This document shows, one piece after another, positions 1 to 64,000 of a stretch of DNA of 64,000 nt; positions within the stretch are counted from its first letter, which is position 1, and the number at the start of each line of letters is the position of its first letter. The notes below the pieces were generated by a model. It saw nothing but the letters and a program-made list of their open reading frames with translations. It did not search any database and was not told the DNA's origin. The DNA lies in NCBI RefSeq assembly GCF_024347455.1, contig NZ_AP025483.1, positions 3,472,001-3,536,000 on the forward strand, given 5' to 3'. The DNA comes from Vibrio echinoideorum. GTDB taxonomy: Bacteria; Pseudomonadota; Gammaproteobacteria; Enterobacterales; Vibrionaceae. The translations under genes and the position numbers were made by a program.

Positions 1-134
1 TTTTTTGCCCAAAAATTAGTGAGTTAAACCTAAGTCTTGAGAATTAAAGACAAGATTAATCAGTTAGAAACGAGAGAAGTGAACCATACTAAAAGGCACA
101 TCTAAATAAACAGAACAATGAGAAAGGAATACTC

Positions 135-734
135 ATGTGGAAAACACCGTTGGCCATCATTGCACTCATGCTGGTCTCATTGACAGGGTTCGCCTCTGAA
201 GCAGAACAAGAACAAGCCCCACTGATCAATGTTGATATGACCTTGGACTTGGATGGTATGGAAAAATACGCTCAAGATGCGAGTGAGTCTCTTGAGGTGA
301 TATCGCAATCTTTGCAGGCGATCGTCAACAACCCCAACCTTAGTGAAGACCAACAACAAGCTCTGAACCAAACCGTTGAAAGCATCAACAAGCTTGCGAG
401 CTCGACCAAGACATCACTCAATCAACTCCCACAAGCCTTAGATCAATCTCGACTCGCCTTTAAAAAGACCAGTCAAATGCTGTTGGATGATATTCAGACC
501 AAGATCATCATTGCGTTAGCAGCCGTTATCGCTGTCATTGTTATCGCTTTGACTGCTATCTACCTACTCATCCTAAAACCCATGCAGCAAACCTTGGTGA
601 AAGCGACCAACAATATCTCTTCTATGGCACAATCCATCCAAATCACCGCCGAAGCGCTGAAATACAGTACTGAGAAACAACAAGAAATCATGGATTACAT
701 TGAGCATTCACCCACTCAATACACTGATAAATAA
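135..734 (+). CDS. Hypothetical single-pass envelope protein with signal peptide
   Basis: I do not recognise a named family. The 199-residue product starts with a signal-peptide-like segment (residues 1-20, hydrophobic core followed by GFAS). An acidic, Gln-rich, probably helical region follows (about 30-115), then a long hydrophobic segment rich in Ile, Val and Ala (about 124-147), then a polar amphipathic tail (150-199) that could form a coiled coil. This suggests an inner-membrane protein with a periplasmic helical domain and a cytoplasmic tail, a layout loosely like the membrane part of chemoreceptors but with no signalling domain. The start has an AAGGA ribosome site 7 bases upstream. 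It is transcribed toward polA, with the Spot 42 gene between them on the other strand. Function unknown. Confidence 0.75.
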   Translation: MWKTPLAIIALMLVSLTGFASEAEQEQAPLINVDMTLDLDGMEKYAQDASESLEVISQSLQAIVNNPNLSEDQQQALNQTVESINKLASSTKTSLNQLPQALDQSRLAFKKTSQMLLDDIQTKIIIALAAVIAVIVIALTAIYLLILKPMQQTLVKATNNISSMAQSIQITAEALKYSTEKQQEIMDYIEHSPTQYTDK

Positions 735-960
735 GGTGTGAACGATCAATCCTTTATCGGCAACTTGTAAAATAAAAGTTATTTTAAATGATAAAACAAT
801 CAAATTAGAGACGGATTTAAATTACCAAATGCTGATTGAATTCCAGATTTAGGAAAAATTACGTAATTGAGGGGGATTTTGAACGATGTAAGAAAAGGCT
901 CTAAAAACAAGCGGAACAATAGGAGAATTATAGGTTGGAAATATTTTTCTTTCGCACAAG

Positions 961-1065
961 AAAAAACGCCCCAGTCAAATACTGACTGGGGCGGCTGAAT
1001 CAGCCTAATCCAATAACGTGAAACAAAAGGTCTGAAAGATAGAACATCTTACCTCTGTACCCTAC
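961..1065 (-). ncRNA. spf: Spot 42 small RNA
   Basis: The minus strand from 1065 reads GTAGGGTACAGAGGTAAGAT, essentially the conserved 5' end of E. coli Spot 42. It ends in a GCCCCAGTCA/TGACTGGGGC hairpin (968-992) followed by a U-run at 966-961. Location immediately downstream of polA on the same strand is the classic position. A plausible -10 (TACATT) lies 7 bases before the first G. In E. coli and Vibrio, Spot 42 is an Hfq-dependent RNA that represses secondary carbon metabolism and is itself repressed by cAMP-CRP; that regulation is established knowledge and not read from this sequence. Confidence 0.95.
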
Positions 1066-1178
1066 AAGATTTAATGTACAACAATTGCTCAGAAATGAAA
1101 ACCATTTTTGTAATTTTTTTTCATGAATGTTTTATTAAAACACGCAAATAAATTTTCCGACTCAACTTTATTTTAGAC

Positions 1179-1207
1179 AAAAAAAAGCCAGTGTTTGTGC
1201 ACTGGCT
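1179..1207 (-). terminator. Intrinsic terminator of polA
   Basis: An 8-bp stem AGCCAGTG/CACTGGCT (1186-1193 and 1200-1207) with a 6-base loop is followed on the minus strand by a U-run (A-run at 1179-1185). It lies 34 bases after the polA stop. Confidence 0.85.
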
Positions 1208-1240
1208 CATACTAATTTACTCAATAAGGTCAAAAACTGA

Positions 1241-4042
1241 TTAGTGGGCTTGATCCCAGTTGTCACCGTGGCCAGCTTCCGCGACTAACGGTACAGCTAG
1301 ATCAGCCGCTGACTCCATCAATTGTTGTACTTTACTTTCAATTTCGGCTAAAGATGACTCTTGGACTTCAAATACCAATTCATCGTGTACTTGCATCAAT
1401 AACTTCACACGACCATCACCTTCAGCTCGAATCCACTCATCAACCAACAACATCGCTTTCTTGATAATGTCAGCCGCTGTACCTTGCATTGGCGCATTGA
1501 TCGCCGCACGTTCAGCTGCTTTACGACGCATGCCATTACGAGATTGAATCTCTGGTAAATGTAGACGACGACCGTAAATGGTTTCAACAAAGCCTTGCTC
1601 TGAAGCTGTGCTACGTGTGTCTTCCATATACTGCATCACGCCAGGGTAGCGTTCAAAGTAAGTGTCCATATAATGTTGTGCTTCACCACGAGGAATACCA
1701 AGCTGCTTAGCCAAGCCGAACGCACTCATGCCATAGATAAGACCAAAGTTAACCGCTTTCGCACGACGACGTTGTTCAGTAGTTACCTGATCAATATCAA
1801 CACCGATAATCTCAGCAGCAGTTGCTGCGTGAATATCTTTACCTTGTTGGAACGCTTCCAGTAACGCTTTGTCACCCGATAGGTGCGCCATGATACGCAA
1901 TTCAATTTGCGAGTAATCGACTGCGAGAATCTTCCAACCGTGTTGTGCAACGAATGCTTGGCGGATACGACGACCTTCTTCATTACGAATTGGGATGTTT
2001 TGTAGGTTTGGATCGGTCGAAGACAAACGGCCCGTCGCGGTCACTGCTTGATGGTAAGACGTATGAACACGACCCGTTTCTGCATTGATCATCTTAGGCA
2101 GCTTATCTGTATAAGTAGACTTCAGTTTTGCTAGGCCACGATACTCAATGATCAACTTAGGTAGAGGGTAATCAAGAGCCAACTCTTGCAACACTTCTTC
2201 GTTGGTTGAAGCTGCTCCTGATGGTGTTTTCTTGATAACCGGTAAGCCCATTTTTTCAAACAAGATAGCTTGCAGCTGCTTAGGAGAGTTCATGTTGAAC
2301 TCTTGCTCTGCAATTTCGTAGGCTTTCTGCTCTAGTTCATCAAGGCGAACTGCAATCTCTTGCGATTGTGCGCCTAACAGCATGTCATCAATGAATACAC
2401 CCGTGCGCTCAATACGAGACATCACAGGGATCAGTGGGACTTCAATTTCTTCATAGATCGCTTTTAGCTTTTCATCTTGATCAAGATTTTCCATTAAGCG
2501 GTTATGAAGACGTAATGTCACATCCGCATCTTCCGCGGCATACGGAGAGGCTTCACCCAGTTCAATTTGGTTGAAAGTAAGCTGTTTCTTACCTTTACCG
2601 GCAATTTGTTCGAATGAGATGCAGCTGTGTTGTAGGAAACGCAGTGCCAAGCTATCCATATCATGTTTACCACCAACGCTATTGAAAACGTAAGAAGCCA
2701 GCATAGTATCGTGTTTGATGCCCTTCATATCGATACCGTAGCGCGCGAGCACACTCATATCGTACTTCAGGTTTTGACCCACTTTTGCTTGTGCGTCATC
2801 TTCTAGAATAGGTTTAAGCTGTTCAAGTACCCAATCACGATCCAACTGTTGTGGTGCGTCTAAGTAGTCATGGGCAACAGGTACGTAAGCGGCAACGCCT
2901 TCTTCGGTTGCGAATGACAGGCCGACAAGGTTAGCGACCATGTAATCTAGGCTGTCAGTTTCAGTATCAAAGGCAAACACTTCGGCTGCTTTGAGCTTCT
3001 CTAGCCATACATTGAATGATGCTTCATCCAAGATCGTCTCGTAGTGACTACGGTCTATCGTCACAGCAGAGGTATTCATTTCTACGGTAGAAGTCGTTGT
3101 TGAAGTGCTACTGCGTACCGCACCAGCCGATCTTTCATCAGCTTCAACTACGCCACTGCCACCTTCAAGTAGCTCGTTCAGCCAAGATTTAAACACCAAC
3201 TGACCATATAGCTTAATCAGCTCATCGATATTTGGTTGTGCTTTCACGAGAGACTCTGGCGTGTCTTCAAGCTCGACATCGAGCTTAATTGTCGCAAGCT
3301 GGTAAGACATATCAGCATTGTCTTTATTATCAGCCAGCTTCTTAGCCATGGTTTTCGAACCACGGAAACCAAGCGCCGCAATATCATCAAGATTTTGATA
3401 CAACTTTTCGATACTACCGATACCTTGCAACAATGCTGTTGCGGTCTTATCACCAACACCTGGAATGCCCGGAATGTTATCCACTTTATCGCCCATCAGC
3501 GCGAGATAATCGATGATCAACTCTGGTGGGATACCAAACTTCTCGATAACACCTTCACGATCCATCACTACATTGGTCATTGTGTTGATCAAGGTAACGT
3601 TGTCATCAACCAACTGTGCCATGTCTTTATCACCAGTACTGATAAGCACAGGCATACCCATCGCAGAAGCTTGAGAAGCCAACGTACCAATCACGTCATC
3701 CGCTTCAACGCCAGGAATAGAGATAAGTGGCAAACCCATCGCACGAATAACATTGTGCAGTGGCTCTATCTGACAACGAAGATCGTCAGGCATTGGTGGG
3801 CGGTTTGCTTTGTACTCTGGGTACATGTCATCACGGAACGTCTTTCCTTTCGCATCAAAAATAACCGCAATACGATCAGAAGCAAATTGACGCATCATGC
3901 TGCGTAACATGTTAACCACACCGTAAACAGCGTTAGTAGGGATATCACCATTGCTCATGGTGCCCGGGTAGGCATGGAACGCGCGATATAGGTAAGAAGA
4001 GCCATCGATCAGAATCAATGGATTATCAGGAATACGAGCCAT
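1241..4042 (-). CDS. polA: DNA polymerase I
   Basis: Replication and repair polymerase that removes RNA primers and fills gaps. The 933-residue protein has the full three-part architecture. The N-terminal 5'-3' flap nuclease opens with [14 protein letters not shown] and carries the helix-hairpin-helix [10 protein letters not shown]. The 3'-5' exonuclease has the Exo I motif FDTETD, so proofreading should be active. The polymerase domain has motif A ([10 protein letters not shown]), the O-helix region ([14 protein letters not shown]) and motif C (QVHDELVFE). Length matches the gammaproteobacterial enzyme (928 in E. coli). A short Ser/Thr-rich linker near residues 300-325 joins the first two domains. 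It is transcribed alone, with its own terminator, followed by spf as in E. coli. Confidence 0.98.
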
Positions 4043-4413
4043 AATGTTTGTGTATCCAGTAAGTACAGAAATAATCTGTTAAGGATGCCACGTCTGTTGG
4101 TTGGATTCTACGTTGTCGATCTGTATCCGTTCACTCGATTGTGTTCGTAATAATCAATTTATAGTTATTTTGTGTTCTGAGGCACGCTCCATCTGTGGAT
4201 AACTCTGTTTATATTATTTACCCACCCTGTTGAGAACTAAGTTAAACCTAGCAAAAAACATAAATAAACCATTGTAAATAAAGAAAAAAATTACAGATCG
4301 AACATATGATCAACGATCTTTTTAAGATCTTGCATTGTGGAAAAGAATACTGATGGCGTTTTATTCACTAAAAAACGTGCCACTAAATATGCATCTTGTT
4401 GAAATTGAGATAT
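4043..4413. other. polA upstream region with a perfect DnaA-box match
   Basis: A 371-base gap between polA and the end of RyhB, with no convincing ORF. It must hold the polA promoter, but I cannot point to one clear -10/-35 pair. At 4194-4202 the plus strand reads TGTGGATAA, the exact complement of the strong DnaA box TTATCCACA. Whether DnaA acts here is inference; one 9-mer may be chance. Confidence 0.4.
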
Positions 4414-4633
4414 AAAAAAAGCGACACCCGAAGATGTCGCCTAGCAAAAACCGGTAAAGCCATTCAAATTGAATACCACAGCTTTACCTAAAAGCTATAA
4501 ATTACACTGGAAGCAATGTGAGCAATGTCGTGTCAAAAAGAACTTAGTACAAGTTCGCGAGAATTCTGTTGGGTAACCAAGTTGATACTTGAGTACTTAA
4601 CATCCTTGTGAACATTTCCTCATTCCCTAAGAC
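4414..4633 (-). ncRNA. ryhB: RyhB iron-responsive small RNA (long Vibrio form)
   Basis: The minus strand contains the RyhB signature core CGACATTGCTCACATTGCTT followed by CCAGTG (about 4508-4533), which is the target-pairing segment of enterobacterial RyhB. The RNA ends at a GCGACA/TGTCGC hairpin (4421-4440) with a seven-U tail (4420-4414). The start near 4633 is inferred from the promoter (-35 TTGACT at 4668-4663, -10 TATTAT at 4646-4641, 16-base spacer). The resulting length of about 220 nt fits the V. cholerae RNA (over 200 nt) and not the 90-nt E. coli one. RyhB is known to repress mRNAs of iron-using proteins when Fur releases its promoter. Confidence 0.92.
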
Positions 4634-4637
4634 GAAG

Positions 4638-4697
4638 TTAATAATAATGATTCTCATTTAATAGTCAACACTTAAATGATAATAAATCTCATTTAAT
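4638..4697 (-). promoter_or_regulatory. ryhB promoter with two tandem Fur boxes
   Basis: The segment AATAATGATTCTCATTT (4643-4659) covers the spacer and -10 region, and a second Fur-like AT-rich element (AATGATAATAAATCTCATTT, 4675-4694) lies just upstream of the -35. Both resemble the Fur consensus of interrupted GATAAT repeats. Tandem occupancy would give tight iron repression. Boundaries are approximate. Confidence 0.8.
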
Positions 4698-4720
4698 TTC
4701 TAATTCGATAATTACCGTGT

Positions 4721-5155
4721 TCAAATTTTCTTCAAAAAGTGAATTCTATGGTCATTAATTTCTTCTTTTTCTTCTAATTTTTCGATTAGGTAACCATTTC
4801 TCAATAACAAACGCAGCATCGCTGGAAACTGATTGCGAGATTTCACTTTCAGTTGTTGGTAGCCCTGTTGCTTCACCCACAGTTCTTGAACATCAAGTTG
4901 CGCTTGCGCCACACCCTTGTTTCTCGCCAATGATGAAACACCACCAAACCAACTATAAAATGTGTTTTCATCCAATTCATAACCAATCTTAAAACCAAGT
5001 AACACGCCCGCTTCTTCAGCAACGAGGATCAGGCTTGTTTTACCTGCTAATCGCTCCGATAAAGACGCTACACTCTCTTTTTTGGCAAACTCGGTAATCT
5101 GTTCAACAACAGAAACTGCCTCTTCTAATGAGCCTTCACGCACGATTACAGACAT
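4721..5155 (-). CDS. GNAT family N-acetyltransferase
   Basis: A 144-residue protein with the GNAT fold. The middle beta strands (SLILVAEEAGVLLGFKIGYEL) lead to the acetyl-CoA loop region VSSLARNKGVAQAQLDVQELW, where the R-x-x-G-x-A pattern corresponds to motif A. The C-terminal part (KVKSRNQFPAMLRLLLRNGYL) fits motif B, where family members bind the acceptor. The acceptor substrate cannot be read from sequence. The gene lies 80 bases downstream of hemB in the same direction, but a hairpin separates them, so coupling is probably weak. A start at 5155 has a GAGGAA ribosome site. Confidence 0.8.
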   Translation of the reverse strand: MSVIVREGSLEEAVSVVEQITEFAKKESVASLSERLAGKTSLILVAEEAGVLLGFKIGYELDENTFYSWFGGVSSLARNKGVAQAQLDVQELWVKQQGYQQLKVKSRNQFPAMLRLLLRNGYLIEKLEEKEEINDHRIHFLKKI

Positions 5156-5174
5156 ACTTGTTCTTCCTCATAAA

Positions 5175-5206
5175 CAAAAGGGCTGACACAATGGCCAACC
5201 CTTTTA
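5175..5206 (-). terminator. Probable hemB terminator
   Basis: AAAAGGG at 5176-5182 pairs with CCCTTTT at 5199-5205, with TGGCCA-like inner pairing. It lies between the hemB stop and the GNAT start on the minus strand. Confidence 0.55.
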
Positions 5207-5234
5207 CTGATTCATCGAATTGAACTCTAAATCA

Positions 5235-6368
<1,134 letters not shown>

Positions 6369-6485
6369 CTAACAGTAAAATATAAAACCCACTCAAAAAC
6401 AGGGATAAATGGCAAAAAATGACCTTCTCCTCACACTGCCGTATACTCATGACAACTCAGAAAAGACTGCTTTCAGGACACAACG

Positions 6486-7247
6486 ATGATCGACACCCAC
6501 GCCCATATTTACGCGAGCGAATTCGATGAAGACCGCGAACAAGTCGTGCAACGCGCACTTACTCAAGGTATTGATACGATTCTACTGCCTAACATCGATT
6601 TAGAATCTATCGAGCCAATGCTCGCGACGGAAGCTCAATTTCCGGAGGTATGTCGTTCAATGATGGGCTTACACCCTTGTTATGTGGATGCAAATATCGA
6701 ACAGACCCTGAAAACCATTCGAGCTTGGTTCGATAAGCATGACTTTATCGCCGTGGGTGAGATAGGTATCGACCTGTACTGGGATAAAACCTTTAAAGCA
6801 GAACAAGAGATGGCGTTTGTGACTCAGCTGCAGTGGGCAAAAGAGCTTGATCTACCAGTGGTGATCCACACGCGAGATTCCATCGAAGAAACACTCACCC
6901 TACTTCGCAAAGAACAAGATGGAAGCTTACGCGGCGTATTCCACTGCTTTGGCAGCAGCTTAGAGGAAGCTCAAGCAATCAATGCGCTAGGTTTTCACTT
7001 GGGTTTAGGTGGCGTATCTACGTTCAAAAACTCAGGAATGGACAAAGTAATCCCTCATCTTGATATGAATTACGTCATTCTAGAGACAGATTGCCCGTAT
7101 TTGGCACCCGCACCGAATCGAGGAAAACGCAATGAACCTGCTTACACTGAGTTAGTTGCGAAGCGAATTGCTGAATTACGCAATATTACAATAGATGAAG
7201 TCGATACTATAACCACAGCAAATGCCAAAGCCCTATTTGGCCTGTAA
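6486..7247 (+). CDS. tatD: TatD family metal-dependent hydrolase/DNase
   Basis: A 253-residue amidohydrolase-fold protein with the TatD metal-binding motifs: MIDTHAHI (HxH), VGEIGIDLYW (Glu), VVIHTRDS, FHCFGSS and ETDCPYLAP. E. coli members are 3'-5' exonucleases and deacylase-like phosphoesterases. Despite the name, TatD is not needed for twin-arginine export. The sequence is closer to the YjjV/TatD subgroup than to YcfH, but I cannot resolve the subgroup with confidence. It is convergent with tatC, separated by a 38-codon ORF and a shared bidirectional terminator. Confidence 0.85.
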   Translation: MIDTHAHIYASEFDEDREQVVQRALTQGIDTILLPNIDLESIEPMLATEAQFPEVCRSMMGLHPCYVDANIEQTLKTIRAWFDKHDFIAVGEIGIDLYWDKTFKAEQEMAFVTQLQWAKELDLPVVIHTRDSIEETLTLLRKEQDGSLRGVFHCFGSSLEEAQAINALGFHLGLGGVSTFKNSGMDKVIPHLDMNYVILETDCPYLAPAPNRGKRNEPAYTELVAKRIAELRNITIDEVDTITTANAKALFGL

Positions 7248-7348
7248 CAATTTTATCAATAAATAAATTTAATGGTTTAGGGTAAATTTATTTGTTAAAA
7301 CAAAGTGATATGTATACTATCAACCACCTGCATATGGGAGTAGTTGAT

Positions 7349-7465
7349 ATGTGTGATCACTCACAACACTTACAACGTCAACATCGAACTCTATGGCATA
7401 AGATCTTGGGTATCAAAGAGCTCTATATATGCCAAAACTGTGGCTATCAGTTAAAGATTCGATAA
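7349..7465 (+). CDS. Small Cys-containing protein (38 aa), hypothetical
   Basis: A short ORF starting at ATG 7349 with GGGAG 8 bases upstream. It encodes 38 residues, begins MCDHSQHLQRQHRT, is basic, and ends in ELYICQNCGYQLKIR. The CxxCG knuckle near the C terminus, together with the N-terminal Cys/His residues, suggests a zinc-binding mini-protein. A TATACT element lies about 35 bases upstream and a strong terminator starts 6 bases after the stop, so it looks like a complete transcription unit. I do not recognise the family. Confidence 0.5.
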   Translation: MCDHSQHLQRQHRTLWHKILGIKELYICQNCGYQLKIR

Positions 7466-7470
7466 ACAGA

Positions 7471-7509
7471 CATAATAAAAAAGCGGCCCTAGGCCGCTTT
7501 TTTATTATG
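7471..7509. terminator. Bidirectional terminator between tatC and the small ORF
   Basis: A 39-base near-perfect palindrome: 18-base arms, with a GCGGCC/GGCCGC core flanked by six A on one side and six T on the other. It gives a U-tract on either strand and serves the convergent units. Confidence 0.9.
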
Positions 7510-7566
7510 TGATTTTTTCTGAAGCACAAGCACTCTAACGATCATGCTATTGCAGCACTGCGCGAG

Positions 7567-8322
7567 TTAAGATTCAGCTTCTTCCTCTTCATCAGCATCT
7601 GGTTTTCGCACATAGAAACGCGCAAAGAACAGACCAATCTCAAACAGAATACACATTGGAATAGCCAACAGTGTTTGCGAGATCATATCGGGTGGCGTCA
7701 GCATCATACCAATGATGAAAGCGACAACAACGATGTATGGACGTTTTTCAGACAGTTGTTTCGGTGTCGTCGCGCCAGTCCAACATAGTAAGATAATCGC
7801 GACAGGCACTTCAAAAGCGATACCAAAAGCAAAGAATAGCGCGAGTACAAAATCAAGGTAACTCGATATGTCTGTTGCGAATTCTACTCCACCCAATGAT
7901 ATGGCAGTAAAAAAGCCAAAGACTAACGGGAATACAATGAAGTAGGCAAACGCCACACCACAGTAAAAAAGCAGTGAGCTTGATGCCAACAATGGCATGA
8001 TCAAGCGCTTCTCATGCTTATATAAACCCGGCGCAACAAAAGCCCACACCTGATACAAAATAAACGGTACCGCGACAAAAATAGACGCGATTAAAGTTAA
8101 CTTCAACGGTGTGAAAAATGGCGATGCAACATCCGTTGCGATCATCGTAGCCCCTTCCGGTAGACGATCTACCAAAGGTGCTGATACGAATTCATAAATA
8201 TCATTAGCAAAATAAATTAGCCCAACAAACACAACCAGAACCGCAACAATCGCACGTAGTAAGCGATTACGGAGTTCTAGAAGGTGGCTAATTAAAGGCT
8301 GTGTCTGCTCAGTCGAAGACAT
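7567..8322 (-). CDS. tatC: Sec-independent translocase subunit TatC
   Basis: Polytopic inner-membrane receptor that binds twin-arginine signal peptides together with TatB. The 251-residue protein opens with the conserved [12 protein letters not shown] motif and shows six hydrophobic segments. It retains the first periplasmic-loop region ([11 protein letters not shown]...[12 protein letters not shown]) and [11 protein letters not shown], which contains the membrane Glu typical of TatC. The C-terminal tail is acidic ([10 protein letters not shown]). It is the last gene of tatABC, separated from tatB by 100 bases that contain an inverted repeat. Confidence 0.97.
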
Positions 8323-8352
8323 GTCAAACCTCTTAAACAGGAAGATCGAAAA

Positions 8353-8411
8353 GGAGTCGCGTGCATACCTATGTACTTAAACATTTAGCTACTTAAGTAT
8401 CTGGCGACTCC
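8353..8411. repeat. Inverted repeat in the tatB-tatC gap
   Basis: GGAGTCGC at 8353-8360 and GCGACTCC at 8404-8411 are perfect complements separated by 43 bases that include the palindrome TACTTAAGTA. In the mRNA this would fold into a long hairpin upstream of tatC. No U-run follows, so it is not a simple terminator; it could be an RNA-processing or stability element. Confidence 0.5.
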
Positions 8412-8422
8412 TCCTAGCGAGA

Positions 8423-8830
8423 CTATTCGGCTTTCTTATCTGACGGTGCTGAAGCTTCACTATTGACCTGAATGGTTTCAGATTCAACAGTTTCCGTGAC
8501 ACTAGGTTCAGTATCACTTGGCTTATCAGACTCAGGCTTGGCATACGGACGTTGAACTTGAGCAGCGGCCTGCTTAAGTTCATCAACTGATGCTTTTAGG
8601 TCTGGAGATAAATCTTCCATACCCATTTTTTCCGCCTTACGTAGGTTTTCTTGAAGTTCTTGTACCTTTAGCTCATGAGAAAGTTCATCTTTCACACTAT
8701 TTGCCATGCTTTTCGCTTGTCCAACAAACTTGGAGACACTACGAATCGCAACGGGCAAACGCTCAGGTCCTAAAACCACTAACCCAACGACAGATATTAA
8801 TACCAGTTCCCAAAAACCGATATCAAACAC
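8423..8830 (-). CDS. tatB: Sec-independent translocase subunit TatB
   Basis: The 135-residue protein starts [26 protein letters not shown], the diagnostic TatB N terminus: one membrane helix, the GPERLP hinge, then an amphipathic helix. It is followed by a long polar tail rich in Glu, Ser and Pro. It forms the receptor complex with TatC. It starts 3 bases after tatA ends, so the two are surely co-transcribed and probably translationally coupled. Confidence 0.97.
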
Positions 8831-8833
8831 GAT

Positions 8834-9088
8834 TTACGCCTGCTCTTTGTCTTTCTTTGTTTCAGCAGTTGTTTCAGCGCTAGCTTCTTTCTTCTGCTGT
8901 TCAATATTCTTTGGTTCAAAGTCTGCGTCTTTCTTATCTGCAGGCTTGTCTTCATCGCTCATCGCTTTTTTGAAGCCTTTAACCGCTGAACCTAAGTCAC
9001 CACCCATGCCGCGCAGTTTCTTTGTTCCGAATAGCAAAATTACAATTACAGCAATGATTAGAAGTTGCCAAATACTGATACCACCCAT
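8834..9088 (-). CDS. tatA: Sec-independent translocase subunit TatA
   Basis: Pore-forming subunit of the twin-arginine translocase. The product reads [27 protein letters not shown], nearly identical to E. coli TatA in the membrane helix and FGTKKL hinge. The amphipathic helix ([15 protein letters not shown]) and a charged tail follow. I start at the second ATG (9088, 84 residues) because it gives the canonical MGG start with GAGGA 8 bases upstream; the ATG at 9094 has its ribosome site too close. Preceded by ubiB, whose stop is 50 bases upstream. Confidence 0.95.
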
Positions 9089-9143
9089 TGTCATTGTCCT
9101 CGGGTCTGTCTACACATAAAAAAATATTAAGAGAGTCTACTGT

Positions 9144-10778
9144 CTAACGACGGTAAGCTCGCCAACTAAGCAACCAAAATGTGACACCTGCGATGCCACA
9201 GCCCATGGATAGCTGCTCATAAGGGCTTGAAACTAATATTGCGGAGCATACGACTAAAGTGGCTCCAACACCAAACAAAAACTTTCCTGTCGCTTGTTGG
9301 CGTTTAGTATCTCGGTAGCCTTGGTAAAGCTGATCCATTCTCTGGTTCATCGCTTTACCCTGGCGAAGGCTGTCATAAAGTAACTCTGGCAGCTCTGGCA
9401 GTTTCTCTGCCCAGAATGGCGCACGCTCTTTTACTGCATTGATCACAGCTTGCGGCCCCACCTGATTCATCATCCAGGTTTCAAGGAAAGGCTTCGCCGT
9501 TGCCCACAAATCAAGTTGCGGATACAGCTGACGGCCTAGGCCTTCGACATACAACAAGGTCTTCTGCAGAAGTACCAACTGAGGTTGAACCTCCATGTTG
9601 AAACGTCTTGCTGTATTAAATAAGTTTAGCAACACATGGCCAAATGAGATCTCGCCAAGTGGTTTTGCAAAAATTGGCTCACACACCATGCGAATCGCGA
9701 ATTCGAAATCATTGACGTTGGTGTCGTGTGGCACCCATCCTGAATCGACATGTAGCTCTGCAACTTTACGATAATCTCGATTAAAGAAAGCCAGTAAATT
9801 CTCTGCTAGGTAGCGCTTATCTTCACTGTTTAGCGTGCCGACAATGCCACAATCTAAGCCAATCCACTGAGGGTTTTCTGGATTTTCAGGGTTAACGAAT
9901 ACGTTGCCTGGGTGCATGTCCGCATGGAAAAAGCTGTCTCGGAATACTTGGGTAAAGAATACCGTCACGCCACGTTCAGCCAGCAATTTCATGTTGGTTC
10001 CGTTAGCTTCCAATGTCGCGATATCCGATACTTGAATACCGTAGATTCGCTCTGACACCATCAAGCTTTCACTGCTTAAATCAGAAATAACCTCTGGAAC
10101 GTATAGCTCTTCGCTGCCTTCAAAATTACGTCGTAGCTGAATGGCATTTGCCGCCTCACGGCGCAGGTCTAGTTCATCGATTAGCGTTTTTTCGTACTCA
10201 TGAACGACTTCAACAGGTTTCAAACGACGTGCTTCAGGAAGAGACTTAGCGACTATACGCGCCATCCGGTGCATCAGTTTTAGATCTGCATCAATCACCG
10301 GGCGAATATCAGGCCGAATTACCTTCAGAACAATCTCGCGGCCGCTCTCCTTTAGCTTTGCAGTATGCACCTGAGCAATAGAAGCAGAAGCCAATGGCTC
10401 GATATCAAAGTCGGTAAACCAGTTATCTAGACTGCCACCCAGTGCCTTTTCCATGTCTTGCTTGGCCAGTTGACCATCAAATGGCGCCACTTGGTCTTGC
10501 AATAAAGCCAATTGATCAGCGATATGAGGAGGAAATAGGTCACGACGCGTTGACATCATTTGACCAAACTTGATCCACACAGGCCCTAACTCTTGCAAAG
10601 CGAGACGCAAGCGCTGACCCAATTCTTTATCTTGATGCTTGTTCTTGAGCCAAAACAGAGACTTTCTCGCCAACAATGGGGCTTTAGTCAAATGGTGCTC
10701 AGGCATCAATTCATCAAGGCCGTACTCTAACTGTACCTTGATAATATGATAAAGACGTTTCAGTTCTGTTGGGGTCAT
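9144..10778 (-). CDS. ubiB: UbiB, ATPase/kinase-like ubiquinone biosynthesis protein
   Basis: A 544-residue member of the atypical ABC1/ADCK kinase-like family needed for coenzyme Q synthesis. The family KxGQ motif appears as [17 protein letters not shown]. The Ala-rich loop ([11 protein letters not shown]), the catalytic [11 protein letters not shown] and the metal-binding GLDCGIVG follow. Two C-terminal hydrophobic helices (about residues 500-540) anchor it in the inner membrane. Its start overlaps the end of ubiJ by 4 bases (ATGA), the usual ubiE-ubiJ-ubiB operon arrangement. Confidence 0.97.
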
Positions 10779-11380
10779 GCTTTCTCCAACAGAGCGTTCA
10801 ATTTAGCTTCAAGGCGGGCAACTGAGCTTTTTATGTCATCAACCTGATCGCAAAAATGCACCACTTCTAGCGGAGCCGGTGCAATCTTCCACTCTTCAGT
10901 CAAAACCTGAGCAACATGGTTTTGATGCTTAGTTGCTTGCTTCGCCACAAGGCTACCGACGTTTTTAACGCCTTGTACCAAGGTGTGAGCAACCACATCG
11001 CCAGTCACACGTGACAACCACTCTTCCAAATCAGGCTTGCAGTCTGTCATTAGTTGAGCAAACTTCTGCGCCAGCTGAATATCACCTTCTAAAATCAACT
11101 TATCTTGCTTGATCAACTTAGTGATGTTCGATTGCTCACGCAATTCAGGCAGCACCGATAGGTTCAAAGATAGGTAACAATCCGGTTGCCCTTCATATTC
11201 CGACAACACATCAATCTGCTGGCTGAAAACGAAGGTGAGTGTTTTATTCAACTCTTTCAAATTAACTTGAATGATCTGCCCTTTTAAACGAGATAAACGA
11301 CGAACCAACGTTGGATCATCGTTCACTAAAGTATTTAAAGAGGTTTCAATAACCGCGGTTACCAATGGATCAAATGGCAT
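10775..11380 (-). CDS. ubiJ: UbiJ, SCP2-domain ubiquinone biosynthesis accessory factor
   Basis: A 201-residue protein with an N-terminal SCP2 lipid-carrier domain (about 20-115) and a C-terminal helical region ending in a short coiled coil ([22 protein letters not shown]). UbiJ is a scaffold of the soluble ubiquinone-synthesis metabolon and binds polyprenyl intermediates. The position between ubiE and ubiB is diagnostic. It starts about 100 bases after ubiE and overlaps ubiB by 4 bases. Confidence 0.93.
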
Positions 11381-11478
11381 GACTGTCCTTACCTTTGAAA
11401 ACGGATAAGCCTTAACCTATCCGTTCTATCTTTATTCTTATTTTCTAGCACACTCAACGAGCCTGCTACCAAGTTCGA

Positions 11479-12273
11479 TTAGAACTTGTAACCTCGGTGC
11501 AGCGCAACAATGCCGCCCGTTAGGTTGAAGTATTTTGTATTTTCAAAACCCGCTTCTTGCATCATGCCTTCCAAAGTTTCTTGGTTCGGGTGCATGCGGA
11601 TAGATTCTGCAAGGTAACGGTAGCTGTCTGCATCGTTAGCAATCAGCTCACCCATTTTTGGTAACAGGTGGAAAGAGTATGCGTCGTAAACCTTTGATAG
11701 TGGTTCAAGTACTGGCTTAGAAAACTCAAGAACCAACAGACGACCACCCGGCTTAAGTACGCGATACATTGAACGCAGTGCTTGGTCTTTATCGGTTACG
11801 TTACGCAGACAAAAGCTGATCGTAATGCAATCGAAGTAGTTGTCAGGGAAAGGCAACTCTTCAGCATTCGCTTGTACGTAATGTACATTGCCAACAATAC
11901 CGCTATCACGCAGCTTATCGCGGCCAACATTCAGCATTGAGTTGTTAATATCTGCAAGAACCACGTGGCCTTTTTCGCCAACGATACGCGAGAATTTCGC
12001 AGTAAGGTCGCCAGTACCACCACCAAGGTCTAGGATACGTTGACCAGGGCGAACGCCACTGCAATCAATCGTGAATCGCTTCCACAAGCGGTGAACACCA
12101 CCCGACATTAGATCATTCATGATGTCGTATTTAGCGGCTACAGAGTGAAATACCTCTGCTACTTTCGCGACTTTTTCGTCTTTTGCGACTGTTTCGAAAC
12201 CAAAGTGTGTGGTTTCTGACTCTACTGCTGAATTTGTCTGCACGCTTGTGTCCATAATGCTGTTATCTACCAT
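11479..12273 (-). CDS. ubiE: UbiE, ubiquinone/menaquinone C-methyltransferase
   Basis: SAM-dependent methyltransferase acting on demethylmenaquinone and on the C2 position of the benzoquinol intermediate. It has the SAM motif [12 protein letters not shown], then [11 protein letters not shown], the UbiE signature [19 protein letters not shown], and [33 protein letters not shown] start at the ATG at 12273 (264 residues, MVDNSI), which has GAGA 7 bases upstream and parallels the E. coli MVDK start. An upstream in-frame start at 12297 has no good ribosome site. First gene of ubiEJB-tat, 50 bases after rmuC. Confidence 0.96.
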
Positions 12274-12323
12274 GGTAAGTTCTCGTCGACAGCGCACTCT
12301 GTATTTAAAGGCGCTGCGGCCGA

Positions 12324-13856
12324 TTAGTTTACTTTATCCTCAGCGGGTTGTCTTTCTACTAAGGAGGCATTTTCTGAAAAAGCCTCATTTTGAGCCATTT
12401 CAGCTATCCCAATCGAGATCGACTTTTTCACTTCAACACCAAGGTGTTTGAAGCTTTCAGCTTGACGAATCACATTGCCACGCCCAGTAACTAGCTTATT
12501 CATTGCTCCTTGGTAGCTTTGGTTGGCTCTATCTAATGAGCTTCCGAGACCTTCCATATCATCAACGAACAGGCGTAATTTGTCGTAAAGCTTGCTCGCG
12601 CGTTCAGCGATAACTTGCGCGTTCTGGTTCTGTCGGTCATTACGCCACAGGTTATCAATGGTGCGCAGTGCCACCAGCAGGGTCGTAGGGCTGACCAAGA
12701 TAATGTTTTGCTCCATCGCATCTTTGACTAAGCTAGGATCGGCTTGAATCGCCACCTGAAACGCAGGTTCTACCGGAATAAACATCAACACATAATCAAG
12801 GCTCTGAATGCCTTTGAGCTGATGATAATCCTTCTGGCTCAAGCCTTTAATGTGCGCTCGCAATGAAGCCAAATGATCACGTAATGCAACATCACGTTGT
12901 TGATCAGTTTCAGCATTAAAGTAACGCTCAAACGCCACCAAGGCCATTTTTGAATCCACCACCACTTGCTTGTCTTGTGGCAAATGCACAATCACATCCG
13001 GTTGGTAACGCTTGCCTGCATCGTTTTGCAGGTTCACTTGAGTTTGGTATTCATGGCCTTCTCGCAGCCCTGATTCAGCGAGCACTCGCGCAAGTACCAC
13101 CTCACCCCAATTACCTTGCTGCTTGTTATCACCCTTTAGAGCTTGGGTCAGATTCACAGCTTCACGAGTCATGCTCTCATTAAGACGCTGCAGGTTTTTA
13201 AGCTCATGCACCAAGGTATGACGCTCTTTGGCTTCTTGGCTAAAGCTGTCATTTACTTGCTTCTTGAAGCCCTCTAATTGCTCTTTCAGCGGAGACAACA
13301 AACCTTCCAAGCTCTGTTTGTTCTGCTGGTCAACCTTGGCAGTTTTACTCTCAAACAGTTGATTTGCTAACAGTTCAAACTGTTGCTTCAATCGAAATTC
13401 CGCTTGTTCTAACAATTGCAGCTTTTCATTGTTGGCGAGGTTTTCTTGATCATGTCTTGCTTCTTGTTCTCGAAGTTCAGCCTCTAACTCAGACTTATGC
13501 TCCTTAAGAACATTGATATCATCGGCGTACTGCTGGCGCTCTTGTTTCACGGCTTCAAAATAGCGCAGCTTTTCCATTGCGGCCATCACCTTGCCGTGCG
13601 CCTGCTTGAGCTCGAATGCCGCTTTGTCTCGATCATCGTCAAGCTCATCCAGTTCTTGTTGCGCCTCTGCGAGCGATGACTTGAGCTGCGCCTGTTGAGA
13701 CTCATGCAACAAACGATCGGACTTAAGTTGCTGCTCCAGCAATCGCTGCTGAAAAGAGAGCTTCTGTTTAACCCACCAACCCACAACGCCACCGCTGACG
13801 AGCGCGCCAGAAATTGCAGCAATAAGCGTTGCTTGGTGTTCGATAATCCATTGCAT
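12324..13856 (-). CDS. rmuC: RmuC family DNA recombination protein
   Basis: A 510-residue protein with an N-terminal membrane anchor (about 10-27, [19 protein letters not shown]) and a long coiled coil (about 30-200, Gln/Glu-rich heptads). The C-terminal RmuC nuclease-like domain follows, including [40 protein letters not shown] and MFIPVEPAF. The D-x(n)-DSK arrangement fits a PD-(D/E)XK-type fold. RmuC is reported to limit inversions at short repeats; its biochemical role is not settled. It lies upstream of ubiE in the same direction. Confidence 0.93.
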
Positions 13857-13994
13857 GATAATGATTTAGCCTAATTGGAAATAACTCATTAAATGGTATT
13901 TTGATACTGGATAAATGTCCAGTTTGCCGTATTAAAATTCGACAGATAGACTAGGCGCTCCGTATTCTGCCCCATCACATTAGAATGAGTTGCT

Positions 13995-14903
13995 ATGAAC
14001 GAACGTCGTGCCTTGGGCTTTGGCCTTTCCGCAGTATTACTGTGGTCAACAGTTGCTACTGCTTTTAAGCTGACCCTTGCTGAGTTTTCACCGATCCAAA
14101 TGCTGACCGTCGCTAGCATTGTGTCTTCTGTCGCATTGATTACCATCTGTGCCTTTCAAGGCAAGCTTTCTCAGTTGAGTACTACGTTTCTTTCAAACCC
14201 TTGGTATTACTTATTGCTTGGTTTAGTCAACCCATTGGCTTACTACCTGATTCTCTTCAAAGCATACGATTTACTGCCCGCTTCTCAGGCTCAAGCCATT
14301 AACTACAGTTGGGCAATCACCCTAACCTTAATGGCGGCGGTTTTTCTGGGGCAAAAAATTCGCAAACAAGATTGGGTTGCTTGTACCTTCAGCTATGCGG
14401 GCGTGGTGGTCATTGCCACCAAAGGTGATGTACTGGGAATGCAATTCGATAGTCCACTGGGTGTGGCACTGGCCCTGCTTTCAACGCTGCTTTGGGCGGG
14501 ATACTGGATTCTCAATACCAAAAATAAAGCTGACCCTGTGGTGGGTGTATTGCTTGGTTTCTTAGTGGCACTACCATTCGCGATTGGTTTAACCCTTTAC
14601 GAAGGCGAAAGCTTTGGCCAAATCACAGCGAAAGGTTGGATGGCCGTGACTTACGTAGGCCTATTCGAGATGGGTATTACCTTTGTGCTGTGGCTCTCAG
14701 CGCTAAAACTGACCAACAATACAGCGCGTATCAGCAATCTAATTTTTGCCTCACCATTTATCTCATTGATGCTACTTTCGACCATTATTGGCGAAGAAAT
14801 CCACCCTGCGACACTATTTGGTTTAATGCTGATCATTGCGGGTTTGGTTATTCAACAGATCAAATGGGGAAAGAAGAAAAACAACCTCAACCCTGAAAGC
14901 TGA
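13995..14903 (+). CDS. DMT superfamily (EamA) transporter
   Basis: A 302-residue inner-membrane protein with ten hydrophobic helices arranged as two EamA repeats (about 8-140 and 152-290). The first opens with RALGFGLSAVLLWSTVATAFK and the second with SPLGVALALLSTLLWAGYWI. The Lys-rich cytoplasmic tail is typical. EamA proteins export metabolites such as amino acids; the substrate here is unknown. Transcribed divergently from rmuC with 138 bases between them and followed by a strong bidirectional terminator. Confidence 0.88.
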   Translation: MNERRALGFGLSAVLLWSTVATAFKLTLAEFSPIQMLTVASIVSSVALITICAFQGKLSQLSTTFLSNPWYYLLLGLVNPLAYYLILFKAYDLLPASQAQAINYSWAITLTLMAAVFLGQKIRKQDWVACTFSYAGVVVIATKGDVLGMQFDSPLGVALALLSTLLWAGYWILNTKNKADPVVGVLLGFLVALPFAIGLTLYEGESFGQITAKGWMAVTYVGLFEMGITFVLWLSALKLTNNTARISNLIFASPFISLMLLSTIIGEEIHPATLFGLMLIIAGLVIQQIKWGKKKNNLNPES

Positions 14904-15249
14904 TAGCTGATAGCCAGCGAAACTAAAATTCTCGCACTACACACCCTCCAGAGTGAGTAGCGATAGCAAACTTTAGAAACAAAAATGGCGAGTCCTATGA
15001 CTCGCCATTTTTGTACTAATTATGAAGCATCTACTTCTAAATCCATGTTAGTTACCTCAATATTTTACTGAAGTCGCTTTCGTCATGTTAAGCGAATAGA
15101 ACCTACTTCTCCAGTAATTAAAAAACACCAAATTAGAACGTTCGATATGGATTGTTATAAGTTTTACTAATAAGACTATTACGCATCCAACTAGGTAATA
15201 CGACACCTTCATGATTAGATGTTATGAAAATGTTACTTAAGGAAATGTC
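14904..15249. other. Intergenic region upstream of the amidohydrolase gene
   Basis: A 346-base gap. Apart from the hairpin at 14981-15012 it holds AT-rich sequence and presumably the promoter and any LysR-type site for the downstream pair; I could not pin down either. Confidence 0.4.
14981..15012. terminator. Bidirectional terminator after the EamA gene
   Basis: A 14-bp perfect stem (14981-14994 with 14999-15012, core GGCGAGTC/GACTCGCC) and a CTAT loop, flanked by A5 and T5. Confidence 0.9.
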
Positions 15250-16422
15250 GTGTCCCTATTACAAGAGCTAGAAAAGTGGCTACCAGAAATGGTAGAAATT
15301 AGACGAAATATTCATCAACACCCAGAGCTTGGTTTTGAAGAGTACAACACACAAAGTATGGTAATAGCCAAGCTCAAGGAATATGGCGTTGAACAAATAG
15401 ACTCTCGTTTTGGAGGAACAGGCGTTGTTGCGGTTATCCAAGGGGAGCTCGGTGACGGAAAAACTTTAGGCTTAAGAGCCGATCTGGACGCATTACCGAT
15501 CCACGAAGAAAACAACTTTTCTCACCGTTCTTGTCAGGCCGGAAAAATGCACGCATGTGGGCATGATGGACATACCACGATGCTGCTATACGCAGCAAAA
15601 TACCTCGCAAAAAATCGCCAATTTAATGGTAAAGCCGTACTCATTTTTCAACCCGCTGAAGAAGGTGTCGGTGGCGCACAAAAAATGCTTCAGGATGGCT
15701 TACTTGAGTGCTATCCATTAGATGCATGTTACGCTCTTCATAACATGCCAGGCATACCAGAAGGGCATTTTGCATTCAAAGAAGGACCGATAATGGCAAG
15801 TTCCGATCGGCTCTTTATTCAGATTAATGGCAAAAGTGGGCATGCGGGCCTACCACAAAATACCCAAGATCCATTATTAGTTGCGACCCATATCTATCAA
15901 GGTATACAAGGCTTAGTCAGTCGAACTTATAGCCCCTTTGAACCGCTTGTTGTTTCAGTCACACAGCTACATTGCGGTGAGACAACTAACGCCATCGCTG
16001 ATACCGCTCAAATGAGTGGCACCTTCAGAACTCTCTCCCAAAGTGTGCGAGACCGCTTGGTTACTCAACTTAATACTCTGGTGTCTCACACTGCCATGGC
16101 TTTCGACATGACTGCACAATTCTCCTTAGGTCCAATATCTCACCCACCTACCGTCAACAGCTTCCCCGAAGTCGAGACAGCAGTGAAAGCCGCCTCTTCA
16201 GTCGTTGGTAATGATCAGGTTAACGCAACATGTGAGGCTCTATTAGCCAGTGAAGACTTTTCTTTTTTTCTAGAACAAGTACCGGGATGCTATGGATTCA
16301 TCGGCAACGGATTAACCATCAATGGAGAAACGATAGGATTGCACCACAAGAACTACGATTTCAATGATCGAGTGTTGCCGACCGGAGCCGCATACTTCAT
16401 CTCGCTACTTCAACAAAACTAG
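15250..16422 (+). CDS. M20D family amidohydrolase (hippurate/N-acyl-amino-acid hydrolase-like)
   Basis: A 390-residue metallopeptidase of the M20D group, which cleaves N-acyl or N-aminobenzoyl amino acids. Metal and catalytic motifs: GLRADLDALP, MHACGHDGHTTM, IFQPAEEGVGG and ALHNMPG. A lid dimerisation domain lies in the middle (about 185-295). Translation starts at GTG 15250 (Val-Ser-Leu-Leu) with AAGGA 6-7 bases upstream. It sits 57 bases upstream of an AbgT-type transporter, which fits uptake and hydrolysis of an amide such as p-aminobenzoyl-glutamate or another N-acyl amino acid. The exact substrate is not determinable. It is cytoplasmic, with no signal peptide. Confidence 0.9.
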   Translation: MSLLQELEKWLPEMVEIRRNIHQHPELGFEEYNTQSMVIAKLKEYGVEQIDSRFGGTGVVAVIQGELGDGKTLGLRADLDALPIHEENNFSHRSCQAGKMHACGHDGHTTMLLYAAKYLAKNRQFNGKAVLIFQPAEEGVGGAQKMLQDGLLECYPLDACYALHNMPGIPEGHFAFKEGPIMASSDRLFIQINGKSGHAGLPQNTQDPLLVATHIYQGIQGLVSRTYSPFEPLVVSVTQLHCGETTNAIADTAQMSGTFRTLSQSVRDRLVTQLNTLVSHTAMAFDMTAQFSLGPISHPPTVNSFPEVETAVKAASSVVGNDQVNATCEALLASEDFSFFLEQVPGCYGFIGNGLTINGETIGLHHKNYDFNDRVLPTGAAYFISLLQQN

Positions 16423-16479
16423 CTCATAAAAAATTAGCACAGGGGTCACGATGACCCTAAATAATCACAGGAGTGTGAC

Positions 16480-18012
16480 ATGTCAGGTTTACTAGAGCAA
16501 AAACAACTCCCTCAGAACGTCAGCATAATTGATCGTATTGAGAAGTTTGGGGACCGAATTCCTCATCCATTCTATATGTTTATTACTTTATGCTTAGCGG
16601 TCATATTCTTGTCTTGGATAGTGTCTACTTTTGGAGGGAATATAACTCACCCTTTGAGCGGAGATGAAATCAAAGTAAAGAACCTACTCAGTGGTGAAGG
16701 GTTTGTTTACATTCTGAATTCAGCTGTATCAAATTTTATCGCGTTTAAACCTCTGGGTTTGGTACTTTGTATGATGCTCGCAGTAGGGCTTGTTCAAGAA
16801 GTAGGGTTAGCCGATTCAGCTATTAAGCAATCGCTTTTAAACGCACCCAAAAACTTCGTAACTGCCTCAATATTTCTAACCGGGATCATCGGTAACTTAG
16901 CATCTGATGCGGCGTTTATCTTAGTGCCTCCTTTAGCTGGCATCATTTTCTCTGCAACTAATCGAAACCCTGTAGTAGGAATTGCTGCAGGTTTTGTAGC
17001 TGTGGCCGCAGGCTTTACTGCCAACGTATTTATCGCAGGAACAGATGTTTTACTCTCAGGTATTTCAACAGAAGCTGCCCGCATTGTTGAACCAGTAGAG
17101 GTTAGCCCCGCTGCTAACTGGTACTTCATGATCCTTTCAGTACCTCTCTTGGTCATACTTGGAACACTCATTACCGACAAATACATAGAACCGCGATTTG
17201 ATAAACAAACGAAACGTTCTGCCGAAGAATCTCCACTTAGCGCTAAAAATACAGAAACGTATTTTGTCACCGACATTCAGAAAAAAGCTTTAAAATGGTC
17301 TGGGTACGCATCAATTATTTTTATTCTTGGAATGATAGCATTGCTTCTTCCAAGTGACTCACCATTGAAAAACGCCGATGGCGGCTTAGTTCCGTCCCCC
17401 TTCCTTACTGGAATAATCCCAATAATTATGGCGTTTTTCATTATGAATGCCGTGGTTTACGGTGTAAAAGCAGGAGAGATAAAGAAAGCGAGTGATGTGC
17501 CCGATCTGATGGCGAAGTCATTGCATGGTATTGGTGGTTACATCGTCTTAGTTTTTGTTATTGCCCAATTTATTGCTTGGTTTAATTGGTCTAACTTAGC
17601 TATATTTTTCGCTGTAAATGGCGCTGAAATGCTTGCTCAAGTTGAAGTACCAAAACTATTAATGTTAGCCATGTTTATGGTGCTTGCAGGGTTCATGAAC
17701 CTGATTGTTTTCAGTGGTTCGGCTCAATGGGCAATCATGGCTCCTGTATTTATTCCACTATTCATGCTGCTGGATATATCACCTGAATATACTCAGATGG
17801 CTTACAGAATCGCAGACTCAACAACCAATATTATATCTCCGACAAATCCTTACGTGCCGATGGTATTAGCACTGATAGCCAAATATAACCCCAACGTAAA
17901 ATTCGGTACATTCCTAGCAATGATGGTCCCGTATGCATTCTTTCTATTTACAATCTGGGGAGCTGTATTCTTGACCTACACCATGTTAGGCCTACCTGTT
18001 GGACCTATGTAG
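16480..18012 (+). CDS. AbgT family transporter
   Basis: A 510-residue polytopic membrane protein of the AbgT family, whose members import p-aminobenzoyl-glutamate or act as proton-driven antimetabolite exporters. Family features are RIEKFGDRIPHPFYMF at the start, the SDAAFILVPPLAGI segment, and the C-terminal SGSAQWAIMAPVFIPLFM and DSTTNIISPTNPYVPMVLAL loops that form the substrate site. A good ribosome site (AGGAG) lies 6-7 bases before the ATG. It almost certainly forms an operon with the upstream amidohydrolase. It ends 10 bases from the convergent LysR gene. Confidence 0.92.
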   Translation: MSGLLEQKQLPQNVSIIDRIEKFGDRIPHPFYMFITLCLAVIFLSWIVSTFGGNITHPLSGDEIKVKNLLSGEGFVYILNSAVSNFIAFKPLGLVLCMMLAVGLVQEVGLADSAIKQSLLNAPKNFVTASIFLTGIIGNLASDAAFILVPPLAGIIFSATNRNPVVGIAAGFVAVAAGFTANVFIAGTDVLLSGISTEAARIVEPVEVSPAANWYFMILSVPLLVILGTLITDKYIEPRFDKQTKRSAEESPLSAKNTETYFVTDIQKKALKWSGYASIIFILGMIALLLPSDSPLKNADGGLVPSPFLTGIIPIIMAFFIMNAVVYGVKAGEIKKASDVPDLMAKSLHGIGGYIVLVFVIAQFIAWFNWSNLAIFFAVNGAEMLAQVEVPKLLMLAMFMVLAGFMNLIVFSGSAQWAIMAPVFIPLFMLLDISPEYTQMAYRIADSTTNIISPTNPYVPMVLALIAKYNPNVKFGTFLAMMVPYAFFLFTIWGAVFLTYTMLGLPVGPM

Positions 18013-18022
18013 ATTTCGTAAA

Positions 18023-18913
18023 CTACAGTTTGAGACTAACTTGCTTTCTGAGCATTAAATTAAACTCATCGATGATCTGTCGGTGAGTTTCTTTTCTCGT
18101 AATTAACCCAATTGAGCGATATTGAATTGGTTTTACTATTGGGATAAATCTTAAGTTCTCATGAGCATGTAATGAGGCGATGGTTGAAGATAAAATGGCA
18201 GAACCTAAACCACTATCGATCATACCAAGCAATGTTGAAGTGTGTGACGCACTAATTTCAGGATCATAGGTAAGACCTGCTCGCATAAATGCTTGATCAG
18301 CAAGTGTCCTTAAACTGTTCCCTGGACTGATACCAATAGATGCGTACTGATGAGCCTGCTTCCAGTTAACTTCACTCTCCGCACTCAAATGATGGGCCGT
18401 ATTACAGGTAAAGCACAAGTGATCACGGAATAGTAATTCAAAATTCAGTTCTGAGTTATTAGGGGGAGTACCAATACCTATATCAGCACGTCCTTCTAGT
18501 ACTGAGTTATGAATGTCATTAACCCGCTCCTCTATCAACCGAAATGAAAAAGATGGATGATTTTTTTTCAGCTCACTGATGGTCTTCGGGACCAGAGAAG
18601 AACACATCGAGTACAAAGACGAAATAACTAGCGTTCGATGGTAGCCTTGTTGACGAGCTTTACTATCCAACTCCCACTTATCTAAACGGTTAACAATGAA
18701 CAAAGCTTCTTGATAGAACGTACGACCAGTTTCAGTTAGTAATATTTTTCGGCCTCTTTTCTCAATAAGTTCTGAGGCAGTTTGTACCGCAAGCTTTTGC
18801 ATCATTTGGCTCAATGCAGATTGCGTAATGTGTATTTGTTCAGCCGCAACAGTAAAGCTTTTAGCCTCAGCAAGAGTAATAAACGCTTTAAGTTGTCGAT
18901 AACTCACATCCAT
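18023..18913 (-). CDS. LysR family transcriptional regulator
   Basis: A 296-residue LTTR. The N-terminal winged helix-turn-helix spans residues 1-60 (RQLKAFITLAEAKSFTVAAEQIHITQSALSQ), followed by a linker helix and a periplasmic-binding-fold effector domain (about 90-290). Convergent with the AbgT gene at 10 bases. It is a candidate regulator of the amidohydrolase/AbgT pair, but because it does not share a divergent promoter with them this is inference from proximity only. Confidence 0.93.
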   Translation of the reverse strand: MDVSYRQLKAFITLAEAKSFTVAAEQIHITQSALSQMMQKLAVQTASELIEKRGRKILLTETGRTFYQEALFIVNRLDKWELDSKARQQGYHRTLVISSLYSMCSSLVPKTISELKKNHPSFSFRLIEERVNDIHNSVLEGRADIGIGTPPNNSELNFELLFRDHLCFTCNTAHHLSAESEVNWKQAHQYASIGISPGNSLRTLADQAFMRAGLTYDPEISASHTSTLLGMIDSGLGSAILSSTIASLHAHENLRFIPIVKPIQYRSIGLITRKETHRQIIDEFNLMLRKQVSLKL

Positions 18914-19589
18914 AAGACTGGCACCACCTTAAGTATTTTCTTTGTACAACGTTATCGATTACGAAATATCAATCAGAAGGCTCACAATATAAAATTCATA
19001 CAAAGCGATAGAGTCAGTTCAACGTCATGGGATGCGACAATGTGTGTGGCCTCTCATAAAAATTGCAAAACAAAACACCGTATCAACACTTCGATGCAAC
19101 TAGGATATTTTGCTATTACGCAGTCTGACTGAAATGAGGGATGTCATAAGGTCAGGTTATCAATACACCCTGTAGACATTGTTTTAGAAGAATCGTCTCA
19201 AACCGGAATCGTCAAAACCGCTCTGTTCCAACCTAGAGTAATAAGTGATTAAGGATTTGGACTTTACTGATACTGATACTGATACTGATGATTGAACCAT
19301 GCGATCAGTGCCTCAGGAGGAGTGAGACACATTAATAATTAAGAGTTAGATTTGAAGCTATTGCGAATTTAGATTCCACAGTTAAATTAACCTTGGATAA
19401 CATATCTTTCCCAAACTAGGCTCTGACAACTCAAAGCCTGATAAAGACGGTTACAAATTGCATTTTTGCTTGAGACTTAAAATTTAGTCACAAAAGAAAC
19501 TAAATGTCAGAATGAAAAATAATTACTTTCGAAGTATGGATAGTGACAATCACAGCTAAGAGACAAATTTTCTTATCTCCACACAGCTC
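18914..19589. other. 676-base intergenic region with a short tandem repeat
   Basis: I see no convincing gene; short ORFs here lack ribosome sites and family resemblance. It holds the LysR promoter and, at 19265-19288, four perfect copies of the hexamer TACTGA. Composition is AT-rich. Confidence 0.45.
19265..19288. repeat. Hexanucleotide tandem repeat (TACTGA x4)
   Basis: Four uninterrupted copies of TACTGA followed by a partial TG. Noncoding; a potential variable-number locus. Confidence 0.85.
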
Positions 19590-20783
19590 TTAAACCCACT
19601 GGCCTGCTGCAAAGCCTGAGCTCCAGCACCATTGGAAGTTATAGCCGCCTAACCAACCGGTTACATCCATTACTTCACCGATGAAGTAAAGGCCAGAGAC
19701 CGTCTTACACTCCATCGTTTTTGAGGATAGGTGATTAGTGTCTACACCGCCTAAAGTCACTTCAGCCGTTCGGTAGCCTTCGGTGCCGTTGGGTGCGATT
19801 TTCCAGTTCTCTAGATGCTCTACAATGTCATTCAACTGCTTTTCGTTGAACTGCTTGAGCGGTTTGTCTTCGAGCTCTTTACGGTCTATCAACACCTCAA
19901 CGAAACGCTTTGGTAATGCTTTCGCTAAGGTATTTTTCAAGCTCTGATTTGGGTGTTTCTCGCGAGAGTTTTCAAGTAGCTCAGCAACGTCCACTTCAGG
20001 AACTAAATTGATAGAAACAGATTGACCTGCTTTCCAGAATGAAGAGATTTGCAGTACCGAAGGGCCAGACAGGCCGCGGTGAGTAAACAATAGCGCTTCT
20101 TTGAATAAAGTGCCGTCTTGCGCAGTGATCTCGGCAGGAATCGCGATTCCGGAAAGCTCAGCAAAGGCTTCTTTGTCTTCTTTATGCAGAGTAAACGGCA
20201 CCAAACCAGCGGTTGTTGGAACAACCGACAAACCAAACTGCTCAGCTACTTTATAGCCAAATGGGGTCGCACCCAGTTTTGGCATTGAAAGGCCACCGGT
20301 TGCGATAACCAATGAATCACACTCAACTTCATCGGTATTGAGGTGCATCTTGAAACCAGCGTCTGTTTTCTCAATCGAATGAACATCACAACGGTAACGT
20401 TCTTCAACCTTTGCTTGCTTACATTCTGCTAGCAGCATGGTGACGATATCTTTTGAGTTATGATCATTCACACAGAACAGTTGTCCGTGATCGCGTTCTT
20501 CAAATTCAATACCGTGCTTACTTACCATCGAGATAAAATCCCAATTGGTGTATTGAGAAAGTGCCGATTTCACAAAGTGGCTGTTATTACACAGGAAGTG
20601 ATTAGCACTGACATCATAATTAGTAAAGTTACAGCGACCGCCACCAGCAATAAGGATTTTTCTTCCCGGTTTTTTTGCATGATCTACGACGAGTACTCGT
20701 CGGCCGCGTTTGCCTGCTTCTGCTGCACACATCAAGCCAGCTGCACCTGCGCCAATTACGATTACGTCAAATTTTTCACTCAT
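19590..20783 (-). CDS. NAD(P)/FAD-dependent oxidoreductase, YhiN/HI0933 family
   Basis: A 397-residue flavoprotein. The N-terminal dinucleotide fold is DVIVIGAGAAGLMCAAEAGKRG. The family signature follows as KKPGRKILIAGGGRCNFTN, and the C-terminal FAD motif GGVDTNHLSSKTMECKTVSGLYFIGEVMDVTGWLGGYNFQW is present. The family is widely conserved but its substrate is unknown. It belongs to the conserved yhiN-uspB-uspA neighbourhood also found in E. coli. Transcribed minus, downstream of uspB and its terminator. Confidence 0.9.
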   Translation of the reverse strand: MSEKFDVIVIGAGAAGLMCAAEAGKRGRRVLVVDHAKKPGRKILIAGGGRCNFTNYDVSANHFLCNNSHFVKSALSQYTNWDFISMVSKHGIEFEERDHGQLFCVNDHNSKDIVTMLLAECKQAKVEERYRCDVHSIEKTDAGFKMHLNTDEVECDSLVIATGGLSMPKLGATPFGYKVAEQFGLSVVPTTAGLVPFTLHKEDKEAFAELSGIAIPAEITAQDGTLFKEALLFTHRGLSGPSVLQISSFWKAGQSVSINLVPEVDVAELLENSREKHPNQSLKNTLAKALPKRFVEVLIDRKELEDKPLKQFNEKQLNDIVEHLENWKIAPNGTEGYRTAEVTLGGVDTNHLSSKTMECKTVSGLYFIGEVMDVTGWLGGYNFQWCWSSGFAAGQWV

Positions 20784-20846
20784 TGTGGTTCTGCTTTCTT
20801 CACTTTTGCATCACGAAGCACACCTTGTGCTCATAACGCCACCAAT

Positions 20847-20876
20847 AAAAAAGGATGTGCATAACAGCACATCCTT
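20847..20876 (-). terminator. Terminator of uspB
   Basis: AAGGATGTGC (851-860 of the 20-kb block) pairs with GCACATCCTT (20867-20876) around a 6-base loop. An A-run at 20847-20852 gives the U-tail on the minus strand. Confidence 0.8.
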
Positions 20877-21020
20877 ACTAATTGCTCGCTATTCTAACGG
20901 CAATTTTCAACTTTGCAATTGATGTTCATTCGTGCAAATTTCTGTCAGCATCCACAACATAAAGCGGGCGACTGATTCAGCGAATCGAGTTCGAATTAAT
21001 CACTCAAATCACCTTAAAAT

Positions 21021-21344
21021 TTAAACGATGAATGAAGACAGTAGCGTTACACCAAGTAGAGAGACAGACAATATAAACAACTGTCTCACTCGATCACATT
21101 TTGTCGTAAACACGGCATCATGATGATGGTGATACTCTTTACTTTTTATGTAACTAAACAAGCGAACTTGTTTGGTCATATTGCCATGGGTTGTGAAAAA
21201 ACCACCGCCATCCACTTGTTGATAAAGCAGAGGGTGAGCTTCTCGCATGATATAAATAAGTGTTCTCAGCGCAGTAAGATATCGCGCCCAGTTCAAACAT
21301 GTCACAACCATTAGTGCAAATAGAATAGTGTCGCCGCTGATCAT
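21021..21344 (-). CDS. uspB: Universal stress protein B
   Basis: A 107-residue predicted inner-membrane protein with hydrophobic segments at both ends (about 5-28 and 88-107). The central UspB signature is [26 protein letters not shown], close to the E. coli protein (111 residues). UspB is a sigma-S-dependent stationary-phase protein linked to ethanol resistance; its molecular role is unknown. In enterobacteria uspB and uspA are divergent neighbours; here ferritin lies between them. Confidence 0.92.
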
Positions 21345-21412
21345 CCTTTCCTCCCTACATCTTCAAGGGAATACTCAAGAGAAAAAGATAATCAGTGTCT
21401 TTTTCTTACAGC

Positions 21413-21940
21413 CTAAACTGCAGGAGCTTCCATAATTGAAGATGAACCATCTTTTGCCAATTGCGCTAGGTCTTTATCAATAAAGAACAGTGCCTTACCG
21501 TCTTCACCAACGAGCTCTAGCTTATCCAATACACCTTTAAACAACTTCTCTTCTTCGTGTTGCTCTGCAACGTACCATTGCAGGAAGTTGAAGGTTGAGT
21601 AGTCTTGTGATGTGAAAGCAACGTGAGCCAGTTTGTTGATCTTTTCAGTGATCATTTGCTCATGTTCATAGGTTTCACGAAACACTGCGCCAAGGCTTTC
21701 AAATTCATGTTTTGGCGCTTCAATCGCACCAAGAATTGGCATTGCACCTGTTTCACTAACGTAAGTGAAAAGACGCTGCATATGTTCCATTTCTTCTACT
21801 GCATGAACACGCAGAAACTCTGCTGCACCTTCAAATCCTTTGTCTTCACACCAAGCACTCATTTGTAAGTATAGGTTGGATGAGAAAAATTCTAGATTAA
21901 TTTGATCATTCAGTTGCTCAACCATAGTTTTTGACAGCAT
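21413..21940 (-). CDS. ftnA: Non-heme ferritin
   Basis: A 175-residue iron-storage protein that oxidises Fe(II) and stores ferric mineral in a 24-mer cage. It has the four-helix ferroxidase ligands: [12 protein letters not shown] (Glu), VEEMEHM (ExxH), TYEHEQ (Glu) and VAEQHEEE (Glu-Gln). The B-type channel and heme Met of bacterioferritin are absent. It has a GGAG ribosome site close before the ATG at 21940. In Vibrio and E. coli, RyhB and Fur influence ferritin; no Fur box stood out upstream. Confidence 0.96.
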
Positions 21941-22129
21941 TTAAGACTCCTAATTACACCCTCAATTTTCTTTACTATATCACTATTTAATGAATATCTC
22001 GCTGACCATTAGTTAACCGATATTTCGGACTATCACTACGCAAGACGGTGGATATGAGATCACTTCAGCAAAAAAAGGCATCACATAGTGCTAATCTTTA
22101 ATCAGACAATGAATAAAAGAGGTAGCAAT

Positions 22130-22564
22130 ATGAGTTACAAACATATTTTGGTCGCAGTCGATTTATCAGATGACAGCAAATTACTTGTGGATAAAGCGGT
22201 AGCATTGGCTAAGCCATTGGAAGCCAAAGTCTCTTTTATCCATATCGATATTAACTACGCAGAGCTTTATACCGGCCTGATTGATATCAACATGGCCGAA
22301 ACCCAACACAATGCGATGGAAGCCTCTCGTATTCAGCTGCAAAATTTTGCTGACTACGCTCAATACCCAATAACTCACACTTTGGTGGGCAGTGGCGACT
22401 TGAGCCATGAGCTATGTGACACCATCAATGAGTTCAATGTCGATTTGGTGGTTTGTGGTCACCATCAAGATTTTTGGAGCAAGCTGCTTTCTTCAACACG
22501 ACAACTGATCAACTCTTCACCCGTTGATATGCTGGTCGTGCCTCTAAGAGATTCAGAAGACTAA
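22130..22564 (+). CDS. uspA: Universal stress protein A family protein
   Basis: A 144-residue cytoplasmic stress protein, the same length as E. coli UspA. It starts [23 protein letters not shown] and contains the UspA fold with [33 protein letters not shown]. It lacks the full G-2x-G-9x-G(S/T) ATP motif, consistent with the non-ATP-binding UspA class. I start at the ATG at 22130 (AGAGG 7 bases upstream), not at an in-frame ATG at 22088 that would add 14 residues the family lacks. Transcribed away from ftnA. Confidence 0.92.
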
Positions 22565-22616
22565 TGATTTAAGGTTAGGTAACATACAGCTCATATCTTA
22601 TTAACGAAGTTTTACT

Positions 22617-23495
22617 ATGAGCTATTTAGCTGGTGTTACCCTCCTATGGGCGTTCTCCTTTAGCCTGATCGGCGTTTACCTTGCTGGTCAGGTTGATTCT
22701 TGGTTCTCTGTTCTGATGCGTGTTGCCCTTGCTGGTATCGTGTTTCTTCCCTTCCTTAAGTTTCGCGGTGTCTCGCGTAAGCTGATCGGAAAATTGATGG
22801 CCATTGGTGGTATTCAGCTTGGGCTGATGTACTGCTTCTACTATCAATCTTTTTTGCTACTCTCCGTACCTGAAGTCCTTCTGTTTACTGTATTTACCCC
22901 AATTTATGTCACTCTTATTTATGACTTTCTCAAAGGGCAATTCTCACCTTGGTATCTAGTGACAGCCGCTATTGCAGTATTAGGCGCGGTGTTCATTAAG
23001 TTTGCCGGTATCAACGACAACTTTTTAGTCGGCTTCCTTGTCGTTCAAGGCGCGAACCTGTGCTTTGCTATCGGTCAGGTGGGTTATAAGGTGGTAATGG
23101 AGAAGGAGTCCGCTGAACTACCTCAGCGCACTGTATTTGGCTATTTCTACTTAGGCGCGTTATGTGTGGCTTCGGTTGCTTTCCTGCTACTGGGCAACCC
23201 TGAGAAACTGCCAACAACCACACTTCAATGGGGAATCCTGATCTACCTTGGCTTAATTGCCTCGGGGCTGGGTTACTTTATGTGGAATAAAGGCGCATGC
23301 ATGGTTAATACTGGTGCACTGGCCGTGATGAACAATGCATTGGTTCCAGCTGGCCTTGTGGTGAATATCCTGATTTGGAACAGAGATGTCGATTTGGTTC
23401 GCCTTGCCATTGGTGGAGGCGTTGTCTTACTGTCTCTGCTTGTGAATGAGACTTGGGTAAAGAAGCGTGTTGCGAGAGATGCTAGTAATGCCTAG
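22617..23495 (+). CDS. EamA/DMT family transporter
   Basis: A 292-residue inner-membrane protein with about ten helices in two EamA repeats. It opens SYLAGVTLLWAFSFSLIGVYLAGQVDSWF, a form seen in the carboxylate/amino acid/amine subgroup. The conserved YYQSFLLLSVPEVLLFTVFTPIYVTL stretch lies in the first repeat and GLIASGLGYFMWNKGACMVNTGALAVMNN in the second. It may correspond to YigM-like biotin importers, but I am not sure. It starts 52 bases after uspA and is followed by a terminator. Confidence 0.87.
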   Translation: MSYLAGVTLLWAFSFSLIGVYLAGQVDSWFSVLMRVALAGIVFLPFLKFRGVSRKLIGKLMAIGGIQLGLMYCFYYQSFLLLSVPEVLLFTVFTPIYVTLIYDFLKGQFSPWYLVTAAIAVLGAVFIKFAGINDNFLVGFLVVQGANLCFAIGQVGYKVVMEKESAELPQRTVFGYFYLGALCVASVAFLLLGNPEKLPTTTLQWGILIYLGLIASGLGYFMWNKGACMVNTGALAVMNNALVPAGLVVNILIWNRDVDLVRLAIGGGVVLLSLLVNETWVKKRVARDASNA

Positions 23496-23598
23496 CGCGT
23501 TAAGCTAACAATCTTTAGTTAACTAACAAGCTGTATTTAGCTAACAAGATTTGTTTGACTCGCAAGATGTTTATTTAAACTAAGACCAAAAAAGCAAA

Positions 23599-23623
23599 AG
23601 AGCGACTGTAGGTCGCTCTTTTT
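23599..23623 (+). terminator. Terminator after the EamA gene
   Basis: An 8-bp perfect stem AGAGCGAC/GTCGCTCT (23599-23606 and 23612-23619) followed by T5. Confidence 0.88.
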
Positions 23624-23660
23624 AAATCATCTGTTTAGCAATAAGCTCTTCGAATTAACT

Positions 23661-24254
23661 TCAGTGGATGTGATTGTGGCTCACTACCTGAGTCTTGCTT
23701 TCAGTGAAGGCAACGTCATCAAGTTGTAGGTTGATGCGTTCAAGGTCACTTTCCAGTTTTTGGCTTTTCTTAAACAGCTTTTGCTGCTTCTTAATCATCT
23801 TCGCGAGCTTTTTGTTGTACTTCTCTTGTTTCTTCGCCGCTTTCTTCGCTTGTTTAAGCTCCGATTTATCATCACCACTCGCCTTGGCCATCAGCTTTTT
23901 CAGCTTGGCTTTTTTCTGTGATGCTTTATCCGTAATAGATGCTTTATCTTCAATCTCAACAACGGCTGGATCGAACATTTTCACAGTAGGTTCAAGGGTC
24001 TCGTTGATTTCCGCAAGCGATAACTCTGGCGCTGGCAATGTTTCAGCCAACAGTCCACACGCGACTTTTTCTTCGTCAGGCTTATTCTGGCAACCAAGAG
24101 GGGGAATTGCGGTTGGTTTGCATAGGTTTGCTTCGTCCGCCGATGAACGTGCACAAGAACGACACACAAACTTAGGTTGGGTAACCAAGCTGTGGATCTC
24201 TCCTAGGTGTTCGGTAATATCTCGACGGTTTAACTTACAAAAGCGTTTAGCCAT
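23661..24254 (-). CDS. Cys-rich N-terminal, Lys-rich C-terminal hypothetical protein
   Basis: A 197-residue protein I cannot assign. The first 65 residues hold six cysteines (CKLNRRD, CRSCARSS, LCKPTAIPP, LGCQNKP, ACGLL), suggesting a metal-binding or Fe-S domain. The C-terminal half (115-185) is extremely Lys/Gln-rich with heptad spacing (KKAAKKQEKYNKKLAKMIKK), so probably a coiled coil that could contact nucleic acid. It ends in His-Asn-His-Ile-His. No signal peptide. A palindrome resembling a Fur site lies 14 bases upstream, so iron-linked expression is plausible. Confidence 0.75.
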   Translation of the reverse strand: MAKRFCKLNRRDITEHLGEIHSLVTQPKFVCRSCARSSADEANLCKPTAIPPLGCQNKPDEEKVACGLLAETLPAPELSLAEINETLEPTVKMFDPAVVEIEDKASITDKASQKKAKLKKLMAKASGDDKSELKQAKKAAKKQEKYNKKLAKMIKKQQKLFKKSQKLESDLERINLQLDDVAFTESKTQVVSHNHIH

Positions 24255-24267
24255 GCTACAACTCCAG

Positions 24268-24290
24268 CTAAGAATAATAATGATTCTTAG
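24268..24290 (-). promoter_or_regulatory. Fur-like palindromic operator
   Basis: Perfect 8-bp arms CTAAGAAT/ATTCTTAG separated by AATAATG. The core AATAATGATTCTT resembles the Fur consensus and the ryhB site in this window. It sits 14 bases before the start of the Cys/Lys-rich gene, where a repressor would block initiation. Confidence 0.6.
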
Positions 24291-24395
24291 TTAGATATAC
24301 ATCCGTAACGCGGCTATCGCAAGTGTTAAATAGTAATTTATCGTATTTATGACGGGAAACTTTCTTAACGTGTTGCTAAGTTATTGATGCTTTCA

Positions 24396-25187
24396 CTAAG
24401 TCATTGATGCTTTCACATACACATCAAAACGGTTCTTTTTGGTTTCTATCGCCATGCTCGGTTTTTGCTCACCTAACCAAGCTGCGTAATCCGGTCTTTT
24501 CACCACGACTCGTTTTGATGCGAGCTTAAGGGCGGGTTGCAATAGCGCATCTGCATCCATGTCTGCGCCAACCAAAGATTGGAATACTCGCATCTCTTTT
24601 TTAACCAAAGCCGATTTCTTTTTGTTCTCGGGGTGCGGGTACATAGGGTCGAGGTAGACCACATCTGGCTGTGCGAAATTAGGATCATCGCTTAGCTTAT
24701 CTAAAGCGTCATGACTCGAAGCGTGAATCAACTTCATACGTTCAGTTACCCAACCGCCAATATCTGGATCTTGCTGCGCACGTTGTAAGCCATCATCAAG
24801 TAAGGCTGCCACAACAGGATGACGCTCGACCATTTGCACCTTACAACCTAAAGAAGCCAACACAAACGCATCACGCCCTAAGCCTGCCGTACCATCAAGA
24901 ATGGTTGGCGTTGCGCCTTTGTTTAAACCTGCCGCTTTAGCGATCGCCTGACCTTTACCACCACCAAACTTACGTCTGTGACCGACTGCGCCACCGACTA
25001 AATCAACAAAGATAGCGCCAAGTTTCGGTTCGTCCACTTTGCGTAACTCAAGTCGCTCACTGGTCAGAACCAACGCAAAATCGCTGTTTTCATCATGGGA
25101 TAAATTCCAACGGGTCGCTAAGTCATTTAAATGATCGATTTGGGTAGCATCTTCGCAAATCAGTTGTAGTTGCAAGGTCGTCTCCAA
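24396..25187 (-). CDS. rsmJ: 16S rRNA (guanine1516-N2)-methyltransferase
   Basis: A 263-residue SAM-dependent methyltransferase that modifies G1516 of 16S rRNA. Features: [33 protein letters not shown] (RsmJ signature), SAM motif [21 protein letters not shown], acidic loop VQMVERHP and catalytic [24 protein letters not shown] (DPMYP, equivalent to DPPY). E. coli RsmJ is 250 residues and, as here, lies near prlC and uspA. Confidence 0.95.
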
Positions 25188-25316
25188 CAGACAGTAGTAT
25201 TCAAAACAAAAGAGGCAATCAGTTTACCTGATCGCCTCAACAATACATATTAACCGAGAAAAGTATTCACGATAAAGCCTGAGCTCAACCAAAGAGATTA
25301 TAGGCAACCAAAGAGC

Positions 25317-28300
25317 TTATAGAATTCGCTCTTGTTGTAACTCTTCGACTAATTCCTCAAGTGGCTTAGGTCGGCCAATGATGTAGCCTTGCGCATAGTT
25401 CACGCCAAGATCGATCAGCTTGTCGATGATCTGCGTATTTTCAACAAATTCGGCCACCGTGTGTTTACCCATCTGCTTAGCTAAATCATTGATAGAGCGA
25501 ACCATCACATGATCCATCTCGTTGACCGCAATATCACGCACAAACAAGCCATCGATCTTCACGATGTCGACCGGCAGTTTCTTTAAGTAACCAAACGACG
25601 ATAACCCTGAGCCGAAATCATCTAAGGCGATCATACAGCCCAACTCTTTAAGTCGCGTGAAGAACTTGATCGCTTGTTTCATGTTGCTCATGGCGGCCGT
25701 TTCGGTGATCTCTAAACAGATTTTATGGCACGGTATCGACGAGTCTCTCAAGCTCTCAATCAAGAATTCGACAAATTCTCGATTACCCATCGAATGACCA
25801 GAGAGGTTAATTGAACACATGCCAAGTTCATCAATCACTAATGGGCGTTGTTCCAGCCAACTCAATGTTTGGCTCACGACTTGGCGATCAATCAGGTGTG
25901 CTATGTTGTAGCGCTCCGAGGCTGGCATGAAGATCCCCGGAGAAATATATTCACCCTTGATGTTTTTGATCCGCACCAAGATTTCGAAGTGCATTTTCTC
26001 GCTGTCTTTATCTAAACCAAGGATACGTTGTGCAAACAGTTCTAAGCGATCATTAGCCAAGGCTTCATGTACAAGGCTAACGCACTCCATTTCCAAATGA
26101 CGGCGACGGAGATCTTCGTCATCTAGATGATAAAGGTTATAGCGATTACGCCCTTCCTCTTTAGCAGCATGACAAGCAGCATCGGCCTGAGCGTGTACCA
26201 TCTGTGGTGAGGCCGCAGTATGGTCAATCAATCGGATACCAATAGAGCTGGTAAGATTAAGGCGAATATCACCCCACAAGAATGGGTTCTCGCTCATCGT
26301 CGAAATAATACTGCGACACACATTCACCGCATCTCGCTCAGTGCAATCTTTCATTAATACTGCAAACTCATCGCCCCCCATACGCGCTAACACGGCATTG
26401 TATGGCAATACCTCTTCCAGCAGCTTGGCACTAAACATGATTGCAGCATCTCCCGCTTCATGCCCCGCAGTATCGTTCAACACCTTCAGTTGGTCTAAAT
26501 CTAAGAACAACATCGCATGAGTTCGCATGTGGCTTTCAACTTCTTTCAGCGCCTTTTGCAGCTCTTGTTCAAAGTGGTTGCGGTTGAAGGTATCAGTCAA
26601 TAAATCGTAACGCGCTTGATACTCTAACTTTTCAGAAAGCTCGTGGGTTTCGGTGATGTCCTCACCAACAATCAACAGTTGATCCGATTCCACCAGCGGA
26701 CGGATATTTTCACGAATCCAGATGGTGCTGCCATCGGCATGACGATATTCGATATCACGACGCCACACGCCTCGAATTTTATGCTGTGGTTGCAGTAAGA
26801 TATGACGTGGGATCATCGCGTTTTCATCGACATAAAACTCTCGTGGTCGATGTCCCAATAGCTGATCAAGTGGGTACCCCAGTAGTTCTTCAGCGAACTG
26901 GTTCACTTGTTGAATACGGTTATTGCCATCGAGCGTTATCATCATTACTGGTTGTTTGTCGTAATACAGCTTTAGATTGGCTTCACGTTGGAACAGTTTG
27001 TTTTCCGCGAGTTTACGTGAGGTGACATCACGCGCTTCAAACAAGAATTGATTATCATCCCCTTCACTGCCCGGCATTGGCTTTAATGAAACATCCAACA
27101 CCATTGCCCCGCGATCACGACACCACACTTCCGCTTCAAATCGTAAAACCTGATGTTCCTCTCGAGAGATGAAATACTCCTTCAACACCTGCCTAGCCGA
27201 GTCTTCCCAGTGTTGGTGATGTTGAAGAGGTGTTCCCAATTTATAGCCTTGGTTATACAAAAGTTCATGCAACTTGCTGTTGCTCGACAGTAACACTCCG
27301 CCCTTATCGATAATTCCCATAAATTGCAGACTTTGATCGAATATCGACTCAAGAAGTAGTTGGCTCTGACGGCTTGTACGTTCACTTTTTTGAAGGCGAT
27401 TAAGGTAGTACATCAAGGTGACGATCACACATAACATGCTTAAGAAAAGTAGGCCGATCGTACGAATTTCATCGTGATAACGAACCCAAAATGGCTTGGG
27501 TTTGTTTAAGAAAGTCACCGATGCTTCATTCTCTGCGCCTAGGTTCCAGCGAGAGATTTGTTGATAGTCGAGTTTAATTTCAGCAGCGCCGGGAACCACG
27601 GCGCGCAATGGAGCTGATGGGTTATCAAGTACTTCTAAAAGTATGCTTCCAGCCTCTCGACCTTGAATCTTTCCTCCTTGAATCACACCGCCAATAGCGC
27701 CATGCCCCAAGCCTAAATCGTTAACCATATAGATAGGTATTTGGCTTTTTTTATTTAATTCACGCCAATCTTCATTGCTAGTCACACGACCGTTGATGTC
27801 TCTAAAATAAACCCAGAACAACAAGCCATTACCCGGCTTTGCCTTTTGAGTAAATGCTATCAATTCTTGGTAAGTGTCTGGCGTGTAATGCTTCACAACA
27901 CCTGACATCTCAGGGTTGTTTTCAAGAAAGATATCAATCTGGTTACGAACAGCCTCGCCAGTGACCGAGTGATCGGTTACCACATGAATTCTTTTTACCG
28001 ACGTTTGAAGGCGCTTAATCAGTTCGATGTTGCTCGCCATATCGGTGTCTTCGGTTACGCCTGTCGCATTCAATCCTTCAATCATGTTTGGTGAAAAGTT
28101 GTTAATTCCCCCAAAAATCACTGGCGTACCCTTTAATTGCGGAGCCAATCGCTTCATTAGATTTAAAGCGTTGTTGTCACTCACGACAACGGCTGCAAAG
28201 TCTTCGTGCATCAATTTAGTTCTATAGAGTTGATACACGCGCTCCAAATATTCAGCATTTTGTGTGCGTTTACTATCGAGATATACGACTCGATAAGACA

Positions 28301-28454
28301 AGCGGGTTCGATCCAGCTCTTCTGCCAACCCTTTTTGGAAACTGTCTGTCCAAAAAAATCCTTGATGGTAAGAGTGAATAACCAACACATCTTTTGTTTG
28401 TGCTGAAGCGAAAAAACTCCAACACATCAAAATTAATAACAACGAAAATCGCAC
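25317..28454 (-). CDS. Membrane sensor with ABC-type substrate-binding, PAS, GGDEF and EAL domains
   Basis: A protein of about 1045 residues for cyclic-di-GMP turnover. It has a signal peptide, then a periplasmic-binding-like domain of the ABC_sub_bind type (KDVLVIHSYHQGFFWTDSF...GTPVIFGGINNFSP). A membrane helix follows (IGLLFLSMLCVIVTLMYYL), then two PAS-like regions, GGDEF (RMGGDEFAVLM) and EAL. The GGDEF core is intact but no RxxD inhibitory site precedes it. The EAL signature is EIL (HFEILVRI), with INLSG, LEITETA, ALDDFGSG and VKIDG kept, so phosphodiesterase activity is plausible. I start at GTG 28454 (AGGGTGA 5 bases upstream, then RFSLLLILMCW); an ATG at 28538 would nearly abut asnC and add an odd extension. 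Confidence 0.85.
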   Translation of the reverse strand: MRFSLLLILMCWSFFASAQTKDVLVIHSYHQGFFWTDSFQKGLAEELDRTRLSYRVVYLDSKRTQNAEYLERVYQLYRTKLMHEDFAAVVVSDNNALNLMKRLAPQLKGTPVIFGGINNFSPNMIEGLNATGVTEDTDMASNIELIKRLQTSVKRIHVVTDHSVTGEAVRNQIDIFLENNPEMSGVVKHYTPDTYQELIAFTQKAKPGNGLLFWVYFRDINGRVTSNEDWRELNKKSQIPIYMVNDLGLGHGAIGGVIQGGKIQGREAGSILLEVLDNPSAPLRAVVPGAAEIKLDYQQISRWNLGAENEASVTFLNKPKPFWVRYHDEIRTIGLLFLSMLCVIVTLMYYLNRLQKSERTSRQSQLLLESIFDQSLQFMGIIDKGGVLLSSNSKLHELLYNQGYKLGTPLQHHQHWEDSARQVLKEYFISREEHQVLRFEAEVWCRDRGAMVLDVSLKPMPGSEGDDNQFLFEARDVTSRKLAENKLFQREANLKLYYDKQPVMMITLDGNNRIQQVNQFAEELLGYPLDQLLGHRPREFYVDENAMIPRHILLQPQHKIRGVWRRDIEYRHADGSTIWIRENIRPLVESDQLLIVGEDITETHELSEKLEYQARYDLLTDTFNRNHFEQELQKALKEVESHMRTHAMLFLDLDQLKVLNDTAGHEAGDAAIMFSAKLLEEVLPYNAVLARMGGDEFAVLMKDCTERDAVNVCRSIISTMSENPFLWGDIRLNLTSSIGIRLIDHTAASPQMVHAQADAACHAAKEEGRNRYNLYHLDDEDLRRRHLEMECVSLVHEALANDRLELFAQRILGLDKDSEKMHFEILVRIKNIKGEYISPGIFMPASERYNIAHLIDRQVVSQTLSWLEQRPLVIDELGMCSINLSGHSMGNREFVEFLIESLRDSSIPCHKICLEITETAAMSNMKQAIKFFTRLKELGCMIALDDFGSGLSSFGYLKKLPVDIVKIDGLFVRDIAVNEMDHVMVRSINDLAKQMGKHTVAEFVENTQIIDKLIDLGVNYAQGYIIGRPKPLEELVEELQQERIL

Positions 28455-28552
28455 TGAATTCACCCTAACACTATAGTTGCTGCTAATATTATCACCCTTG
28501 GCTATGATGTGTACTCTAGCTAGTCTGATTTCATTCAATCTAAGGATTCTGC

Positions 28553-29017
28553 ATGTCCACTACCACCGCTCGCCTGGATGACCTAGACCGTGCCATTCTA
28601 AAAACTTTAATGGAAGACGCGCGCACGCCTTATGCTGAAATGGCCAAGCAGTTCGATGTTAGCCCTGCGACAATTCACGTTCGAATAGAAAAAATGAGAT
28701 CGGCTGACATTATTGAGCGTACAGAAGTGGTGGTAAACACTAAGAAGTTAGGTTACGACGTTTGTTGCTTTATTGGCATCAACCTCAATGCGGCCCGCGA
28801 TTACCATTCAGCGATTGCCAAACTCAATGCTTTAGATGAGGTGGTTGAGGCCTACTACACCACCGGCGCCTACAATATTTTCGTCAAGTTGATGTGTAAA
28901 TCGATAGAAGAGCTGCAATTTGTATTGATTGATAAGCTGCAAGCGATCGATGAAGTGCAATCAACAGAGACCTTGATTTCATTGCAGAACCCGATCAATC
29001 GTAACGTCAATCCATAA
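28553..29017 (+). CDS. asnC: AsnC, Lrp/AsnC family transcriptional regulator
   Basis: A 154-residue regulator with an N-terminal helix-turn-helix (LDDLDRAILKTLMEDARTPYAEMAKQFDVSPATIHVRIEKM) and a RAM effector-binding domain ending LQAIDEVQSTETLISLQNPI. Resemblance to E. coli AsnC along the whole length (YDVCCFIGI, DEVVEAYYTTGAYNIFVKLMCKS) supports this over Lrp itself. AsnC controls asparagine synthetase asnA in E. coli; no asnA is in this window. AAGGA precedes the ATG. Transcribed divergently from the GGDEF-EAL gene, with less than 100 bases between starts. Confidence 0.93.
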   Translation: MSTTTARLDDLDRAILKTLMEDARTPYAEMAKQFDVSPATIHVRIEKMRSADIIERTEVVVNTKKLGYDVCCFIGINLNAARDYHSAIAKLNALDEVVEAYYTTGAYNIFVKLMCKSIEELQFVLIDKLQAIDEVQSTETLISLQNPINRNVNP

Positions 29018-29054
29018 CGCCTATTGGTCTTATTTAAGATGATATACAGACAAA

Positions 29055-29082
29055 AAAAGAGCCTCTAACTAGAGGCTCTTTT
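29055..29082. terminator. Bidirectional terminator between asnC and prlC
   Basis: A 12-bp perfect stem AAAAGAGCCTCT/AGAGGCTCTTTT around AACT. It serves both convergent genes. Confidence 0.9.
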
Positions 29083-29086
29083 CGCT

Positions 29087-29126
29087 ATTAACTCGCAATA
29101 AAGCTAATTAACTCGCAATAAAGCTA
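29087..29126. repeat. Perfect 20-bp tandem duplication
   Basis: Two identical head-to-tail copies of ATTAACTCGCAATAAAGCTA lie at 29087-29106 and 29107-29126, between the shared terminator and the prlC stop. Probably recent slippage. Confidence 0.9.
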
Positions 29127-29158
29127 AGCAACTACCGCAGTTACGGAAATGATAGCAA

Positions 29159-31201
29159 TTACGCGTTGATTCCCGCATGACGCAGCATCGCGTCGATTTG
29201 TGGCTCACGACCGCGGAAGCGTTTAAACAGCTCCATCGGTTCTTCACTGCCACCCATCTCAAGGATGTTGTTCAGGAAGCGATTGCCCGTTTCAGTGTTG
29301 AAGATACCTTCTTCTTCAAATGCTGAGAACGCATCTGCCGATAGCACTTCTGCCCATAGGTAGCTGTAGTAACCTGCACTGTAGCCACCAGCAAAGATAT
29401 GACCAAAGCTGTGTGAAAAACGGTTCCAATCTAGGCTTGGCAGTACTGACACCTTAGACTTCACATCCGCTAGTGTCTCAAGAACACGAGCACCGACTTC
29501 TGGGTCATATTCAGTGTGTAGAGTGAAATCGAACAAGCCAAGCTCAAGCTGGCGCAGGATAAACATTGCAGACTGGAAGTTCTTCGCTGCTAGCATTTTC
29601 TCTAGCATCTCTTTTGGTAACGCTTCACCTGTTTCGAAGTGACCAGAGATAAACGACAGCGCTTCTTCTTCCCAACACCAGTTCTCTAAGAACTGACTTG
29701 GCAATTCAACCGCGTCCCAAGGCACACCATTGATACCAGAAACCGCACCCGCTTCAACTTGCGTCAGCATGTGGTGGATACCGTGACCGAATTCGTGGAA
29801 TAACGTCACCACTTCATCGTGAGTAAATAGCGCAGGCTTATCACCGACTGGCTTATTGAAGTTACACGTTAGATAAGCCACCGGCGTTTGTAGTTCGCCA
29901 GATTCAGTCATGCGACGACCACGACAGTCATCCATCCAAGCACCACCACGTTTGTGTTCACGGGCGTATAAATCTAAGTAGAAGCTCCCACGCAGTGTTC
30001 CAGTCGCATCAAAGATGTCAAAAAAGCGAACTGACTCATGCCAAGTGTCCACGCCTTCACGCTCTGTCACAGACATACCAAATACGCGATTCAACACCTC
30101 AAACAAACCTGAAACTACATTTGATTCAGGGAAATATGGACGAAGCTCTTCGTCAGAGATATCGAACAGGTCCTGTTTTTGCTTTTCGCTGTAATAAGCG
30201 ATGTCCCACAGGTTTAGCTCAGAGACGCCAAACTCTTTCTCAGCAAACTGGCGCAGTTCTTCAACTTCGCGCTCACCTTGTGGTTTCGCTTTCACTGCTA
30301 GGTCGTTAAGGAAGCCAAGCACTTGATCCGGCGTTTCCGCCATTTTAGTCGACAGTGATTTTTCGCTGTAGGTGCTAAAACCAAGCATGCGAGCAATCTC
30401 ATGACGCAGCTTAAGTTGTTCTGTGATGATCTCAGTGTTGTCCCACTTGCCTGCATTTGGACCACGATCTGAAGCACGCGTTACATAGGCTTCGTAAAGC
30501 TCTTTACGCAAATCTTGGTTATCACAGTAGGTCATCACAGGTAGATATGATGGGATATCTAGAGTCAGTAGGTAACCTTCTTGCTCTTTAGATTCAGCTG
30601 CGGCTTGTGCTGCCGCCAGTGCTGATTCAGGCATACCGGCCAGTTCAGCCACATCGGTGATCTGCTTGCTCCAACCCATGGTTGCATCAAGCACGTTGTT
30701 TGAGAATTGAGAGCCTAACTCAGACTGGCGCTTGCTGATTTCGCCATAGCGATGCTGCTCGTCGGCTGGTAAGCCAATGCCTGATAATTCAAAATCACGC
30801 AGCGCGTCGGTAATGGTTTTTTGTTGAGCTTGGTCGAGTGCCGAGAATGCCTCACTCGCCTTGATCGCTTTGTACGCTTCGAACAAACCTTTGTGTTGGC
30901 CAACCCAAGTACCGTATTCAGAAAGTACCGGCAGGCAGCTCTCATAAGCGTCACGCAGCTCATCGCTGTTCATCACAGAATTGATATGGCTCACTGGTGA
31001 CCAAATGCGGCCTAGACGATCATCCACTTCATCAATCGGAGCAACGAGGTTGTCCCAGCTTGGTGAAGTATTACCTTCAAGTACTTGTTCTATCTTGTTG
31101 CGACACTCTTCAATCACTTGCTCAACCGCTGGCTTAACGTGCTCAGGCTTGATTTGTGAAAACGGAGGTAAGTCCGTGAAGGTTAATAGCGGATTAGACA
31201 T
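29159..31201 (-). CDS. prlC: Oligopeptidase A
   Basis: A 680-residue M3 zinc metallopeptidase that degrades cytoplasmic oligopeptides, including cleaved signal peptides. The zinc site is TLFHEFGHGIHHMLTQ, with the downstream Glu in the ENWCWEEEAL region. The N-terminal helical domain and C-terminal ELGLFDFTLHTEYDP and GHIFAGGYSAGYYSYLWAEVLSADAF are typical of the family. Length equals E. coli OpdA. An AAGGAA ribosome site lies just before the ATG. It is divergent from rlmJ, as in E. coli. Confidence 0.97.
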   Translation of the reverse strand: MSNPLLTFTDLPPFSQIKPEHVKPAVEQVIEECRNKIEQVLEGNTSPSWDNLVAPIDEVDDRLGRIWSPVSHINSVMNSDELRDAYESCLPVLSEYGTWVGQHKGLFEAYKAIKASEAFSALDQAQQKTITDALRDFELSGIGLPADEQHRYGEISKRQSELGSQFSNNVLDATMGWSKQITDVAELAGMPESALAAAQAAAESKEQEGYLLTLDIPSYLPVMTYCDNQDLRKELYEAYVTRASDRGPNAGKWDNTEIITEQLKLRHEIARMLGFSTYSEKSLSTKMAETPDQVLGFLNDLAVKAKPQGEREVEELRQFAEKEFGVSELNLWDIAYYSEKQKQDLFDISDEELRPYFPESNVVSGLFEVLNRVFGMSVTEREGVDTWHESVRFFDIFDATGTLRGSFYLDLYAREHKRGGAWMDDCRGRRMTESGELQTPVAYLTCNFNKPVGDKPALFTHDEVVTLFHEFGHGIHHMLTQVEAGAVSGINGVPWDAVELPSQFLENWCWEEEALSFISGHFETGEALPKEMLEKMLAAKNFQSAMFILRQLELGLFDFTLHTEYDPEVGARVLETLADVKSKVSVLPSLDWNRFSHSFGHIFAGGYSAGYYSYLWAEVLSADAFSAFEEEGIFNTETGNRFLNNILEMGGSEEPMELFKRFRGREPQIDAMLRHAGINA

Positions 31202-31479
31202 ATAAACATTCCTTTGGCTTTGGAGACTTTCGTCTTTTTATAATGAGGTCGTCTTACAGTCATCAGGCTAAGGAGCGCCCTAAAAAATCACCTGCGAATA
31301 GTTATTAAATAGTGCCCATGAAGGCAAATTTCAATAGTAGAACCAATAACTAACTGCATATAGCTAGCGACTGCTTCTGAATTGTTCGAGAATTTATAGC
31401 TCATTGAGGGTTATAATGGTCAGATTAACCCTACCTACACTAACCACACTCTAAAACGAGAGTGTTACGAGAGTTTAAT

Positions 31480-32334
31480 TTGTTAAGTTATCGCCACAGC
31501 TTCCACGCGGGCAACCATGCCGACGTAGTAAAGCATATCGTACAGAGCCTTATTCTTAATTCTTTGAAACAGAAGGATAAGCCTTTTGTTTATCATGACA
31601 CTCACTCTGGTGTAGGTCGTTACGACTTAACGCATGAATGGTCTGAAAAAACCGGTGAATACAAACAAGGTATTGCACGCCTATGGTCGGCAAGTGAAGT
31701 GGGCCAACAAGATCTTCCTGAAGACATTCAAAGCTACCTTGAGTCTATCTCAGCACTCAATAATGGCGAGAAACTGCGTTTCTACCCAGGTTCACCACGT
31801 GTTGCTCGCGCGCATCTGCGTGACCAAGACCGCATGGTATTAACTGAGCTTCACCCAGCCGATCACCCTCTGCTTGAGCAAGAGTTCCACCGCGATCGTC
31901 AAGTATCTATCTACAAAGAAGATGGCTTCCAACGCCTAAAAGGCAGCCTGCCACCTAAAGAACGTCGTGGTTTGGTTCTTATCGACCCACCTTACGAGCT
32001 GGCAAAAGAGTATCGTGATGTTGTGACTGCGATTGCTCAAAGCCATAAGCGCTGGGCAACCGGTATCTACGCAATTTGGTACCCGGTGGTAAACCGTTGT
32101 GATATCGAAGACATGATCGAAGGCCTTGAAGGCTTAGGCATCAACAAGATTCTACAAATCGAACTTGGCGTATCACCAGACACCAACGAGCGTGGCATGA
32201 CAGCATCAGGCATGATTGTTATCAACCCGCCTTGGAAGCTAGAAAGCCAAATGAATGAAATTCTTCCATTCTTGAAGGAAGCAATTGCGCCGGCGACCGG
32301 TCACTTCAAAGTAGAGTGGATCGTACCCGAGTAA
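31480..32334 (+). CDS. rlmJ: 23S rRNA (adenine2030-N6)-methyltransferase
   Basis: A 284-residue methyltransferase for A2030 of 23S rRNA. Motifs: LLSYRHSFHAGNHADVVKH at the start, the SAM region YHDTHSGVGRYDL, and catalytic LVLIDPPYELAKEY (DPPY). I chose a TTG start at 31480: it gives the (M)LSYRHSFHAGNHAD N terminus of E. coli RlmJ and has GAGAG 6 bases upstream. A GTG at 31462 would add six residues without support. A TATAAT at 31411-31416 probably belongs to its promoter. Confidence 0.93.
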   Translation: MLSYRHSFHAGNHADVVKHIVQSLILNSLKQKDKPFVYHDTHSGVGRYDLTHEWSEKTGEYKQGIARLWSASEVGQQDLPEDIQSYLESISALNNGEKLRFYPGSPRVARAHLRDQDRMVLTELHPADHPLLEQEFHRDRQVSIYKEDGFQRLKGSLPPKERRGLVLIDPPYELAKEYRDVVTAIAQSHKRWATGIYAIWYPVVNRCDIEDMIEGLEGLGINKILQIELGVSPDTNERGMTASGMIVINPPWKLESQMNEILPFLKEAIAPATGHFKVEWIVPE

Positions 32335-32522
32335 TCTCAAACTCGATGGCATAGGTTGAAGAATCTTCAATAGACTGTGACATACACGAATAAATTTTAA
32401 ACAGGGAGATTGAGTTCAACCAATCTGCCCTCAATATAATAATTAGACAATTTAAGAATCTATAGGACGTAGGTATCCAGTGTTCTCACTGTGACTACAG
32501 CCTTCAATAAATGGAGAAAGTA

Positions 32523-33881
32523 ATGGCGACTCATTTTGATTACATCTGTATCGGTGGCGGTTCAGGCGGCATCGCATCAGCTAACCGCGCAGCAATGCAC
32601 GGTGCAAAAGTTGCACTTATCGAAGCTCAAGACCTTGGTGGTACTTGTGTAAACGTTGGTTGTGTTCCTAAAAAAGTGATGTGGCACGGCGCTCAGGTTG
32701 CTGAAGCGATCAACCTATATTCAGAAGACTACGGCTTCGACGTTGAAGTAAAAGGCTTCAACTGGGGCAAGCTGGTTGAAAACCGCCAAGCGTACATTGG
32801 ACGTATCCACGAATCTTACGATCGCGTTTTGGGTAACAACAAAATAAACGTAATCAAAGGCTTTGCGAAGTTTGTCGATGAGAAGACTGTTGAAGTTAAC
32901 GGTGAGCACTACACCGCTGATCACATTCTGATCGCAGTGGGTGGTCGTCCAACTATTCCAAACATCCCTGGCGCAGAGCACGGTATCGACTCAAACGGCT
33001 TCTTCGACCTGATGGAGCAACCAAAGCGTGTTGCGGTTATCGGCGCAGGCTACATCGCGGTAGAAATCGCAGGCGTATTAAGTGCACTTGGCACAGAAAC
33101 ACACCTGTTCTGTCGTAAAGAGTCACCACTTCGTAGCTTTGACCCAATGATCATCGAAACATTGGTTGAAGTAATGGAAGCGGAAGGCCCAACACTTCAC
33201 ACGCATTCTGTACCTAAAGAAGTTGTGAAAGAAGCGGACGGTACTCTGACTCTGCACCTAGAGAACGGCAACACTCAAAACGTTGACCACCTAATTTGGG
33301 CTATCGGTCGCCACCCAGCGACTGACGCTATCAACCTAACATCAACGGGTGTTGCAACCAACGACCGCGGCTACATCAAGGTAGATGAGTTCCAAACGAC
33401 AAATGTTCCTGGCATCTACTGTGTTGGCGACATCATGGAAGGCGGCATCGAGCTAACACCTGTTGCTGTTAAAGCAGGTCGTCAACTTTCTGAACGCCTA
33501 TTCAACGGTCAAACGAACGCTAAGATGGACTACGAGCTAGTGCCTACTGTTGTATTCAGCCACCCACCTATCGGCACGATCGGTCTAACGACTCAAGAAG
33601 CTGAAGAGAAGTACGGCAAAGACAACATCAAGGTTTACACGTCTGGCTTCACTGCAATGTACACAGCAGTAACCAAGCACCGTCAACCTTGTAAGATGAA
33701 GCTTGTATGTGCTGGTGAAGAAGAGACAGTAGTCGGCCTGCACGGCATCGGCTTCACTGTTGATGAGATGCTTCAAGGCTTCGGCGTTGCAATGAAGATG
33801 GGCGCAACCAAAGCAGACTTCGACTCTGTTGTGGCTATCCACCCAACAGGCAGCGAAGAATTTGTTACCATGACAGGTTAG
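32523..33881 (+). CDS. gor: Glutathione-disulfide reductase
   Basis: NADPH-dependent flavoenzyme that keeps glutathione reduced in the cytoplasm. The 452-residue protein has the FAD fold [19 protein letters not shown] and the redox disulfide [16 protein letters not shown]. The NADPH fold is [17 protein letters not shown], followed by the FAD-proximal GIYCVGDIM and the C-terminal [11 protein letters not shown] with the catalytic His-Glu pair. I start at ATG 32523 (GGAGAAAG upstream); the ATG at 32511 is 12 bases earlier and overlaps the ribosome site. No terminator follows within the remaining native sequence because the mobile element begins 25 bases after the stop codon. Confidence 0.97.
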
Positions 33882-33906
33882 TGTAGGAAAAGCATCTTAC
33901 ACACAT

Positions 33907-33921
33907 AAATAAATCTGGAAA
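33907..33921. repeat. Left terminal inverted repeat of the element
   Basis: AAATAAATCTGGAAA, the exact reverse complement of 45967-45981. It lies 25 bases after the gor stop codon. Confidence 0.85.
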
Positions 33922-33932
33922 ATAATCATTCG

Positions 33933-33957
33933 CTGACTATGCTGTATGTATAGTCAG
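33933..33957. promoter_or_regulatory. Palindrome upstream of intA (operator or recombinase site)
   Basis: Perfect 8-bp arms CTGACTAT/ATAGTCAG with a 9-base spacer, between the left repeat and the intA start (20 bases before the ATG). Position fits an operator, a core-type recombinase binding site, or both. Confidence 0.55.
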
Positions 33958-33976
33958 TGATTTTCTAGGTGAATTT

Positions 33977-35296
33977 ATGTATCTCATACAATCAAGCAAT
34001 GTCTATACACAGACAGAATTATCAGTCAGTAATGACATCTGTGAATGCTCTCCCCTAAAGGAAAATATTGGCTCACTGCCGACACTGTTCAACCAAGATG
34101 GTTCGTTCAACCACGAAGCGAACAGTTACCTCTTCTATCAGAAAGCCATCAAAAAAGCTAAAGACCTTTCACCCTGTGCTCAAGCATTACAGGCTTACTA
34201 CCAGTTCCTTGAAGATAAAGGGTTGGCATGGGACTCATTCCCTCCCATCAAAAGACTCAAGCCAACTTATCTTTTCCGCTCTCACCTGTTAAAGCAAATC
34301 ACAAGCGGTGAGTTAGCTCACAGTACAGCAAGCGTGCGAATGAATCAGATTGTTAACTACTACAAGTGGTTAATGCATGATGGTTACTTAAAAATCAAGA
34401 ACGAGAAAGAAGCGCCATTTAAAATCGAGTTTGTCTCTGTTCAAAGCAGCGGGATGCTAGCGCACATATCGCCAACGTTTACCGTTGAAACGAGCGACTT
34501 GCGAATAAAAGTACCAAAGGATGCCAGCAGTAAGAGCATTCGGCCTTTGTCTCCACTCGCTCAAGAATCACTGAGAATTCTGACACAGCACCTTCCTAAC
34601 GCATCCGAAGAATTGCGCTTGCAGGTGTTAATTTCTATTGATACGGGAATGCGAATAAAAGAGGTGGCAACGCTCTCCCTGAATGCTCTTGATACAGCGA
34701 CACCTCTGGCTGAAAGTGAACATCGTTACGAGATAGTTTTATCGCCTCAATCGACAGGCGTTCAGACTAAATATTTAAAGCAAAGACGCGTTGAAATCTC
34801 ATCAGAGCTATTAGCCACACTGAACGAATACCGAACCTCCGAGCGTAGAATCAAACGGGTAAACAAACTCAATACCAAATTAGTATTATTGCCCGAAAAT
34901 GCGCCCTCCCTTAAACAAGATACCATCGAGATGTTTAAGTTGTGTGAGCGTCATGAACCTCTTTTCGTGAGTGAGCAAGGCAATCCTGTGACCTCTAAAT
35001 CGATTGGATCACGATGGACGGAATTTAGAGCTTCTATCAAGAAAGTTTGCCCTTCCTTTACTCATCGCTTCCACGATCTGCGTGCAACCTACGGTACATA
35101 CCGATTAAATGATTTGCTTGAGGCTGATCTATCTCCAGTGGAATGCATGGAGCTGTTGATGGGCTGGATGGGGCATAGAAACGAATCTACGACTTGGAAA
35201 TATCTGCGTTATTTACAACGCAAAGAAGCGTTCAAAGTGAAGTTTGGCATTCTAGATAGCATCATGCACGAAGCGCTAGGAGGTGAGAGTGAGTGA
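33977..35296 (+). CDS. intA: Tyrosine recombinase IntA-like (first integrase)
   Basis: A 439-residue tyrosine recombinase with a complete catalytic set: Arg226 in DTGMRIKEVATL, His366 and Arg369 in HDLRATYGTY, His400 in WMGHRNE, and nucleophile Tyr409 nine residues later (WKYLRY). The N-terminal third (about 55-155) is a SAM-like core-binding domain. It is first in the operon, with AGGTGA before the ATG, 55 bases inside the left repeat. Its stop overlaps the next start by 8 bases. By analogy with SEs it should cut and exchange strands at the element ends; that role is inferred. Confidence 0.88.
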   Translation: MYLIQSSNVYTQTELSVSNDICECSPLKENIGSLPTLFNQDGSFNHEANSYLFYQKAIKKAKDLSPCAQALQAYYQFLEDKGLAWDSFPPIKRLKPTYLFRSHLLKQITSGELAHSTASVRMNQIVNYYKWLMHDGYLKIKNEKEAPFKIEFVSVQSSGMLAHISPTFTVETSDLRIKVPKDASSKSIRPLSPLAQESLRILTQHLPNASEELRLQVLISIDTGMRIKEVATLSLNALDTATPLAESEHRYEIVLSPQSTGVQTKYLKQRRVEISSELLATLNEYRTSERRIKRVNKLNTKLVLLPENAPSLKQDTIEMFKLCERHEPLFVSEQGNPVTSKSIGSRWTEFRASIKKVCPSFTHRFHDLRATYGTYRLNDLLEADLSPVECMELLMGWMGHRNESTTWKYLRYLQRKEAFKVKFGILDSIMHEALGGESE

Positions 35297-37040
35297 TAAT
35301 GTTGCCTATCTCCACGGCTGGAACGCGAATCTTTGTTTTCAATTGGACACTGATAATAACCACCTTGCCGACTTTAATCGCTTTCTGGTTAAACACTTTC
35401 CTACTACCAAACATCTTCAGCAAGGAGGTCGATTTGAAGATGCCAAACGTGATGGTTTTGTGCATCAAATCAAAGCCCGCTTTACTGAAAAAATGGAAGA
35501 AGGATATAGTCATAGCACTCTGTATACGCATTACTCCAAACTTTCTCAATACCTGCGTTGGTGTGACAAAAATAATGCGATCGCCTTTACGCAAGAGTCA
35601 CTGGAAGGCTTTATGTCTCACCTGCATACAAGGGTTATGCTAGGGACACTGAAAAACTCCACCTATCAACAGAAACATGCTTCCATGATGGTGTTGTTTC
35701 GGGATTATTTAGATTTACCCTCAAGCTATTTCAACGCGGTAACGGTAATGGATGACAGTGATACAGAGTCGTTTGAAGCCTATACCCGTAGTGATTTAAA
35801 TCAGTTACTTCCTTTCCTGCGCAGCCTGTTCAAGCAAACCTACCGTCAATTTATTGAGTCGCCTAAGACACATACTAACGTGTATAAGAGCGTGGCTAGC
35901 ATGACATTTCAATGGAAAGGACAAACCTATAATCTACATGGTGGTATAACAAAAATGATGTGTGCTGGCGCATACTTGTTGTCTTATTACACCTACGCAA
36001 ATACCAGTGATTTATTTCAGCTAGCACAACCACACAATGCCTTTACTTCGACTGACGAAACTTGGTACACCATGCCTGTGTTTAAACGTAGAGCCTTCAA
36101 GACCATTCAGGTTGAGATAGGCGAGCATGAACTGGATATACCGAAATACGCCATGCGTTTTTTCGACCAATTACTCAATGCGTCACGTTTAATTTCAAAC
36201 GATGAAAACGCAACGCTGCTTCAAACCGTAGTGGCACAGCAAGCGACACCAATGAAAAACGCCACTCTTCAAGATTTCCTTAGAAAATGGGTTGAAAGGC
36301 ACTTTATCTTCACCGACCAAACTGGACGCAGACTGCGCCCGACGATTAGTCGCTTTCGCGAAACGGGAGCACAGATTACCACTTATCACCAAGGCGAAAT
36401 GATGAATGACATCATGCTAGGGAATACGCCTAACACGAGAAAGAGAAGCTATAGCGAAGGAAACCGAATAACCAACAATGCCATGATGCAAGATACGATG
36501 TCGATACGAGAGGAGCAGATTAAAAGTGGCGTTAACCCGAAAAAGGCGCAGACCAATTTAGGTATTGATGTTTTGGTCATAGAAGAAGAAAACAAAATCA
36601 ATCTGCCTGATTTAAGTCGCACGCCCAACGGTGCGAGTTGCGCGACTCCATTTGGCGACAAGTCAGAAAAATACACAAGGAAAGCATTCAAACAAGGGCT
36701 GCTAAGTGAAGGGGAAAAATTGGCTTGTGCTGATTTGCTCGGTTGTTTCGGCTGTCCGAGTCAAGTCATCGTTCAATCGCTCTCAGATATCTGGTGCCTA
36801 CTTAGTTTTAAGGCGTGCATTGAGGAATCACTCTACCAACACCTCGACGCCAGCCACTACCGCCAGAACTTTGAAAATATCATAGTGTTCATAGAAGAAA
36901 AAATCTTACCCCATATTGCCAGAAAACTACTCAAACAAGCACAAGCCAAGCTTGATGATGAAGGCTATCACCCTAATTGGGACGATACTGATTCCGTTCT
37001 TGGTTTAATCCCTGCGCTATCTCAGGTGTTATCATCATGA
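35289..37040 (+). CDS. tfp: Tyrosine-recombinase-fold protein lacking most catalytic residues (Tfp-like)
   Basis: A 583-residue protein with the layout of a tyrosine recombinase: an N-terminal SAM-like domain (HSTLYTHYSKLSQYLRWCDKNNAI) and a C-terminal catalytic-fold region. The active site is eroded. The first Arg position reads YANTSDLFQL (Asn), the HxxR box reads SRFRETGAQ (His lost, Arg kept), and GH becomes GN, although a Tyr nine residues later is kept (RKRSY). A Cys cluster (CADLLGCFGCP) lies near the C terminus. I start at GTG 35289 because AGGAGG lies 5 bases upstream. It probably has an architectural role between the two active enzymes. Confidence 0.8.
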   Translation: MSDNVAYLHGWNANLCFQLDTDNNHLADFNRFLVKHFPTTKHLQQGGRFEDAKRDGFVHQIKARFTEKMEEGYSHSTLYTHYSKLSQYLRWCDKNNAIAFTQESLEGFMSHLHTRVMLGTLKNSTYQQKHASMMVLFRDYLDLPSSYFNAVTVMDDSDTESFEAYTRSDLNQLLPFLRSLFKQTYRQFIESPKTHTNVYKSVASMTFQWKGQTYNLHGGITKMMCAGAYLLSYYTYANTSDLFQLAQPHNAFTSTDETWYTMPVFKRRAFKTIQVEIGEHELDIPKYAMRFFDQLLNASRLISNDENATLLQTVVAQQATPMKNATLQDFLRKWVERHFIFTDQTGRRLRPTISRFRETGAQITTYHQGEMMNDIMLGNTPNTRKRSYSEGNRITNNAMMQDTMSIREEQIKSGVNPKKAQTNLGIDVLVIEEENKINLPDLSRTPNGASCATPFGDKSEKYTRKAFKQGLLSEGEKLACADLLGCFGCPSQVIVQSLSDIWCLLSFKACIEESLYQHLDASHYRQNFENIIVFIEEKILPHIARKLLKQAQAKLDDEGYHPNWDDTDSVLGLIPALSQVLSS

Positions 37041-39082
37041 AAACCAGCCACTTATACACTGAGGACTTCCCCGAAGCGCACAAGGTGCAAGTCGTGGACA
37101 TTATATCGCTATATCACGAAGGGCGATTTGAAGAGTTGGATGCTGTTGTTATTTGCAAAGATAAAGACGGTAACGTGACGGCTACGTTTGGGCAAAGTAA
37201 TTGGGATTGCTTGCCTTTTTCACGCAAGAAAGATAGTAACAACCTCAACTTCTCAAACTTTAACGCCGCTACTGAATTGCAACGTGAATTAAAGGTATTC
37301 GCCTTTGGTTGGCTTTTTAACGCCAACCCAAAAGGGAAAAAAGCACGGCGCTTTTCAGGCGTTAGTTCTCAACTAGAAGGAATAAAAATAATTTACGCAT
37401 TCTTAATGCGGGAGAGCCAAGCATCTTTAGTTGCGCTTTCCTCTGCGCCATTTAGGATAAAGCTTGATAACTACCTTCAAGAACAAGGTTATTCCCAATC
37501 AACACTTGAGAAAACATTTGTTGCCATCAATGGAGTAATCGGTGATTCGGGTTGGCACTACATACCGTTGGGCATCGTACCTATCAAGTCAAAAAAAGAA
37601 GCAAAAAGACTGAGTGATAAAGATAGTCAGCAAACCTTAGTCATTCCTGAGCGGCTATGTCATGCAATCTATGGCAAGGCAATCGCGCTCATTGAAGAGG
37701 CACTACCTCACGCTAAACTACTAGCCGACACCGAAAATGCGCTGCAAGACAACTATATTGAAGGCCTGAGAATTTTGAATAGAAAGGTTCAACAAGGTCA
37801 CATTTATACTTTTATGAACAGTGACGGGAGCATTGATAACCAAAAATATCCAACAGCCATTAATAAAAACCAGCCTCACGACCCTCGCTCTCTTATTCAA
37901 CCTCTGGCAGAGAAACTTCCTGACATTCCACTTAATAATGGCAATGAATTCAGGCGTTACCTAGGGCAACTCATTAATGCAAGTTATATTGTGTGCGGTG
38001 GGTTCAGTGGAATGCGAGACTCAGAATTAGACAAACTAACTCCAAACAGTTATTACAAAGACACCTTGAGCGGTCGAATCCATCACATGCTGCAATCTCA
38101 AACCTTTAAACTAGGGGAAAAACGCGAAACGTGGGTGACAGCATCCTCGGCCAAAACAGCCATCGACTTGATGGCTGTGCTCACGAAGCGCTGGCGAAGC
38201 GAAGCGACTTATCCCGATGATAGGTTCGCAGATTCATTATGGGTGAACCAAGGCGCTCGTTCAAAACCGCCGAAATTAATCACGGATTGGAATGATCGAC
38301 TAAAACGTTTTTGTACACAGTTCAATTTCATTATCACTGAAGCAGATTACCAAGAGTGCTTAACCTCTAATCCTCACTCATTAGGCAAAATAGAAGAGTC
38401 GGTTGTTATCTGTGAGCCTTGGCCTATGTCCACGCACCAATTTAGACGCACCTTAGCTTTTTACTGCGTAAATAATCGCCTAGGGACACTAATAGCGCTT
38501 AAGCAGCAATTTAAACACCTCTACCTATCGATGACCGAGTGGTATACCAACGGAGGAAAACTGGCGAGCCTACGAGACTTAAAAGTAGATACAAAAATAC
38601 AGCAAGCGCTTGAAGAGATTAATGCAGAAACCACCGCCAATAAAATCTTCAAACAGTGGCACTCAGACGAGCTTCTATCAGGCGCTCATGGTAAAGCGAT
38701 TATGAAAATGCGTGGTGATGTACCGCTAATCTATAGTTCTTGGGATGTAATATACAAGGCCGTTAAGGATGGTAAGCTCACGCTCCACGGTTCACTGCAC
38801 AGTTACTGCAAAAGCGGTTACGATTGCGATATGGATGGTGTCATCTCCCCTCAATTTTGCGTAGATTGCAGCTCTGGCAGCAGCATTATCGACGAACAAC
38901 AGGCTAAATGGTGGCAGAAAAAGCATCACAGCTTAACGGCTTACATAGCTTTCGACGGAGACATATCGGTCACAGACAAAAGCCACTATATTACTCAAAT
39001 TAGGGCTGCGGAAAACGTGATGCGAGATTTTGGTATGGAGTATACAGCTTTTGAAGCAGAGTTAGCGGTGAAGGAGATTTAA
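37037..39082 (+). CDS. intB: Large tyrosine recombinase IntB-like (second integrase)
   Basis: A 681-residue protein overlapping the previous gene by 4 bases (ATGA). The catalytic set is complete though the surrounding sequence is divergent: Arg327 in FSGMRDSELDKL, His467 and Arg470 in THQFRRTLAFY, His494 in QFKHLYLSM, and Tyr503 exactly nine residues later (EWYTNG). A Cys-rich C-terminal segment (CKSGYDCDMDG...FCVDCSSGSS, about 590-620) looks like a zinc-binding knuckle. Large size with late catalytic motifs parallels Tn554 TnpB. Expected to act with IntA at the element ends. Confidence 0.85.
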   Translation: MKTSHLYTEDFPEAHKVQVVDIISLYHEGRFEELDAVVICKDKDGNVTATFGQSNWDCLPFSRKKDSNNLNFSNFNAATELQRELKVFAFGWLFNANPKGKKARRFSGVSSQLEGIKIIYAFLMRESQASLVALSSAPFRIKLDNYLQEQGYSQSTLEKTFVAINGVIGDSGWHYIPLGIVPIKSKKEAKRLSDKDSQQTLVIPERLCHAIYGKAIALIEEALPHAKLLADTENALQDNYIEGLRILNRKVQQGHIYTFMNSDGSIDNQKYPTAINKNQPHDPRSLIQPLAEKLPDIPLNNGNEFRRYLGQLINASYIVCGGFSGMRDSELDKLTPNSYYKDTLSGRIHHMLQSQTFKLGEKRETWVTASSAKTAIDLMAVLTKRWRSEATYPDDRFADSLWVNQGARSKPPKLITDWNDRLKRFCTQFNFIITEADYQECLTSNPHSLGKIEESVVICEPWPMSTHQFRRTLAFYCVNNRLGTLIALKQQFKHLYLSMTEWYTNGGKLASLRDLKVDTKIQQALEEINAETTANKIFKQWHSDELLSGAHGKAIMKMRGDVPLIYSSWDVIYKAVKDGKLTLHGSLHSYCKSGYDCDMDGVISPQFCVDCSSGSSIIDEQQAKWWQKKHHSLTAYIAFDGDISVTDKSHYITQIRAAENVMRDFGMEYTAFEAELAVKEI

Positions 39083-39083
39083 G

Positions 39084-39542
39084 ATGGGAAAAAGTGAAAA
39101 TACACTAATTGCACTAGAAGCTGCTTTAGACCGAATATCCCAAAGTAAACCCAAACGTATCCCACCTCATCGCAAGCTCAGTGTGAGAGCTGCTGAAGAA
39201 GAGGCTAATTTGGGTAACGGTAGTGGCTATTACTATCCTGAGTTTGTTGAAAAAGTGAAACAAACTAAAGCCGAGATTGCAGCAAGCAAAGGTGAAATAG
39301 TTCAGCCAGAAGTCCAAAGAGTTCACACAAAGCTGAATGAGCAGAAGCGTCTCAAGGAGAATTTTAAGACTAAGTATTTGGCTGAGAAAGAGAGATTGAA
39401 GCTATTTGCAGCCTCTCAACACCACCTGAACGATAAGTTAGTTCAGGCATTAGCTCGTATTGATAGTCTTGAGTATGAGAACGCAGAGCTACGAGAGGAA
39501 CTTGCCAAGCTAAAAAGAAGCAAAATCGTACCAATCAAATAA
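39084..39542 (+). CDS. srap: Small coiled-coil recombination accessory protein (SRAP/TnpC-like)
   Basis: A 152-residue basic protein. The N-terminal half has a conserved-looking patch (RIPPHRKLSVRAAEEEANLGNGSGYYYPEF). The C-terminal half is a long charged coiled coil (KLNEQKRLKENFKTKYLAEKERLKLF...IDSLEYENAELREELAKLKRS). It starts 1 base after intB ends, with GGAG inside the intB end, so it is translationally coupled. Position and shape match the fourth gene of SE elements and TnpC of Tn554. It may tether recombinases to DNA or set orientation; no enzymatic motif is visible. Confidence 0.75.
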   Translation: MGKSENTLIALEAALDRISQSKPKRIPPHRKLSVRAAEEEANLGNGSGYYYPEFVEKVKQTKAEIAASKGEIVQPEVQRVHTKLNEQKRLKENFKTKYLAEKERLKLFAASQHHLNDKLVQALARIDSLEYENAELREELAKLKRSKIVPIK

Positions 39543-39719
39543 TTCCGATACAACCCATTTAGATAGGCTACTCCCCACACATACAACGTCTCCCAAAACT
39601 CATTTTTGGACAGAAATCGCTTGGGTTATTTGCTTATATAAGGGCGCTTGGACTTGCTCAACACTTGGGATAGCTTCTTGTTATCCAGCTAGTTCAGCTC
39701 CCTTTTGAGAACGGAAGAG

Positions 39720-41486
39720 TTAAACAGTTTTATAGTGCTCGATAGCTCGTTGCATTCTATCCAGAAGCGGAATAAATCCATTAAAATTGATACTATCTTG
39801 TTTTTTCTTTACGACTCTAGTAGCAAAATCATTTTTCCCGTAATAGCTACTTTTAGGCTCTTTCTTTTCAGTTGGATCAAAGGTTCTCTTATTTAGTGGC
39901 GTGCTCCATAATTTTTGCTCGAACAGGTTTTCAATCATTGTATCGTTACCGCTATTTAAGGGGGTAATTACTACGTACAAATTATGCATTACATGAATGA
40001 ATTCTGAGTTTTTAATCTTAGACTTCATATTTCCTTTTTTAGGAGGCGTAGGGTGCATAGACATAGTCGATATTTTCTGAAGTTTTGCAATGATTCCACC
40101 GTTATCATTTAAACCATCATCATTATCCAAAATGATTAAAACTGGGTATTCTGGCTTCTCAGACTTATAGAATTCATACCTTTCTTTATAAGCATCTATG
40201 AAGTTGGCTAGGTAGGAAGTTCCTCCTGCTAATTCAAGAATAAACTTAGTTCTTCTCGAATAGTCCATAAATTTAACTAGTGATTTAGGCTCTCCAGATT
40301 TGGCTTTAGCATCAATTAATGAAGGGTATTTACCTTTAAGCTTGTAAATCGCTGATGACAAGTACACATTATCAGTTTTTCCTTCACACAGTATTGTGGT
40401 CTTGCTGTTTGCATAGAACCACTTATAAAAAAGAAACTTACTCAAAGTCTTCTCTCTACTGCTCCAAACTTCACGGCTTCGAATTCCATGATGTCGGTGT
40501 TGGTAATGTGTACTCAGTTTTTCTGGGTAATGCACTCGATTGTGGCGGTCGACTGAATCAATGAAATTCAACCGCCCTTCCAATTCAAGAATAGAGCCTT
40601 CAACATGTTCGTCATTGATTAATCTCGTGTAGCTGCCTGTGTGGAATAACGAGTTGCACATTGCTTTGACTGTGCGTCGGTACTCTTTTTTTATCCCAAC
40701 CTTTTCGTTTACTACCAAGCCCGTTACGTCTTGACGAGAATCTTTATATTGAATTCTAGTTTTCTTTTCATTGATAACAAATCCAGCTCTAGAGATCTCT
40801 TTGTCAAGTCTTTTGCTTGCTTTGTAGACTCCATCAAGTTCTGCCATTATTTCAACTGGGAAACTATTTTTTCTTGTTGAGAAAGTTATATCGTCAGCGT
40901 AGCGAGTGTATCTACATGAATTTTTCTTTGCTAACTTTGCTAACGAGATATCTAGAGAATGTGTAATTAGATTGGTTATAACGGGAGAGCAAGGACTCCC
41001 TTGGGGCAAAGAATTATTATGACAAGCAATTTGCGCAACTGCTGTTGCAACATTGGGATCCAATAAAAAATTATTGTTCTTAATGAAAAAACCTCTAACT
41101 CTCCCAAAATTAAACGAGTCAAAAAAATTCCCCAAATCAATATTAAGGATATTTTTTGACTTTTTATGCATTTCAGCGTTAGTTATTATTGATTTTTCTT
41201 TAACAAAGCCATGCGATAGAGTATTGGAGATGTTTTTTTCTTTGTTGATATCATCTATGCAGCCGAGTAGCAGATCGGATAATGATTTTTGAATTTCTTT
41301 TAGTCTATCGTTGGGAGCTTTAATTAAGCGCTCACCACCAGTTTTTTTGGAGATCGTAAACTCTTGATACTTACTAGCATCGGACTCTACAAATAAGACA
41401 TAACTTAGAATTGATGGTTTGACGTCAAGAAGGATAGATAAATCGTTTCTAGATGAGCATTTCTTCAGTTTTTCTATAGAGTTCAT
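39720..41486 (-). CDS. Retron reverse transcriptase fused to a Toprim domain (Eco2/Ec67 type)
   Basis: A 588-residue fusion. The RT half has catalytic Asp117 (NIDLGNFFDSF), QGSPCSP (162-168), RYADD (195-199), and the retron-specific motifs NAEMH (NAxxH, 103-107) and VTG (254-256). The C-terminal half is a Toprim domain with EGKTD (368-372) and LDNDDG (453-458), giving the Glu and DxD metal ligands of OLD-type nucleases. Length matches the RT of retron Ec67 (586 residues as I recall), where the fused Toprim is the effector. A matching msr-msd RNA lies just upstream at 41527-41650. Retrons are anti-phage abortive-infection systems: the msDNA-RT complex guards the cell and releases effector activity on phage attack. 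Confidence 0.95.
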   Translation of the reverse strand: MNSIEKLKKCSSRNDLSILLDVKPSILSYVLFVESDASKYQEFTISKKTGGERLIKAPNDRLKEIQKSLSDLLLGCIDDINKEKNISNTLSHGFVKEKSIITNAEMHKKSKNILNIDLGNFFDSFNFGRVRGFFIKNNNFLLDPNVATAVAQIACHNNSLPQGSPCSPVITNLITHSLDISLAKLAKKNSCRYTRYADDITFSTRKNSFPVEIMAELDGVYKASKRLDKEISRAGFVINEKKTRIQYKDSRQDVTGLVVNEKVGIKKEYRRTVKAMCNSLFHTGSYTRLINDEHVEGSILELEGRLNFIDSVDRHNRVHYPEKLSTHYQHRHHGIRSREVWSSREKTLSKFLFYKWFYANSKTTILCEGKTDNVYLSSAIYKLKGKYPSLIDAKAKSGEPKSLVKFMDYSRRTKFILELAGGTSYLANFIDAYKERYEFYKSEKPEYPVLIILDNDDGLNDNGGIIAKLQKISTMSMHPTPPKKGNMKSKIKNSEFIHVMHNLYVVITPLNSGNDTMIENLFEQKLWSTPLNKRTFDPTEKKEPKSSYYGKNDFATRVVKKKQDSINFNGFIPLLDRMQRAIEHYKTV

Positions 41487-41526
41487 TTCAGGTTACCAAG
41501 GCAATAAACAACTAGAGGGAGGGGTC

Positions 41527-41650
41527 GCTTACGGGCACTCCTATGCCATGTCGAGGATCATAGAGAAACTGAACATTACATTATAAAGGCAAGTCTATCA
41601 GACGTTGTTTTCACTGATGGCGATACGCCACCCAAAATCTGCCCGTAAGC
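41527..41650 (-). ncRNA. Retron msr-msd non-coding RNA
   Basis: Closed by an 11-bp perfect inverted repeat: a1 at 41650-41640 and a2 at 41537-41527 (GCTTACGGGCA/TGCCCGTAAGC). After a1 the RNA reads AGATTTT, with the probable branching G at 41639 just inside a1. It continues with an msr hairpin GGTGGCG-TAT-CGCCATC (one G-U), then AGTG and a small GTCT-GAT-AGAC hairpin. The msd 3' part has CTATG/CATAG and ends GGAGTGCC into a2. The AGATTT after a1 and GGAGTGCC before a2 are shared with the Ec67 RNA as I remember it. It ends 41 bases before the RT start, the normal layout. Exact msDNA ends need mapping. Confidence 0.88.
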
Positions 41651-41657
41651 TATGGAT

Positions 41658-41690
41658 ATAGTACAATCATTCATAATTAATTAAAGTGAT
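41658..41690 (-). promoter_or_regulatory. Possible retron promoter
   Basis: On the minus strand TACTAT (41663-41658) lies 8 bases before a1 and could be a -10 element, preceded by TG and AT-rich DNA. The -35 (CTTTAA at 17-base spacing) is weak. Confidence 0.3.
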
Positions 41691-41873
41691 TAAAATCAAT
41701 AAATTAAATCGTTATTGATTCCAATGGCATTTTTGCTAAATAATCAGAATGAACTAACTGGTGTATGACAATATTCGCTTCATCGCGTATCCAGTATCGC
41801 TGGAAAAGATCAATATTTACCTATCGAAGCCCTCATACTAAATCTAAGGCAGTAAAAACTACATTCATTGTCT

Positions 41874-42038
41874 TCAGTTATTTGACGTCTTCGAGACCTC
41901 TACTTTCAACTGATCCTCTAAGATACTTTTTATCTGGGATAATTCTGCATATCCAACATCTCCACAGAACCCGCTCATCTCCACTTTCACTAGATGCATG
42001 AGGGTTTTCACTTGCTCTTCTGTCAGTATTAGTTCCAT
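41874..42038 (-). CDS. Small hypothetical protein upstream of the retron
   Basis: A 54-residue ORF starting MELILTEEQVKTLMHLVKVE and ending KVEVSKTSNN. It is acidic and amphipathic, with clean heptad-like helices, and reads as a real protein and not a random frame. GGA lies 6 bases before the ATG at 42038; an ATG two codons upstream is an alternative. It points the same way as the retron, 223 bases upstream of the ncRNA. It could be retron-associated or an independent cargo gene. I do not recognise the family. Confidence 0.5.
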   Translation of the reverse strand: MELILTEEQVKTLMHLVKVEMSGFCGDVGYAELSQIKSILEDQLKVEVSKTSNN

Positions 42039-42471
42039 ATTCATTCCACTGATTACGCACATCTATACATGTTGTATTAGTACAATACTTATAGCATGTT
42101 AACGAAAACCCAGCCAGCACATTGTTTGTAAGTTATTGAATTACAATACTTTAACTTAGGTTAGTGCATTAATTTAAATACACTTTTAATTTTAAACCGA
42201 CTGGTTTCATGCTAGAAATGAGTTCAATTATGATGATATGAATAATTTCGAGAGGATGCATTGATGCTGGATAGCAGTCAATCAATGCTCTTTCGAACAT
42301 TATAGTGGCTGATTTGAAGGTTAAGAATAGACACTCACAAACCTGAAAACATTTCAGGTTGGCGTTAAATATAGAGGTATGATTCAACCATGCACTCTAA
42401 TAAATAAGGCGTATTAGCACTAATATATTCATTAAGATCTTTAAAAATTGTGGGGAATTTCCATATTTTCC
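42039..42471. other. AT-rich non-coding stretch in the element
   Basis: I see no convincing gene. A 72-codon minus-strand frame (42169-42387) has no ribosome site and an implausible composition. The region presumably carries the promoter for the small ORF. Confidence 0.35.
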
Positions 42472-42514
42472 AGAAAAAGGCGGATGTCCAAGATCTTGGA
42501 CATCCGCTTTTTCT
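42472..42514. terminator. Long perfect hairpin between the retron unit and the PHP-ATPase gene
   Basis: The core 42480-42507 is a 28-bp perfect palindrome (GCGGATGTCCAAGA arm). Flanking AGAAAAAG/CTTTTTCT extends pairing with a single bulged G, and GGGAATTT (42453-42460)/AAATTCCC (42515-42522) can pair beyond that. U-tracts occur on both strands, so a bidirectional terminator is likely. It lies about 250 bases past the PHP-ATPase stop. Confidence 0.75.
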
Positions 42515-42762
42515 AAATTCCCGTCTCAAGCTTTCATACTGGTTATCTTTGCTTGGTTAAGATTCTGATAGTTGTTCGGGAGTAACCCCAAACGGTGGGT
42601 CTGCTGACTCGAACCGACCTTGTCATCATAAAAAATCGTTTTTACCGTATGATTGTTATCATCGTTACATGAGCTGAATTTGGCAAAGCCTAAATATAGA
42701 AGCCTTTGCCCAAACAGTGACGTTCACTTCTTCCATATTCTAGACAAGTTAAAGTCTTAGAA

Positions 42763-45573
42763 TCAAAGTAGGTTATATTTCTGCTCCCGTTCTTTGAAGG
42801 CACTGATGCCACCTTCAAGGATATGACAAACATGCTGTCGAATGCCTAGCTCATCAAGTGATTGATAGTCATGGCTGTTATCAGACTTCAAGCTATGCTC
42901 TATGCTACCGCCAAGATATTCAAATTGGTGTGTGCCTGCTGTGCCTGACTGCCCTCGTTGGTCTGCAACAACAATACACTCTGCATCTGCTGCAACCACT
43001 AGGTTTGCGTTGTGTGTCACCATGATAATTTGTCGCTTACTCTTACACTTACGAACGAAGTCTTTAAGTTCTGAATAAATCGTTCTGTTATCCAAGTTAT
43101 CCTCTGGCTGGTCAATCAATATTGGGTGCGTTGAGTTACTAAGCTCAAGCATCAAACTGAGTAAGACCAAGCCACGTTTACCCGGTGACATATGTACAAT
43201 GCTGTCGTTCTTATAGGTAACAAGGAAGTCGATACCGAAGTAATCAGCGTAAAGGAGCTTGTAAGCATCTTTAAGGCTCTGGTTCTTGCGCAAGGTAGGG
43301 GATTGACTGCCCCTGATAGTATTGGCGGTATTCTCTACAAATGCAGCGTGAGTATCAATGTCAAAATGGTAGTCACCATTTTCATCCTGAACATCATCGA
43401 CTACCGTGCGAATTGCCCCTGACTTGTGGTAGCAACTAACAAACGAATCAAACTTGCTAGCATCGACAACAACCTTTGCCTCAATCTTTATATCGTCATC
43501 CATTTGATGCTCACTGACTTTGGTACAGTGAGATTTGTATTGATCTATCAACGAACTGAACTGCTCATTTAGTTCCTTGATACACTCTTCACCTTTCTTG
43601 GTAATTGCCTCAAGCTCTTTTAGTTTGACATTGATTCTTGCAAGCTTCTCTCGCTCAACCTTGAGTTGCTTATTTAGTTGTTCAAGGGCAGCTTTGTCTT
43701 TCACGTTTTCTTCAAGTGGTTTCAGCTCACGCTCTACCCCCTCAAGCTTGTCGTTTAATGCAGTCAATCTATCGGGGATCGAGTCTAGCTTTAGATTCGC
43801 CTTGTCCTTGGTTGAAGTAAAGCCTGATGCTAAGTTTTGTTGCATTGAATCTAGTAAGCTTTTGAGAACCGTTGATTGTGCAATTAGCCCTGAATCTTGT
43901 TGTAGCTGATCTCGAATCGTGTCAATCCATTGTTCTTGTCGATTATCAATACTCTCTATGAATTTTCGTAAACCAGACTGAATATACGTGAGCCTGTCTT
44001 TTGCCCTGATAACGCACTGTCTTTTATGAACTAGGGAGGCGTAATACTTCTCTTGCTCTTCTGTCCATTTAGATTTGTCTCGAATCTCCTTTGCTCTCAC
44101 TTCAAGTGCTGCAATTTCATTTTTAACAGACTTATCGTTACCAATTTCATTGAGTTCACTGAGTAGCTTTTGGTACTCACTAATCAGTAAGAATCGAGTA
44201 TCAATTTTATCATTAATAGATGAGTTGACTGTGCGCACTCTATTCTCAAGGGCATTAACGAAGTCTTTGTATTGCTCATCTTGAAGAAGAGTTTTAGATA
44301 CCAACTCGTTTAAATCTTCTCGTCCATCTTGATCAGCCAATTGGTTGATATAAAGTTGAGGTATATAGGTGATAGCCCTTGCTTTGTCGTCAGCATCAGA
44401 CAACCTAGAGACTTCATTATTCGACCATTCAACCTCGAAATCTAAGTTAGGAATGTCGCTGTAGGTTGATGACTTTGATAACTCTACTCTGGTTGATACT
44501 TCGCTAGGGTTGATCGTCTTCGCAATGTGGTACAGAAGCATAGATTTACCGGAAGACTTACCACCAATGATTGTGTTCAGGTCTTTGTTAAGCGGTATCC
44601 ACTTCTTCGAAAACTTATTCACACCTGAGTTATCAATGTATCGAACCTGCTTAATGGTCTGATATTCAGCCTTAGTTTCGGGAGAAAGTTCACCAATAAA
44701 TGCACGGTCAGGCTCAAAAACAACCTGCTTTAGACCATTGAATGTAGGGTCTGCTTTAATCCAGCAATATCTCTTTTTGTCTGGTTCAAATAACTTGTCG
44801 ATACTATGCGCATCTGAACCATGAACACAAGGAACTAGACGACCAAGCTCGGCTATAATATCTGACCTACTCTTAGTTCCTTGACCAGTAAAGTAGTTGA
44901 TGTCACTTGGTGTGGCTGAAAATACCATGTCAATAAACTGGTAGATGTCTTTCTTTAAGCCAGTAAACCCACCATCTCTAATGCCGGACACACCATCATT
45001 AGAACCATTAGCCGCAACAACTATGGAGTTTTCTTTTAACCACTTCTCTCCGCTGTACCATTTCTTGAGTACATCGTAAGACGGTTTGAAGTTATTAATA
45101 CCTTCCCTTAATGAAGTTCTATTGCAGTGGGCTGTCTTTGGATACAACGCTCGACCATAGCTCATTAACTGATCTTCAGAGCAGGCATAGTTTTGGCCAT
45201 GATGGTCGATGAACAAACGACTGAGAGCGTTCTTGATTTCAGTTATATGATGTGTGGAATCAGGATTAACGAGTATGTGGATGTTTATCCCTTTATGTTT
45301 TTCAGTATTGGGAGTAATCCTAAATTCAATATTGGGGATAACTGTTTCAATATTTTTCATCCGCCCATGTTGTCGATACTCCACGACCTTTTCATAACCA
45401 GATATAGAGCAATAATCTGTGATGCCAATTACAGCAACACCAGAGTCAGATTTCTCGATGGCTGTAATGTAACCATTCCAATCACCTTTAAATTGTGTCT
45501 CTAATACAGAATCAGGAGTGTGTACATGAAGATCCCATCGCCTCCATTCTGAACCTTGTTCGTACAAGCGCAT
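42763..45573 (-). CDS. PHP-domain/SMC-like ATPase, Ppl/TrlF-type defence protein
   Basis: A 936-residue single-gene anti-phage candidate. The N-terminal PHP phosphoesterase domain (1-300) has DLHVHT (HxH, 16-18), GITDYC (about 50-55), NIEFRI and CVHGSDAHS (251-256, DxH), all metal ligands of an active PHP site. An SMC/Rad50-like ATPase follows with Walker A GGKSSGKS (337-344), a long coiled coil (about 430-690), signature MSPGKRGLVLL, Walker B PILIDQPEDNLD (about 817-828) and the His switch VTHNAN. This fusion matches the Ppl defence system and RefSeq TrlF-family proteins as I recall. The trigger and the PHP substrate (nucleic acid or nucleotide) are unknown. It is 1.1 kb upstream of the retron RNA, same strand, but separated by a terminator. 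Confidence 0.88.
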   Translation of the reverse strand: MRLYEQGSEWRRWDLHVHTPDSVLETQFKGDWNGYITAIEKSDSGVAVIGITDYCSISGYEKVVEYRQHGRMKNIETVIPNIEFRITPNTEKHKGINIHILVNPDSTHHITEIKNALSRLFIDHHGQNYACSEDQLMSYGRALYPKTAHCNRTSLREGINNFKPSYDVLKKWYSGEKWLKENSIVVAANGSNDGVSGIRDGGFTGLKKDIYQFIDMVFSATPSDINYFTGQGTKSRSDIIAELGRLVPCVHGSDAHSIDKLFEPDKKRYCWIKADPTFNGLKQVVFEPDRAFIGELSPETKAEYQTIKQVRYIDNSGVNKFSKKWIPLNKDLNTIIGGKSSGKSMLLYHIAKTINPSEVSTRVELSKSSTYSDIPNLDFEVEWSNNEVSRLSDADDKARAITYIPQLYINQLADQDGREDLNELVSKTLLQDEQYKDFVNALENRVRTVNSSINDKIDTRFLLISEYQKLLSELNEIGNDKSVKNEIAALEVRAKEIRDKSKWTEEQEKYYASLVHKRQCVIRAKDRLTYIQSGLRKFIESIDNRQEQWIDTIRDQLQQDSGLIAQSTVLKSLLDSMQQNLASGFTSTKDKANLKLDSIPDRLTALNDKLEGVERELKPLEENVKDKAALEQLNKQLKVEREKLARINVKLKELEAITKKGEECIKELNEQFSSLIDQYKSHCTKVSEHQMDDDIKIEAKVVVDASKFDSFVSCYHKSGAIRTVVDDVQDENGDYHFDIDTHAAFVENTANTIRGSQSPTLRKNQSLKDAYKLLYADYFGIDFLVTYKNDSIVHMSPGKRGLVLLSLMLELSNSTHPILIDQPEDNLDNRTIYSELKDFVRKCKSKRQIIMVTHNANLVVAADAECIVVADQRGQSGTAGTHQFEYLGGSIEHSLKSDNSHDYQSLDELGIRQHVCHILEGGISAFKEREQKYNLL

Positions 45574-45966
45574 TCAATTCCCACTAAACTAATAAATTTT
45601 ATGAAATTTATCACATAACATACAATGTTTAGCTTGATTTCAGTCACATGTTGATTGAGAGACTACTAACCTGACTGGCTATGAAAAAGGCGATGAAGTC
45701 GGTCTTGCGTTTTGCCACGCATTACTTTTTGTATATCAATACTAGTTGACTATCTGTTACGTATTTAGAAGTGGGGCAAAACGTGTTAGTCGAATAAATG
45801 AAGCTGCTCACCTTATGGTTGTAATGATTTAAATACAGGTAAAATTAGACTTGTTGCCTATAGTGAATTGTCTGGAAAGTGATATAGTAAATCTAACATT
45901 TTTAGGAAAAATCGATTCAAATGTCGATTTTTCTGGAAAAGGCTCTAATACCTTCTCCTTTCTACC
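45574..45966. other. Right-end region of the element with subterminal repeats
   Basis: Non-coding. TCTGGAAA, the inner half of the terminal repeat, recurs at 45871-45878 and 45932-45939 in the opposite orientation to the right repeat. A 9-bp palindrome pair AAAAATCGA/TCGATTTTT sits at 45907-45915 and 45924-45932. CGTTTTGCC (45708-45716) has its complement GGCAAAACG at 45775-45783. These look like recombinase or accessory-factor sites. The promoter of the PHP-ATPase gene must also lie here. Confidence 0.5.
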
Positions 45967-45981
45967 TTTCCAGATTTATTT
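45967..45981. repeat. Right terminal inverted repeat of the element
   Basis: TTTCCAGATTTATTT, perfect reverse complement of 33907-33921; the outer edge is at 45981. Confidence 0.85.
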
Positions 45982-46046
45982 CAGAAACCACCTGTGTTGG
46001 TAACCGCCAACGATGCGTTAATCAACGCTATTTGTTGATATCTCTT

Positions 46047-46075
46047 AAAAAGCAGGCCTTGTGCCTGCTTTTTTT
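46047..46075 (+). terminator. Terminator, probably the original gor terminator displaced by the island
   Basis: An 11-bp stem AAAAAGCAGGC/GCCTGCTTTTT (46047-46057 and 46063-46073) with a CTTGT loop and a T-run. No plus-strand gene lies between the island edge and this hairpin, so it most likely once ended gor transcription. Confidence 0.75.
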
Positions 46076-46153
46076 ATGTCCACTCTTGAACCTTACCCCT
46101 CAACTCCACGTAACACAGATACTGACCTATCTAGAACAGTAATGGAGTTTATA

Positions 46154-46405
46154 ATGAATCTACTAATTGAATCATTTGAAGGCGGGATCTACCTGGCTTA
46201 CCAAATCGTTGGCGAGCACAAGCAATTGATCAAAGACAACCACCAGCACCCAATGAAGTTTTTGAGCGTCAATCAGGCGCGTGACCACTTTAGTGACCAT
46301 GATGTAGCATCGGCGACGCTTATCCACAACAGCGCTTATGATGAAATGTGCGGCGAGCATTGTGGCAACACACAACCGTTCGAGATTGATTTGAAGTGGA
46401 GTTAA
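46154..46405 (+). CDS. Small DUF6482-like protein
   Basis: An 83-residue acidic, His-rich protein (MNLLIESFEGGIYLAYQIVGEHKQLI...DHDVASATLIHNSAYDEMCGEH). I associate it with the DUF6482 family common in Vibrio; function unknown. I start at ATG 46154, which has GGAG 6 bases upstream; ATGs at 46142 and further upstream lack a ribosome site or run into the terminator region. It is the first native gene right of the island and ends in its own strong terminator. Confidence 0.75.
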   Translation: MNLLIESFEGGIYLAYQIVGEHKQLIKDNHQHPMKFLSVNQARDHFSDHDVASATLIHNSAYDEMCGEHCGNTQPFEIDLKWS

Positions 46406-46435
46406 ATCAACTTCAAATCAATCGTGATAAAAATT

Positions 46436-46463
46436 GAAAGGCTTGCATCGATGCAAGCCTTTC
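46436..46463. terminator. Bidirectional terminator between DUF6482 and nqrB-like genes
   Basis: A 28-bp perfect palindrome with arm GAAAGGCTTGCATC, giving U-rich tails on both strands. Confidence 0.88.
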
Positions 46464-46494
46464 TTATTGGGAGTAACTTCTCTCTACACTCAAA

Positions 46495-47736
46495 TCAACG
46501 CGATGTTCGTTGTTGCCTACGTTTAATGTTTTGCTCTTTGACAATAAAGTCGAACAGTGGAGCGAACAGGTTGGCAAACAAGATGGCTAGCATGATGCCC
46601 TCTGGATAAGCAGGATTAAGCACTCGAATACCTACCGTCATAACACCGATAAGAATCCCGTAAGCCCATTTACTGTTATTGGTGAAGGCTGCTGATACAG
46701 GGTCAGTCGCCATAAAGAACGTACCAAAGGCGACACCTCCCAAAACAAAATGCCAATAGAAGGGCATCGAAAACATAGAATTGGTTTCGGATCCGATCCA
46801 GTTCATCAAACTAGAAGTCACCACAAGGCCAATAATGACTCCAGCAACAATACGCCAAGAGGCTATATTCATAAAAATCAGAATCAAACCCGTCAGCATG
46901 ATCAACAGTGAAGAAACCTCACCCATCGACCCCGGAATATTACCGATAAACGCATCCATCCAAGTTATCGCCTCGCCAGTCATATTGTTGATTAGCGAAG
47001 TACTGCCACCTTCATACCATTGACTCAAAGGAGTTGCACCTGAATAGCCGTCAGCGGCCACCCATACTAAGCCTCCCGACATGTTGGCCGGATAGGCAAA
47101 GTAGAGAAACGCACGACCTGCGAGTGCGGGGTTGAGGAAATTGCGACCGGTTCCACCGAACAACTCTTTGGCGACAACAATACCAAAGGTTATCCCTAGA
47201 GCGGCTTGCCACAACGGAATGGTCGGCGGAAGGATTAAGGCAAACAGCACCGAGCTAACAAAAAAGCCTTCGTTGACCTCGTGCTTGCGAACGACAGCGA
47301 ACAACACTTCCCAGAAACCACCGACGACAAAAACCGTGGCGTAAACGGGTAAAAAATAAAGAGCACCGAGCAGTATCTGGCTACCCCAACCGCTTGCCAT
47401 CAATGATTGTGCATCCCCAAATGCCCACGACAAGCGCCAACTACTCTCAATCAGAGAGGCGAGTTCATTCAATTGATAACTGGATGTTAGCGCCGAAACA
47501 CTCTGATGCCCGACGTTGTACATTCCCCAGAACATGGCTGGGAAGGTCGCTAACCACACTAGAATCATGATGCGCTTGAGATCGATGCTATCTCTAACGT
47601 GGGTCAGGCCTCGGTTTACGGTGCCAGGCGTGTAAAATATCGTCGCGAACGCCTCGTACACTGGGTAGAGCTTTTCGTACTTACCTCCAGCCTCGAAGCG
47701 CGGAGCCACATCTTCTAAACGTTTTTTTAAACTCAT
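46495..47736 (-). CDS. Solitary NqrB-like subunit (RnfD/NqrB family)
   Basis: A 413-residue membrane protein very similar to NqrB of the sodium-pumping NADH:quinone reductase. It has [51 protein letters not shown] and [28 protein letters not shown]. The flavinylation motif [12 protein letters not shown] is kept, with the Thr that carries covalent FMN. None of the other nqr genes is nearby, so this is a second stand-alone copy outside the usual operon. I start at ATG 47736 (AAGGTGA 8 bases upstream). Its partner and role are unknown; it might substitute in or compete with the Nqr complex. Confidence 0.85.
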
Positions 47737-47891
47737 AATCTCAATCACCTTATTGCTTGAGTTATGGTTTTCTACGCATCAACCGCTCAATTTGAACAAC
47801 TTTTGCGATTTTTAATCAAGTTTGTATTGAGAAACAGATCAGAGTTCAAAAGCAAAATCGACGTTGAGAACGTTAGGATTCATAAACAACA

Positions 47892-47915
47892 AAGCCCCAG
47901 CAATCGCTGAGGCTT
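47892..47915 (-). terminator. Terminator of the SPOR-like gene
   Basis: AAGCCCCAGC/GCTGAGGCTT stem with one mismatch and an AATC loop, 24 bases after the minus-strand stop. The U-tail is imperfect. Confidence 0.6.
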
Positions 47916-47938
47916 GTTTAGTGTTACTTCAGGTCTAC

Positions 47939-48922
47939 TTACTTAATGCACATGACATTAAGCAATGAAGACCCTTTCAATTGGTTTACGTTGCCATTGG
48001 TAAACAGACCCTTCTTTCCTGCACCCCAATAAGGTAGATGCATTGGCCAGTTCTGTTTTTCCATAACCTTTGAGCCTAAGATGCTTTGCCACTGCTTTTC
48101 AGTCATCAGCTTCATGTTGACCTTATTACAGACTAGCTCAGCGCTACCGTAATCTAGACGACTCCATGGCTTACCTTGCTCCATGTAAAACTGTTGTTGA
48201 TGGTCGAGAAGGTAAGGGATTGCATACTGGCTACCCGCAACATTGGCTGTCACACGGATTTCGATTTCCAGATCGTTATCTGAACTCGCGTTACCGCTTG
48301 GGAGAGCCTGAATGGCAGCAGCACTGGTTACCGCTGCCGTTTGAGTCGCTACCACAGGCTTCGCTGTCGTTTTATTCGGTGCAGGCTTAGCTTCTACTTT
48401 TGGTTTTGTCGTAGCTTTAGGCTTAACTGCTTTTGGTTCAGCCGATTTTGCCACGATAGGTTGCGACGAGGTTTTAGACTTGTCGACCATTCGAATAAAA
48501 GCTTCGTTATAGCCAGACACCTTACGCACCTGAGCTAAGTCTTTTCTCGCATCAGAGAATGTAGAATAAGGCCCGATTAAGCAACGATAGTCTCCGCCTT
48601 CAGGCTTCATCCAAACGTTGGTCGAGATTTTTTCATACAAAGGCTTTGCTCGACTCAATGACAACGGCTTATTCAGCAAGCCACATTGAACCCAAAACAG
48701 CTCGTTATCTGAATGACGTTTAGGCGCTTTACTGCCCCACACACCCTTACCGATCGGACAGGATTGTTCTAGCTGTGGTAATTGATTAGTGCTTGCCTGA
48801 GTAGCATCACATAGAACCGATTCTGCATTAACTTGGCTCGATACCAAGAGGGATACAGCGATCAGCCCCATACGATAACTTCTAATCACAGCACGACATA
48901 CAGCATTCATTGTCAATTTCAT
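47939..48922 (-). CDS. Exported SPOR-like repeat protein, envelope-associated
   Basis: A protein of about 327 residues. A signal peptide (GLIAVSLLVSSQVNAE) precedes a Cys-containing region. A SPOR-like module follows: FWVQCGLLNKPLSLSRAKPLYEKISTNVWMKPEGGDYRCLIGPYSTFSDARKDLAQVR, where the LIGPYSTFSDA pattern is typical of septal peptidoglycan-binding SPOR domains. A Lys/Pro/Ala linker (about 155-200) and a C-terminal globular domain with WPMHLPYWGAGKKGLFTNGNV come next. Probably periplasmic or outer-membrane associated. The start is uncertain: ATG 48922 is chosen over GTG codons just upstream. Confidence 0.75.
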   Translation of the reverse strand: MKLTMNAVCRAVIRSYRMGLIAVSLLVSSQVNAESVLCDATQASTNQLPQLEQSCPIGKGVWGSKAPKRHSDNELFWVQCGLLNKPLSLSRAKPLYEKISTNVWMKPEGGDYRCLIGPYSTFSDARKDLAQVRKVSGYNEAFIRMVDKSKTSSQPIVAKSAEPKAVKPKATTKPKVEAKPAPNKTTAKPVVATQTAAVTSAAAIQALPSGNASSDNDLEIEIRVTANVAGSQYAIPYLLDHQQQFYMEQGKPWSRLDYGSAELVCNKVNMKLMTEKQWQSILGSKVMEKQNWPMHLPYWGAGKKGLFTNGNVNQLKGSSLLNVMCIK

Positions 48923-49040
48923 AACCACCACTTAAACCCTTTCGGGCTAATTGTTACCGATTCTATGTCGATAAAACATGAATTCCATTTTAAGTATTAT
49001 TGACCATATCAATAATCTATAGTTCCAGATTCATTAAGCA

Positions 49041-49070
49041 AAAAAAGAGCCGTAATTGCTTACGGCTCTT
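49041..49070 (-). terminator. Terminator of the peptide ABC operon
   Basis: AAGAGCCGTA/TACGGCTCTT stem (49045-49054 and 49061-49070) with an A-run giving the U-tail on the minus strand, 40 bases after the last permease gene. Confidence 0.88.
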
Positions 49071-49109
49071 AGTTTAGTGATTTTTTTTGCTAAAAATCAA
49101 ACCGAGCTA

Positions 49110-50048
49110 TCACCCTTTATAAATTTTAGGGTTAAACACGTCACGTAACCAGTCGCCTAGTAGGTTGATAACTAGAACTAATGTTATCAAAAGCACACCT
49201 GGGAACGCTGTGATCCACCATGCTCCTGAGAAAATGTAGTTAAAGCCTGTACTAATAAGAGCACCTAGTGACGGTTGGTCTACCGGAAGACCTAAACCTA
49301 GGAAAGAAAGTGCCGCTTCTGACATGATGGCATTTGCCACCTGTACTGTAGAGATAACCAAAATTGGTGATAAACAGTTCGGTAGGATATGACGGAACAT
49401 AATGCGAGGTGCTCTAAAGCCCATCACACGCGCTGCTTCTACATACTCTTTCTTCTTCTCTGCCAATACTGATGCACGAATAGTACGCGCATACTGCGGC
49501 CATTCGGCAATACCGATAATAACCACGAGCATCAAAACAGCATACTGTGCATAGAAGTCACTACCAAAACTTGCCTTGAATATAGCCGAGACGATGATCG
49601 CGACCATCATGGTCGAGAACGAAAGCTGGACATCAGCAAAACGCATCAGGAAGCTATCAATACGACCACCAAAGTAACCCGCAGATAGACCAATAACGAT
49701 ACCAAGTGTTAGTTGAAGGCCGACCGCAAGAAAGCCAATCGTCAATGAAAGACGTGAGCCGTAAAGCATAGTCGATAGGATGTCACGACCTTGCTCATCA
49801 GTCCCCAATAGGAAACGTTCTTCTCCATCTTCCATCCAAGATGGTGGTAGCTCTGAATCCATGATGTCGATAGACGTCACGTCATATGGATCCATTGGCG
49901 CTAAAATCGGTGCTGCCAACGCCATAATTAGGAAAACGGAAAAGATTGCAAAGCTAAACATTGCGACTTTATCGCGTAAGAAATAATACAGAATGTCTGA
50001 CTGCTTAAATCGCTCCCAACGAGACGGAGCTGTTGTTGTGTGTTCCAT
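49110..50048 (-). CDS. Oligopeptide-type ABC transporter permease (DppC/OppC-like)
   Basis: A 312-residue inner-membrane permease with an N-terminal cytoplasmic stretch, one helix (about 30-50), a periplasmic loop (DPYDVTSIDIMDSELPPSW...LLGTDEQGRDILS) and the five-helix BPD_transp_1 core. The EAA loop that docks the ATPase reads YVEAARVMGFRAPRIMFRHILPN. The LGTDxxGRD signature is typical of DppC/OppC. Starts 2 bases after the other permease, so translationally coupled. Confidence 0.93.
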   Translation of the reverse strand: MEHTTTAPSRWERFKQSDILYYFLRDKVAMFSFAIFSVFLIMALAAPILAPMDPYDVTSIDIMDSELPPSWMEDGEERFLLGTDEQGRDILSTMLYGSRLSLTIGFLAVGLQLTLGIVIGLSAGYFGGRIDSFLMRFADVQLSFSTMMVAIIVSAIFKASFGSDFYAQYAVLMLVVIIGIAEWPQYARTIRASVLAEKKKEYVEAARVMGFRAPRIMFRHILPNCLSPILVISTVQVANAIMSEAALSFLGLGLPVDQPSLGALISTGFNYIFSGAWWITAFPGVLLITLVLVINLLGDWLRDVFNPKIYKG

Positions 50049-50050
50049 GA

Positions 50051-51028
50051 TTATGCTCCTTTCCCTGTAATGTTCACAGTTGGGTTAATGATGCCGTATA
50101 ACAGGTCAACAATAGTGTTCGTTACTACGAAGATCAGGCCAACAAAGATAACGTATGCAGTAATCAGTGGAGTATCCACACGGTTTATCGCTTCAAGGAA
50201 TAAGAAGCCGGTACCCGGCCACTGGAATACAGTCTCGGTCAGGATGGTGTACGCCACCATAGTACCAATTTGAACGCCGCCTACCGTTAGTACAGGTAGC
50301 ATGGTATTTTTCAAAGCGTGTTGGTAGTAGATCTTATTCAGCGCTAAGCCTTTTGCTTTACCGAACTTAATGTATTCAGAGCTCAGAACCTCTAACATCT
50401 CAGAGCGAACAAGACGAATAAACAACGGCAACATGATAGATGCCAGAGCAATACTAGGCAGAACTAAGTGTGCAAGGCCATCAAGCGTTAAGAAGCCAGA
50501 CTCCCAACCAAACCAGTTCGCAGTGTCACCACGACCGAAAGATGGTAACCAACCCAGTTCGATAGAGAACACATACATCAGCATGATTGCGGTTAAGAAC
50601 ACCGGAACCGAAATACCGACACTACTGCCCGCCATAATCAGCTTGGTGAAGAAACTTTTTGGGTGTATTGCAGAATAAACGCCTAATGGGATCGACAGAC
50701 AAACAATAATCAGAGATGCACCGAACACAAGTTCAAGCGTCGCGACCAATTTATCCAGAATCACGTCCACTGCTGGGCGTTTAAAGAAATATGAAGTACC
50801 AAGATCACCTTGTAGGGCTGCGCCTATAAAGCGAGTGTATTTTGTAATGAAGGGATCATTTAAGCCGAGATCATCACGCAGCGCTTGACGCTCCGATTCT
50901 GAAACAGATTGACCGACTAACTCACGTAACGGGTCGCCCAGGTTATCCTGAATGGCAAACGCCACCAAACTGATCACAAACATCACTATCAGTGCCTGAA
51001 ACAGGCGCTTGACCAGAAACGTAACCAT
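50051..51028 (-). CDS. Oligopeptide-type ABC transporter permease (DppB/OppB-like)
   Basis: A 325-residue permease starting VTFLVKRLFQALIVMFVISLVAFAIQD, the typical DppB first helix. It has DPLRELVGQSVSESERQALRDDLGLNDPFITKYTRF in the periplasmic loop and the EAA loop EYIKFGKAKGLALNKIYYQHALKN. It should form the transmembrane channel with the neighbouring DppC-like protein. Separated from the binding-protein gene by 181 bases containing a stable hairpin. Confidence 0.93.
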   Translation of the reverse strand: MVTFLVKRLFQALIVMFVISLVAFAIQDNLGDPLRELVGQSVSESERQALRDDLGLNDPFITKYTRFIGAALQGDLGTSYFFKRPAVDVILDKLVATLELVFGASLIIVCLSIPLGVYSAIHPKSFFTKLIMAGSSVGISVPVFLTAIMLMYVFSIELGWLPSFGRGDTANWFGWESGFLTLDGLAHLVLPSIALASIMLPLFIRLVRSEMLEVLSSEYIKFGKAKGLALNKIYYQHALKNTMLPVLTVGGVQIGTMVAYTILTETVFQWPGTGFLFLEAINRVDTPLITAYVIFVGLIFVVTNTIVDLLYGIINPTVNITGKGA

Positions 51029-51167
51029 TCCTTGCCCCTTATCTATCCATGACTATCTAGTCGAAATCCGCGACTAGACAACAAAAAATTCAGTCTTAAA
51101 AAAGGTATTTAGCCAGACTGAAAGGAAGACTAAATACCGAAACTTAAATCTATATCTTAATAATATT

Positions 51168-51192
51168 GAGAGCCTGAAAGCTTCAGGCTCTC
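51168..51192 (-). promoter_or_regulatory. Intercistronic hairpin downstream of the binding-protein gene
   Basis: An 11-bp perfect stem (GAGAGCCTGAA arm) right after the binding-protein stop, without a U-run. Such hairpins usually protect the upstream mRNA and lower permease expression. Confidence 0.6.
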
Positions 51193-51209
51193 GATTCTAG
51201 CAAGCTAGA

Positions 51210-52763
51210 TTATTTTACAACTAGGTCGCCGAAGTAAGGCATAACCATTGGGTTTACTATGTCTGCTGCACCTACGTTAGACTTCGCGCCCCACGCTTCA
51301 CTTTGCCAATGAAGAGGTACAAACGCTGCGTCGTTGTAAAGTGTTGCTTCAACGCCTTTCAGCATTTCAGAACGCTTAACTGGGTCAGTTTCAGTGTTAG
51401 AAGCTTCTACAATCGCATCCATTTCTGGGTTTGAGTAGCCAGAACAGTTGTATTGACCACGGCCAGTTTCTTCGTTACGAGTCATAGTTAAGAACTCGCT
51501 GAAGTTAGCTGAATCTTCTGTATCTGAGTGCCAGCCGATCATCATCATGTCTGCTGAACATAAATCAAACTCAGGCCAGTACTGTGCTTTAGGCATAGTC
51601 TTAAGATCAACTTTGATACCAATCTTAGACAGCATTGCCGCAGACGCTTGCGCTACTTTCGCATCGTTCACGTAACGGTTGTTTGGTGCCATCATAGTTA
51701 GCGTAAAGCCATCTTCGTAACCCGCTTCCTTCATAAGCTCTTTCGCTTTTTTCAGGTCGTAACGAGGTACTAGCGCATCATCGTGACCCGCGTAGCCTGT
51801 TGGGCTTTGCTGACCAGCCGCTGTTGCGAAACCTTTCATGATTTTCTTAACAATGCCTTCATTGTTAATAGCATGAACGATTGCTTGACGAACGCGCACA
51901 TCTTTCAGAGCTTCGTTGCTGTTTTGGTTCATTTGGAACGTAATGATACGAGTACCAGGCAGCGTTACTAGATCGATATTCTTAGCGTTTTTAACACGCT
52001 TGTGATCATTTGGCGCTACAGGGTGAATCATATCTACATCGCCAGAAAGAAGGGCAGCTACACGCGTTGCATCTTCTTTGATTGGCACAAGTGTTAGCTT
52101 GTCTACGTTACCTTTAGATTCTGTATCCCAGTAGTCATTAAAACGCTCGAACGTTACTTTAACGCCTTGTTCACGTTGAGTAACGATGAACGGACCAGTA
52201 CCTGAAACGTTAGTCGAAGCAAACGAGTTACCGTGCTTAACTAGCTCAGACTTGTCATTACCTTCGGCTGTTTGGCCAGAGTAAAACTTGCTGTCCATTG
52301 GGAAGATGTAAGTTGCTGTTTGTAGTACTAGTGGGTAAGCCGCTTTTGATACTAGTTCAACAGTATAGTCATCCACTTTTACCATTTTTTCGTATGGCGT
52401 GAAGATAGACTTAAAGTCTGGAGAAGCTTGTAGACGTTCAAAAGTCCACACAACATCATCAGCTGTCAGTTCGTTACCAGAGTGGAACTTTACACCTTTA
52501 CGTAGGTTGAAACGGAAAGTCGTATCGTCAACACGCTCCCAGCTTGATGCTAGGCGGCCTTCAAAATCCATCTCTTGTGTGAAACGTACTAGAGGGTCAA
52601 ACACCATGTGAGACATTTGTAGTGTGCCACCTGACAGCTGCTCGTGCGGATCAAGTGATACTGGGTCAGCTGCGTAGCCAACGGTAATATCTGCTGCTGC
52701 TGCACTAAAACTTAGGCCAGCTGCCATTAAAGCTACTACTAATTTGCTTTTCATGGTTTTCAT
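51210..52763 (-). CDS. Peptide ABC transporter substrate-binding protein (SBP_bac_5)
   Basis: A 517-residue periplasmic binding protein with a signal peptide (KLVVALMAAGLSFSAAAA). Family 5 hallmarks: VGYAADPVSLDPHEQLSGGT, the FNLRKGVKFHSGNELTADDVVWTFER signature and VRQAIVHAINNEGIVKKIMKGFA. Closest in feel to the DppA/OppA/SapA group; the ligand could be a peptide, nickel or another oligomer and cannot be decided here. AAGGAG precedes the ATG at 52763. Second gene of a four-gene operon. Confidence 0.93.
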   Translation of the reverse strand: MKTMKSKLVVALMAAGLSFSAAAADITVGYAADPVSLDPHEQLSGGTLQMSHMVFDPLVRFTQEMDFEGRLASSWERVDDTTFRFNLRKGVKFHSGNELTADDVVWTFERLQASPDFKSIFTPYEKMVKVDDYTVELVSKAAYPLVLQTATYIFPMDSKFYSGQTAEGNDKSELVKHGNSFASTNVSGTGPFIVTQREQGVKVTFERFNDYWDTESKGNVDKLTLVPIKEDATRVAALLSGDVDMIHPVAPNDHKRVKNAKNIDLVTLPGTRIITFQMNQNSNEALKDVRVRQAIVHAINNEGIVKKIMKGFATAAGQQSPTGYAGHDDALVPRYDLKKAKELMKEAGYEDGFTLTMMAPNNRYVNDAKVAQASAAMLSKIGIKVDLKTMPKAQYWPEFDLCSADMMMIGWHSDTEDSANFSEFLTMTRNEETGRGQYNCSGYSNPEMDAIVEASNTETDPVKRSEMLKGVEATLYNDAAFVPLHWQSEAWGAKSNVGAADIVNPMVMPYFGDLVVK

Positions 52764-52856
52764 TGCATAACTCCTTCATGCGGGAATCCAGATCCCTAGT
52801 TGTTGTATTTGCGTCTGTAATTATTTTTAGCAGGCTAAACTCCAACCCACTTATTT

Positions 52857-54584
52857 TTATACCGCGGCTTGTGCCACTGCTTTTTCTTCTCTTAATCCCG
52901 TAAATTCAGGCATCAAAGAAATTAGGTGTTTGCTGTATTCGTGTTGAGGCGATTGGAACAATTGCTCAGTTGGAGCAACCTCCAGCAGTGTCCCCATTTG
53001 CATCACGCCTACTCGGTCACACATTTGGCGAATAACCGGTAAATCGTGACTGATAAACAGCATCGTTAGATTCAGCTCATCTTGTAAATCTTTCAATAGA
53101 TTAAGAATTTGCGCCTGAACCGACACATCCAGTGCCGATGTTGGCTCATCACAAATTAGAAGACGTGGACGAGTTGCCAAAGCGCGAGCAATAGAAATAC
53201 GCTGACGTTGGCCACCTGAGAATTCGTGTGGGTATTTAACCCCAGCCATTAAACCTAAACCAACGTGCTCTAGCAGGTCGTTAACGATCTGACGAGTTTC
53301 ATTTTCGTTGCGAGTTAACTTATGGAATCGGATAGGCTCAGCAATGATATCGAATATCTTCATTCGAGGGTTCATTGATGTATAAGGGTTTTGGAAAACC
53401 ATCTGCATTTGACGACGCATTGGACGACGTTCTTTTTCAGATTTAAGTCCAGTAAGGTCAACGCCTTCAAACGTTACTTTTCCTGAGTTTGGCGCGTACA
53501 AACCAGCAATCACTCGAGCAATTGTTGATTTACCTGAGCCAGATTCACCAACAAGACCAAAAGTCTCACCTTCATGAACTTCAAAGCTTACGTTGTTTGA
53601 CGCTTGAACATACTCACGACGACTCTCAAAAAATGAATCTTTCGTCGTAAAGCGTAGATTCACGTTTTCAACATTCAACAAAGGGCCAGTGTAATCACGA
53701 TGATCTTGGCTTTGACCTAACCAGTGGTTTTTCACATCCAATGGTTCCATTTCTTGCGCGTCTTCTATGTAGCTAACAAGAGGGAAACGATCGAGCTTAC
53801 GATCTGAACGAGGAACCGCAGAGATCAGGCTGTGTGTGTATGGGTGTTCAGGAGTGCCAAGTACTTTCGCCGTTGGGCCAAACTCAACCAAATCACCGCG
53901 ATACATTACTGCTACACGGTCCGTTACGTTGGATACTACGCCCATGTCGTGCGTAACCAACATACAGCCTACGTTTTTCTTAATACATAGATCGCGAATC
54001 AAACCCAAAATCTGATCTTGGATAGAAACATCCAGTGCCGTTGTTGGTTCATCCGCAATAATAAGGTCAGGTTCACCTGCCAATGCGATCGCGATAACAA
54101 CACGCTGACGCATGCCGCCAGAGAATTGGTGTGGATACTGCTTTAAGCGATTTTCTGGTTGCGGGATACCGACTTGGTTCATCAAGTCTAAAGAGCGTTG
54201 GTAGGCTTCTTGATCCGACACCTTCATGTTGGCATGAATCGTTTCTTTTAACTGCTGTTCTACTGTGAATAGAGGGTTAAGAGAAGTCATTGGGTCTTGG
54301 AAGATAAATCCAATTTTTGAACCGCGAACTGAACGCATCTGCTCTGGAGACAAACCTGAGATTTTCTCGCCATCAAGAAATACCTCGCCGCTAGCAATGC
54401 GGCCAGGGGGGCTCAGCAAATCGATCACAGCATTACCTACTGTTGATTTACCTGCACCAGACTCACCGACAACGCCAACAATCTCACCACGTTCAATATT
54501 GAACGAAAGAGATTTTACTGCTGCGTGTACTCCATGGCGAGATGGGTATTCGATACGAAGATTTTTTACTTCTAAAAGTGACAT
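52857..54584 (-). CDS. Fused two-domain ABC transporter ATPase (DppD-DppF fusion type)
   Basis: A 575-residue protein with two complete ABC cassettes. The first has Walker A GESGAGKST, signature FSGGMRQRV and Walker B LIIADEPTTALD. The second has GESGSGKST, FSGGQRQRI and LLICDEPTSALD. Each cassette carries an oligopeptide-type C-terminal extension (HPYTHSLISAVP; HEYSKHLISLMPEF). Most Opp/Dpp systems use two separate ATPases, so this single gene supplies both. I start at ATG 54584 (GAGG 7 bases upstream, MSLLEVKNLRIEYPS), not at an ATG 114 bases upstream. It is the first gene of the operon. Confidence 0.93.
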   Translation of the reverse strand: MSLLEVKNLRIEYPSRHGVHAAVKSLSFNIERGEIVGVVGESGAGKSTVGNAVIDLLSPPGRIASGEVFLDGEKISGLSPEQMRSVRGSKIGFIFQDPMTSLNPLFTVEQQLKETIHANMKVSDQEAYQRSLDLMNQVGIPQPENRLKQYPHQFSGGMRQRVVIAIALAGEPDLIIADEPTTALDVSIQDQILGLIRDLCIKKNVGCMLVTHDMGVVSNVTDRVAVMYRGDLVEFGPTAKVLGTPEHPYTHSLISAVPRSDRKLDRFPLVSYIEDAQEMEPLDVKNHWLGQSQDHRDYTGPLLNVENVNLRFTTKDSFFESRREYVQASNNVSFEVHEGETFGLVGESGSGKSTIARVIAGLYAPNSGKVTFEGVDLTGLKSEKERRPMRRQMQMVFQNPYTSMNPRMKIFDIIAEPIRFHKLTRNENETRQIVNDLLEHVGLGLMAGVKYPHEFSGGQRQRISIARALATRPRLLICDEPTSALDVSVQAQILNLLKDLQDELNLTMLFISHDLPVIRQMCDRVGVMQMGTLLEVAPTEQLFQSPQHEYSKHLISLMPEFTGLREEKAVAQAAV

Positions 54585-55370
54585 TACCAGACCTCTACTG
54601 CTTTGGCAGCTTTCTGCCCTGTCTGCAAAATTGAATCCATTCTTACCAGAATATTGTTCTGATATTTTATACGGTTGACAATTTGGCAAATAATTCACAG
54701 AAAAGCAACAAAAATAGGATAAAAAGTCGACATTGAACGCTTAGCAAGCAAAAGCACCACATAACTATTCACCCAAAGAGCATATAGTAATAAAAATCAA
54801 CATTCTACTCATGGTGATAAACACTCACAAACCCCTTACTACAACTTGCTTGTAGAGTTAAATCAATCGTTCAGAGCAGATCTCACTGTCAGTCACAAAA
54901 AACAAATAATTATTCCAAAAAAACAATTAACATTATAGAAACAAACGCTGTTTTATTAAATTTAAACAAACAAAACAACCAGATACGAATTAATAACCAA
55001 TACTTATCACTATTAAAATAAACCCTGTAAATACAAAATAGTAAAATGAGAGGTTTACTAAATCAGAGAAGATTTAGAGCTATTTGATGCGAAGAAAGCT
55101 GTTAAATACAGGCCTTAGCGAGCAGATTTAGGGTTAGATTTCGCTTTTCGTAAGAATCTTTAGACCAAACCAATCAGTTTGTCGAATTATTGAGCGGTTA
55201 TTTTATATAAAATTCGATATAGATCTGCTGATTTAATAAAGGAAAACCCTGTATACAGATCCAACAACCTTAGAAAGGCTAGCAATTCAGGCTTGTATGA
55301 AAGGGGAATTTGATTAATGTGTTAGTAGGTAATCTGCCGAAATAGATAGGTTTTCAACACTTAAATCAAT
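54585..55370. other. AT-rich region upstream of the ABC operon
   Basis: About 790 bases without a recognisable gene. It should contain the ABC-operon promoter. Strongly AT-rich between 54890 and 55050, with no clear binding site. Confidence 0.4.
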
Positions 55371-55376
55371 CGTTGG

Positions 55377-55446
55377 AGAATGACTCGATCGGACTGGCAA
55401 TCCAGCCCACCGACCTTCTGGTCCCAAACTATCTAAATTCCAAATG
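55377..55446 (-). pseudogene. Decayed tRNA-Pro remnant 3 (most distal)
   Basis: Only the anticodon-arm portion remains recognisable: the complement carries GACCTTCTGGTCCCAAAC, close to the intact tRNA-Pro segment at 55758-55775. The acceptor and T-arm are replaced by unrelated sequence that is shared with remnant 2 (ATCCAGCCCAC). Followed on the minus strand by nothing recognisable. Confidence 0.55.
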
Positions 55447-55447
55447 G

Positions 55448-55477
55448 AAAAAAGCCCCAGTCTTTCGACTGTGGCTT
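55448..55477 (-). terminator. Terminator in the tRNA relic array (third)
   Basis: AGCCCCAGTC/GACTGTGGCT stem with one mismatch, a TTTC loop, and a U-run on the minus strand. Confidence 0.75.
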
Positions 55478-55484
55478 CTTAATG

Positions 55485-55575
55485 TGGTCGGTGAAGAGAG
55501 ATTCGGCGCGGCAGGGCTCCCTGCGGACTGGCGATCCAGCCCACGGCCCTCTGGTCTCAAATTATCTAAATTCCA
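55485..55575 (-). pseudogene. Decayed tRNA-Pro remnant 2
   Basis: Starts TGGTCGGTGAAGAG like the 3' end of the intact tRNA-Pro genes read on the plus strand, and keeps CCCTCTGGTCTCAAA of the anticodon arm. The T-arm is replaced by a GC-rich insertion and the 5' half is lost. Confidence 0.65.
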
Positions 55576-55580
55576 GGCCT

Positions 55581-55610
55581 AAAAAAGCCCCGTCATTTCT
55601 GACGGGGCTT
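55581..55610 (-). terminator. Terminator in the tRNA relic array (second)
   Basis: A 10-bp perfect stem AGCCCCGTCA/TGACGGGGCT with a TTTC loop and a six-base U-tail on the minus strand. Confidence 0.85.
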
Positions 55611-55616
55611 CTTAAG

Positions 55617-55687
55617 TGATCGGTGAAGAGACATTCTTTGGACATCAGGCGAACCCCACTTGGGTTCCAATCTAGTGATCTACAGAT
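55617..55687 (-). pseudogene. Decayed tRNA-Pro remnant 1
   Basis: Starts TGATCGGTGAAGAG, nearly identical to the intact acceptor and T-arm end, then diverges. The rest cannot fold as a tRNA. Confidence 0.55.
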
Positions 55688-55719
55688 GAAAAAAAGCTCA
55701 TCATTTCTGATGAGCTTTC
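55688..55719 (-). terminator. Terminator of the functional tRNA operon
   Basis: A 9-bp stem AGCTCATCA/TGATGAGCT with a TTTC loop and an eight-base U-tail on the minus strand, just past the last intact tRNA. Confidence 0.88.
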
Positions 55720-55726
55720 TTAAAGG

Positions 55727-55803
<77 letters not shown>

Positions 55804-55858
55804 AGACGTTTCGTTTGATTTCTCAAACTGGGAACTTCAAAGAAGTTACCAAAATTAA

Positions 55859-55935
55859 TGGGGTGGCTAACGAGATTCGAACTCGCGACCACCGGAATCA
55901 CAATCCAGGGCTCTACCAACTGAGCTATAGCCACC
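55859..55935 (-). tRNA. tRNA-His (GTG), copy 2
   Basis: A 77-nt tRNA including the extra G(-1) opposite C73 and encoded CCA. The anticodon loop TTGTGAT reads GUG. T-arm GAGTTCGAATCTC. Confidence 0.97.
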
Positions 55936-55977
55936 ACTAATTTTTTATATAACCGCTAAAAGCGATTATTGAAATAG

Positions 55978-56054
<77 letters not shown>

Positions 56055-56132
56055 ACTTTTTTGTCTCGACTCTTGGGTATAATGAGTCAACACTGGAAGC
56101 CTAAGCTACCGTTTTATTCTGTAAAGAAAGAA

Positions 56133-56209
56133 TGGGGTGGCTAACGAGATTCGAACTCGCGACCACCGGAATCACAATCCAGGGCTCTACCAACTGAGCT
56201 ATAGCCACC
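56133..56209 (-). tRNA. tRNA-His (GTG), copy 1
   Basis: A 77-nt tRNA with G(-1), anticodon GUG and encoded CCA; same sequence as the copy at 55859-55935. Confidence 0.97.
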
Positions 56210-56257
56210 ATTGTTTCTTTTTTTGCCAATTCTCACTTACCGAAGTAAGAGACCGGA

Positions 56258-56334
<77 letters not shown>

Positions 56335-56631
56335 ATGCCCTGTCGGCGGAGTGGAATAATACGTATATCACCTAATGCCGTCTAGTACTTTTTTAACTTT
56401 TTTTTCTGTTTGGTCTCTTTTTCGACAGTTAATATGTGATAAACCCCTTATTTGAGTACTACAACCCGCCACAGCTTATAAGTTGTTGTTTATTGCAACA
56501 ACTTATCGGGATATAATCACCCATTATTTACATTGGTTTAACAGTTGCTCTTTGCTGCTCAAACCAAAACACCCTTCCAACACTATAAATTGGTAAGCAT
56601 GCACTTACCTTGGGAATGTAAAGTGAGTTTA

Positions 56632-57045
56632 ATGGATATGTCTCGTCGAATTTTAAGCGTTGTCATCGCAGTTTTAACCTTTTCAACTGGCGCAATGGCT
56701 TCAGGCCTAAGCGAAGCAGAGCAAGATGCAATTGCTGAGCGCATCAAACCAGTTGGTCAAGTATACCTAATCGGCAGTGAGCCAGTAGTCGCTGAACCTA
56801 CAGGCCCTCGTGATGGCGCAGCAGTTTACGGTACCTTTTGTATCGCTTGTCACGCATCTGGCGTAAGTGGCGCACCTAAAACTGGTGATGCTGGTGACTG
56901 GGGTCCTCGTATTGCTCAAGGCCGCGACATTCTAGCTAACCACGCAATCAACGGCTTTAATGCAATGCCAGCGAAAGGTTCATGTATGGACTGTTCAGAC
57001 GACGAAATCAAAGATGCTATCGAGCACATGATTGCTGGTCTGTAA
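56632..57045 (+). CDS. Cytochrome c5 family protein
   Basis: A 137-residue periplasmic c-type cytochrome. The signal peptide (RRILSVVIAVLTFSTGAMA) is followed by a single heme site CIACH, with the axial Met probably in NAMPAKG. A C-terminal disulfide-like CMDC is typical of the c5 group. I start at ATG 56632; a nearby ATG at 56638 is also possible. Upstream in-frame codons to 56545 would spoil the signal peptide. It transfers electrons in the periplasm; the partner oxidase is unknown. Transcribed divergently from the tRNA operon and followed by a strong terminator. Confidence 0.92.
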   Translation: MDMSRRILSVVIAVLTFSTGAMASGLSEAEQDAIAERIKPVGQVYLIGSEPVVAEPTGPRDGAAVYGTFCIACHASGVSGAPKTGDAGDWGPRIAQGRDILANHAINGFNAMPAKGSCMDCSDDEIKDAIEHMIAGL

Positions 57046-57078
57046 TTTACCGATCTGTAATTAAAAATGCCAAATTCA

Positions 57079-57107
57079 AAAAAGGTGACCTCATGGTCAC
57101 CTTTTTA
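57079..57107. terminator. Bidirectional terminator between cytochrome c5 and rep
   Basis: A 10-bp stem AAAGGTGACC/GGTCACCTTT (57081-57090 and 57095-57104) with a TCAT loop, A-run and T-run. Confidence 0.9.
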
Positions 57108-57131
57108 TTGGTCTCGATTTAGAGCCAAACA

Positions 57132-59150
57132 TCACTTCTTATTGAACATCGCGCGAATATTTGCAATATGCGCCTGCCCTTTTTCCATTCTTTCTTCTGC
57201 TGATTGTGGCTTCTTCACGCTCTCCCATTCAACGTCATCATGAGGCAGCTCATCAAGAAAACGGCTTTGTGTTGGCTTAATCAATTCACCGTACTGACGG
57301 CGTTCACGACATTTGGTAAAGGTGAGTTCTTTCTGTGCGCGGGTTATGCCTACATACATTAAGCGACGTTCTTCTTCTACGTTACCTTCATCGACACTGG
57401 TTTGGTGAGGCAAAATACCCTCTTCAGCCCCCATTAAGAATACATACGGAAACTCTAGACCTTTCGAAGCGTGCAATGTCATTAGTTGAACTTGGTCTGC
57501 ATCATCATTATCTTCTCCGCGCTCCATCATGTCGCGTAAAGTTAAACGTTGAACAACCTCGCGTAGCGTCTTCTCTTCTTTATCATAGTTATCACCTTCG
57601 AGGTCGGCCACAATCCAGCTATAGAGATCAGACACGTTCTTCATTCGCATCTCTGCGGCCTTCGGGCTTGGAGAGGTTTCGTAGAGCCAATCTTCGTAAT
57701 TGATGTCACGAACCAAAGATCGAACCGCCTCAACTGTATTACCACGTTCAGCATTATCTGAAATTCGAACAATCCAATCGCCGAAGCGACGCAGGTTTTC
57801 TAAACCTCGCCCAGTCAATGTTTGTTCCAATCCCATCTCAAAGCTTGCTTCATACAGGCTCTTACCACGCATGTTGGCGTAACTGCCTAGCTTCTCTAAA
57901 GTCACCGGGCCAATCTCACGACGTGGCGTGTTTACAATACGCAGGAAGGCGTTGTCATCATCAGGGTTCACCAACACTCGTAGGTAAGCCATGATGTCTT
58001 TAATCTCAGCTCTAGCGAAGAAAGATGTACCGCCAGAGATCTTGTAAGGTACACGGTTCTGCATCAGGGCTTTTTCAATCAAGCGCGACTGATGATTACC
58101 TCGGTAAAGCACTGCGTAATCTTTGTATTCTGTGCGATTCAAAAACTTGTGGGCGATGATCTCGCCGGTAATACGCTCAGCTTCATGCTCTTCATTCTTA
58201 GCATTCAATACCTTGAGTTTTTCACCGTCCGGAATTTCAGAGAACAATGACTTCTCATAGACGTGAGGGTTATTAGCGATCAAGATATTCGCCGCACGCA
58301 AGATGCGACTGGTTGAACGATAGTTTTGCTCTAGTTTGATTAAACGAAGGTTCGGGTAATCCTCACCTAGCAAAACCAAGTTTTGCGGCTTTGCGCCACG
58401 CCATGAGTAAATAGATTGGTCATCATCACCTACTACCGTCAAACGACCACGTTCTCCCACCAATAAACGAACCAACTCATATTGGCTGGTATTGGTATCT
58501 TGGTACTCATCGACCAGTAAATAGCGAATGCGAGACTGCCAGCGCTCACGCACTTCTTGATTGGTTTTCAGTAACAATACAGGCATCGCAATCAGATCAT
58601 CAAAATCGAGCGCGTTGTATGCCTTCATCTGTTTCTGATACATCTCAAAACAGAATGCAAAAAGCTGTTCTTGTTCGCCTTGAGCTCTTGCTTTCGCTTG
58701 ATCTGGCGTCAGCATGTCATTTTTCCAATTTGAGATTGTACTCATCAAAGAACGTAGCAGATCCTTATCACCATCGATCTGTGTTTCGGTTAGTTCTTTA
58801 AGTAGAGCTAACTGATCTTGGTCATCAAACAGCGAGAAGCCCGCTTTAAGGCCCAGAGCTTTGTACTCGCGGCGAATGATAGTTAGCCCCATGGTATGAA
58901 AGGTAGAAACGATCAACCCTTTCGATTCATTTTTCCCTAAGCTCTGCCCTACACGCTCTTTCATCTCACGTGCCGCTTTATTGGTAAAGGTTACCGCTGC
59001 AATATTACGAGCCTTGTAGCCACACTCTTGAACCAAGTAAGCAATCTTGTTGGTGATAACACGTGTTTTACCCGATCCAGCGCCCGCTAATACTAAGCAG
59101 GGACCAGAAACATACTTCACGGCTTCATCTTGTCTTGGGTTCAGTCTCAT
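57132..59150 (-). CDS. rep: ATP-dependent DNA helicase Rep
   Basis: A 672-residue superfamily 1A 3'-5' helicase that helps forks pass protein roadblocks. Motifs: I AGAGSGKT, Ia [68 protein letters not shown] and [20 protein letters not shown]. The start [23 protein letters not shown] closely follows E. coli Rep and distinguishes it from UvrD. Length is also Rep-like (673 in E. coli). Transcribed divergently from the TetR gene. Confidence 0.96.
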
Positions 59151-59293
59151 TTGATTCTCAATTTGGTCTAGAGGGGCGAATTAAATTGCGCGCCTATAAT
59201 AATGCTGCAATAGCACGAATGCTACGTTCTCTTATACAAGATTTTTACGGTGTTTGTGTAAAACTTTGTTGCACATGTGTATGGTTCTTGGGC

Positions 59294-59318
59294 TATAATG
59301 AATGAACGTTCATTCATT
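59294..59318 (+). promoter_or_regulatory. Promoter and 22-bp palindromic operator of the efflux operon
   Basis: A consensus -10 TATAAT (59294-59299) overlaps a perfect 22-bp palindrome (59297-59318, half-site AATGAATGAAC). It is placed so that the TetR product 13 bases downstream could block its own promoter. A -35 candidate TTGCAC lies at 59269-59274. Confidence 0.85.
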
Positions 59319-59330
59319 GGTGATTGAAAG

Positions 59331-59912
59331 ATGACAACTCATGCACCTCAGGATAAACGCCAACAAATACTTTCTGCCGCTGAAAAGCTAATTGCAGAGG
59401 TCGGTTTTCAAGGCCTTTCAATGCAAAAATTAGCAAAAGAAGCAGGAGTGGCTGCAGGCACTATCTACCGCTACTTCGACGATAAAAATCACTTGATCGA
59501 TGATGTTCGAGTGCTCGTGACTCAACGGGTAGCAGATGCTGTTCAAGAAGGGGTTAATGATTCGGATCCAATTAAACAACGCTATCGTACGATGTGGTTA
59601 AACATATGGAACTTAGCAGGAACGAACTTAGCCGCGATAAAAAACCGGGTTCAATATGACTCTCTACCCATCAAAAATAGCCTAAACTTCAGGGAACTAG
59701 AACGTGAAATGTTTGCCCAAGTTGAGCTGTTATTTAATGAAGGTAAAGAGCAAGGACTGTTTAAACCACTTAATAACGAAGTATTAGGTGGCTTGAGCTT
59801 AGCGGCTAGCGTATCTCTAGCACGCAAGCATTCTTTAGGATTTTACCAACTCGACGAGGCAGAATTAGAATCTGCAATAGAAGCCAGTTGGGACGCAATA
59901 ATTAAACACTAG
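59331..59912 (+). CDS. TetR family repressor of an RND efflux operon (VexR-like)
   Basis: A 193-residue regulator. The N-terminal helix-turn-helix is QILSAAEKLIAEVGFQGLSMQKLAKEAGVAAGTIYRYFDDKNHLID, with a helical ligand-binding domain after it. It is first in an operon with a membrane-fusion protein and an RND pump, and a perfect palindrome overlaps its promoter, so autoregulation and control of the pump are likely. Synteny next to rep and cytochrome c5 recalls V. cholerae VexR; in that organism VexR responds to pump substrates such as bile and detergents. Confidence 0.9.
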   Translation: MTTHAPQDKRQQILSAAEKLIAEVGFQGLSMQKLAKEAGVAAGTIYRYFDDKNHLIDDVRVLVTQRVADAVQEGVNDSDPIKQRYRTMWLNIWNLAGTNLAAIKNRVQYDSLPIKNSLNFRELEREMFAQVELLFNEGKEQGLFKPLNNEVLGGLSLAASVSLARKHSLGFYQLDEAELESAIEASWDAIIKH

Positions 59913-59930
59913 ATCGGAGTTCTGACCATA

Positions 59931-61037
59931 ATGAAAAAGTGGACTTTCTTCATGTTATTCATCGCTGTACTGCTTTTCGGCAGCGTTATTGGGTTCAACA
60001 TGTTCAAACAACAAAAAATTGCTGAGTTTATGGCCAACCGCCCTGAGCCAGAGTTTCCAGTAACGGTTACTGAGGTTCAGCCGATCGACTGGGTTCCTGT
60101 GATTGAAGCAATCGGCTTCATTGAACCAAATCAAGGTGTCACGCTAGCGAATGAAACCAGCGGTGTTATTGACCAAATCTCTTTTGGTTCAGGAACTGAT
60201 GTTAAAAATGACCAACTTCTTGTTCGTCTTGATTCTGGCGTAGAAAAGGCAAACCTAAAGAGTTCTGAAGCTCGCCTGCCTGCAGCAAAAGCAAAATACA
60301 AACGCTACCAAGGTCTGTTTAAGAAAGGCTCTATTTCAAAAGAAGCATACGATGAAGCAGAAGCAAACTTCTACTCTCTATCGGCTGATATTGAAAGCCT
60401 AAAAGCATCTATCGAACGTCGTGAAATTCGCGCTCCTTTCGATGGCAAAGTGGGTATTCGTAACGTGTACCTAGGTCAATACCTGCAATCAGGTACAGAT
60501 ATCGTTCGTTTAGAAGATACCAGTGTGATGCGCCTACGCTTTACTGTATCTCAAACAGATATCTCTCGTATCAATGTTGGTCAGGCTATCGACATCTTTG
60601 TTGATGCTTACCCGGAGAAACCGTTTGAAGGCTCTATTAGTGCCATTGAACCAGCGGTAAGTATCCAAAGTGGTCTTATTCAAGTTCAAGCGGATATTCC
60701 AAACAATGATGGCCAACTTCGTAGCGGCATGTTCGCTCGCGCTAACATCATTCTGCCTAAGCTAGAGAACCAAGTAACGTTGCCTCAAACAGCGATTACT
60801 TTCACTCTATATGGTGACAATGTTTACATCCTAACGGAAGAAGACGGCGTTCAACGTGTTGCTCAACATGTTGTGAAAGTTGGTGAGAGAACAGCGGATA
60901 TCGCACATATCCTTGAAGGTGTTAAAGCCGGCGATACGGTTGTAACTTCTGGCCAAGTACGTCTAAGTAACGGCGCCAAAGTTAAGATTGTTGAAAGTGA
61001 TGCAATCACTCCACCATCTGAAACACCTAAGCTGTAA
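59931..61037 (+). CDS. RND efflux periplasmic adaptor (membrane fusion) protein (VexA-like)
   Basis: A 368-residue protein. An uncleaved or signal-anchor helix (MKKWTFFMLFIAVLLFGSVIGF) is followed by a lipoyl half-domain (EAIGFIEPNQGVTLANETSGVI), a helical hairpin (about 105-155), the second lipoyl half (IRAPFDGKVGIRNVYLGQYLQSG) and beta-barrel plus membrane-proximal domains (LRFTVSQTDISRINVGQAIDIFVDAYP). It links the pump to a TolC-type outer-membrane channel. It starts 18 bases after the TetR gene and 12 bases before the pump gene, so all three form one operon. Confidence 0.92.
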   Translation: MKKWTFFMLFIAVLLFGSVIGFNMFKQQKIAEFMANRPEPEFPVTVTEVQPIDWVPVIEAIGFIEPNQGVTLANETSGVIDQISFGSGTDVKNDQLLVRLDSGVEKANLKSSEARLPAAKAKYKRYQGLFKKGSISKEAYDEAEANFYSLSADIESLKASIERREIRAPFDGKVGIRNVYLGQYLQSGTDIVRLEDTSVMRLRFTVSQTDISRINVGQAIDIFVDAYPEKPFEGSISAIEPAVSIQSGLIQVQADIPNNDGQLRSGMFARANIILPKLENQVTLPQTAITFTLYGDNVYILTEEDGVQRVAQHVVKVGERTADIAHILEGVKAGDTVVTSGQVRLSNGAKVKIVESDAITPPSETPKL

Positions 61038-61049
61038 CTGGAGGCACAA

Positions 61050-64000
61050 TGCGCTTTACTGATGTTTTTATTAAACGTCCAGTTCTAGCGGTATCCATCA
61101 GCTTTTTGATTGCTCTGCTTGGCTTACAAGCAATCTTCAAAATGCAGGTGCGTGAATACCCTGAAATGACGAATACCGTAGTAACCGTGACCACGAGTTA
61201 CTACGGTGCAAGTGCCGATCTTATCCAAGGCTTTATTACCCAGCCCCTCGAACAGGCTGTGGCTCAAGCGGATAATATCGACTATATGACTTCTTCTTCT
61301 GTGTTAGGTAGTTCAACGATTACCGTCAACATGAAGTTGAACACCGACCCGAATGCAGCACTGTCTGACATACTGGCCAAGACAAACTCTGTACGTTCTC
61401 AGCTCCCTAAAGAAGCCGAAGATCCAACAGTAACTATGTCTACAGGTTCAACGACGGCTGTACTCTACATTGGTTTTACCAGTGATGAGTTGGTATCGAG
61501 CCAAATTACCGATTATCTAGAGCGCGTAATCAACCCGCAGCTATTTACGGTCAATGGTGTATCTAAAGTCGACCTATACGGTGGTATGAAATACGCTCTA
61601 CGCGTGTGGCTTGACCCATCAAAAATGGCCGCTGTTAACCTGACTGCATCTGATGTAATGACGGTACTAAACTCTAACAACTACCAATCAGCAACAGGTC
61701 AAGCAACGGGTGAATTTGTTCTTTATAACGGCAGTGCCGACACGCAAGTTTCGAACACTGAAGAGCTAGAGAACTTAGTCGTTAAAAGTGGTGAGGGTGA
61801 GATTATTCGCCTGTCTGACATTGCTAAGGTTTCTCTAGAGAAAAGTCACGATATCTACCGCGCAAGTGCCAATGGCCAAGAAGCGGTTGTTGCCGCGATT
61901 AATGCGGCACCAAGTGCCAACCCTATCAATATTGCAGCCGATGTTCTGGAACTTCTTCCTCAATTAGAGAAGAACCTTCCGAGCAACATCTCAATGAACG
62001 TAATGTACGATTCTACGATTGCAATTAACGAGTCAATTCAAGAGGTTATAAAAACAATTCTTGAAGCGGCTTTGATCGTATTGATTGTAATTACGCTGTT
62101 CTTAGGTTCATTCCGAGCAGTACTGATACCTATCGTTACCATCCCACTGTCTTTAATTGGTGTGGCTATGGTAATGCAGGCGATGGGCTTCTCTTGGAAC
62201 CTGATGACGCTCCTGGCAATGGTACTGGCCATCGGTTTGGTGGTAGATGATGCGATCGTTGTACTCGAAAACGTCGACCGGCATATCAAGCTCGGGGAGT
62301 CACCGTTCCGAGCTGCCATCATAGGTACTCGTGAAATCGCGGTACCTGTTATCGCAATGACGCTAACGCTAGGCGCGGTTTACGCACCGATCGCAATGAT
62401 GGGTGGTATCACAGGCTCACTATTTAAAGAGTTTGCGTTAACTCTGGCCGGTGCTGTTTTTGTCTCGGGCATTGTGGCATTGACGTTATCACCAATGATG
62501 TGTTCAAAAATGCTGAAAGCTCACGCTGAGCCGAGCAAGTTTGAAAAGAAAGTACATAGTGTACTGGATGGTATGACTAACCGTTATGAGCGTATGCTTG
62601 GCGCGGTAATGCAACATCGTCCAGTATTCATTGGCTTTGCTGTTATCGTATTTGCAAGCTTGCCGTTGTTGTTCAAGTTCATCCCTAGCGAATTAGCACC
62701 TTCAGAAGATAAAGGTGTAATCATGCTGATGGGTACAGCACCATCGAATGCGAACTTAGACTTCATGCAAAATACCATGAATGACGTAAACAAAATTCTG
62801 TCTGATCAGCCAGAAGTTGCTTACGCACAGGTATTTACTGGGGTGCCTAATGCAAACCAAGCATTTGGTATCGCATCTATGGTTCCTTGGAGTGAGCGAG
62901 AAGCAAGCCAGTCAGACGTAGCTAACCGCGTTGGTACTTTGGTGAAAGATGTTCCAGGAATGGCCGTCACTGCATTCCAAATGCCAGAACTACCAGGTGC
63001 AGGCTCAGGTCTTCCAATTCAGTTTGTAATTACCACACCAAACAGTTTTGAAAGCTTGTTCCAAATCACGACTGACATCTTGGCGGATGTAGCTTCAAAT
63101 CCGCTGTTCGTTTATTCAGATTTGGATCTGAATTACGATTCAGCAACGATGAAAGTACACATCGACAAAGATAAAGCAGGCGCATACGGCGTGACCATGC
63201 AAGATATCGGTATCACGCTTGGTACTATGATGTCTGATGGCTACGTAAACCGTATCGACTTGAATGGCCGATCTTATGAGGTTATCCCTCAAGTTGAACG
63301 TAAGTTCCGTTTGAATCCAGAGTCGATGAACAACTACTACGTACGTGCTGCAGACGGTAACGCTGTTCCTCTAGGTAGTTTGATTACGATTGATGTTGTG
63401 GCAGAGCCTCGTTCTCTTCCTCACTTCAACCAATTGAACTCAGCAACTATTGGTGCTGTACCCGCTCCAGGCGCTGCGATGGGTGATGCAATTGCTTGGT
63501 TTGAAGACACGGCAGCGAATAAGCTTCCAAGTGGCTACAACCACGATTACATGGGTGAAGCGCGCCAATATGTAACAGAAGGTAGCGCACTGTATGCGAC
63601 CTTTGGTTTGGCACTGGCTATCATCTTCTTGGTATTGGCGATTCAGTTCGAATCTCTTAAAGATCCTTTAGTTATCATGGTATCTGTACCACTTGCGATC
63701 TGTGGTGCCCTCATTGCTCTGGCATGGGGTGCGGCAACGATGAACATCTACTCGCAAGTTGGGTTGATCACCTTGGTGGGTCTGATTACCAAGCACGGTA
63801 TCTTGATCTGTGAGGTAGCAAAAGAAGAACAGCTACACAATCACAAGACTCGTATTGAGGCAGTAATGGAAGCTGCGAAGGTTCGTCTTCGTCCAATCCT
63901 GATGACAACTGCTGCGATGATCGCGGGCCTAGTTCCATTGATGTACGCAAGTGGTGCAGGTGCTGCTCAACGCTTTAGTATCGGTATCGTAATCGTAGCT
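61050..64000 (+). CDS. RND efflux inner-membrane pump (VexB-like), truncated by the window end
   Basis: The start ATG at 61050 has a strong GGAGG 4 bases upstream. The readable 983 codons give an HAE1-type RND pump: MRFTDVFIKRPVLAVSISFLIALLG, then YYGASADLIQGFITQPLEQA. Helix 4 reads MVLAIGLVVDDAIVVLENVDRHI with the proton-relay Asp pair. Further on are two large periplasmic loops and the second membrane half (GLALAIIFLVLAIQFESLKDPLVIM, LVGLITKHGILICEVAKEE). The conserved Lys of the relay is in ITKHG. The last 30-60 residues lie beyond the window. Expected substrates are drugs, bile and detergents by analogy to VexB. Confidence 0.95.

Follow-up and report, generated by a model that had tools for sequence, protein, structure and literature searches.

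In the E. coli retron Eco2 (Ec67), the Toprim domain is the toxic effector; PMC12405507 describes an inactive trimer that depends on the msDNA, and an RNase Toprim that becomes toxic once freed. The same paper reports escape mutations in denB, pointing to the nuclease DenB as the trigger. A CAGA context around the branching guanosine is stated for Eco2 in a review (PMC6868368).

We analyzed a 64,000-nucleotide stretch of Vibrio echinoideorum DNA (the window), in which a first-pass annotation, made by a model from the letters alone, had proposed a one-protein retron of the Eco2/Ec67 family. This assignment was borne out, as NCBIfam, PADLOC and the solved Eco2 chains agree on it. The parts of the retron are as follows.

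39720..41486, minus strand: RT-Toprim protein of 588 aa, a type I-C retron RT carrying its Toprim effector at the C-terminus, in an open frame
41527..41650, minus strand: msr-msd ncRNA locus, a1 to a2, 124 nt, matched at 41525-41652 by a covariance model of relatives only
41640..41650, minus strand: a1 repeat of 11 nt, complementary to a2 at every position, from stem search and covariation
41639, minus strand: predicted branching guanosine in CAGA context, counterpart of Eco2 rG15, from mapping on Eco2
41604..41639, minus strand: predicted msr RNA, branch G to end of template, from mapping on Eco2
41616..41632, minus strand: msr stem-loop GGTGGCG-TAT-CGCCATC, helix 2, covarying in both alignments
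41539..41603, minus strand: predicted reverse-transcribed template (msd), 65 nt, from a rule that reproduces the published Eco2 length of 67 nt
41527..41537, minus strand: a2 repeat, from stem search and covariation

The 588-aa protein scored 733.5 bits against NCBIfam NF038237 (retron_Ec67_fus; cut-off 450), which names it 'retron Ec67 family RNA-directed DNA polymerase/endonuclease', and 745.1 bits against the PADLOC model RT-Toprim_I-C; by both scores it is an RT fused to a C-terminal Toprim domain, as is typical of type I-C. Its nearest solved chains in a PDB search were those of Eco2 (E 3.5e-138). The RT motifs that had been read by the first-pass annotation are present in the translation, NAxxH as TNAEMH, VTG as DVTG, and YADD, and the C-terminal part aligns with the Toprim half of Eco2, while a Pfam search of the protein returned RVT_1 only and no Toprim match. 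The predicted single-chain fold (mean pLDDT 83.4, pTM 0.72) had Eco2 as its best structural match, and after three Eco2 entries all remaining VIA-align rows covered the RT half only.

Alignment to Eco2, a check that had been proposed with the annotation, gave 44% identity (248/569 aligned) with the RT and Toprim residues kept. RT residues F43, R53, Y196, D198 and D199 (Eco2 F46, R56, Y199, D201 and D202) and Toprim residues E368, D372, D454, D456 and E519 (Eco2 E374, D378, D460, D462 and E515) do not vary among the 25 proteins aligned, the window's own counted; they include both YADD aspartates. The Toprim metal-binding set of E, D, DxD and E is present, with M517 in place of Eco2 S513. The catalytic K562 named in PMC12405507 aligns to an Asp of the Eco2 chain and was left unmapped; the invariant Lys in the 25 proteins is K551.

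The family is already annotated and large, with 5786 proteins at E <= 0.001 among 7993 scored candidates, and several of its proteins in Vibrio bear the Ec67 name. Matches at 1e-100 were found in 8 of the 329 genomes of the host's taxonomic family, its own genome counted, and full-length relatives at 78-92% identity exist elsewhere (P0002-P0005). Searches of mobile DNA with RT-Toprim gave 18 loci in IMG/VR (best 51% identity) and 207 plasmid records, 17 of them with 80% cover (best 50.2%). A close Vibrio phage carrier was sought in INPHARED, where 53 records match; a single one of them spans 80% of the protein, with 36% identity.

The 124-nt RNA and its 11-bp a1/a2 repeat had been placed correctly: the repeat is exact (GCTTACGGGCA/TGCCCGTAAGC), with CAGATTTT after a1 and GGAG followed directly by TGCC at a2. 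The gap between the RNA and the RT ATG downstream had been given as 41 bases and measures 40. Upstream of the RT there is the msr-msd RNA expected of type I-C: an a1/a2 stem, a branch G in CAGA context and the msr hairpin. Its predicted fold is better than that of its shuffles (z -2.51; 4 of 200 equally good), and an Rfam search reported no family for the locus. In the register usual for the family, the short third stem (GUCC/GGAU) is interrupted in the window, where it forms only with a 1-base shift. This stem, which follows the msr at 41593-41603, reads GTCC/GGAT in relatives and is displaced by one position in both the window and L004 (GTC..GAC), a clade-specific register change.

Conservation of the repeat was assessed by a rule under which the stem ends in A before GA[T/C] and begins at T after AG, applied to 83 upstream regions of up to 330 bases (the window, 80 relative loci, L084 and L085). 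A stem of at least 8 bp was found in 77 of the 83 regions, window included, and 69 of these reach at least 12 bp; the controls gave 1 such stem in 1660 dinucleotide shuffles and 2 in 956 stretches taken elsewhere in these loci, and of 772 tiles of the window, 8 bp was reached in 2 and 11 bp in 1. Six regions were missed by the rule (L014, L043, L045, L059, L072 and L082). We aligned 31 sequences (A2), leaving out L025 and L028 as near copies of L026 together with loci of lower protein identity, and all 74 distinct sequences found (A3); the ncRNAs of L012, L050 and L077 are identical to others. In both alignments all cells of a1/a2 are paired (100%), and 8 of its 11 pairs in A2 and 10 of 11 in A3 show a double-sided change in at least one place; for the msr hairpin the paired share is 97-98%. 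Double-sided pair changes numbered 36 compared to 6.0 shuffled in the 31 sequences, and 300 compared to 84.6 in the 74, counts that rest on an alignment with the structure taken from the window; when partners were slid by 1-3 columns, 24-42% were paired. Given the frequency of the stem at these RTs, its rarity in shuffles and the strong covariation, the objection raised in advance, that a1/a2 might not be conserved in relatives having the same RT, fails.

A covariance search, likewise proposed beforehand, was carried out with a model of 30 relatives from which the window was left out (A4). The model matched the window at 41525-41652 with 105 bits (E 1.1e-24, rough calibration), the next window match being 8.8 bits, and in the whole genome the retron RNA was the only match reported, with 150 of 1293 first-look candidates scored. 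On 33 further loci, it found the RNA at E < 1e-8 in 26, including 4 of the 6 missed by the stem rule. The remaining seven comprised L002, L125, L126 and L129, which have no type I-C RT and served as negative controls, L045 and L143, which lack a full upstream region, and L072, which gave a weak match only (E 0.69); two weak opposite-strand matches (E 0.025 and 0.18) overlie true ones. The model also detected the RNA of the Eco2 locus L149 (E. coli NCTC8623; protein matching the PDB Eco2 chain at every one of the 204 residues compared) at 61.1 bits, and so recognizes type I-C ncRNAs as far as Eco2 itself.

The Eco2 RNA served to calibrate the boundaries. In the numbering of the paper it has G at base 15, U at 51 and G at 52, with a template at 52-118, which is 67 nt and the published length. 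The same landmarks in the window put the predicted branch G at 41639 and a 65-nt template at 41539-41603. The DNA of the msDNA is accordingly predicted at ~65 nt, starting TCCTATGCC. The family with solved structures thereby gains a well-bounded Vibrio member, whose exact msr/msd boundaries make it clonable.

The sequence shows the protein family, the covarying ncRNA, the active-site residues and the island with its empty site (below). The locus is very probably a type I-C (Ec67/Eco2-family) retron that works in the manner of Eco2. In such a mechanism, the ncRNA would fold on the a1/a2 stem and the msr hairpin; the RT would prime from the 2'-OH of G41639 and copy 41539-41603 into the DNA of the msDNA, which would keep RT-Toprim assembled in an inactive state. 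Once the msDNA is damaged or altered by a phage product, the Toprim domain would be freed and would cut RNA, so that protein synthesis stops and the infection is aborted. For the window retron, we infer msDNA synthesis, oligomer, trigger, RNase action and phage defence from Eco2.

The first-pass annotation had described the msd stem as completely different from that of Ec67 and had suggested that the trigger may differ. The first part stands with respect to sequence, since the msd core is 0.58 identical to that of Eco2, compared to 0.55 ± 0.04 for shuffles, which is chance level; there is hardly a stem, however, the predicted msd DNA of the window (-4.2 kcal/mol, z -0.65) folding no better than its shuffles. 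The same is true of Eco2 (-6.2 kcal/mol, z 0.05). Between the two, whole-msd identity is 0.60 (random 0.55 ± 0.03) and msr identity 0.65 (random 0.56 ± 0.05). Among 2850 pairs from 76 loci, msd core identity tracks protein identity and is near random below ~60% of the latter: mean msd identity is 0.97 at 90-100% protein identity, 0.89 at 80-90%, 0.72 at 70-80%, 0.62 at 60-65% and 0.56 at 40-50% (random 0.53 ± 0.05), and msr still averages 0.70 at 30-50%. Against its 75 partners, the window ranges over 0.42-0.71 for msd and 0.58-0.89 for msr. A wholly unlike msd is therefore expected at 44% protein identity. The msd fold is weaker than that of the window in 11 of 74 family members and clearly better than shuffles (z < -2) in only 7 of the 74. 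With such divergence and such weak folds common in the family, neither a different stem nor a weak stem marks out this retron.

A hypervariable msd under diversifying selection was considered and rejected on counts of the pairs in which msd identity exceeds coding-sequence identity. Between 80 and 90% protein identity all 5 of 5 pairs do so; the other classes give 5 of 9 (90-100%), 15 of 30 (70-80%), 11 of 28 (65-70%) and 22 of 90 (60-65%).

It is possible, though we think it unlikely, that the window retron acts like Eco2 and senses another phage product owing to its different msd. The chance-level identity of the msd core would fit, as would the phage methyltransferase that triggers two environmental retrons according to PMC12548924. 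Against this, msd divergence tracks protein divergence, and the review has the msr and RT of Ec67 copying the msd of Ec73 (PMC6868368), so the msd sequence is loosely constrained. The step from a different msd to a different trigger is thus not supported; an unlike msd is the family norm at such a distance and by itself is no evidence on the trigger, which corrects an easy reading of the sequence.

Several Eco2 contacts are changed in the window, R332 of the trimer loop to H327, H281 to N278 and R184 to S181, besides the S513 change above, and these differences leave room for another assembly. A complex of the same parts that does not form the Eco2 ring, a 3:3 assembly of protein and msDNA, is nonetheless quite improbable. 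It would agree with R332A in Eco2, which abolishes defence and partly impairs the trimer (PMC12405507), and with the His at this position, where Arg occurs in 0 of 25 aligned proteins. On the other hand, the residue directly after it is a conserved Tyr in all 25 proteins, the msr hairpin, which bridges protomers in Eco2, is conserved, and the loop alone is insufficient for the trimer, again according to PMC12405507. Finally, it is very improbable that the retron only looks intact and has lost expression or msDNA formation, as the weak msd hairpin, the out-of-register third stem and a crude promoter scan (1 site, on the wrong strand and none on the right one, vs 3.8 in shuffles) might suggest, given the open 588-aa frame with its invariant residues, the intact a1/a2 and msr hairpin, the commonness of weak msd folds in the family and the full-length close relatives elsewhere.

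The Eco2-like retron lies on a mobile island, whose parts are listed here.

33874..46008, no strand: retron-bearing mobile island, 12.1 kb, with the gor 3' end as its insertion site, defined by empty sites in L125 (G144) and L126 (G303), ends good to a few bases
33907..33921, plus strand: left terminal inverted repeat AAATAAATCTGGAAA, 15 nt, from repeat search
33977..35296, plus strand: tyrosine recombinase 1, 439 aa (Pfam Phage_integrase, 39.8 bits)
35283..37040, plus strand: recombinase 2, 585 aa (Pfam Phage_int_SAM_4, 32.1 bits)
37037..39082, plus strand: putative recombinase 3, 681 aa, without a family match and named by its company, with the other three genes in 12/12 fetched sibling loci
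39084..39542, plus strand: fourth gene of the recombinase module, a small one of 152 aa, in 12/12 fetched sibling loci
42763..45573, minus strand: AAA-like ATPase of the TrlF family, the second gene carried as cargo (595.6 bits against NCBIfam NF045780, cut-off 350)
45967..45981, minus strand: right terminal inverted repeat, from repeat search

The island flanks are contiguous in two of three relatives fetched, L125 and L126. At the empty site of L125, a left part 90.6% identical up to 33873 and a right part 88.6% identical from 46009 are joined at 11485-11492; the third relative, L127, has ~2.6 kb of other DNA between the flanks. The insertion alters the gor C-terminus from ...VTMR-stop to ...VTMTG-stop. 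The 3' part of gor also adjoins the four-gene module in 6 of the 12 sibling loci (L128, L129, L151, L152, L154 and L157), and gene 3 has matches in 98 of the 329 genomes of the host's taxonomic family, many of them weak or partial. An RT-Toprim relative was sought in the 12 sibling loci at E 1e-10, and none was found.

The sibling islands bear different cargo, defence genes among it. PADLOC matches at 1e-10 were obtained for 7 of 10 sibling cargo ORFs (L150, L151, L155, L156 and L157), comprising type I methyltransferases and a restriction enzyme, Ppl and LmuB, with weaker LmuB/mad3-like and ThsA-like matches; these ORFs were picked for large size and so provide no census, and where the right-hand repeat is lacking an ORF may lie outside the island. 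Sibling L129 has a PDC-S06 gene. As defence modules, the window island carries the retron with TrlF, and sibling islands carry either type I restriction or Ppl together with Lamassu LmuB. A partial second copy of the 152-aa gene was also observed in L129 (13506-13700), directly after gene 3.

We had presumed at first that the carrier was a Gamma-Mobile-Trio (GMT) island, a kind marked by three gmt genes. NCBIfam includes Gmt models, and at a threshold of E 0.001 the four genes of the island matched none of them. In the open-licence PMC literature (most subscription papers being outside this scope), we found no paper on this retron locus, none on a gor-targeted recombinase-trio island and none joining 'gamma-mobile-trio' and 'retron'. 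The retron is cargo of this site-specific recombinase island in gor. More speculatively, and with a low probability, the carrier may represent an undescribed Vibrionaceae family of site-specific defence islands (three recombinase genes and the 152-aa gene, at the gor 3' end) that exchange whole defence modules, with a retron clade that, lacking the Eco2 trimer arginine, may assemble and sense phage differently. The gor island in any case offers a concrete spot at which to seek swapped defence genes in Vibrionaceae.

Several other features were noted. The TrlF-family gene adjoins the retron on the same strand, and its protein has an N-terminal stretch that we take, by eye, to resemble a PHP domain. 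Between the retron RNA and this gene lie a small ORF at 41874-42062 (minus strand, 62 aa, MCVISGMNMELILTEEQVK...) and, after the small ORFs, a long, perfect-looking and terminator-like palindrome at 42480-42530 (AAAAAGGCGGATGTCCAAGATCTTGGACATCCGCTTTTT). Elsewhere in the genome, a second retron-type RT of 313 aa follows a 324-aa ORF (L002, G000:C1:460465-464211); its best PADLOC matches, which cover a part of 249 aa, are RT_I-A (349 bits) and RT_II-A (345 bits), and the gene next to it resembles mutY by eye. L003 is a third RT-like match.

Altogether, the window retron is an ordinary type I-C retron whose family, that of Eco2 (Ec67), is well studied, and a mobile defence island carries it. Compared to Eco2 of E. 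coli (PDB 9lm3, 9i2f and 9s1f), it has the same order and the same one-protein RT-Toprim, sharing YADD, NAxxH, VTG and five of six mapped Toprim metal-site residues, and, in the RNA, CAGA at the branch G, the msr hairpin and GGAG-TGCC before a2. Their msd lengths are also alike (65 nt predicted vs 67 nt). The two differ in setting, Eco2 in L149 adjoining a phage portal gene. The locus L004 of Vibrio plantisponsor encodes an RT-Toprim with 63% protein identity to that of the window and has the same ncRNA plan, with an identical 11-nt a1 and a2 core and an msd core 0.61 identical. A second Ec67-family variant of E. coli, L084, most of which is present in 512 of 5426 E. coli genomes, has the same protein layout and ncRNA plan at 41.9% protein identity. 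In contrast to the fused Toprim of the window, Retron-Eco1 (Ec86), of type II, has a separate NDT-like effector, as described in PMC12405507.
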